Below, one piece after another: positions 1 through 33,155 of a stretch of 33,155 nucleotides of DNA (the stretch's first letter is position 1; the number at the start of each line of letters is the position of its first letter). The notes under the pieces are model-generated. The model was not told where the DNA came from. It saw only the letters and a list, made by a program, of their open reading frames with translations, and did not search any database. A program made the position numbers and the translations under genes. Source of the stretch: a bacterium (GTDB taxonomy: Bacteria; Patescibacteriota; Microgenomatia; UBA1400; PJMF01); the NCBI GenBank assembly GCA_900299405.1, contig OMJP01000042.1, forward strand, positions 1 through 33,155, read 5' to 3'.

Positions 1-1283
1 CCCGGCATGGCTCCGACGTAGGTGCGGCGGTGACCGCGTATCTCGGCTTCATCACGAATACCTCCGAGAGAGACCTTGACGAAGTTTTTTCCTAGAGACT
101 CAGCGATCGAGCGACCGATGCTGGTTTTTCCTACACCGGGTGGTCCGACGAAACAAAGAATGGTCGGTGATTGTTGGTCTTTTTTGTTTTTGGCTTTTTG
201 TTTGAGTTCCAGCACCGCGATGTGTTCCAGCACCCGATCTTTGACGTCTTGCAGACCATAATGATCTCGGTCCAAAACCTTGGCAGCTTTATCTAAGTCT
301 ATCTTGGCTTTACTACGCTTGTTCCAGGGCAGTTCAAAAACAGTATCGAGCCAAGAACGAATGTAGCCGCCTTCGGGGTTATTGACTGACATCTGTTTCA
401 AGCGTTTGAGTTCTTTGCTGATTTTGTCTTTGATGTCTTCGGGAGCTTCTAGTTTATTCAGTTTCTCTTGGTAAGTATCGGCCAACTCATCTTCGTCATC
501 GATTTCTCCCAGTTCTTTTTGGATGGTGCGTAGTCGCTCGCGCAGAATGCTTTCGCGCATGTGTTTGTCGAATTGCTCCTGAGTTTTGTGCACTACGTCT
601 TTTTCGATTTCCATCACTTTGACTTCGTGGGCCAAATGCTTGATGACATTTTTCAGCCTTTTCTTGACGTCGGTTTCTTCCAGTAGCGACTGCTTGAGTT
701 CGGTGGAAATATTCAGCGTGCTGGCCACCTGATCAGCTAGCTCTCCGGGCTTAATGCCCCCGAGCAGCTTCATGAAGTTGAGGAACTCTACTGGCTTGCC
801 CATTTGTACGGTTTTGCGGAAAGCTTTTTGCAAATGGTTGGCGAGTGCTTTTACTTCTCCACTCTGATCGTCTTGGTCATCGATATTGGATATCTTGGCA
901 GCAAAGTATGGCTGTCGCTGGGTGAATTCCTCGATTTTGACTCGCTTTACACCCCTGACCAGAGCGCTCACGGCTTCTTCGGTTTTGATGGTGCGCTCGA
1001 TGATCGCCAAGGTTCCCACTCGATAAAGATCGCTGGGGCTGGGATCGTCTTCATTTGGTTTTTTTTGGGAAAGCAACACCACGTAGTTGCTGAAATCTTT
1101 GGCGGCCACCTTGATGCCGGTCAAAGACACTTCCCTTCCGAAATTCAAGACTGACTCGGTGGCAGGAAACAGCACACCCTCTTTGATCGGGATCACTGGC
1201 AAGTTATTGGGAGCGTTATTGTCCACGCTGGGCTTGTTTTCAGCAGTGTCGCTAGATGTTTTTTTGGTCGAAATACCAGGCAT
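1..1283 (-). CDS. lon: ATP-dependent protease Lon, N-terminal part plus start of AAA+ domain (truncated by window edge)
   Basis: Reverse-strand translation from ATG at 1283 reads [20 protein letters not shown]...[17 protein letters not shown]...[50 protein letters not shown]...[54 protein letters not shown]. These are diagnostic Lon motifs. It is absent from the ORF track because it has no stop inside the window. Confidence 0.95.
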   Translation of the reverse strand, partial: [427 protein letters not shown]

Positions 1284-1353
1284 AAAGCTTTAATTTTTCT
1301 TAGTGAATTAGCATTCTAACGTTTTGACTGCTAAATAGCAAGTTATAAAAAAG

Positions 1354-1427
1354 TGGGTATGCCATGACTCGAACATGGGACCTCTGTCTTATCAGGACAG
1401 CGCTCTAACCAACTGAGCTACACACCC
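1354..1427 (-). tRNA. tRNA-Ile (GAT)
   Basis: Cloverleaf GGGTGTG-TA-GCTC..GAGC-G-CTGTC-CTGATAA-GACAG-..-CCATG-TTCGAGT-CATGG-CATACCC on the reverse strand; anticodon GAT; CCA not encoded. Confidence 0.93.
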
Positions 1428-1535
1428 GTTTTTGATAAATGGTATTGTAACACGAGTAGCACCAGAGCAAAACTTATTCTAACTCTCGTTTTTTTGATCT
1501 ATTTGATGTACATTTTGATCTTGTAAGGCATATTT

Positions 1536-2096
1536 ATGATTACCCTCATAGCTGGGCCAAGTGGCTCAGGAAAAACAACTTTAGCTCAATATCTTGCTGG
1601 TAAAAAACCATCGGTGATAGTTTCTCTGGATGATTTTTATTTTAGTAAAGAAACGAAACCACGCATTTCGTCTGTTGGCATCTGGGGAAATGATCCTAAT
1701 TACTGTGATGCAGAGAGCTTGATAGAAGTGGCTTCCGCTTTGAAAGAGGGCGAAAGCACTTTGTCTCCCAAGTTTTCCTTTTTAACTCAGGATCGTACTG
1801 ACCCGCAACTGATTGAGCCCCAAAAAAACATTATTGTTGAGGGACTATGGACATTAAACTTTCCCGCTCTAAGAGAGTTGGCGGATTACAGAATTTATTT
1901 AGAGGTGCCATATAAAATTCGACTTGAAAGACGTCTGGAAAGAGATATGCAAAGAGGTAGAAACAAAGAAGCCTCGCTCTCGATTGCCCATGAGGTAGAT
2001 AGTATGGCCGAAACCCATGTAGAGCCATTCAAAAAATTTGCCAACATTGTTATTGAAACTAACTCCGAGGGAGAAACTTTCGTCCGTCGAGATTGA
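1536..2096 (+). CDS. P-loop kinase of the uridine kinase / phosphoribulokinase-like family
   Basis: Walker A GPSGSGKTT, then VSLDDFY and VEGLWTL..LRELADYRIYLEVPYKIRLERRLERDM, the uridine kinase-like layout. Confidence 0.75.
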   Translation: MITLIAGPSGSGKTTLAQYLAGKKPSVIVSLDDFYFSKETKPRISSVGIWGNDPNYCDAESLIEVASALKEGESTLSPKFSFLTQDRTDPQLIEPQKNIIVEGLWTLNFPALRELADYRIYLEVPYKIRLERRLERDMQRGRNKEASLSIAHEVDSMAETHVEPFKKFANIVIETNSEGETFVRRD

Positions 2097-2097
2097 C

Positions 2098-2388
2098 CTA
2101 TTTATTTTTTCCGTAAAGATTTTTGAGAATTTTTCTGTAATAAGAGATGTTTTGTCTAAAGGTGTTTAAACCTTGTGTTTCTTTTGCTTTTATTCTTCCC
2201 CACCAGGAGCCATAGTTTCTATTAACGTCTTTTTGGATTTGTTTAATGGCGTTATGGGACGCCTCTATATTCGCCAACAATTCTCCTTCGGAATATTTTT
2301 CCTTAAAATCTCCTTCAGCTTCTCTGGCAAGGTAGTCTCTTTCACTTAAGCTTTTTGCCTCTATTGGACCTTGGTTGATTTTTGACAT
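2098..2388 (-). CDS. Hypothetical protein, 96 aa, charged/helical
   Basis: Intact ORF ending 2 nt from the convergent kinase ORF; no recognised motif. Confidence 0.5.
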   Translation of the reverse strand: MSKINQGPIEAKSLSERDYLAREAEGDFKEKYSEGELLANIEASHNAIKQIQKDVNRNYGSWWGRIKAKETQGLNTFRQNISYYRKILKNLYGKNK

Positions 2389-2410
2389 AGTTTTCCCAAT
2401 TATACCTACT

Positions 2411-2434
2411 AAAAAACCACCTGCTAGGGTGGTT
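2411..2434 (-). terminator. Rho-independent terminator downstream of 16S rRNA
   Basis: Reverse strand AACCACC-CTAGCA-GGTGGTT followed by a T-tract: 7-bp stem, 6-nt loop, located ~125 nt after the 16S 3' end. Confidence 0.8.
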
Positions 2435-2442
2435 CTTTACAA

Positions 2443-2469
2443 TCTGAAACAAACAAAGTGGTGAAATTG
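2443..2469 (-). other. 3' half of the pre-16S processing stem
   Basis: Pairs with 4154..4180: 24 Watson-Crick pairs, 2 G-U pairs and 1 mismatch over 27 positions. Confidence 0.85.
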
Positions 2470-2561
2470 GCCTGGATATGGTGGTCACAGGACTTGTAAT
2501 TTCATCCCGCTTACGCGGGAAGGGAGAAAGGGGGTCGTGATTCCCCTACCCATCTCCTTAG

Positions 2562-4037
<1,476 letters not shown>

Positions 4038-4153
4038 AAAGTTTTAAAAACATATTTAAGAGTATTGAAGCTGATTTTCTGATTTTGATTATCTAGATCA
4101 ATACTGTTTATTGGAATTAACGAGTTTCCTATTTCATAAACCCATTAATGTAA

Positions 4154-4180
4154 CAATTCCACCACTATGTTTATTTCAGA
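4154..4180 (-). other. 5' half of the pre-16S processing stem (leader)
   Basis: Leader RNA UCUGAAAUAAACAUAGUGGUGGAAUUG is complementary to the trailer at 2443..2469. Confidence 0.85.
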
Positions 4181-4383
4181 AACACAGTGATTGTTTGTCG
4201 TTGTCTTTTCACTTATTAAGGCGCCTTCAAAAAATAGAAAAAAAAGAAACAACTCTGTGGGAGATGTCTCTTTGCATGATGCCTTTTGGTTGCCCAAGTA
4301 CATCACTCTGGTGTTTTTCAATTCTCTCTGTAGGCAGTGAGAATTATTGAAGTGTTGGTATTGTAGCAAGCTTCATAGGAAAG

Positions 4384-5460
4384 TCAAAGGAGAGTTGCTC
4401 CACCCAAACACTTAATTAACTTTTTTTCTTTATGGTAAAACACTGCCGACTGACCGCTGGCGATGCCTTCTACTGGTTTTTCTGTTTTCACTAAATAGTT
4501 TTTGCCTTGCTTGGTGATTGAGCAGTTAACTAGTTTGCCGGTGTTGCGGATGCGGACTTGCAGGTCGCTTGAATTCAATAAGTCTTGCTCGTTTGCTCCG
4601 ATCAGGTGAAGATTTGCTACTGTAAATTCTTGTGCTGCAGTAGCTTGTTTTGGTCCGATGACTAGTTGGTTTTTGTCAGCATTTTTCTTGATGACGTAGA
4701 GGGCTGGCAGCTCGGTTTTGTCGAATTCTGGGTGCTGCTGGGCATATTTTTTCTTGTCATAAGTAAAACCGTGGCGTTGACCGACGGTGTAGAACCAGAG
4801 TCCACGGTGTTTACCGATGACGTTGCCTTGATCGTCGATGATTTCCCCCGGTTTTTCTCCTAGATTTTCTTTGAGAAACTTCGGTACGTTGATGTCGCCA
4901 ACGAAACAGATACCAACCGAGTCTTTTTTGTTCGCTACTGGGAGGTTTTTTTGTTTAGCTAATTTTCGCACTTGGTCTTTGGTCAAATCTTGTAAGGGAA
5001 AAATGACGTGAGCTAATTGTTCTTGTTTAATTTGATAAAGAAAATAGGTTTGATCTTTGTGTTTGTCTTTAGGAATATAAAGACACTCGCCATCGGTGGC
5101 AGCATAGTGACCAGTGGCGATAGCATCGTAACCCTGTTTCATCGCCCAGTCGTAAAATAAACCAAACTTAATGATTTTGTTGCACATCACGTCAGGATTG
5201 GGAGTGCTGCCCGCTTCATACTCATCCAAGAAATACTGCATCACTTGTTCCCGATAAGCTTGTTTGAGATCGAGTACTTGAAAGGGAAGATCAAGTTGCA
5301 AAGCAACCTGAAGAGCATCTTTACGATCATCCTCGGCCCGACAACCAGGTTCTTTCCAACACTCAAGATAAACAGTGTCGACTTGATGACCTTGCTCTTT
5401 GAGCAAGACAGCGCTGACCGCGGAATCTACTCCACCAGATAATCCTAGTAAAACTTTCAT
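4384..5460 (-). CDS. mnmA: tRNA-specific 2-thiouridylase MnmA
   Basis: MKVLLGLSGGVDSAVSAVLLKEQGHQV PP-loop; TPNPDVMCNKIIKFG; ATGHYA; GICFVGD; HRGLWFYTVGQRHG. Confidence 0.96.
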   Translation of the reverse strand: MKVLLGLSGGVDSAVSAVLLKEQGHQVDTVYLECWKEPGCRAEDDRKDALQVALQLDLPFQVLDLKQAYREQVMQYFLDEYEAGSTPNPDVMCNKIIKFGLFYDWAMKQGYDAIATGHYAATDGECLYIPKDKHKDQTYFLYQIKQEQLAHVIFPLQDLTKDQVRKLAKQKNLPVANKKDSVGICFVGDINVPKFLKENLGEKPGEIIDDQGNVIGKHRGLWFYTVGQRHGFTYDKKKYAQQHPEFDKTELPALYVIKKNADKNQLVIGPKQATAAQEFTVANLHLIGANEQDLLNSSDLQVRIRNTGKLVNCSITKQGKNYLVKTEKPVEGIASGQSAVFYHKEKKLIKCLGGATLL

Positions 5461-5491
5461 GAAGCTTATTATATGAGCTATGGCAAGTTAA

Positions 5492-6454
5492 TTAGGCCAG
5501 GAAGTTGGTGCGGGCCACTTTTCTGACTTTTTCCTGATAGGCATCAGGATCTTGAGTGTAGAAAATAGGTAGAATTGGTTCGAAGTCAGGATTGAGTTTT
5601 ACTGCTTTATCGATGTCCTGCCACGACATTTTGCCGAAATAAAGTTCTTTCATCGGAAAGTCATTGGCGATCAGAAACTCGACAGTGTCGATCACCCCTT
5701 CGAAGTAGACGAGGTCTTTGGTCGACCCCCCTGGTCGCTGGGTGTCTTTTAGCCCACGTTTTTTACGGAAGGTCATGGCAAAAGCTCGCTCTTTATCACT
5801 GATGTGACTCCTAACAAAATTCCAGACCTCCAGAAAAGAACTCTCCTGCGCCATCTGGGTAGCTAGGTAATTAATCGAGGCTCGATAAGCAAAAGGTTGC
5901 TTTTTGGTCATCAGCGAATTCATGGTTGCCAGCCCCTCTTCAGTTTTGAGATAAGGAGCAAAGCCATAGCGTTTTTTCTTTTTGTACCAAGGCTGCTGCT
6001 GGTAATTGATGCGACGCAAAGCATGAGTGCCGATCTCGTGATAAATCAGACCTAGCAAATCATTTTCGTGAATACTGCAGGGTCGACGTAGCTTGACCAC
6101 ATTGTCGTCAGTTACCGAAGCAATGCTGACGAAATCTGCCGACCAGCGCAGTTCAAAGCGATTATCCAATTTATGTACGCCAAGAAAGTCTTCGATGGCA
6201 GTGTTGACTTTTTCTTCCGAAAGAATCTCCCCCCTACTAGCCTCAAATTCCTCAGGAGTGAAGGTCTCACTAGCTTTTTTTAGGATTTTATTCGCCAGTT
6301 CTAAGTATCTTTCCGAGGGCAAACCTTTTTCCAGCAGTTCATCCTCAGTAAACTCTCTGACGTATTCGAACTGCGGATCGAAACTAGGATCGATCAGAAA
6401 GCGCTCCTTTTCTTGTTGATAGTTGGTGGGAGTTAAATCAGCGATTAAGCTCAT
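5492..6454 (-). CDS. DUF1704 family (MATCAP/'QEGLA'-type) zinc metallopeptidase
   Basis: LLGLIYHEIGTHALRRIN (HExxxH) followed by YLKTEEGLATMNSL and the conserved tail typical of DUF1704/COG3930. Confidence 0.82.
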   Translation of the reverse strand: MSLIADLTPTNYQQEKERFLIDPSFDPQFEYVREFTEDELLEKGLPSERYLELANKILKKASETFTPEEFEASRGEILSEEKVNTAIEDFLGVHKLDNRFELRWSADFVSIASVTDDNVVKLRRPCSIHENDLLGLIYHEIGTHALRRINYQQQPWYKKKKRYGFAPYLKTEEGLATMNSLMTKKQPFAYRASINYLATQMAQESSFLEVWNFVRSHISDKERAFAMTFRKKRGLKDTQRPGGSTKDLVYFEGVIDTVEFLIANDFPMKELYFGKMSWQDIDKAVKLNPDFEPILPIFYTQDPDAYQEKVRKVARTNFLA

Positions 6455-6463
6455 GAATCAAAT

Positions 6464-7744
6464 CTATTGTGGTCTAATTACAAAGCCAGTAAGATCTTTG
6501 CGCCCTATTTCTACCTTTTGCGGACTACGATTGAGTTTTTTGGAAACAATCACCGAAGTCTCGACAGTTTTATTTTTTAGTTTGAACTTCAGCTCGACTA
6601 CGGGGCGCTTGCCTTCACCGGCTACCTGCTGAAACCACAATAAGTCATCCACGTCGATCAGGTCAAGCTCTTTAGCCAAATTACTGGCGATGGCTGAGCG
6701 ATAGCGACCAGTGTTGATTAGGGCCTTGCTTTCTATTTTCTTTTTGCCATCACCATAAAGCGTGATTGGTTCTCCGGTATCCACGATCGGCAGCTCTCCC
6801 TTGTTTTCGATACTGTCGGCAAAGCTTTCGGCAAATAATGCCTGGCCAATTCTGACACCATGATCAGCACTGAGCACATTCAGATCCTGCACCCGCTCCA
6901 GGCGACGACGCAAGCCAGCTCTGTTGGCAGTTTGGATCGACAACCCTGGATAGGCGTTGAGTTCGACCACCATTGGTCCCTTAGTTTTGTGAATAAAAAG
7001 ATCGACTCCGGTAAACACCAGCTCGGCAGCGCGCGCAGCCCTGACGGCAGTTTTCAGGATATCGTTCCAGAATGGAATCTTGATCCCGTTGAGCTTCAAT
7101 TTTGAATCTGGCAGATATTGGATAGGCTCTCTTTTATGAGCCACGCCATAGGTAGTGATGCCGGTAGCAATGTCGATGCCGGTCATGATCGCTCCCTGAC
7201 TGATGTTGGCTCGACCCTCTGATTCCTCGGTTGGCAGGCGTAGTTTAGCCATCACTGGAACGCTATTGAACACCACCACTCTGACATCAGGGGTGCCTTT
7301 GTAAGTGTACTTCAGCAGTTTGGGGTGGATGGGAATTCTTTCCTCGATAATGACGTTGTGATTCGAGCCATGAGTGCTGTACTGACCAGACAAAATGTCC
7401 ATGCACAGCAGCTTGATGTCGTCCAGACTCCAAGTTTCGCCAATCACGTCAGTCCAGTGCTCTTTGTCAGGATGCTGGCGGCGGAAAGCAGTCACACCTT
7501 TGCCAGCGTGGCCGTTGGTGGGTTTGATCACGAAATCTTTGTCTAGCTTATGCCAGTCAAAATCATCGATGTCCTCGGTGGTACCGAGCACGCCGTAGAT
7601 AGCAGCAGTGGGTATGTTGTTGTTTTGCAGCAGCAACTTGGTAGCGTATTTTGATTTACAAATCGATTTCGCTCGGGGAGAGTTCATAGGCACATAGAGC
7701 TGGTTACGGGCATTCATGCCCAAAACGTCTTTTGCTTGAACCAT
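6464..7744 (-). CDS. ATP-grasp RimK-related (alpha-L-glutamate ligase-like) protein fused to a C-terminal retropepsin-like (RimB / 'ATP-dependent zinc protease') domain
   Basis: N-terminal MNARNQLYVPMNSPRAKSICKSKYATKLLLQ, DFVIKPTNGHAGKGV, VIIEERI, PDVRVVVFNSVPVMAKLRLPT, MVVELNAYPGLSIQ (ATP-grasp). C-terminal KIESKALINTGRYRSAIASNLAKEL...VEIGRKDLTGFVIRP (RimB-like). Start placed at ATG 7744, since the 7822 ORF start overlaps the upstream gene. Confidence 0.83.
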   Translation of the reverse strand: MVQAKDVLGMNARNQLYVPMNSPRAKSICKSKYATKLLLQNNNIPTAAIYGVLGTTEDIDDFDWHKLDKDFVIKPTNGHAGKGVTAFRRQHPDKEHWTDVIGETWSLDDIKLLCMDILSGQYSTHGSNHNVIIEERIPIHPKLLKYTYKGTPDVRVVVFNSVPVMAKLRLPTEESEGRANISQGAIMTGIDIATGITTYGVAHKREPIQYLPDSKLKLNGIKIPFWNDILKTAVRAARAAELVFTGVDLFIHKTKGPMVVELNAYPGLSIQTANRAGLRRRLERVQDLNVLSADHGVRIGQALFAESFADSIENKGELPIVDTGEPITLYGDGKKKIESKALINTGRYRSAIASNLAKELDLIDVDDLLWFQQVAGEGKRPVVELKFKLKNKTVETSVIVSKKLNRSPQKVEIGRKDLTGFVIRPQ

Positions 7745-7751
7745 AGTTTCC

Positions 7752-8675
7752 TTACTCTTCTTCGATGATGGACTGGAAGCGAGTTCTTTCCAGCAAGCGC
7801 AAACCAGTGTAGTGTCCGACAATGATGTTCAGGACCGCTACCGAAATCAGGGTCAGTTCCGGGTGAAGTAGTACGGTTTGCTGCACAGCTTCCATATTGA
7901 TGATAAAGGCACACAGTACCGCAATTAAAAGTGTTTCAAAGGTGATACTTAGAGCCTCTTTTTGGGAGCTGAACATCTGGGTGCTCATAAAGTTTTCCGT
8001 CAACAACATGATGATCAGCAGCGGGAAAATGTTGAGGGTTAGAAGTGAGGTAACGTTCAACCAGGAAGAAGCGATCAGCAGCAGAGTGATAAAGAAACTC
8101 ACCACCCACAGCAGCATCGCCGTTCTGGGGAGCAGCGGTAGTTTAAATCTCTTTACTGCTAATCTGGCCAAGGTAGCAGCGATTAGCACGGCAATAAAAA
8201 CAATCACTCCGGTAAAGATCCCTGTCGACACGAAAGCCACTGATAGCACCGCAGGGATGTATACACCAAAGCCTTTGAGTCCCACTACGTGGCGGGCGGT
8301 AGCAATAATAGCGGCAATCAACGGAAATAAAATCAATAAAACAATAATGTTGGCTGGCAGACCGTTGGCGATCGCCTGGCGAATCGCGTGTTGGAGCGGG
8401 TTGTTCCAGCTCAGAGAGCCGATGGGATGCTCATCAAGAAAAGCAGCGAGTTTGCTTTTCTGCTGACCGGTAGTTTCAGTCAGGTCCTGATCTTTTTTCT
8501 CTTGGAGACGTTGGGCAGCCTCTGCAGAAGCTGAAGCCAAGCTGCTTTCGCTGGCCTCCCCTGCTGGAGAAGCATCCAGAGTTTCTTCGGTGGCTGGCTG
8601 CTGGGCGCTAATCACAGGAGCAACGGTCAGCAAAGAACCTCCTACTAACAACAAAGCCAAGAGTAATTTTTTCAT
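7752..8675 (-). CDS. Signal peptide plus 7-transmembrane protein of the '7TM transglutaminase-associated' family, lacking the transglutaminase domain
   Basis: MKKLLLALLLVGGSLLTVAPVISAQQ signal; Ala/Glu/Ser-rich linker; then ~7 hydrophobic helices including ARHVVGLKGFGVYIPAVLSVAF. Immediately upstream of the RimK-related gene. Start set at ATG 8675. Confidence 0.7.
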   Translation of the reverse strand: MKKLLLALLLVGGSLLTVAPVISAQQPATEETLDASPAGEASESSLASASAEAAQRLQEKKDQDLTETTGQQKSKLAAFLDEHPIGSLSWNNPLQHAIRQAIANGLPANIIVLLILFPLIAAIIATARHVVGLKGFGVYIPAVLSVAFVSTGIFTGVIVFIAVLIAATLARLAVKRFKLPLLPRTAMLLWVVSFFITLLLIASSWLNVTSLLTLNIFPLLIIMLLTENFMSTQMFSSQKEALSITFETLLIAVLCAFIINMEAVQQTVLLHPELTLISVAVLNIIVGHYTGLRLLERTRFQSIIEEE

Positions 8676-8715
8676 AATCAAGATTATACAGGAAAACAGG
8701 CTTTCGAATAAAGTT

Positions 8716-9078
8716 TTACAAGACAAAAGCTACAAAAGATTGGGCCATACCAATCAAGATTGAAGCCAAGAGAATCGAGAAAAACTGGTTGAGATGTACC
8801 CCCAGCACCACCATGTTGGTAATCTGGAAGCCAGGCACCAGATAGGTCACCAGCCATAGCAAGGCTACATTGATTACCACCGAGAACAACCCCAGAGTGA
8901 CGACGTTGATTGGTAGGAACAACAGCTTGACGATTGGGCGGACAAATTTATTGACCAGCACCATTACCAAACTGGCGATCACCAAGGTGGTCCAGTCACC
9001 GATATTGATGGTCGGTAAAAAGTAAGACAGAATCCAGAGAGAGGCAACAGTAACGATTAGGGGTTTGAGGAGTTTCAT
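8716..9078 (-). CDS. Four-TM 'phage holin family' (PF04020/YvlD-like) membrane protein
   Basis: MKLLKPLIVTVASLWILSYFLPTINIGDWTTLVIASLVMVLVNKFVRPIVKLLFLPINVVTLGLFSVVINVALLWLV matches the PF04020 pattern. Confidence 0.85.
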   Translation of the reverse strand: MKLLKPLIVTVASLWILSYFLPTINIGDWTTLVIASLVMVLVNKFVRPIVKLLFLPINVVTLGLFSVVINVALLWLVTYLVPGFQITNMVVLGVHLNQFFSILLASILIGMAQSFVAFVL

Positions 9079-9131
9079 TGATTTCCTTTTGCTTGATTAA
9101 TTACTGTACATCGTAACATGTTTACTACCAC

Positions 9132-10436
9132 CTACTTCAAGAGCTGCTTGGTATGTCGCCTGGAGTATTGTTTTTTGGAAAAGCGGTGGGCTTCATCGCG
9201 GACCTGCTGTGCTAGCTTGAGGGCGGGATGATTCTTGTCCAGTTTTAGGACTTCGTAATCGATTTTTCTGCCATCCTGGTCGGTGGGAATGATGAGTCGG
9301 TCGGGATTCTTGGCAATGCCGATGACTGGGTTGTCCCACTGCCAATTGCTGAGAGCGGCTCTGATTTGTCCCTTTCCCCCATCGACAATGACGAGGTCGG
9401 GCTTGTCCCACTCGGGATGATTTTGCCTTCTCGCCAGCGCTTCTTTCATCATTTGGTAATCGTTGGGAGTGTCGAGAGTGATGATGTTGTAGAGTCGGTA
9501 TTCTTCTTTATCTGCCCGCCCATCGGTAAAAACCACCTGAGCTACAGCAGCGTTTTTTCCCTGAATATTACTGACATCGTAGCCCTCGATGCGCTTGAGC
9601 TTTTTGCTTTTCGGCCAGGCGAGGTAGGTTTGTAGGATTTTTTGTAGCTCCACCATGCCTTGTTGCGCTTGTTGCAAACCAAAGCTGGGTAGCACCAAAT
9701 CAGGCGACAGGCGGTATTGTTTACTAGTAACTTCTTCTATCAGTTGTACTCGCTCTTTATACAGCTGAGCCTTTTCAAATTGTTGCTTGTCGGCCGCCTG
9801 TTTCATTTTGGTGATTAAATCTTTGAGTACGACTTTCTTTTTGCCTCTTAAAAACAGAATTAGAGACTCGATGTTTTCCCGATAGTCTTTTTCGCTAATT
9901 TCACCAACGCAGGCTCCGGGACAGAGCTCCAGGTGGTGATAAAAACATGCCCGATCGCCATCAGGATCGCTGCACCAAGGGAAAATCTTACGGGCGATTT
10001 TTAGCACTTCGTTCAGTTTTACTCCGCTGGGAAAGGGTCCCAAGATCGTGCCTTTAGGTTTTTCTTTGACGAGGTCGGTTTTTCTTTTTTTCAAAACTCT
10101 GGGGAATTTTTCGGCAGTGATGACTAAATAAATCGGGGTTTTGTCATCTTTGAGTCTGATGTTGTAAAAAGGCTGATGGGCTCGAATCAACTCTGCCTCA
10201 ATCAACAGGGCTTCCAGCTCGCTGGACAAGATCTCGAACTCGACTTTTTCTGCAGTCTGCACCATTTTGGCGATGCGGTTGCTGAGGCGTTTCACCTGAG
10301 TATAGGTTTGTAATCTTTTCTTGAGATTTTTGGCTTTGCCGACGTAGAGAATATTATTTTTTTCGTCGAAGAACGAGTAAACTCCCGGCTCCGAGGGCCA
10401 AGAGGATGAAGCCCGCGCCCAAGCCAATGATGACAT
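9132..10436 (-). CDS. uvrC: UvrABC system protein C, lacking the C-terminal (HhH)2 domain
   Basis: GIY-YIG PGVYSFFDEKNNILYVGKAKNLKKRL; UVR motif KQQFEKAQLYKERV; GYDVSNIQGKNAAVAQVVF; DLVIVDGGKGQIRAAL; ends RDEAHRFSKKQYSRRHTKQLLK. Start is either ATG 10436 or ATG 10496. Confidence 0.92.
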   Translation of the reverse strand: MSSLAWARASSSWPSEPGVYSFFDEKNNILYVGKAKNLKKRLQTYTQVKRLSNRIAKMVQTAEKVEFEILSSELEALLIEAELIRAHQPFYNIRLKDDKTPIYLVITAEKFPRVLKKRKTDLVKEKPKGTILGPFPSGVKLNEVLKIARKIFPWCSDPDGDRACFYHHLELCPGACVGEISEKDYRENIESLILFLRGKKKVVLKDLITKMKQAADKQQFEKAQLYKERVQLIEEVTSKQYRLSPDLVLPSFGLQQAQQGMVELQKILQTYLAWPKSKKLKRIEGYDVSNIQGKNAAVAQVVFTDGRADKEEYRLYNIITLDTPNDYQMMKEALARRQNHPEWDKPDLVIVDGGKGQIRAALSNWQWDNPVIGIAKNPDRLIIPTDQDGRKIDYEVLKLDKNHPALKLAQQVRDEAHRFSKKQYSRRHTKQLLK

Positions 10437-12225
10437 ACGGTCTGGCGATGTATTGGACGAAGTACGGGGCGTTGGTGATGGTGGTGTCTTGTTCACTGAC
10501 TGTTCTTTCTCCGACTAGCACTTTGACATGGAGCTGATCTTCAGCTGGCCAGCCTCCCTGCGTATTATAGACAAAGATTGGCACGGTGGCTGACTGATAA
10601 GGCAGCAACGCTGATAACTGGTTGTTACCAAAGGTGCGGATTTGTGAGTTTTCTGCCGAGAGTTCGAAAGAAATATCATACCAGGCGGCTCCTGTGGGGT
10701 TATCTAGTTTGACTTCGTAAAAACCCGGCAAGGTAGACACAGCGGTTTCTCGAGGCAGAACTTTGGCACTGACGTCTGGTTGTTGGTTGGGAAACAGAGT
10801 GGCAAACTCCACTTCCAGACTTTTTTCTTGATGATCAGCAGTTTTGTAGGAGCCGGCAGGATATGGCAAAGTACTAGAGCGGCCATTGATTGCCAGCACG
10901 ATATGATTGAGGTCGAACTGGTTGAAGTAATCTACTCCGCCGGTGGTATTGCCCCAGGTCGGATCAACTGGTTGCCAGAGTTGTTTTTCTTCGTTCCAGT
11001 ATTCTGGCCAAGCATGCAGGATGTCGTCTACCAAACTGAGGGGACGCAAGGCACTGTTATTGGTGTGGGCATAGCCGCTGACTACTCTGGCGGGAATGTT
11101 GTTGGCTCTCGCCAGTGCCACAAACAGGTCAGAGAATTCTTGGCAGACAGCTAGCTCAGGATTTTCCAAAGCTGAGGCAGCGCCCAGTCTTTGCAGGTCT
11201 TCGACAGAATTTACTTCGGCATACTCCAGATTGTTGGTAACGTAGTTATAGATATCGCTGGGGGTGGTGTATTGTGCAGCCAGTTCTTTGATATTGGGGT
11301 CAGTGATTTCCCAGTATGGTTGGGGCAAGACGTGAAACTGCTGGGGTGGCGAGACGGGCACCATGCCATTCGGTTCGATGGTCAGCAAAGCCATGGCAGA
11401 GACAGAGACTGTTTGGGCAGTGTTGCCGCCCATATAAAAAGTGGCGATCCAGTTACCGTCTTCATCCAGCTCTATTTCTCTAGGTTTGGGATCGATGCTT
11501 TCGTAATTCATTCTTTGGTAGGGAGTGTCGGGCGGCAGCGCCACCTGCAGCAGTACTGGTTGGGAGTCGTTGTTTTCCAGGAAATATTTAAAGTCCATGG
11601 CAAAAATCTGCTGCCAGCCATAGATCGCAGACACACCCTCACCATGAAGATTGCTAAAAGTTAATCTGATTTGATTGCCGCTGTGATTGACAACGAAATT
11701 GTCTGAAGGCGTCACTCTGGTTGGTTGGCCGTAGTTCAGTGGAGTGGCCAAAGTGACTGTCACGGAGTCGTATTGCGAAGCATCGGCTTGTTTGGGTACC
11801 GCCACCTCCAGCACCTGCCCGTTGATTTGGGCCAGGTCAGGATTGAGATAAGTGATGGTGAACGTTCTGCTTTTTCCCTCCCCCACTAGTTGGTCATCAA
11901 AAGTGATACCGATATTGGTTTGGTTGTCGGTGTGGGTTACCTCGGCAGGAATTTCTCCCCCACTATCAGAAACTCTGACACTAGTGATGCTAGGAGAGCT
12001 AATTCTCAAACCATGACGACTGATGTAATAAGTGGGAGTGAGGTTCTCAATCGTGAAAGTATGCTGCACCAAAGTATCGCCATTGGTTTGGACCGTGTAG
12101 CTACTCTGCAGCGTATTGGCAAAGAATTTTTCCTGCGATTCCTGGGCGGAAATATTTTTAGAAACAGAAAAAATGAAGTAAAAAAATAAAAAAATTCCAA
12201 AAATAAATTTTATAGTTTTTTTCAT
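10354..12225 (-). CDS. Secreted/membrane-anchored transglutaminase-like cysteine protein
   Basis: N-terminal hydrophobic segment; Cys-His-Asp motifs LAVCQEFSDLFVALARANNIPARVVSGYA, LHAWPEYWNEE and WQPVDPTW; C-terminal TM helix plus RRKK. Confidence 0.88.
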   Translation of the reverse strand: MKKTIKFIFGIFLFFYFIFSVSKNISAQESQEKFFANTLQSSYTVQTNGDTLVQHTFTIENLTPTYYISRHGLRISSPSITSVRVSDSGGEIPAEVTHTDNQTNIGITFDDQLVGEGKSRTFTITYLNPDLAQINGQVLEVAVPKQADASQYDSVTVTLATPLNYGQPTRVTPSDNFVVNHSGNQIRLTFSNLHGEGVSAIYGWQQIFAMDFKYFLENNDSQPVLLQVALPPDTPYQRMNYESIDPKPREIELDEDGNWIATFYMGGNTAQTVSVSAMALLTIEPNGMVPVSPPQQFHVLPQPYWEITDPNIKELAAQYTTPSDIYNYVTNNLEYAEVNSVEDLQRLGAASALENPELAVCQEFSDLFVALARANNIPARVVSGYAHTNNSALRPLSLVDDILHAWPEYWNEEKQLWQPVDPTWGNTTGGVDYFNQFDLNHIVLAINGRSSTLPYPAGSYKTADHQEKSLEVEFATLFPNQQPDVSAKVLPRETAVSTLPGFYEVKLDNPTGAAWYDISFELSAENSQIRTFGNNQLSALLPYQSATVPIFVYNTQGGWPAEDQLHVKVLVGERTVSEQDTTITNAPYFVQYIARPYVIIGLGAGFILLALGAGSLLVLRRKK

Positions 12226-12858
12226 TTAAATAATCATGTCTTCCAACTCTTTAAAACCCGAAGCAACAAAAGTTGGTTGGTAGGTTTTCAAATCGTCTAA
12301 GTCATAATAAAGCTTATGCTCTGGAGGATAAATAAGCACAGAGTCTATGCCGGCATTTTTTGCCGCTCCCAGGTCTTTTCTTGAGTCACCAATCATGATC
12401 GCCAGCTCTTTTTCTCCGTTGAGAGCAGCCAGTCCTTTTTCAATAACTTCTGGATGGGGTTTGTGGTTTTCTACCTCATCTCCAGAGATCACAATATCAA
12501 AAAAATTGGTTAAATTATTATTCTCCAAACCATAGTCTAAGGTTATTCTTTCTGAACTAGATAGGACTGCCAGTTTTTTGTTGGGTCTCAGCTTATCTAG
12601 TAATTCTCTGGCCCCTTCGTAAAGCTCTACTTTTTTTAAATCTTCTTCAGCCTTTTTATCGATTTTTTCAAAAGTTTTTTTAACATCTAGGCCGTAGTAT
12701 TTTGGGGCTTCCCAGTCTCCGAAATGGAAAACTATTTCTTGATCAGTTGGAAAAACACCATGTTCTGCATAAACTTCCTTATAGGCATTCAGCCAAATTG
12801 GTAACGTTTGAGCCAAACACCCATCCCAGTCGAATAAAAAGTACTGGTAGTTTTTCAT
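12226..12858 (-). CDS. HAD-family hydrolase (phosphoglycolate phosphatase-like)
   Basis: FDWDGCLAQTLP, LAVLSSSER, GDSRKDLGAAKNAGI motifs. Confidence 0.88.
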   Translation of the reverse strand: MKNYQYFLFDWDGCLAQTLPIWLNAYKEVYAEHGVFPTDQEIVFHFGDWEAPKYYGLDVKKTFEKIDKKAEEDLKKVELYEGARELLDKLRPNKKLAVLSSSERITLDYGLENNNLTNFFDIVISGDEVENHKPHPEVIEKGLAALNGEKELAIMIGDSRKDLGAAKNAGIDSVLIYPPEHKLYYDLDDLKTYQPTFVASGFKELEDMII

Positions 12859-15818
12859 TGCTTGAGCTCTTCTTTCAAATACTTCCCGGTATAAGTATCT
12901 TTTTTCGTCATTTCTTGTGGCGTGCCGGTGGCGACTACTTCTCCGCCCTGCTCGCCACCCTCTGGTCCGAGGTCGATGATCCAGTCAGCGTTTTTGATGA
13001 TGTCCAAGTTGTGTTCGATGACAATCACGCTGTTGTCCTGCTCCACTAGTGAGTGCAGTACATCAAGTAATTTTTGCACATCGGCAAAGTGAAGACCAGT
13101 AGTAGGTTCGTCCAGGAGATAAACCACGTGATCAGTAGTGCGGATGCTGAGCTCTCGGGCCAACTTCACTCTTTGTGACTCTCCTCCACTGAGCGTTGGT
13201 GCTGGTTGGCCCAGTTCTAGATAGCCCAAGCCAACGTCAACCAAGGTTTGTAGTTTATGTTGCAAAGTACCTTGTTGGAAAAACTCCAGTGCCTCTTCGA
13301 TGCTCATTTGCAGCACGTCGGCAATACTCTTGCCTTTATAAAGCACTTGGAGAGTTTCTTCGTTATAGCGTTTGCCATTACAGACATCGCAAGTGACATA
13401 AACATCAGGCAAAAACTGCATTTCGATTTTGATTTGCCCATCACCCTGACAAGTTTCACAGCGGCCGCCTTTGACGTTGAAACTGAAACGCCCTGGTTTG
13501 TAGCCACGAATGTTGGCTTCTTTGGTGTTGGCAAATATCTTGCGAATGTAATCAAAAACTTTGGTATAGGTGGCAGGGTTGGAGCGTGGGGTTTTGCCGA
13601 TTGGGCTTTGATCAATGAGTGTTACTCGTTTAGCGATATCAGGCACCATTAGCTGGTCGACGTGACCAGGAGTGGTATCGGTTTTGCGCTCTAGATGTTT
13701 CATCAGTTGCAGATACAAAGTGTCGTGCAGCAAGGTAGATTTCCCAGAACCGGACAAGCCGGTGATAGCGGTGAGCGAGCCTAGGGGAAAATCGACATCG
13801 ATTTCTTTGAGGTTGTGATGGCTGGCTCCCTTGATCGAAATTGAGCCTTTTGACCGCTTACCGCTGGCGGCTTCTTCTGGGTCAATGATTTTTCTTTCCT
13901 CATCGCTGTGATAAGTGACGTCTTTTTTGCGGGCTAAATATTTACCAGTGAGAGATTTGCTATTGGTGAGGATTTCTTTCGGTGTTCCTTCAGCCACAAT
14001 TTTGCCACCATGTTTACCTGCACCAGGACCAAAGTCGAAAATATAATCAGAGGACAGCATTACATCACGGTCGTGTTCCACCACAATGACGGTGTTGCCT
14101 TGGTCGCGGAGGTTTTTCAGGGTTTCTACCAGTCGATCGTTGTCGCGAGAATGTAGACCGATCGTGGGTTCATCGAGAATGTAGAGTACTCCTGTTAACC
14201 CCGTACCAATTTGGGAGGCCAAGCGAATTCGCTGTGCTTCTCCGCCAGCAAGGGTCGAAGCCTCACGGCTGAGGGTCAGGTAGTTCAGTCCCACAGAATT
14301 GAGAAACTGCAGCCGAGCAATAATTTCTTTGAGAATTGGTTCGCTGATTTCCTGCTCTTGTTCAGAAAGTTTTTTCTCCTGCTGTAATTCTTGATGCCAC
14401 TGCCAAGCTTTATGAATAGTTAGCTCACTAATCTCGGCGATGTTTTGTCCATCAATGGTGACTGCCAAGACTGCTGGCTTCAATCTGGCTCCGCTGCAGT
14501 CAGGACAGGTTTCTTTCTGCATGTACTGCTCGATCTCTTTGCGCATGTAATCGCTGTCGGTTTCCTGGTAACGGCGTTCGAGATTGTTGATAAAGCCTTC
14601 GAATTTTTCCTGAATAGTAGTCATTCGTCCTTGGCGGTTTTCACCATCGACTTTGTAAATTTTGTCGGAGCCGTGGAACAGAATTTGGTGAAACTCTTCA
14701 CTCATGTCTTTATAAGGTGTTTGGCGGAAATCATAGCCAGCATCAGCGACGACTTCTTGGACCAATCTCGCCCACCAAGTGTCATGTCCCATGGTGCGGG
14801 CGAAGGGAATAATTGCTCCTTCGCTGAGGGTGAGAGTGGGTGCCACGATGGCATCGGGATTGATTCTCAGTAGCGAGCCGAGACCGTTGCAAGTAGGACA
14901 GGCACCCTCGGGAGAGTTAAAAGAAAAGGCTCTGGGCTCGAGAGGTTTGAGGGAGATGCCACAGTGACTGCAGGCAAAGTTTTCGCTGAAGAGTCGATCT
15001 TCCATTTTCTTGGGCTTGGTGGGAAATTCGAGTGAATCGTCTTCCACAAAACTTATCACTGCCAGACCGGTTGATAGTTTCAAAGCCTCCTCTAAAGTCT
15101 GAGCCAAGCGTGATTTGAGGGTTTTGCGTTCTTTGCTATCTTGAAGCTGCTTTTTGCTGGTGCTGAGGCGATCGAGGATGACGTCGATACGGTGTTTATT
15201 GGTTTTGATCAGGCCAATGTTTTCGTTGATGTCGTAGACTTCCCCATCGATTCTCACGCGGCTATAGCCTTGTTTTTCTAAATTGGTCAGCAAGCCAGTG
15301 AACTCTCCTTTGCGGTTTTGCACCACTGGCGACAGCACCATAAAACGAGTGGGTTTGCTACCGGCTTTTTCGTCTAGTAACTCCATGATGTGGCCGACGA
15401 TCTGGTCGATACTTTGGTTGCTGACTTCTCTGCCACATTCCGGACAATGCGGATGACCGACGCGGGCGAACAATAATCTGAGGTAATCGTAAATTTCGGT
15501 AATGGTTCCCACGGTCGAGCGTGGGTTGTGAGAAGTGGTTTTTTGATCAATCGAGATCGCTGGTGATAGTCCTTCGATTTGGTCGACATCTGGCTTTTGC
15601 ATAATGCCCAAAAATTGGCGGGCATAAGAACTGAGTGACTCAACATAGCGGCGCTGTCCCTCGGCATAGAGGGTGTCAAAAGCCAAAGAAGTTTTGCCAC
15701 TACCAGATAGGCCGGTGAAGATTACCAGTTGGTTTTTCGGAATACTGAGAGAAATATCTTGGAGATTGTGCTCTCGAGCTCCGGAAACAATGATGTGGTC
15801 CAAAGAATTTTTTGCCAT
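12855..15818 (-). CDS. uvrA: Excinuclease ABC subunit A
   Basis: Two ABC ATPase halves (FTGLSGSGKTSLAFDTLYAEGQRRYVESLSSYARQFLG; ITGLSGSGKSTLLHDTLY), CxxC zinc motifs, LAGGEAQRIRLASQIG and LSGGESQRVKLARELS. Confidence 0.98.
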   Translation of the reverse strand: MAKNSLDHIIVSGAREHNLQDISLSIPKNQLVIFTGLSGSGKTSLAFDTLYAEGQRRYVESLSSYARQFLGIMQKPDVDQIEGLSPAISIDQKTTSHNPRSTVGTITEIYDYLRLLFARVGHPHCPECGREVSNQSIDQIVGHIMELLDEKAGSKPTRFMVLSPVVQNRKGEFTGLLTNLEKQGYSRVRIDGEVYDINENIGLIKTNKHRIDVILDRLSTSKKQLQDSKERKTLKSRLAQTLEEALKLSTGLAVISFVEDDSLEFPTKPKKMEDRLFSENFACSHCGISLKPLEPRAFSFNSPEGACPTCNGLGSLLRINPDAIVAPTLTLSEGAIIPFARTMGHDTWWARLVQEVVADAGYDFRQTPYKDMSEEFHQILFHGSDKIYKVDGENRQGRMTTIQEKFEGFINNLERRYQETDSDYMRKEIEQYMQKETCPDCSGARLKPAVLAVTIDGQNIAEISELTIHKAWQWHQELQQEKKLSEQEQEISEPILKEIIARLQFLNSVGLNYLTLSREASTLAGGEAQRIRLASQIGTGLTGVLYILDEPTIGLHSRDNDRLVETLKNLRDQGNTVIVVEHDRDVMLSSDYIFDFGPGAGKHGGKIVAEGTPKEILTNSKSLTGKYLARKKDVTYHSDEERKIIDPEEAASGKRSKGSISIKGASHHNLKEIDVDFPLGSLTAITGLSGSGKSTLLHDTLYLQLMKHLERKTDTTPGHVDQLMVPDIAKRVTLIDQSPIGKTPRSNPATYTKVFDYIRKIFANTKEANIRGYKPGRFSFNVKGGRCETCQGDGQIKIEMQFLPDVYVTCDVCNGKRYNEETLQVLYKGKSIADVLQMSIEEALEFFQQGTLQHKLQTLVDVGLGYLELGQPAPTLSGGESQRVKLARELSIRTTDHVVYLLDEPTTGLHFADVQKLLDVLHSLVEQDNSVIVIEHNLDIIKNADWIIDLGPEGGEQGGEVVATGTPQEMTKKDTYTGKYLKEELKQ

Positions 15819-15878
15819 CAGAACGATCGTCCATTATAGCGCTACTTCGGGAAAGTTTCGAGGGTTGGGAATAAGAAG

Positions 15879-16295
15879 TTAGCCACCGATTGGGTGTCTA
15901 TTGGCGCTTCTGTAGTTAGCTTTACCGATCAACGGAGATGGCTGATTGGTGACGCCGACATAATTTGCGACTTCATTGAGGTTTGCCAAGATTGCTGCCA
16001 GGAGAGTTTCGTTTCGGTTGATTCTTTTCCAAAGATACTCAGCAATAGCTCTCACAAAATCATCGTCTAATTTTTTTTCTATATGAGTGTTGATGTTTTT
16101 GATAATTAAGTATTTTTGCAGGGCATATTCTGCAGTAGAAGAAATCATCGCCACTTCATCGCTAACTCTTCGGGAAATCTCGGCCATATGACTCCTGCCG
16201 ACCGGGTTTTGTTGCGCTCTTCTAAAGGCTTCAAAGATTTGTTCTTGTGGGGTTGGTTGATTTTCTGACGCCATCAATATCTCAAATACTATCAC
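15879..16295 (-). CDS. Hypothetical protein, 138 aa (or 131 aa from ATG 16274)
   Basis: Intact ORF whose GTG start overlaps the uvrB stop (GTGA), indicating coupling; no recognised domain. Confidence 0.6.
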   Translation of the reverse strand: MIVFEILMASENQPTPQEQIFEAFRRAQQNPVGRSHMAEISRRVSDEVAMISSTAEYALQKYLIIKNINTHIEKKLDDDFVRAIAEYLWKRINRNETLLAAILANLNEVANYVGVTNQPSPLIGKANYRSANRHPIGG

Positions 16296-18541
16296 ACTAA
16301 TTTATTTATCGTATCCCGCAAAATCGTTGCCAGCTCGAAATCTAGATCTTTGGCTGCTTGATTCATGCGGCGGGTTAGTTTGCGGGCGAGCTTTTCTTTT
16401 TCTGCAGGCAGCATGGCCGCTGGTTTGATGGCTTCGAGATTGATGACTTCTTTTTTGCTGAGACGAATGGTCATGCCTTTGAATTGCTCAGGAGAGTCTT
16501 TTTTCCGCTGTTTATCCGCATGGGTTTCTTCGCGCAGCAGCAGCTTCTCTCTAATAGGTTTGGAAATGCTGGTGGGAACGATGTTGTGTTCTTGGTTGTA
16601 TTTCACCTGGATTTCCCTGCGACGCTGAGTTTCTTCGATGGCTTGCTTCATCGATTTGGTGAGCTTGTCGGCGAACAGCATTGCTCGACCATTTTCGTGA
16701 CGGGCCGCTCGTCCCATGGTTTGTACTAGTGAGGTAGTGGAGCGCAGGAAGCCTTCTTTGTCAGCGTCGAGAATGGCGACCAAGCTCACTTCCGGTAGAT
16801 CCAAGCCTTCTCTGAGTAGGTTAATTCCCACCAGGACGTCGTACTCTCCTTGGCGCAGGTCATCCAAAATGTCGGAGCGATCCAGGGTGTCGATGTCAGA
16901 GTGAAGGTAGGCCACTTTCGGCCGCGGAACTTTGCTGATGTTTTTGATTGGTTCGATGTGGCGGTAGTGCTGTGGATCAATGGTATCAATTTTCATTTTG
17001 TCTACAGGAATAAATTCACTGCGCTGATGAACGGTTTCGGGATCAGGTTCGGCGTTTTTTTCTTGAAAGCTTTTGATGAGTTTGTCGACTTTTTCCGGAG
17101 TGTTGAGGTATTCGGTCAGGGCCTCCGCCATTTTTTTGGTCAGAGTGGTCACTAGTACTCTCTCCCCCATGGCTTTGCGACGAATGACTTCGATTACTAG
17201 ATCCTCGACTTGGTTTTCGATCGGTCGCAGCTCGATGATTGGGTCGACCAGGCCAGTCGGTCGGATCAGCTGCTCGGCGATTTGTTCTCCTGATTGCTGC
17301 TTTTCCCAGTCATCGGGAGTGGCAGAGACGTACATCAGCTGTGGATTGCGTTCCAAAAACTCATGGAATTGCAGGGGGCGGTTGTCCAGAGCGCTGGGCA
17401 GACGGAAGCCATACTCCACTAGGGTTTCTTTGCGCGAACGGTCGCCGTGGTACATCCCGCGAATTTGGGGAATGGTCATGTGGCTTTCGTCGATGATGGT
17501 CAGAAAAGAATCTAGGTTAAAACGTCGTTGATTTTCGGCAAAATAATCGAGCAGAGTATAAGGTGGTTGCCCGGGTTCGCGGCCATCAAAGTAGCGAGAG
17601 TAGTTTTCAATCCCATTTACAAAACCAAACTCGCGGATCATTTCCAGATCATAGTTTACTTTTTGTTTCAGGCGGTAGGCTTCCAGGGTTTTGCCTTGTT
17701 TTTCCAAAGCTTTCAACTGTCGCTCTAGCTCGTGCTCGATTTCTTTGAGGCCTTTTTGCTGAGCAGCTTCATTGAGCATGTAGTGTTTGGCGGGATAAAT
17801 GATGTAGCGCTGGGAATGGGGGTCTTTGCTTTGGTCCGTTACTCTGCCACCACTGATGGGATCGATTTCTTCGATTTTCTCGACTCTATTTTCCAGTGTT
17901 TCGATCTTGAGGGCGGTATCTTGGTAGGCTGGCCAAATTCTCAGGGTATCCCCTCTCAGTTGATAGGTTCCCCGGCGGAATTCATTTTTGGCGTTGTCGT
18001 ACTGCAGGTTTGCCAACTGTAGCAGCAAGGTCTGGCGCTGGATGATCTCCCCCTCTGCCAGCTGGAGCAGATTCTGGCCGTACTCGACTGGCGATCCCAG
18101 GTTATAGATACAGGAAACGGAAGCCACGACGATCACGTCTTTACGAGTTAGTAAGTTAGTGGTCGCTGCCAGACGTAACTTATCGATTTCGTCGTTGATG
18201 TCTGCTTCTTTCTCGATATACGTGTCGGTGGTGGGAATGTAGGCCTCTGGCTGGTAGTAGTCGTAATAGGAAACGAAATAGCTGACGGCGTTGTCGGGGA
18301 AAAAGTCGCGAAATTCCTGATATAGCTGGGCTGCCAGGGTTTTGTTGTGAGCGATTACCAGGGTTGGTTTTTGGGTGTTGGCGATGACGTTGGCCATGGT
18401 AAAGGTTTTTCCTGAGCCAGTGACGCCCAAGAGTGTCTGGTGGGGGCTGCCTTTTTCGACACTAGCGGTCAGTTCCTCTATCGCCTGAGGCTGATCTCCG
18501 GTTGGCTGGTATGGTGTTTTGAGGGCAAAATCCATAACCAT
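16292..18541 (-). CDS. uvrB: Excinuclease ABC subunit B
   Basis: YQPTGDQPQAIEELT, LLGVTGSGKTFTMANVI, ETLENRVEKIEEIDPISG, YVSATPDDWE, INLLREGLDLPEVSLVAILDADKEGFLRS, C-terminal UVR motif. Start trimmed to ATG 18541/18535 because the longer ORF runs into tRNA-Arg. Confidence 0.97.
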   Translation of the reverse strand: MVMDFALKTPYQPTGDQPQAIEELTASVEKGSPHQTLLGVTGSGKTFTMANVIANTQKPTLVIAHNKTLAAQLYQEFRDFFPDNAVSYFVSYYDYYQPEAYIPTTDTYIEKEADINDEIDKLRLAATTNLLTRKDVIVVASVSCIYNLGSPVEYGQNLLQLAEGEIIQRQTLLLQLANLQYDNAKNEFRRGTYQLRGDTLRIWPAYQDTALKIETLENRVEKIEEIDPISGGRVTDQSKDPHSQRYIIYPAKHYMLNEAAQQKGLKEIEHELERQLKALEKQGKTLEAYRLKQKVNYDLEMIREFGFVNGIENYSRYFDGREPGQPPYTLLDYFAENQRRFNLDSFLTIIDESHMTIPQIRGMYHGDRSRKETLVEYGFRLPSALDNRPLQFHEFLERNPQLMYVSATPDDWEKQQSGEQIAEQLIRPTGLVDPIIELRPIENQVEDLVIEVIRRKAMGERVLVTTLTKKMAEALTEYLNTPEKVDKLIKSFQEKNAEPDPETVHQRSEFIPVDKMKIDTIDPQHYRHIEPIKNISKVPRPKVAYLHSDIDTLDRSDILDDLRQGEYDVLVGINLLREGLDLPEVSLVAILDADKEGFLRSTTSLVQTMGRAARHENGRAMLFADKLTKSMKQAIEETQRRREIQVKYNQEHNIVPTSISKPIREKLLLREETHADKQRKKDSPEQFKGMTIRLSKKEVINLEAIKPAAMLPAEKEKLARKLTRRMNQAAKDLDFELATILRDTINKLV

Positions 18542-18618
18542 ATTGTAACTGCTGAGGCAATCCAGGCTCTCACTAGAAAAAAACAAGCTTTTTGAGATAA
18601 TATTGTATCTGGTAGAAT

Positions 18619-18692
18619 GCGCCAATAGCTCAGCTGGATAGAGCAACTGCCTTCTAAGCAGTAGGTCACAGGTTCGAATCCTGTTTGGCGCA
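18619..18692 (+). tRNA. tRNA-Arg (TCT)
   Basis: GCGCCAA-TA-GCTC..GAGC-A-ACTGC-CTTCTAA-GCAGT-AGGTC-ACAGG-TTCGAAT-CCTGT-TTGGCGC-A. Confidence 0.95.
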
Positions 18693-18741
18693 CAAGCTTT
18701 TAGTACATTAACATGTCAAATTTAGTTTTTATAATTAATTT

Positions 18742-19224
18742 ATGCCAATTGTAGGCTGTGGAATTTGTGACAAAAATTTTTATGTTAAACCTAGTCATCA
18801 AAAACTAGGTTGGGGTAAATATTGTTCTCTTGAATGCAGATCTAAATCTCAACTAAAAGGAAAATTTTTTAATTGTTTGGTTTGTAAAAAAGAATTTTAT
18901 CGTTCTCCATCGAAAATAAAACACTCCAAAAGTGGCAACTTTTTTTGCAGCAAGGCTTGTCATATGGGTTGGAAAAATTCTCAAGCAATTGAAGAGAGAC
19001 ATCCTAATTGGTCCGGAGGCACACAAGCTTATAGAAATATTTTGAAAAGAAGTGGCAGAAAAAGATATTGCACTGGTTGTAAAATTTCTGACAAAAGAGT
19101 TTTAGTGGTTCACCACATAGACCAAAATCGTAAAAATAATGATTTATCAAATCTCGCTTGGCTGTGCCAAAACTGTCACCATTTGATACATTATCACAAA
19201 AATTTTAAAATTAAGTTTGACTGA
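18742..19224 (+). CDS. HNH endonuclease with two N-terminal Cys-rich zinc-finger repeats
   Basis: CGICDKNFY..YCSLEC, CLVCKKEFY..FCSKAC, then CTGCKISDKRVLVVHHIDQNRKNNDLSNLAWLCQNCHHLIHYH, a classic HNH layout. Confidence 0.88.
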   Translation: MPIVGCGICDKNFYVKPSHQKLGWGKYCSLECRSKSQLKGKFFNCLVCKKEFYRSPSKIKHSKSGNFFCSKACHMGWKNSQAIEERHPNWSGGTQAYRNILKRSGRKRYCTGCKISDKRVLVVHHIDQNRKNNDLSNLAWLCQNCHHLIHYHKNFKIKFD

Positions 19225-19240
19225 GAGTCATTAACATTAT

Positions 19241-19315
19241 GGTGCCTGTAGCTCAGGGGTTTAGAGCGCCGCTCTGTGGAAGCGGAGGTCGCGAGTTCAA
19301 TTCTCGTCAGGCACC
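19241..19315 (+). tRNA. tRNA-His (GTG)
   Basis: Extra G-1 opposite C73, GTGCCTG/CAGGCAC acceptor, anticodon stem CCGCT-CTGTGGA-AGCGG, TTCAATT T-loop. Confidence 0.93.
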
Positions 19316-19319
19316 CATC

Positions 19320-19781
19320 ATGATTTATAAAATTAATAAATCAATTACACCTCAACAGGTTGGAATTTCTGGAGAATACTTTGTTGCTGGAGAGCTAACT
19401 AGAAGAGGTTTTATAGCCTCTATTACACTTAGAAATTCTGAAGGAATTGATATTATTTGCACCACACCAGATTCTGCAAGACAGATTTCTATCCAGGTTA
19501 AAACATCTAAAATTAACAAACCATCTTGGATTTTGAACAAAAAATCAGAAAATAAGCACTCAAAAAACTTTTTTTATATTTTTGTAATTATACCTAATAT
19601 TACATCTAAACCGGAATATTATATTGTTCCAAGCAAAAATGTTTCTGACTTTATTTCAAAATCACATAAAAACTGGCTTTCTGGAAAAAAGAAAAATGGC
19701 GGGTTTAGAAAAGATACCAATATGAGAGTCTTTAAAGATGGAGAGAATAATTTTAAAGACAGGTGGGATTTACTTATTTAG
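19320..19781 (+). CDS. PD-(D/E)XK nuclease-like small protein
   Basis: GISGEYFVAGELTRRGFIASITLRNSEGIDIICTT..ISIQVKTSK matches the E...GxD...QxK pattern of this fold. ATG at 19320; the ORF-track start at 19239 lies in the tRNA. Confidence 0.65.
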   Translation: MIYKINKSITPQQVGISGEYFVAGELTRRGFIASITLRNSEGIDIICTTPDSARQISIQVKTSKINKPSWILNKKSENKHSKNFFYIFVIIPNITSKPEYYIVPSKNVSDFISKSHKNWLSGKKKNGGFRKDTNMRVFKDGENNFKDRWDLLI

Positions 19782-19827
19782 AGATATTTTGGTTTTCAAC
19801 TAATACTTAATTATCAATAATAATTAA

Positions 19828-20598
19828 ATGCAACAATCTAACTTAACTCTCGGATCAGGCCTAATCCGTATTGGTAGACCCTGGGGAGCAAGTGGTCGAC
19901 CGGTTCCCACAGAAAAACAGGCTTTGGAATTTTTAGAAACAGCTTTTTCTTTGGGTATTCGCTTTTTTGATACAGCCCCATCATATGGTTTAAGCGAACA
20001 AAGATTGGGAAAATTCCTTCAAAGCTTAACTGAAAGTGAAAGAAAGACTTCAACCATAGCCACCAAATTTGGCGAACATTGGGATTTTGAGAAAAATGAG
20101 CCCTATACAGATCATTCCTACGAAGCCTTAGTTGAAAGTATCGATAAAAGTATTAGCTTGCTTGGAAAAATAGACGTTTTACAATTGCACAAATCTTCTC
20201 CAGAGCTACTGATGAATGAAGGCGTTAATAAGGCATTTGAATATGCCAAGAAAAAAGGGGTAAAATCTTTTGGAGCAAGCGTGTCAGATCTTAAAACAGG
20301 AATTTTAGTCTGCGAGGACAATAGGCTTGAATATATTCAGCTCCCATACAACGAAGAAAGAACTGAGCTAAGACCAGTTATTGATCTTGCCGATCAAAAA
20401 AATAAGCAGATCTTATTTAACAGACCATTTACCATGGGATCTGCAGTTAGCGGATTGGTTAATGAAGGTAAGGAAAATAAGATAATGAATGCTTTTTCCT
20501 TTATACTGAAAACTAACTCTTCTGGAGTAATTCTTTCTGGAACGGCATCGGCAAAACATTTAAAAGAAAATATTGGATTGTTTAATAAAACAAAATAA
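19828..20598 (+). CDS. Aldo/keto reductase family protein
   Basis: GIRFFDTAPSYGLSEQRLGKFL, IATKFG, IDVLQLHKSS, VKSFGASVSD, SGVILSGTASAKHLKENI. Confidence 0.88.
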   Translation: MQQSNLTLGSGLIRIGRPWGASGRPVPTEKQALEFLETAFSLGIRFFDTAPSYGLSEQRLGKFLQSLTESERKTSTIATKFGEHWDFEKNEPYTDHSYEALVESIDKSISLLGKIDVLQLHKSSPELLMNEGVNKAFEYAKKKGVKSFGASVSDLKTGILVCEDNRLEYIQLPYNEERTELRPVIDLADQKNKQILFNRPFTMGSAVSGLVNEGKENKIMNAFSFILKTNSSGVILSGTASAKHLKENIGLFNKTK

Positions 20599-20601
20599 AT
20601 A

Positions 20602-21351
20602 ATGGAAGACTATCTTTACCAAGACCTTTATGAGCTGGAGGATCAGCACTGGTGGCATCGGGCGAAGCGAGCGCTGGCGCTGGAGACTATCAGCCGGCTG
20701 AAAAGAAAAAAAATCTTGTCTGCTCGTCCGAAGCTACTGGATCTGGGTTGTGGTACAGGCAGGAATCTGCAGGCTTTCGCTAAAAGCAATGAAGTTTATG
20801 GACTGGATTTTTCTAAAGAAGCAGTTCGGTTTTGTGAAAAAAGAGGTTTGAAAAAAGTGAAGCAAGCTTCAGCGATGGAAACACCATATGAGGATGGCAA
20901 GTTTGAGTTTATTACCGCTTTGGATATCATCGAACATACAGATGATCAGGCAGTGTTGAAAGAATGCTGGCGAATTTTGCAGCCAGGAGGCGCAATGCTG
21001 ATCACCGTACCAGCCTATCAATGGGCTTGGAGCAAGTGGGATGAAGTCTTACACCATCAGCGACGCTATACTCGGGCAAGTTTGAGAGCAGTTTTAGAGG
21101 AACAAGGATTCATGATCAAAAAAATCAGCTACCTCTACTCTTTTCTACTACTGCCAGCAGTGATCGTGAGAAAAATCAAAGATCTCTTCTACCCCGACCA
21201 ATACCCGTCAGATTTCAAATTATCCAATAGCCTGATTAATGTAGTGCTGGAAAAACTATGTGCTCTGGAAAGAATTGTTTTTTGGAAATTAGGCATTCCT
21301 TTTGGCACCAGCGTAGTAGCGATCGCAGTCAAACCGAATGATGAAAAATAA
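20602..21351 (+). CDS. Class I SAM-dependent methyltransferase
   Basis: LLDLGCGTGRNLQAFAKSNEVYGLDFSKEAV, ITALDIIEHTDDQAVLKECWRILQPGGAMLITVPAYQWAWSKWD. Confidence 0.9.
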   Translation: MEDYLYQDLYELEDQHWWHRAKRALALETISRLKRKKILSARPKLLDLGCGTGRNLQAFAKSNEVYGLDFSKEAVRFCEKRGLKKVKQASAMETPYEDGKFEFITALDIIEHTDDQAVLKECWRILQPGGAMLITVPAYQWAWSKWDEVLHHQRRYTRASLRAVLEEQGFMIKKISYLYSFLLLPAVIVRKIKDLFYPDQYPSDFKLSNSLINVVLEKLCALERIVFWKLGIPFGTSVVAIAVKPNDEK

Positions 21352-22096
21352 GCACCAACCTTTACTATCGGTGATCGTGCCAGTCTACAACGAAGAAATT
21401 CGCCTAGAAAACCTACCCAAAATCATTAGTTACCTCAAGGAGTTGAAGCAAGAAAAGCAAACATCTATCGAGCTGATCTTTGTCGATGATGGCAGTCAGG
21501 ACAAAACCAAGAAAATTCTCACTCAGCAACAGCAAAAAAAGAACTTGAAGCTCATCAGCTATCAACCCAACCAAGGCAAAGGACAAGCGATTGCCACCGG
21601 CATGCTGGCAGCCAAAGGCCAGTGGCGACTGTTTATGGATGTGGACCTGTCAGTGCCGCTCAGTGCGATTGAAGAATTGTTATCGATCCTCAACAAACGA
21701 CAAAAACCAGACATCGTGATCGCTACTCGCCGCACTGATCAAGCAGCCATCGTGGCCAACCAGCAAGTGCTGCGCAAATCTTTGGGGGTGGCTTTTTTTG
21801 AACTCACTCGCTGGTGGCTGGGTTTAAAGGTCAGTGACATCACCTGCGGATTCAAATGTTTTTCCCAGGAAGCAACAGAACAAATCTTCAGCAAACTAAC
21901 CATTAAGCGCTGGAGTTTTGATGCTGAAATCTTAGCTCTAGCTGAGCTTTATAAATTCAAGATTGCAGAGCTGCCGGTCAAGTGGACCAATGACGAGCGC
22001 TCCAAAGTGAAGTTTCCGGGAGATTTAATCAAATCGCTAACAGATCTAATGAAAATCAAAAAGAATTTACTTTTGGGAAACTATTCCGCTGATTAA
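21338..22096 (+). CDS. GT2 glycosyltransferase, dolichyl/polyprenyl-phosphate sugar transferase-like
   Basis: LSVIVPVYNEEIRLENLPKII, IFVDDGSQDKT, NQGKGQAIATGMLAAKGQWRLFMDVDLS, DITCGFKCFSQEA. Confidence 0.9.
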   Translation: MMKNKHQPLLSVIVPVYNEEIRLENLPKIISYLKELKQEKQTSIELIFVDDGSQDKTKKILTQQQQKKNLKLISYQPNQGKGQAIATGMLAAKGQWRLFMDVDLSVPLSAIEELLSILNKRQKPDIVIATRRTDQAAIVANQQVLRKSLGVAFFELTRWWLGLKVSDITCGFKCFSQEATEQIFSKLTIKRWSFDAEILALAELYKFKIAELPVKWTNDERSKVKFPGDLIKSLTDLMKIKKNLLLGNYSAD

Positions 22097-23811
22097 TTAC
22101 ATTCAACCAAGGTTAAATTATTTTCTTGCTGATCAATAAAGATGCTATCAGCTGGACAAAACTCGTCGTCTTCGCTGGCAACCTGTTGTAACGCTTTTCT
22201 GCCGTCGGCATTTTCCAGCCCCAGCAGTGTCAGCATCGTCGGGTCAGCCCAGTAAACCGACCTACCAGTAAGAGCAGGAATTAGAGAATACTCTGTCAGC
22301 TCCTGATCGAGAATGATGGTTTTGTCTTCTGGAAAGTCTAGGTTTTGGATATTGTTGATAAGCTGCGGAGACAAGTTTTGGTACTGTTGATCAGTAAGAT
22401 TTTGTTGAACTGTCAAAACAGTGGTTGGTAGAGCTATTAGCAGCAGCAAGCCTAACAACAACAATCTATGCCTGTTGTTAGCAATTATTTTGGGCAATGT
22501 TAGTATCAGCAGCAACACCGCTGGTACAGGTGCGTAATGCATGAATTGAATAGAGTTCCAAACCACTCCGTCTTGAATTAAGAAACTAGGAATCAAAATA
22601 CTGAGTAATAACGTTCCCACCAAGATCAGGAGGCAGTCATTGTGCGAGGCTTTTTTCCTGGTTAGTGAAATAAGCCAGGTGAATAGCCCCGCCAATTTTA
22701 CTCCTAGCGCACCAACCAAAAAAACAGCTAGCCCAATCAGCCAGTGCAGAGCCAATCTGGCGGTTCCTCCACCAGCCACAAAAGTCAGTCGTTGCAGTTC
22801 CCAGGTGTCGAAGTTGAGATGATCGCCAGCTTCGAACATTGTTTTGACGAACCATCCTGGTGCCCAAATAAAAGGATTGCCCAAAGAGCTGCGATTGGCC
22901 AGCAGAGAAATTCCCGCCAGCGCTCCACCAATTAAGCTGGTTTTGAAAAGAGTGTTGTTTTTCTTGGTTAGCAATTCATAAACTCCTATTAAGAAAATTG
23001 GTGGGATTACTACTAGGGCTGCATAGACTTTAATACTTGCTAGAGATCCTAACAACACCGCCGCCAGCCACAACCATTTCTTTCTCAATTTTTGATTGAA
23101 CAGCAAAAAATAAATCGCGTTGACGACACACAAAGAAAACAACAGCTGATGATTGATGGGATACGCCACCGGCTGATCTAGCCAGAAAATAGTGTGGTGA
23201 AATTGTTTGATGGGGAAAAACAAGGGCGCTAAATAGGCAAAGCCTGCCCCGATAGTGATGAGTAAAGATCCTAGTAAAGCCTCTCGCTTATCTTTAACAA
23301 GACTGGAGACCAAGGCCAGTGAGGTGCCAGCGAAAAGCAGTGCCAAGATGTAAGGAGCGATAAAAGTATAAAGAACCAATGGGTCTAAACCAGAAAAATA
23401 GCTAACCGCCGCCAACACCAGATCATATGAATAGTGATAACCGCTCAAGCTAGTGCCCGAGAAAACAGGGTTTTCTGGAGGAGAGCCCTGCATGGCGGAG
23501 CTAATCACCGCCACGTGCCAGAGACTGTCGTGGAAATTGCTGATATGCAGGGTTAGGCCGCTATTTTCGTTATACCTCTGCCCAAAAGTGAAACTAGTAA
23601 GTCCAAGCAAACTAACAATAAAAAACAGAATGGTTAGTAAGTTTTTTTTGGGAAAAGTAATTTTTTCGGAAAAGTGTTTTTTGAAAAACAAGATAGAAAT
23701 CAGCAGAAAAATCGGAGCGCTAACCCACACTGGAATAGCAATCAGATTCAGCAAATACAAAAAGACGCTCAAACTAGCCAGCCAACTGACGATAATGATA
23801 GAGATCGGCAT
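22093..23811 (-). CDS. Polytopic membrane protein, GT-C glycosyltransferase-like
   Basis: Many hydrophobic helices with the acidic/His periplasmic-loop signature NFHDSLWHVAVISSAMQGSPPENPVFSGTSLSGYHYSYDLVLA. Confidence 0.65.
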   Translation of the reverse strand: MPISIIIVSWLASLSVFLYLLNLIAIPVWVSAPIFLLISILFFKKHFSEKITFPKKNLLTILFFIVSLLGLTSFTFGQRYNENSGLTLHISNFHDSLWHVAVISSAMQGSPPENPVFSGTSLSGYHYSYDLVLAAVSYFSGLDPLVLYTFIAPYILALLFAGTSLALVSSLVKDKREALLGSLLITIGAGFAYLAPLFFPIKQFHHTIFWLDQPVAYPINHQLLFSLCVVNAIYFLLFNQKLRKKWLWLAAVLLGSLASIKVYAALVVIPPIFLIGVYELLTKKNNTLFKTSLIGGALAGISLLANRSSLGNPFIWAPGWFVKTMFEAGDHLNFDTWELQRLTFVAGGGTARLALHWLIGLAVFLVGALGVKLAGLFTWLISLTRKKASHNDCLLILVGTLLLSILIPSFLIQDGVVWNSIQFMHYAPVPAVLLLILTLPKIIANNRHRLLLLGLLLLIALPTTVLTVQQNLTDQQYQNLSPQLINNIQNLDFPEDKTIILDQELTEYSLIPALTGRSVYWADPTMLTLLGLENADGRKALQQVASEDDEFCPADSIFIDQQENNLTLVECN

Positions 23812-23885
23812 CTTTCTAAGTTTATACTATTTGCTTATAATAAACCCAACTGCCCAATCCCCTTTTCGATTAGGTAGTTTTGCGT

Positions 23886-25304
23886 ATGGAAAAACTTACC
23901 ACGATTGTGGCCACCATCGGTCCTGCTACAGAAAGCGAGGAGCAGATTGAACAGCTCATCAATGCTGGGATGGATGTGGCGCGTTTCAACACCAAGCACA
24001 ACGAGCCCTCCTGGCATCAGGAAAAAATCGAGCTGGTCAAAAAAGTTGCCACAAAACTCAACAAGCCAGTTGCTACTTTACTCGATCTCCAGGGACCAGA
24101 AATTCGCATCAATCTGCCCGATCAGGGAAGCTTTGCTGTCAAAGAAGATGAGCAAATAATTTTTACTTCTGATGTCAGCAACACCCAAGCCAAAATAGTT
24201 CACATTCCCGACGACGTGGTCGACATTATGCCTGAGGGCAGTCTGTTATTACTAGACGATGGTTTGTGTGAGTTCGAAGTGGTTGGTAAAACCGATGACT
24301 CATTAACGGCCAGAGCTCTAGGTGATTGTGAAGTCAAACATCGCAAAACCCTCAATACTCCAGGATATGTGATTGATATGCCGTCTTTGATAGAACGCGA
24401 TTTGGAGCAATTGGATGCTGCCGCTCAGTATGGAGTTGATTTCGTCGGTTTGTCTTTTGTGCGTGACAAGCGCGACATCGAAAATCTGCGCCAAGAATTG
24501 AAGAAAAGAAATATTGAAGCCCAAATTGTGGCCAAGATCGAGAACCAGTCGGCTCTGGATCACTTGGATGAAATTATTACTGCCAGTGACGCAGTGATGG
24601 TGGCTCGTGGAGATTTGGCTGTAGAGGTGCCTTTTGAGCAGCTCACTTTTTGGCAGAAACTGATCATCGCCAAATGCCGTATGGCAGCCAAACCTGTGAT
24701 TACCGCCACTCAGATGTTGCGCTCGATGGTGGATCACCCTCGTCCCACCAGGGCTGAAGTGAGTGATGTAGCCAATGCTATTTATGACAGCACCAGCGCA
24801 GTGATGTTGTCTGAAGAAACCACCATCGGCAAGTACCCCGTCAAGGCAGTTGAAAATCAGGCCAAAATTGCTTTATTCAATGAAAAATATGTACAAACTC
24901 ATTTGGAAGATTGGTTGGATCAGGACAATTCCAGCAGTATCACCCACTCGGCGATGTACATGGTCAACCATAATCAGCAGATCGATAGTTTGGTGTGTCT
25001 GACGGAGACCGGCACGACCGCTGGTTTGCTATCTCGTTTTCGCCCCAAGATTCCCATTTATGCCCTGACCAGCAACGATAAAACCTATCGCAAGCTGGCG
25101 CTGCATTTTGGCGTGCTCCCCCACATTATGGAGTTTCCTGCGGAGGGCTTGCAGGAGCCAGAGGCAATTGCTCAGGCTTTAGCGGACAAACAAATACTTG
25201 CTCCAGGGAAAACGGCACTGATCATTTATGGTTCTATCTGGAAAACACCAGGTTTGACCAACAGTATTTCGATCGTCAAAATCCCGCCAGCAAACCAGGC
25301 TTGA
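23886..25304 (+). CDS. pyk: Pyruvate kinase (divergent)
   Basis: TIVATIGPATES, LLDLQGPEIR, VAKIENQSAL, VMVARGDLAVEV, PVITATQMLRSMVDHPRPTRAEVSDVANAIYDSTSAVMLSEETTIGKYP. Confidence 0.93.
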   Translation: MEKLTTIVATIGPATESEEQIEQLINAGMDVARFNTKHNEPSWHQEKIELVKKVATKLNKPVATLLDLQGPEIRINLPDQGSFAVKEDEQIIFTSDVSNTQAKIVHIPDDVVDIMPEGSLLLLDDGLCEFEVVGKTDDSLTARALGDCEVKHRKTLNTPGYVIDMPSLIERDLEQLDAAAQYGVDFVGLSFVRDKRDIENLRQELKKRNIEAQIVAKIENQSALDHLDEIITASDAVMVARGDLAVEVPFEQLTFWQKLIIAKCRMAAKPVITATQMLRSMVDHPRPTRAEVSDVANAIYDSTSAVMLSEETTIGKYPVKAVENQAKIALFNEKYVQTHLEDWLDQDNSSSITHSAMYMVNHNQQIDSLVCLTETGTTAGLLSRFRPKIPIYALTSNDKTYRKLALHFGVLPHIMEFPAEGLQEPEAIAQALADKQILAPGKTALIIYGSIWKTPGLTNSISIVKIPPANQA

Positions 25305-25364
25305 CAAGCAAGTCATAAATCTTTGACAATAGTAGTAATCAATAAAGCCCAACCGAAAGGAAAA

Positions 25365-25583
25365 ATGGCAAAGAAAAGTAAAGGTTTACTCTCGTTCGTC
25401 CTAGGAGCTGCTGCTGGCGCTGCCGCGGTGTTTTTCTCCAAAGAAGAAAATAGAAAAAAAGTAGCTACTGGCGCTAAAAAAGCTGCCACCAAGGCCAAGA
25501 GCTCCGCTCGCAAAGCCAAGACAAAAGTCAAAAGCGCTGCCAAAAAAGCTACCAAACGAGCTAAAAAATCCAAGAAATCCTAA
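25365..25583 (+). CDS. YtxH-like N-terminus with histone H1-like Lys/Ala-rich C-terminal tail
   Basis: MAKKSKGLLSFVLGAAAGAAAVFFSKEENRKKV followed by ATGAKKAATKAKSSARKAKTKVKSAAKKATKRAKKSKKS; SD-like GAAAGGAA before the ATG at 25365. Confidence 0.75.
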   Translation: MAKKSKGLLSFVLGAAAGAAAVFFSKEENRKKVATGAKKAATKAKSSARKAKTKVKSAAKKATKRAKKSKKS

Positions 25584-25587
25584 GAAA

Positions 25588-26844
25588 CTAAATTAGTTTC
25601 AGTTTTTTGCCGGCGGTTTCGGCTGCGGTGATGAATTGATCGATGTCTGCTTGTGAATGAGCAGCGCTGATTTGTACCCTGATTTCATCTTTTCCAGGAG
25701 GGACCACTGGGTAGTTGATGTTGGTTACCAGAATGCCCTGCTGATAAAATTCTTTTCTGAGTAGTTTGGTTTTTTCGGTGTCGCCGATCAGGACTGCTTG
25801 AATGGGGTGCTCTGATTCTACGGCAAATTGGTAGCCCAGCTTGAGCATTTTTTCTTTGAAGTAGGCGATGTTTTCTCTGAGGTTGATGAGAATTTGCTGG
25901 CCGGCTTTTGTTTCTAGTAGTTCCACCGCTGCCAGAGCTGCCCCAGCTGTTCCGGGAGAGATGTTGTTGGAGTAAATGTAGGTTGCCGCTGATTCTCTGA
26001 GGTAATCGATCACCACCTGGGAGCCAACTGCGTAACCACCGTCAGCGCCAAAGGCCTTACCCATGGTGCCGACCAGCACATCAGCTTGACCAGCAGCGAT
26101 TTCTTCCGTTCCCCTACCAGTTTCGCCAAAAGCGCCCACGCCGTGGGCATCATCGACTACTAACAACACACCCAGTTCGTACTGATCATCGAAGTCATTA
26201 ATCACTTTTTTGATCTCTGCCAAGTTTTGGTACTCACCCAGCATGCTGAAAACACCATCAGTGACCACTAGCGCTCTTTTTCTTTTGCCTGCGTGCTCTG
26301 CCATGACTTCTCTCAAGTGATTGGCATCCATGTGTTTGAAAATGGCTTTTTGATCTTTGGGTAAGTTTGCCAAGCGAATGCCATCGATAATACTGCGGTG
26401 GTTGAGTTCGTCAGAAATTACCACTACATCACCATCGACCAGTGAATCTCGGCTTTGACCTTTTAGCAAAGAGAACAAAACTGCAAGGTTGGCAGCAAAG
26501 GCTGAGGAGAAAATAATGGCGTCATCTCTGCCATGGAACTTGGCCAAAGCTTTTTCCAGATCACGGTGGACTTTTAGGGCGCCAGAAATAAAGCGGACTG
26601 CTCCCGGACCGGTGCCGTATTGCTCGCTAGCTTGGTGTTCGGCCTTCATCAACTTAGGATGATGACGAAGACCCAAGTAGTCATTCGAGTTAAAAACCAA
26701 AAAAGGCTTACCGTTGATCAGTGCTTGAGGAGAGGGTTCTAGCCGGAAACCTTCGATGATGGTTTCTTCTCGTTTGGTGGTATGAGCTTCGTCGATTCTG
26801 TTGACTTCTGCTTGGAGTTGTTGGTAAAAATCTCGATTGCTCAT
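25588..26844 (-). CDS. Glycine C-acetyltransferase / 8-amino-7-oxononanoate synthase-family PLP enzyme
   Basis: FNSNDYLGLRHHPKL, YGTGPGAVRFISGALKVHRDLEKALAKFHG, VVDDAHGVGAFGETGRG, VGTMGKAFGADGGYAVGS. Confidence 0.9.
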   Translation of the reverse strand: MSNRDFYQQLQAEVNRIDEAHTTKREETIIEGFRLEPSPQALINGKPFLVFNSNDYLGLRHHPKLMKAEHQASEQYGTGPGAVRFISGALKVHRDLEKALAKFHGRDDAIIFSSAFAANLAVLFSLLKGQSRDSLVDGDVVVISDELNHRSIIDGIRLANLPKDQKAIFKHMDANHLREVMAEHAGKRKRALVVTDGVFSMLGEYQNLAEIKKVINDFDDQYELGVLLVVDDAHGVGAFGETGRGTEEIAAGQADVLVGTMGKAFGADGGYAVGSQVVIDYLRESAATYIYSNNISPGTAGAALAAVELLETKAGQQILINLRENIAYFKEKMLKLGYQFAVESEHPIQAVLIGDTEKTKLLRKEFYQQGILVTNINYPVVPPGKDEIRVQISAAHSQADIDQFITAAETAGKKLKLI

Positions 26845-26846
26845 GA

Positions 26847-27533
26847 TTATTGTTCACTGATTACCACGGATTCCACGGTAACGGGATTAACTGGTTTGGA
26901 GTTTTCTCCGCTAGCGCTTCTGGTTGTGGCAGCAGTGGCGATTGCGTCAACTGCTTCCATGCCCGCCACTACTCTGCCAAAAATTACATAGTTGGCTGGC
27001 AAGGGATAATCTTGATGCATGATGAAAAACTGACTGCCGTTGGTATTTGGTCCGGCATTGGCCATCGCTACGGTACCACGAGTATATTCTCCTTCAAAGT
27101 CTTCATCAGCAAAGCGGTAGCCTGGTCCTCCCATGCCCGTGCCCTCTGGGTCGCCTCCCTGAATCATAAAGCCATCGATAGCGCGGTGGAAAATAGTTCC
27201 GTCGTAAAAACCTTCCCTGGCAAGGAAAACAAAATTGTTTACAGTGATAGGAGTAGCAGCGGCGTCGAGCTCGATCGTAATCTCACCCTCGCTGGTGGTC
27301 AGCACTGCTTGGTAAGTTTTACTCTCATCGATCTGCATCTCTGGAGCTTGGTCGTATTGTTTAGTCACGGCGTCACTTTCTGTTGGTTGGTTATTACTAG
27401 TTTGTTGCTGAGCATTGGGGCTGTTTTCCATAGTAACACCTTTGGGCTTACCGATGGCCTTAACGAGGATTACGACTACGAGGATGATTAAAGTTGCCCC
27501 TAAAATCTTGATCAAATTATTGTTTGTATCCAT
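26847..27533 (-). CDS. Membrane-anchored cyclophilin-type peptidyl-prolyl isomerase
   Basis: TVNNFVFLAREGFYDGTIFHRAIDGFMIQGGDPEGTGMGGPGYRFADE, RGTVAMANAGPNTNGSQFFIMH, VIFGRVVAGMEAVDAI; N-terminal TM helix. Confidence 0.95.
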   Translation of the reverse strand: MDTNNNLIKILGATLIILVVVILVKAIGKPKGVTMENSPNAQQQTSNNQPTESDAVTKQYDQAPEMQIDESKTYQAVLTTSEGEITIELDAAATPITVNNFVFLAREGFYDGTIFHRAIDGFMIQGGDPEGTGMGGPGYRFADEDFEGEYTRGTVAMANAGPNTNGSQFFIMHQDYPLPANYVIFGRVVAGMEAVDAIATAATTRSASGENSKPVNPVTVESVVISEQ

Positions 27534-27655
27534 AACAAAACTTAGTTTAACGCAAGTTACGGTTAATGTCAGGTTTGCTTTTTATACTCGAGATTAGATC
27601 TGGAAATGGCACTATTACGGTTTTAATATTTGTGTGCTATAAGAAAGAAACTATT

Positions 27656-28006
27656 ATGGAAACTGGTATCACCCTACAACAAATCTCTGATCTGCTTGAT
27701 AGGAAGCTCGAGGAAAAACTTGAACAAAAATTTGATGAAGCTTTTGGTGAAAGACTTAACTTAATTCTCGATAAAAAATTTGATGAAGCTTTTGGTGAAA
27801 GACTTAACTTAATTCTCGATAAAAAATTTGATGAAAAGCTGGCACCAATTCACAAACAACTTAAATCACATACTCGGCGCCTGAAGACTCTCGAAAAAAA
27901 TCGAGACACAATGCTACTAGTACTAGATAGGGAGCAGTCGCGGCAAGCTAAACGTCTTGATAGAGTGGAAGATCATTTAGGCTTATTACCGCTTTCACAA
28001 TATTGA
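27656..28006 (+). CDS. Small coiled-coil protein with tandem 16-aa repeat
   Basis: METGITLQQISDLLDRKLEEKLEQ(KFDEAFGERLNLILDK)x2 KFDEKLAPIHKQLKSHTRRLKTLEKN... Start set at ATG 27656 rather than 27566. Confidence 0.7.
   Translation: METGITLQQISDLLDRKLEEKLEQKFDEAFGERLNLILDKKFDEAFGERLNLILDKKFDEKLAPIHKQLKSHTRRLKTLEKNRDTMLLVLDREQSRQAKRLDRVEDHLGLLPLSQY
27728..27823 (+). repeat. Perfect 2 x 48-bp in-frame tandem repeat
   Basis: aaatttgatgaagcttttggtgaaagacttaacttaattctcgataaa occurs twice without mismatch, then a partial third copy (aaatttgatgaa). Confidence 0.95.
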
Positions 28007-28076
28007 TGCCCGACTAGGATTCGAACCTAGATTAACGGCTTCAAAGGCCGCTGTCCTGCCATTAGACGATCGGGCA
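28006..28076 (-). tRNA. tRNA-Gln (TTG)
   Basis: TGCCCGA..TCGGGCA acceptor; anticodon arm GCGGC-CTTTGAA-GCCGT; GGTTCGAATCC T-arm. Confidence 0.93.
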
Positions 28077-28118
28077 ACTTGTTGAACTGGCCTATTTTAT
28101 CTGGGAGAGGGCGATGTT

Positions 28119-28880
28119 TCAAGGTTTCTTGAGAACTACGTAGTGATTGAGGTTGCCGGACTTACCGTCGGCATTGTATTGTTCGACCAGCTCCAATCCA
28201 GAGTCAGCGATCAGCTCCTCCATTTCCTGATCGTCAGTGAAGTGGCAGTAGCGGTAGGCAGTGACTTGTTTTTGCCAATCGAGAATGTAGTCGTTTACTT
28301 CGAGATCTTCGGGATCGATCTCAACCACGCTAGGATGAATTTGTTTCTTTTCTAGTCTGGCCTCGTTGAGAAATTTCCAGGCTGTGAAGACTAGAAAACC
28401 ACCAGAAGTGAGTGAATTACCTAGCGAAACAACCAACTCTCGGCGCAGTTTTCTCGAGGGAATGTGATGCAGTACACCGAATAAAGTTGTCAGGTGATAT
28501 TTTTTGTGAGGTAGTTTTTCCTCGAAAGAGCCATCGAGCAGCGACTCGACCAGATCAGTCACGATAAATTCTTGCTCAAACTTAAGCTTGGCTAGCTTTT
28601 TCTCCGCAAACTCCAGCAAGTCTTGGCTATTGTCCAGGCCGTGATAAACCAGGTTTTTGTGCACTTTATTGCGAAAAAGGAACTCAGCGAAACGAGCGTT
28701 GCCACAACCGACATCCAGCACCTTGAACTGATTTTTTTCTTTTGTCAGGGGCTTGATAATCGGCAGTAAATCTTTCCAGCCTTGCCAATAAAAACCTCGA
28801 GTTTGACTGAAAGCTGCCGCCGTTTGCTGGTAGAAACGAGCATTGATCTCGTTGAGTTGCCGGATAAGTGAGACTTTCAT
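28119..28880 (-). CDS. SAM-dependent methyltransferase resembling Trm9/ALKBH8-type tRNA (carboxymethyluridine34) methyltransferase
   Basis: LNEINARFYQQTAAAFSQTRGFYWQGWKDLL..FKVLDVGCGNARFAEFL: the FSQTR-x-x-x-W pre-motif followed by DVGCGN is typical of Trm9/ALKBH8. Also LFGVLHHIPSRKLRRELV..LTSGGFLVFTAWKF and C-terminal YRYCHFTDDQEMEEL...GNLNHYVVLKK. Confidence 0.75.
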   Translation of the reverse strand: MKVSLIRQLNEINARFYQQTAAAFSQTRGFYWQGWKDLLPIIKPLTKEKNQFKVLDVGCGNARFAEFLFRNKVHKNLVYHGLDNSQDLLEFAEKKLAKLKFEQEFIVTDLVESLLDGSFEEKLPHKKYHLTTLFGVLHHIPSRKLRRELVVSLGNSLTSGGFLVFTAWKFLNEARLEKKQIHPSVVEIDPEDLEVNDYILDWQKQVTAYRYCHFTDDQEMEELIADSGLELVEQYNADGKSGNLNHYVVLKKP

Positions 28881-28902
28881 TGGTACAATATGAGCTCCTG
28901 AT

Positions 28903-30726
28903 ATGAAACGTTTTAATTATACCGATCATCTGGACGAAGTGCTAAAGGTGTTGCGTGAGTTGGAGCAAGCTCCTCATCTAGACACCACCTATTTGCAGAA
29001 AGTCTTGAAGCGCTACCCGCTGAAAGACGGCTCGATTTTGTCCAAAACCAAAGTTATTACCGCTTACAAAAAGCTGGCAGGAAAACATGGTCTGCAGCCT
29101 TACTACGAGAAATTGGTCAAGAAAATCATGATGAAACCGACCAGAACAATCTCTGGGGTGGCGCCAGTGACGGTGCTAACCAAGCCTTTCCCCTGCCCTG
29201 GCAAGTGTATTTTCTGCCCCAACGACATCCGCATGCCGAAATCCTACATGAGTGACGAACCCGGAGCTCAGCGGGCCGAGCGTAATTATTTCGATCCCTA
29301 TCTGCAGACTTACAACAGACTGAATGCTTTGTACGTCATGGGCCATCCGGTTGATAAGGTTGAGCTAATTGTGTTGGGCGGCACTTGGTCTTACTACCCT
29401 GTGCCCTACCAAATTTGGTTCATCAAAGAATGTTTCCGAGCGATAAATGATTTTGGCAAACGAGATGATCGGGAAAAAATTCGCCGCTTTTACCGAAAAA
29501 AACAACAAGAATTTGAAAAAAATAAACAGCTTTATTTAACCGACAGTCCTGAGAAAAACAAAAAGGCTTTTGAGAAACTGGAAATTCACGGTGAGGAACT
29601 GACCAAACGCTACAACCAGGTAGTCTCGGAAGTCTATACCGCTCCAGAGAAAAAACTAGGGATCGATGACTATCAGAGTGCTGCCTGGGATGAATTATTT
29701 AAAGAGCAAAAAATCAATGAGACTGGTGAGATTCGCAACGTAGGTTTGGTGCTAGAAACTCGCCCTGACAATATTTCCGAGGCTGAGGTGGTGCGCCTGA
29801 GAAAGTTTGGCTGCACCAAGACTCAGATCGGGGTGCAGAGCCTGCAGGATGAGGTACTGAGGAAAAACCACCGCGGTCATGACGTGGCTGCTACCCGTCG
29901 GGCTTTCGCTTTGTTGCGCCAGGCTGGTTTCAAGATTCACGCTCACTGGATGGCGAATCTTTATGGTTCTGATCCCGAACTGGACAAACAGGATTATGAC
30001 CAGCTGTTTGCTGATCAGGATTTCCGACCTGATGAGCTGAAGATTTATCCCTGTTCGCTGATCGACAGCGCTGAGCTGATGAAGTATTACCAGGATGGCA
30101 AATGGCAACCCTATACCCACGAAGAGTTGCTAGAGGTGCTAACCCACGTGATGCTGAATACTGAGCCTTATTGTCGGTTAACCAGAGTAATCCGTGATAT
30201 TCCCTCTCCCGACATCGTAGTGGGCAACAAAAAAACTAACTTTCGTCAGATTGCCGAGCAGCATCTCAAAAAACTGGGCAAACAATCTCAAGAAATCCGA
30301 GCCAGAGAGATTCGCGGTGAAAAATTTGATCCCGATAAAATCAAACTCAAAACTGTGAAATTCAGCACTCAGGTGAGTGACGAGCAGTTTCTGCAGTACG
30401 TAGTGCCAACCGATCAGGGTGAAAAGCTGCTAGGCTTCATGCGTCTTAGCTTCCCCAAGAAAAATGGCTTTATAGACGAGCTAGATGGCAGCGCCATCAT
30501 TCGTGAGATCCACGTCTATGGCCCAGCCCTCAAGATTGGCACCAAGGGCAAAAGACACGCTCAGCACTTAGGATTGGGCACTAAGCTAATTGAAGCAGCC
30601 AAACAAAGAGCTAAAAAACTAGGTTATAAAAAACTCTCGGTGATCTCCGCCATCGGCACCAAGGAATATTATCGGAAAAAAGGTTTTAGGGATGGTGATC
30701 TGTATCAGTACCAAGAATTAGTCTGA
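28903..30726 (+). CDS. elp3: Elp3-family tRNA uridine(34) carboxymethylation enzyme (radical SAM + GNAT)
   Basis: RTISGVAPVTVLTKPFPCPGKCIFCPND radical SAM Cys cluster; VELIVLGGTWSYYP; GLVLETRPDNISEAEVVRLRKFGCTKTQIGVQSLQDEVLRKNHRGHD; GNAT GKRHAQHLGLGTKLIEAAKQRAKKLGYKKLSVISAIGTKEYYRKKGF. Confidence 0.95.
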   Translation: MKRFNYTDHLDEVLKVLRELEQAPHLDTTYLQKVLKRYPLKDGSILSKTKVITAYKKLAGKHGLQPYYEKLVKKIMMKPTRTISGVAPVTVLTKPFPCPGKCIFCPNDIRMPKSYMSDEPGAQRAERNYFDPYLQTYNRLNALYVMGHPVDKVELIVLGGTWSYYPVPYQIWFIKECFRAINDFGKRDDREKIRRFYRKKQQEFEKNKQLYLTDSPEKNKKAFEKLEIHGEELTKRYNQVVSEVYTAPEKKLGIDDYQSAAWDELFKEQKINETGEIRNVGLVLETRPDNISEAEVVRLRKFGCTKTQIGVQSLQDEVLRKNHRGHDVAATRRAFALLRQAGFKIHAHWMANLYGSDPELDKQDYDQLFADQDFRPDELKIYPCSLIDSAELMKYYQDGKWQPYTHEELLEVLTHVMLNTEPYCRLTRVIRDIPSPDIVVGNKKTNFRQIAEQHLKKLGKQSQEIRAREIRGEKFDPDKIKLKTVKFSTQVSDEQFLQYVVPTDQGEKLLGFMRLSFPKKNGFIDELDGSAIIREIHVYGPALKIGTKGKRHAQHLGLGTKLIEAAKQRAKKLGYKKLSVISAIGTKEYYRKKGFRDGDLYQYQELV

Positions 30727-31080
30727 TTTTTTATTCATCCCAAATCTATCTCTGGTGAAAGCGATTTTTTTGCGGATGGCTTTGGTGATGTCGACGTCGA
30801 GCTCGTTAGCCAAGAGAATTAAGGAAGCCAGCACATCAGCGAACTCGTCCTCCATGTTTTCGCGGCTAAATTTGGCGATTTTGGTATCTCGAGCGAGGTT
30901 CATGCTGGTCAGGATTTCATCTGACAGTTCTCCGAGTTCCTCGACGATTTTCATGGTGCGAGCAAAAATCTGCTGCTGCTGGTCTTTGAGTGGCCAGCGC
31001 TCGTTCAAAAACTTACCAATTTCTTGGTATTCGGCGACGAGCTCATCAATTGTTAGCGGTTGCTGGTTTTGATCCGACAT
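30718..31080 (-). CDS. MazG-like nucleotide pyrophosphohydrolase
   Basis: KIVEELGELSDEI...ENMEDEFADVLASLILLANEL: the EExxE..ExxD pattern of MazG/MazG-like proteins. Confidence 0.85.
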   Translation of the reverse strand: MSDQNQQPLTIDELVAEYQEIGKFLNERWPLKDQQQQIFARTMKIVEELGELSDEILTSMNLARDTKIAKFSRENMEDEFADVLASLILLANELDVDITKAIRKKIAFTRDRFGMNKKSD

Positions 31081-31086
31081 AAGGCG

Positions 31087-32448
31087 CTATTGTAACATGC
31101 CTTTGCCAAAAGCAAGCAATTTGGTGGGATTCATGGGTACATTTTGACCTAGAATGAGTTGTTGTTGGCGGATAAAAGTCGGTAGTTTGCTGGGTTTGGT
31201 TAATTGCTCTTGCATGGTTTTGAGGAATGGCTGGCTGTAAGGCGAGCAATACTGGCAGCGAGCGCAGCCGTTAGTCAATATTTGAGGGTCTTGAAAATAT
31301 GACAGGATTTTCTCGTGATGGCAGCTGGCTTGGTTGACAAATTTGATTATTTTCTGCAGTGACTGTTTGCTGCTGGGCGAATTGCTTTTCTGCTGCATTT
31401 GTTGGTGTAGCTCGAAATCCTGGGGATGAAATAGTAGCTCACACCAGGAAAACTGTCTGTCTCTGCCCGCTCTCCCGATTTCTTGGACATAGTTTTCCAG
31501 ATTACCGGGGGTTTGAAAATGAATCACGAAGCGGATGTCTGGCTTATCGATTCCCATGCCGAAAGCATTGGTGGCGATCATCACCCGCACTTCCCCATTG
31601 AGGAATTTTTCTTGGAGTTGCGTTTTTTCTTTGTTGGTTCGTCCGGCGTGGTAGTAGTCGAGCTGGAGCTGATTATTGAAGTCTAGCTTCTTCAAACCTA
31701 GATTCAGCATCTCTGCCATTTTTCTGGTGGAAACGTAAATCAATCCTGGCTGACGAGGAAACACCCTGGTAATGAGGTAGAAGGTGTATAAAAATCGCTG
31801 TGACTGGAGCTCGAATTTTTTCAGAGTAATGAACAGATTGGGGCGAAAAAAATTTCCCCGAAAAACGTTTTTGTCTTTAACTTTAAAACTTGTTTGCAAA
31901 TCTTCCACTACGGCCGCTGAAGCAGTAGCGGTAAACAGTGCCAGTTTGGGATTGGTATTTAGGCGCTGGATAAAAATAGGGATGTTGCGGTACAGCGGTC
32001 GGAAGTCATGACCCCAGGTAGAAAAACAGTGGGCTTCGTCGATGGCGATGAAGCTGGGTGGTTTGGCAATCATGATTTCCAGGAATTTTTTGGTGAGTAG
32101 TCTTTCTGGAGCGACGTAGAGAAACTTGATTTCTCCCTGCTGGATAGCTTGGTAGCGTCGTTCGACTTCTTCGTTTTTCAGGGCGCTGTTGATATAGGTG
32201 GCGGTAATTCCTCGCCGCTGGAGGGCATCGACTTGATCTTTCATCAGGGCGATCAAGGGAGAAATAACGATTGTTAGACCGTTGAGAGCGAGGCCGGGAA
32301 TTTGATAGCACAGCGACTTTCCCTGGCCGGTAGGTAGCAGAGCTAAAGTTCGTTCTCCAGCCAGCACGCTATCGATGATTTCCCCCTGTGGTTGGCGAAA
32401 CTCAGGATAGCCAAATACTTGTTGTAGGATTTGTTGCGGCTTGGTCAT
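31087..32448 (-). CDS. RecQ-family ATP-dependent DNA helicase, short form
   Basis: FRQPQGEIIDSVLAGERTLALLPTGQGKSLCYQIPGL, IDEAHCFSTWGHDFRPLY, YYHAGRTNKEK, IATNAFGMGIDKPDIRFVIHFQTPGNLENYVQEIGRAGRD; zinc Cys CHHEKIL..CARCQYC; no HRDC region visible. Confidence 0.93.
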   Translation of the reverse strand: MTKPQQILQQVFGYPEFRQPQGEIIDSVLAGERTLALLPTGQGKSLCYQIPGLALNGLTIVISPLIALMKDQVDALQRRGITATYINSALKNEEVERRYQAIQQGEIKFLYVAPERLLTKKFLEIMIAKPPSFIAIDEAHCFSTWGHDFRPLYRNIPIFIQRLNTNPKLALFTATASAAVVEDLQTSFKVKDKNVFRGNFFRPNLFITLKKFELQSQRFLYTFYLITRVFPRQPGLIYVSTRKMAEMLNLGLKKLDFNNQLQLDYYHAGRTNKEKTQLQEKFLNGEVRVMIATNAFGMGIDKPDIRFVIHFQTPGNLENYVQEIGRAGRDRQFSWCELLFHPQDFELHQQMQQKSNSPSSKQSLQKIIKFVNQASCHHEKILSYFQDPQILTNGCARCQYCSPYSQPFLKTMQEQLTKPSKLPTFIRQQQLILGQNVPMNPTKLLAFGKGMLQ

Positions 32449-32498
32449 GGCTCCATCATGGCCAACCAACCTTGCAACAACTGTAACTTTGGAGAATA

Positions 32499-32948
32499 AT
32501 GCTTCTTATGAAAAATTCTGAAAAAATTCTGAGTAGGTATCGCAAATGGGTGATGTTGTTGGCTTTGGTGGGAATTTCTTTGGCTAGTTATTTGTATTAC
32601 GAGTACGCTGTTCAAGAGACTTTTGGGGTGTGTGATATCAACTCGGTTCTCAATTGTGATCCGGTGACCAAAGGCAAACTAGCAGAATTGTGGGGTATTC
32701 CGGTTTCTTTGATTGGTTTGGCTGGTTATCTGACGATTTTGGTCACGGCTGGTTTGAGAAAATTCAAATGGGCCTTTGGGGTGGCGATTTTTGGAATGTT
32801 GTTTTGTTTGCGGCTGATGTTTTTGGAGATTTTTGTCGAGGGTATCATCTGTTTGGTTTGTGTTGCCTGCCAACTGGTAATGCTAGTGGAGTTGTTTTTG
32901 ACTTATCAGCTAGCTTTTCCGGAAAAAGTTGGTTTGCGGATGTTATAA
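32499..32948 (+). CDS. Vitamin K epoxide reductase (VKOR) family membrane protein
   Basis: CDINSVLNCDPVTKGKLAELWGIPVSLIGLAGYL and the C-terminal CxxC within IICLVCVACQ; multiple TM helices. Confidence 0.92.
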   Translation: MLLMKNSEKILSRYRKWVMLLALVGISLASYLYYEYAVQETFGVCDINSVLNCDPVTKGKLAELWGIPVSLIGLAGYLTILVTAGLRKFKWAFGVAIFGMLFCLRLMFLEIFVEGIICLVCVACQLVMLVELFLTYQLAFPEKVGLRML

Positions 32949-32979
32949 TCTTTTCGTTGCCTGTATCTGGAAGTAGTTT

Positions 32980-33063
32980 GCCGCGGTGGCGGAATTGGTA
33001 GACGCGCGAGACTTAAAATCTCGTTCTGGCAACAGAGTGTGGGTTCGATTCCCACCCGCGGCA
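32980..33063 (+). tRNA. tRNA-Leu (TAA)
   Basis: GCCGCGG..CCGCGGC acceptor, anticodon arm CGAGA-CTTAAAA-TCTCG, long variable arm, GGGTTCGATTCCC. Confidence 0.95.
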
Positions 33064-33077
33064 CTTTGAAATAAATA

Positions 33078-33151
33078 CGGGGAGTAGCTCAGATGGCTAG
33101 AGTGCGCGCTTTGGGAGCGTGAGGCCGCAGGTTCGAGTCCTGTCTCCCCGA
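33078..33151 (+). tRNA. tRNA-Pro (TGG)
   Basis: CGGGGAG..CTCCCCG acceptor, anticodon arm CGCGC-TTTGGGA-GCGTG, GGTTCGAGTCC. Confidence 0.94.
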
Positions 33152-33155
33152 CATA

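Follow-up and report, generated by a model that had tools for sequence, protein, structure and literature searches.

A travelling 7TM, ATP-grasp ligase and MATCAP gene set in Candidatus Pacebacteria: a possible system for writing and erasing C-terminal tails

In the Candidatus Pacebacteria lineage, a seven-transmembrane (7TM) protein, an ATP-grasp ligase and a homologue of the carboxypeptidase MATCAP form one travelling gene set. Here, we describe this set in a 33,155-nucleotide stretch of DNA (the window) and in its relatives. We favour, with a confidence slightly above even, the reading that ligase and MATCAP are a cytosolic writer/eraser pair at the membrane, in which the ligase extends a C-terminal protein tail and MATCAP trims it, replacing a retropepsin. 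The gene set thereby suggests a bacterial version of the eukaryotic tubulin write-and-erase system.

From the observed arrangement, fusions, active-site residues and tail co-variation, we infer activities, a glutamate specificity, an acceptor and a physiological role as follows. The ATP-grasp enzyme, of RimK/ArgX fold, would consume ATP in joining amino acids, with L-glutamate the likeliest, to a C-terminal carboxylate, and MATCAP, a zinc carboxypeptidase, would take C-terminal residues off and so reset the tail. The 7TM protein would bring the ligase to the membrane, its own Glu-Glu end being the likeliest acceptor. In the ancestor, a fused RimB/RloA-like retropepsin would have been the eraser, an arrangement still present in most relatives; MATCAP would then have been gained, after which the retropepsin domain would have lost catalytic and polyglutamate-contacting residues. 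In the window clade this domain is kept as a conserved pseudoprotease, perhaps activating the ligase as RimB does RimK, an enzyme that adds glutamate to the C terminus of ribosomal protein S6 and is stimulated by RimB (PMC11957791). The physiological role, by analogy to rlo, is perhaps in osmotic or envelope stress.

Were this so, the MATCAP/DUF1704 family could be placed functionally in bacteria, erasing what a RimK-like ligase adds, a function and partners would be suggested for poorly understood rlo-type operons, and two eraser chemistries, an aspartic endopeptidase and a zinc exopeptidase, would have been swapped on one ligase. As acceptor the proposal names the 7TM protein with its Glu-Glu tail, which lends itself to a direct peptide assay, and it makes the origin of the eukaryotic tubulin-tail carboxypeptidases a question that phylogenetics can address.

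Organization of the gene set

The three genes lie head-to-tail on the minus strand, as do all features given below, with the 7TM gene at 8675-7752, the ATP-grasp fusion at 7744-6464 and the DUF1704 gene at 6454-5492. The intervening gaps are 7 and 9 bp, and the three tightly packed, co-directional genes of the initial annotation are confirmed at the same coordinates. A longer TTG-start ORF for the ATP-grasp fusion lacked alignment support, and the ATG start was taken. The 7TM gene is present in 37 of 38 relatives and, phylum-wide, lies no more than 200 bp upstream of the ligase gene at 168 of 175 loci; the order 7TM>ligase>MATCAP holds in 21 of 21 named genomes whose MATCAP matches span essentially the whole query. 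Thus, the arrangement is not a matter of chance.

The survey of co-occurrence proposed with the initial annotation revealed that DUF1704 and ATP-grasp genes associate far beyond one genome, up to gene fusion. Within the class, the ligase-retropepsin gene is found in 17/18 MATCAP genomes versus 64/215 other genomes, and in the phylum sample in 51/63 versus 35/223. Among 175 related ATP-grasp/retropepsin proteins of the phylum, 32 are encoded next to MATCAP and 24 contain it in the same chain, and these 24 ligase-retropepsin-MATCAP polypeptides occupy two separate tree positions. Beyond the phylum, DUF1704 adjoins GSH-S-type ATP-grasp genes in Bacteroidota, Pseudomonadota and Myxococcota. No earlier notice of DUF1704-ATP-grasp neighbourhoods was found in the open literature, to which the search was confined, and there may be one elsewhere.

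Active sites of the ligase, retropepsin and MATCAP domains

The RloC/RimK-like ATP-grasp domain (aa 1-316; 6797..7744) matches PF14397 (1.1e-57), which, like the PF14402 and PF08014 matches of its neighbours, exceeds the curated Pfam cut-off. Its model (pLDDT 90) matches ArgX/RimK structures at Z 17-18 and also resembles the cyanophycin synthetase fold. K74, E134, D153, R169, D248, E261 and N263 are conserved, and the check for ATP-grasp degeneracy proposed with the initial annotation found the catalytic residues invariant and the ligase active site intact. The ligase falls below the cut-off of TIGR02291, the RloC-type alpha-L-glutamate ligase-like family (6.6e-67; 225.7 bits versus 314.2), and since the cut-offs of TIGR00768 and TIGR02421 are likewise missed in the gene set, amino-acid specificity is unreadable from family membership; the amino acid added is probably glutamate.

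C-terminal to the ligase lies a RimB/RloA-like retropepsin domain (~aa 322-426; 6467..6781). Alignment to intact DTG relatives, which match the RloA structures 9g58/9g59, bears out the RimB-like C-terminal domain of the initial annotation, which had overlooked the state of its active site. The window protein reads INTG instead of DTG (N344-T345-G346; 6707..6715), and because the dead control published for RloA is itself a D-to-N change (PMC12239564), the domain, judged by its sequence, is catalytically dead and cannot serve as an eraser. Rescue by a second retropepsin was considered and rejected, as PF05618 had no match at E 0.01 in the window genome or family, the fused domain included. Structure searches with the ligase model (VIA-align, Foldseek) gave good coverage for residues 3-309 only, which is the ATP-grasp domain, and therefore no retropepsin fold match is reported. 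The wide co-occurrence and the invariant ATP-grasp residues thus strengthen the writer/eraser idea, except that the fused retropepsin drops out as the eraser.

The DUF1704 gene encodes a MATCAP homologue of 320 aa without a signal peptide (5492..6454; PF08014, 6.3e-27, 94.9 bits versus a cut-off of 27). As first annotated, it is an HExxxH enzyme: the zinc-binding and catalytic motif HEIGTH (6023..6040) conforms to an HExxTH pattern invariant in 22/22 aligned relatives, as is TEEG (5933..5944), which holds the third zinc ligand, EEG having been named as the third-ligand motif (PMC10499314). The metal motifs are present in every window-clade and fused copy, and the window active site is intact. 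HEIGTH also occurs in human MATCAP (alignment to 7z5g), to which the window protein has a profile match of 2.9e-78; its AlphaFold model (pLDDT 95.6) matches 7z5g by Foldseek at E 6.3e-21. Thus, in fold (TM 0.88), in identity (30% over the full length) and in metal motifs it resembles eukaryotic MATCAP/TMCP1-TMCP2, of which human TMCP1/2 strip C-terminal residues and polyglutamate off tubulin tails (PMC10499314). It differs from them as a bacterial homologue, known from sequence and model, that shares an operon or a polypeptide with a ligase and has no tubulin. The cut-off of the QEGLA family TIGR02421 is missed (90.6 bits versus 338.65).

Co-variation of MATCAP, the retropepsin motif and the 7TM tail

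Of 56 proteins with MATCAP in cis, 48 have lost the retropepsin D[TS]G motif, versus 1 of 119 proteins without MATCAP in cis, and the genome of that one exception (G007) carries a same-subfamily MATCAP elsewhere. Parsimony counts six changes of the motif, spread over no fewer than three lineages, and MATCAP accompanies every one; the motif is lost throughout the 27-row window clade except in L048. The positions of the polyglutamate-contacting residues K46, R114 and R137 of RloA are K/R/R in 86, 96 and 90% of intact proteins, respectively, and in only 0, 11 and 37% of the window clade. At six loci an adjacent MATCAP accompanies an intact retropepsin and a 7TM tail not ending in Glu, so the eraser swap is not obligatory; in L048 and L050 the motif is altered, MATCAP lies elsewhere and the tails end in lysine. 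Most of these counts reflect shared inheritance, leaving few independent pairs, and the sign test on such pairs is underpowered (2-4 in the same direction, 0 opposite, p 0.125-0.5).

Relaxed evolution of the window-clade retropepsin domain was rejected: at matched ligase identity its own identity equals that of the intact group, which, together with a new invariant Arg347 (27/27), indicates that the domain is kept, unlike that of the fusion clade, which is decaying. Its dN to close relatives is 0.19-0.21, with dS saturated and the dN/dS ratio unusable.

The RloB-like 7TM protein (307 aa; 7752..8675; PF14402 7TM_transglut, 9.4e-28, 97.8 bits versus a cut-off of 25) comprises, by hydropathy and the positive-inside pattern, a signal peptide (~aa 1-25), an acidic exported segment of ~70 aa and seven TM helices. 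The inactive transglutaminase domain PF14400 had no match in this protein or in two relatives, the Legionella control being positive, and the NF052267 (RloB) cut-off is missed (54.8 bits versus 900). In a Halobacterium homologue the 7TM end runs straight into an ATP-grasp domain, which places the 7TM C terminus on the cytosolic side, with the ligase. The predicted cytosolic tail, RLLERTRFQSIIEEE (7755..7799), ends in EEE (7755-7763), a candidate acceptor. In MATCAP lineages with retropepsin-motif loss the tail ends Glu-Glu at 43 of 52 loci (20/27 in the Pacebacteria clade and 23/25 among the fusions), compared with 3/114 7TM tails without MATCAP and 4/558 background ORFs; the tails of L027, L031, L034, L035 and L042 lack EE. 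From its sequence, the 7TM protein looks like more than the tether of the initial annotation. We rate the Glu-Glu end of this protein as the likeliest ligase acceptor, at a level just short of even. Ribosomal S6 was rejected as a shared substrate, the S6 ends of relatives varying (AKE, IED, TQE, KKQ, VRV) with no common Glu-Glu.

Other accounts of these genes must be set against a writer/eraser pair. The ligase could make soluble poly-alpha-glutamate that the 7TM protein senses or exports and that MATCAP, working from the polymer ends, recycles to glutamate, the tail being at most a primer. RimK produces free poly-alpha-glutamate and RimB boosts this (PMC11957791), the fold is like that of both RimK and cyanophycin synthetase, and the rlo authors weigh free polyglutamate and osmotic roles (PMC12239564); a free-polymer cycle leaves the gain of EE in MATCAP lineages unexplained, and we consider it unlikely. 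Human MATCAP cuts the C-terminal tyrosine off alpha-tubulin, a step that precedes other modifications of the tail (PMC10499314), and the bacterial enzyme might similarly trim one C-terminal residue once, exposing Glu-Glu for a ligase that adds a different group, with no reversible cycle. The 7TM gene encodes EE at its very end, so no trimming is needed to expose it, and the retropepsin eraser was lost where MATCAP was gained, which points to MATCAP removing ligase-added residues; a maturation role is improbable.

The pair might instead act on some unrelated protein or on a small molecule (another cytosolic C terminus, a cell-wall peptide or a sugar-linked product), in keeping with the diversity of ATP-grasp enzymes, with the naming of PF14397 for sugar-transfer contexts and with the S6 ends, S6 being the RimK target; the tail would then co-vary for some other purpose such as ligase docking. 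That MATCAP, loss of the retropepsin and the EE tail vary together makes this improbable. Finally, operon hitch-hiking in streamlined genomes, with the EE codons serving as the Shine-Dalgarno site of the ligase gene, would fit the purine-rich GAAGAG just upstream of the window ligase start. Hitch-hiking is contradicted by the MATCAP-ligase fusions, and EE is retained in 6 of 7 fusion loci with 7TM-ligase gaps of at least 30 bp (32-440 bp), beside separate AGGAGG-like sites, whereas intact-retropepsin loci with equally short gaps have K/R tail ends; we find such a coincidence hardly credible.

Known systems and the origin of eukaryotic MATCAP

The initial annotation had placed the genes among the RimK-7TM-RimB clusters of Proteobacteria, which proved related but differently arranged and without MATCAP. 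In Pseudomonas aeruginosa, rloABC encodes the retropepsin RloA, which is secreted, RloB, a 7TM protein with an inactive transglutaminase domain, and the ATP-grasp RloC. The window set shares with it a 7TM protein directly upstream of an RloC-like ATP-grasp and a retropepsin of the RloA/RimB kind, and differs in its 7TM protein without a transglutaminase domain, its ligase-fused, cytosolic and dead retropepsin, its added MATCAP and its EE tail. On a Legionella adelaidensis plasmid the order is RimK/LysX-family protein, inactive transglutaminase-7TM and ligase, and the RloB there ends LAKARS, not EE. RimK/RimB poly-glutamylation of S6 likewise combines an ATP-grasp fold with a retropepsin partner, and fusion of the two is possible, as in the RimBK hybrid, where the retropepsin is N-terminal and active (PMC11957791); in the window it is C-terminal and inactive, MATCAP and a membrane partner are present, and S6 has no common Glu-Glu end. 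The QEGLA/DUF1704 operons of Mesorhizobium, Flavobacteriia, Gammaproteobacteria and Myxococcota, with genes for a glutathione-synthetase-like ATP-grasp and FGase or AstE/AspA, share a DUF1704 gene beside an ATP-grasp ligase, but their DUF1704 protein is distant (~615 aa), the ATP-grasp family is another one, and no 7TM or retropepsin gene was seen in these operon stretches.

It is conceivable, if doubtful, that eukaryotic MATCAP/TMCP arose through transfer of the MATCAP gene out of this bacterial lineage, in which the enzyme would already have opposed an ATP-grasp ligase on a Glu-Glu tail; if true, the logic of writing and erasing tubulin tails would have been prefigured in bacteria, on a membrane protein. 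In a tree with one eukaryotic sequence, on a long branch and compatible with either direction of transfer, human MATCAP is the sister of L024 (98/83) within the Pacebacteria-type clade of 19 rows (100/99.9), and a topology holding the bacterial sequences together with human MATCAP outside is rejected (p 0.029).

The three-gene set and its catalytic residues

Three minus-strand genes, separated by gaps of 7 and 9 bp, encode a 307-aa 7TM protein with a signal peptide and a PF14402 match (8675-7752), a 426-aa protein joining an N-terminal ATP-grasp ligase (PF14397) to a C-terminal retropepsin-like domain (7744-6464), and a 320-aa MATCAP (DUF1704) protein matching PF08014 (6454-5492), confirming the cluster as initially annotated. 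A small holin-like membrane protein, UvrC and an exported transglutaminase-like protein are encoded upstream and MnmA downstream; the source genome, of which the window is contig C42, comprises 686 kb and is 71% complete. Among named genomes, full-length matches to the window MATCAP come from Candidatus Pacebacteria and related Patescibacteria. The transglutaminase-like protein (10354-12225) is membrane-anchored, its Cys-His-Asp triad appears intact from its motifs (AVCQEF, ILHAWPE, VDPTW), and most members of the window's family have its gene three positions upstream of the 7TM gene.

Ligase residues K74, D153, R169, D248, E261 and N263 are kept in every group, and the ligase model (pLDDT 90) is nearest in fold to ArgX and RimK, families that add amino acids to the C-termini of carrier proteins or S6. 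The HExxxH motif and the third-ligand glutamate motif are present in all window-clade and fused MATCAPs, and the window MATCAP model (pLDDT 95.6) matches human MATCAP with a TM score of 0.88. On tubulin, the human enzymes TMCP1/2 take off C-terminal residues and also trim polyglutamate chains (PMC10499314). The ligation/removal cycle proposed in the initial annotation is partly supported and sharpened by these data: ligase and MATCAP residues are intact, but the retropepsin motif is lost (INTG in the window). The set appears to be an rlo/rim-type ligase in which a MATCAP carboxypeptidase has replaced the retropepsin eraser.

MATCAP and the state of the retropepsin motif

The first 35 full ligase-retropepsin fusion loci divided into 13 lacking an adjacent MATCAP, of which 12 had an intact DTG, and 22 with one, in all of which the motif was altered; before widening to the phylum, a tree from the ligase domain alone placed every altered motif within one clade of 27. 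Phylum-wide, some ligase-retropepsin proteins were found to extend to ~770-840 aa, with MATCAP forming their C-terminal third. In the final set of 175 loci, the motif was intact in 118 and lost in 1 with no MATCAP in cis, intact in 6 and lost in 26 with MATCAP adjacent, and intact in 2 and lost in 22 with MATCAP fused. At least three lineages lost the motif, namely the window clade, a nearly all-fused clade of 23, and the pair L234/L240. Parsimony required 10 changes for MATCAP and 6 for motif loss; independent pairs, too few for significance, were always concordant in direction. The only loss without cis MATCAP is locus L050, whose genome (G007) encodes a same-subfamily MATCAP elsewhere, as does that of its sister L048 (G004). 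Counted from listed tables, the ligase-retropepsin gene occurs in 17/18 genomes with MATCAP versus 64/215 others in the class, and in 51/63 versus 35/223 in the phylum.

Several loci show other arrangements. In family f68 (L239, L241-L243, L246-L249, L264), the retropepsin retains DTG but its flanks are altered (FMDTG[IV]); a ~390-aa MATCAP is encoded on the opposite strand, 3.6-7.4 kb downstream, in nearly all members. Two intact-retropepsin loci encode possible distant or degenerate DUF1704 relatives: a 683-aa protein (L176:357-2405) that contains HEVEGH and matches the MATCAP profile weakly, and a 595-aa protein similar to it by eye, without the motif (L023:5988-7772). The DTG-intact ligase-retropepsin proteins of L268 (3411-6173) and L270 (3218-5779), 854-921 aa long, bear C-terminal extensions, which in L268 includes a second ATP-grasp domain. 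MATCAP is immediately followed by a second RimK-like ATP-grasp gene (L042:5759-6733) in a single genome from the window's family.

The altered retropepsin domain and the 7TM tail

Intact relatives of the retropepsin domain match RloA structures 9g58/9g59. In RloA, polyglutamate contacts are made by K46, R114 and R137, and the D48N variant serves as a dead control (PMC12239564). By our own mapping, using K-x-D and R-23-R spacing, these contacts would correspond to window positions 342, 380 and 403, at which K/R/R occur in 86/96/90% of intact proteins, 0/11/37% of the window clade and 25/0/0% of the fusion group. The domain evolves much faster in the fusion group; its rate in the window clade does not exceed that of intact domains once ligase identity is matched, and an invariant Arg347 is new there. 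RimB combines polyglutamate cleavage with stimulation of RimK (PMC11957791), and by analogy a retained ligase-stimulating role would account for conservation of the window-clade pseudoprotease.

The 7TM gene is present in 37 of 38 relatives, followed by the ligase-retropepsin gene wherever the contig extends that far, and phylum-wide lies within 200 bp upstream of the ligase in 168/175 loci. On a Halobacterium sp. DL1 plasmid (L399:3161-4930), the 7TM and ATP-grasp ligase domains form one unannotated 589-aa protein. This fusion puts the C-terminus of the 7TM protein on the same side of the membrane as the ligase, in agreement with hydropathy and the charge pattern. That C-terminus is Glu-Glu (EE) in 20/27 loci of the window clade and 23/25 of the fusion group. 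By comparison, EE ends the 7TM protein in 3/114 loci without MATCAP and in 0/6 where MATCAP is adjacent but the retropepsin intact; among other ORFs the count is 4/558. Lys or Arg ends the tail in 58 of the 114, and Lys in L048 and L050, from whose operons MATCAP has departed. The non-modifiable S6 of RimK work is likewise a lysine variant, RpsF-D139K (PMC11957791), which fits the basic tails of MATCAP-less lineages being non-acceptors. A Shine-Dalgarno origin of EE is weak as an explanation, since EE is retained at 7TM-ligase gaps of 32-440 bp and beside separate ribosome-binding sites. We infer that the EE tail is a candidate acceptor that may itself be modified. In families without MATCAP (L032, L039, L038, L043, L044, L052, L171), one to three RimK-like or ~480-aa ATP-grasp-like genes often follow the 7TM-ligase pair.

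Relatives beyond the phylum

At loci outside the phylum checked by annotation or Pfam (Mesorhizobium, Aequorivita, gammaproteobacteria, Nitrosomonas and Myxococcota), QEGLA/DUF1704 genes precede glutathione-synthetase-like ATP-grasp genes, and FGase or AstE/AspA genes lie nearby; DUF1704 with ATP-grasp is thus a recurrent theme. In a set of 83 MATCAP sequences, the window-clade type comes closest to human MATCAP (best 35% identity, 1e-61); the fused, other CPR and QEGLA types are far more distant from it (best about 1e-19). The human sequence nested with L024 and L040 in a careful tree, a lead given the single eukaryotic sequence and its long branch. A 361-aa MATCAP from a Woesearchaeota archaeon (L324:3539-4621), 34% identical to the window MATCAP over residues 98-298, was placed outside the Pacebacteria clade.

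Follow-up and report, generated by a model that had tools for sequence, protein, structure and literature searches.

A divergent gene pair encoding Elp3 and a Trm9-like methyltransferase as a probable bacterial route to mcm5U34

In the window (i.e., the whole analysed stretch of 33,155 nucleotides from contig OMJP01000042.1), a methyltransferase gene and elp3 stand back to back. This arrangement raises the question of whether two adjacent bacterial genes could build a wobble-uridine modification that is held typical of eukaryotes. The original prediction had proposed such a pathway, and the ORF coordinates show that its reading frames, strands, divergence, and 22-bp spacing were all correct (Table 1). 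The motifs that it had named are also present, namely FSQTRGFYW ahead of VLDVGCGN, and YRYCH...GNLNHYVVLKK at the C-terminus of the methyltransferase. Promoter-like sites in the region of the pair were not more numerous than in shuffled sequences. Elsewhere in the window, the stretch 18619-19316 holds tRNA-Arg(TCT) and tRNA-His(GTG) with an HNH-endonuclease-like ORF (18742-19224) between them, a layout that by eye recalls a mobile homing gene. Furthermore, a tRNA-Ile(GAT) gene and ORFs resembling spurious rRNA readings at ~1353-4300 suggest a putative rRNA operon.

Table 1. Positions of the gene pair and of related features in the window
Feature	Position	Strand	Remarks
Trm9/ALKBH8-like class I SAM methyltransferase	28119..28880	-	253 aa
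Elp3	28903..30726	+	607 aa; radical SAM and GNAT domains
Gap between the start codons of the divergent genes	28881..28902	.	22 bp
Promoter-like site TTAGCA-18-TATAAT	28916..28945	-	weak; could serve the methyltransferase
tRNA-Gln(UUG) gene	28005..28076	-	predicted substrate
MnmA, tRNA 2-thiouridine(34) synthase	4384..5460	-	382.6 bits on NF001138 (cut-off 284)

The pair probably constitutes a bacterial wobble-uridine pathway, in which the cm5U34 formed by Elp3 becomes the ester mcm5(s2)U34 through a Trm9-like enzyme that does not need Trm112, and which stands in for MnmE/MnmG. In the proposed scheme, the stand-alone Elp3 would use SAM radical chemistry and acetyl-CoA to convert U34 to cm5U34 in tRNAs such as tRNA-Gln(UUG), and the Trm9-like enzyme would methylate the cm5U34 carboxylate with SAM to give mcm5U34. 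The latter enzyme would act without Trm112, and the pair would take the place of MnmE/MnmG. The gene for MnmA shares the window with the pair; MnmA would supply the s2 part, making mcm5s2U34 the possible product. Gene and genome evidence supports the original interpretation well; we infer cm5U as the intermediate, a methyl ester as the product, and the identity of the substrate tRNAs.

The assignment of Elp3 is straightforward, with 464.3 bits on TIGR01211 (cut-off 350) and the radical-SAM cysteines at C98, C102, and C105. Residues K152, K344, E535, and Y589 correspond to K77, K193, E386, and Y441 of DmcElp3, which have acetyl-CoA roles (PMC6367351). Formation of cm5U34 in tRNA has been shown for M. 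infernus Elp3 (PMC5372719, PMC7663514). Elp3 proteins of the window's family carry an insertion of ~80 residues (~185-264) in the radical SAM domain, which is absent from DmcElp3; Ellagibacter Elp3 also has an insertion in this domain, but a different one.

The methyltransferase (METHYLTRANSFERASE) matched generic class I methyltransferase models only in Pfam, and no NCBIfam equivalog scored above its cut-off. A profile of 32 relatives (A1) placed Yarrowia Trm9 (5cm2_Z) at the top of 160 PDB sequences (2.6e-17; runner-up 1.4e-11). Among the best 3 of these 160 alignments, only that of Trm9 extends across the C-terminal RY-C/Y-H motif. A further profile (A3), led by the homologue from Dehalococcoides mccartyi, again ranked 5cm2_Z first, here of 117 sequences (3.8e-32; runner-up 1.7e-28). 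Single-sequence searches were weaker, with Trm9 second for the window protein and fourth for a Dehalococcoidia homologue. Mutants of ScTrm9 at R29, H115, R241, Y243, and N271 have lower tRNA affinity and kcat (PMC5372719). Four of these five residues are kept in the window protein as R28, H139, R210, and N245 (equivalent to R29, H115, R241, and N271, respectively), the correspondence between S. cerevisiae and Yarrowia Trm9 being based on motif context. In the columns of alignment A2, H139 and R210 are invariant, R28 is retained in at least 90%, and N245 is fully or almost fully conserved throughout the phyla, apart from some Anaerolineales, where N is lost; with this exception, all four persist even at 17-30% identity.

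Phylogenetic proof of Trm9 orthology was also attempted. Trm9 grouped with two archaeal homologues (97/86), the deep branches remained unresolved, and the AU test rejected neither the pairs with Trm9 (p 0.17-0.27) nor the pairs apart from it (p 0.33). The predicted kinship to Trm9/ALKBH8 over other methyltransferases stands as the best profile match in the PDB, and the deep tree does not decide for it. The structure prediction proposed as a check gave a confident class I fold (AlphaFold2, pLDDT 94.9), for which Foldseek ranked 5cm2 first, by a small margin (3.6e-13; next 5.2e-13); for the D. mccartyi homologue, Trm9 came only seventh, yet with the lowest listed rmsd (2.4 A). Since class I methyltransferases are too alike for a fold comparison to be strong proof, the predicted fold is only compatible with Trm9 and not diagnostic of it.

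Trm9 of haloarchaea has been reported to work with Trm112. Eukaryotic Trm9 also works with Trm112, and a 2017 review found no genes in bacteria that resemble those for Trm112-dependent methyltransferases (PMC5372719). The PF03966 model detected Trm112 in 8 of 14 control genomes and in 12 of 109 relatives, these 12 belonging to other families; it gave no hit in any genome of the window's own family, in line with the prediction of a system without Trm112. Because eukaryotic and haloarchaeal Trm9 need Trm112 and none was found in the own family, we have filed the protein as Trm9-like and apparently Trm112-independent, not as Trm9 proper.

In our first survey of same-family genomes, nearly all of those with both genes had the adjacent, divergent pair, and the four members without elp3 (G001, G019, G021, and G025) were also without the methyltransferase. 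Genome contigs were then scanned with A1, i.e., with the methyltransferase profile only and no elp3 criterion. Nearly all matches of at least ~145 bits divergently adjoined elp3, and most of those that did not were close to the end of a contig. None of the generic methyltransferases, at scores below 65 bits, was beside elp3. The scan is mildly circular, as 8 of the 32 rows of A1 were picked up via elp3 loci; the query did not contain the Dehalococcoidia homologues, which came to light later. The pairs came from Patescibacteria, Dojkabacteria, Chloroflexota, Myxococcota/Deltaproteobacteria, Acidobacteriota, Fermentibacteria, Ignavibacteriota, and Actinomycetota. The adjacency is far beyond chance and, as the original prediction required, not unique to the window contig. 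Of the three refuting conditions set out with that prediction, the two on clustering with unrelated methyltransferases and on unique adjacency did not refute it.

Among 231 Patescibacteria genomes, 64 had both genes, 1 the methyltransferase alone, 21 elp3 alone (one of them with a low-scoring adjacent methyltransferase homologue), and 145 neither. The two genes lay within 1.5 kb of each other in 55 of the 64 genomes, and all 55 pairs were divergent. A Chloroflexota sample of 201 genomes, drawn from the phylum of an Anaerolineales genome, gave 37 with both, none with the methyltransferase alone, 1 with elp3 alone, and 163 with neither; 34 pairs were within 2.5 kb, all divergent, and one genome (G526) retained both genes though they are 641 kb apart. 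Hence elp3 occurs in about a third of the sampled Patescibacteria and a fifth of the sampled Chloroflexota, accompanied by the methyltransferase in about three-quarters and nearly all of these genomes, respectively. The corresponding Fisher p-values for co-occurrence (2.6e-37 and 1.1e-39) ignore shared ancestry and are overstated, as the surveyed genomes have common ancestors. Cultured organisms are included. One locus (L155) encodes an Elp3 that matches DmcElp3 (PDB 5l7j) at every one of its 459 residues, with a divergent methyltransferase homologue 43 bp away, and the gut actinobacterium Ellagibacter isourolithinifaciens DSM 104140 has a back-to-back pair (L085).

It counts against the best explanation that some 20 Patescibacteria genomes carry elp3 but not this methyltransferase, and therefore cm5U may have other fates. 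A look at 14 additional Patescibacteria loci, most of them from elp3-only genomes, revealed no methyltransferase next to elp3. In three Patescibacteria genomes with elp3 and without the methyltransferase, a short asparagine-synthase-like ATPase (PF00733) flanks elp3 (L137:1954-2805, minus strand; L144:2536-3324, minus strand; L149:2822-3613, plus strand). This ATPase is a candidate enzyme for the amidation of cm5U to ncm5U.

Among the tRNAs classically known to carry mcm5s2U34 in eukaryotes is tRNA-Gln(UUG). In the window, its gene follows the methyltransferase gene on the same strand, 42 bp downstream. The gene order downstream of the pair was examined for tRNA genes in 27 family genomes; tRNA-Gln(UUG) was found at most 2.3 kb away in 20 of them, in 19 cases on the strand of the methyltransferase, and those stretches yielded no further tRNA species. 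This synteny was not seen at the few loci examined outside the family, and shared ancestry could explain it. A small predicted coiled-coil-like ORF adjoins the tRNA-Gln gene (27566-28006) and contains a ~50 bp tandem duplication (KFDEAFGERLNLILDK repeated).

Whether the pair replaces MnmE/MnmG was the remaining part of the prediction. With an assembly that is only 71% complete, gene absences in the genome of the window are weak evidence. Across 109 relatives, mnmG was found in none, and mnmE in none above the cut-off, its hits being partial and confined to the G-domain portion of the model. In Patescibacteria, mnmG was present in 5 of 231 genomes, none with elp3, and the exclusion was not significant (p 0.16). 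Since mnmG is rare there with or without elp3, its absence says little, and we rejected it as proof of replacement. In Chloroflexota, mnmG occurred in 0 of 38 elp3-positive genomes versus 80 of 163 elp3-negative ones (p 3e-10). Besides, only 2 of 33 genomes from many phyla, reached via loci of the methyltransferase family and nearly all pair-bearing, had mnmG. Therefore, the Elp3 pair and MnmE/MnmG behave as alternatives, and the idea of replacement is backed by mutual exclusion in Chloroflexota. In 83 of the 201 Chloroflexota genomes, neither elp3 nor mnmG was over threshold.

Co-occurrence indicates a shared pathway and not a particular reaction. The methyltransferase could thus modify what Elp3 has made, or that anticodon loop, in a different manner, at another atom of the C5 side chain, at the ribose 2′-OH, or at a neighbouring base, and the final nucleoside would then not be mcm5U. 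The position of Trm9 Y243 speaks for this possibility, as it is C212 in the window protein (RYCH, typical of its family), and we have counted this against our best explanation. However, many relatives retain RYYH or RFYH, with Y at this very position in several including D. mccartyi, and the remaining four of the mapped Trm9 residues persist in spite of the low identity. We therefore regard a different modification as unlikely, though it is the strongest of the alternatives.

Bacillus subtilis MnmL/MnmM (YtqA/YtqB) teams a radical-SAM enzyme with a methyltransferase, and CmoM esterifies a U34 carboxylate. These precedents allow for another bacterial line of U34 methyltransferases beside elp3, either MnmM/MnmC-like (acting on nm5U) or CmoM-like (forming the cmo5U ester), with a related but different reaction. 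Nevertheless, the mnmG needed to produce the MnmM substrate is missing from all 109 relatives and from all but 2 of the 33 multi-phylum genomes, no MnmM-type Pfam hit or NCBIfam equivalog over cut-off was obtained, and CmoM (8joz) reached 49 bits with A3, far below the 114 bits of Trm9. Identity with MnmM or CmoM was ruled out on these last grounds, and we hold a reaction of this kind to be very improbable. That a generic small-molecule or protein methyltransferase adjoins elp3 by chance or mere synteny, as the generic hits in curated libraries might suggest, is hardly credible given the near-obligate co-occurrence of the two genes and their divergent adjacency in phylum after phylum, retention of both when unlinked (G526), and generic methyltransferases from the same scan that never adjoin elp3; a generic UbiE-type identity was ruled out by profile ranking and genomic context.

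The probable Elp3/Trm9-like pathway resembles the eukaryotic one, in which Elongator (Elp1-6) works with Trm9-Trm112 or ALKBH8-TRMT112, in having an Elp3 radical-SAM/acetyltransferase for making cm5U34, a class I methyltransferase bearing the signature residues of Trm9, and tRNA-Gln(UUG) as a substrate, established there and predicted here. It differs in consisting of two adjacent bacterial genes, in lacking AlkB and RRM domains, and in s2 that would come from MnmA; moreover, the own family yielded no Trm112. Archaeal Elp3 and Trm9 homologues share with it a stand-alone Elp3 beside a Trm9 homologue, and mcm5s2U is predicted for them (PMC2584109, PMC5372719). However, Trm112 is available in archaea, whereas the present system is bacterial, has a conserved divergent layout, and shows exclusion of elp3 from mnmG genomes in Chloroflexota. 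As early as 2008, the combination of Elp3 with a clustered Trm9 homologue was pointed out in Sulfolobus (S. solfataricus) and predicted for Haloferax (PMC2584109). Thus, the pair is not unprecedented outside eukaryotes. We found no description of a bacterial Trm9-Elp3 pair in the literature searched, a scope that excludes subscription papers and preprints, and the claim that the pair had not been described as a bacterial system holds to that extent, next to the archaeal cluster.

The D. mccartyi Elp3 (PDB 5l7j) has the same kind of neighbour as the window Elp3, and the available parts of its literature (PMC6367351, PMC7663514) mention neither that methyltransferase nor the final nucleoside. 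A 2020 review confines bacterial Elp3 to the Dehalococcoides clade and states that direct evidence on U34 derivatives is lacking (PMC7663514). The bacterial MnmE-MnmG system (with MnmC or MnmL/MnmM) likewise modifies C5 of U34 in split-box tRNAs, has the same decoding role, and is combined with MnmA. In contrast, its enzymes and chemistry are unrelated (GTP, FAD, and folate; aminomethyl products), and mnmG never occurred together with elp3 in the Chloroflexota sample.

A broader claim appears reasonably likely, namely that Elp3 and a Trm112-independent Trm9-like enzyme are a general second bacterial solution for U34, giving mcm5(s2)U and not (c)mnm5(s2)U, in many phyla and for the most part not together with MnmE/MnmG. 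For bacterial Elp3, the pairing predicts a specific nucleoside, which can be searched for by LC-MS in cultured species. If true, a nucleoside held typical of eukaryotes would be widespread in bacteria, including Patescibacteria, Chloroflexota, and a cultured actinobacterium of the gut, and mcm5U would no longer be a eukaryotic signature. It would also explain split-box decoding in some bacteria without MnmE/MnmG, by a minimal system free of Trm112 and, presumably, of the other Elongator subunits.
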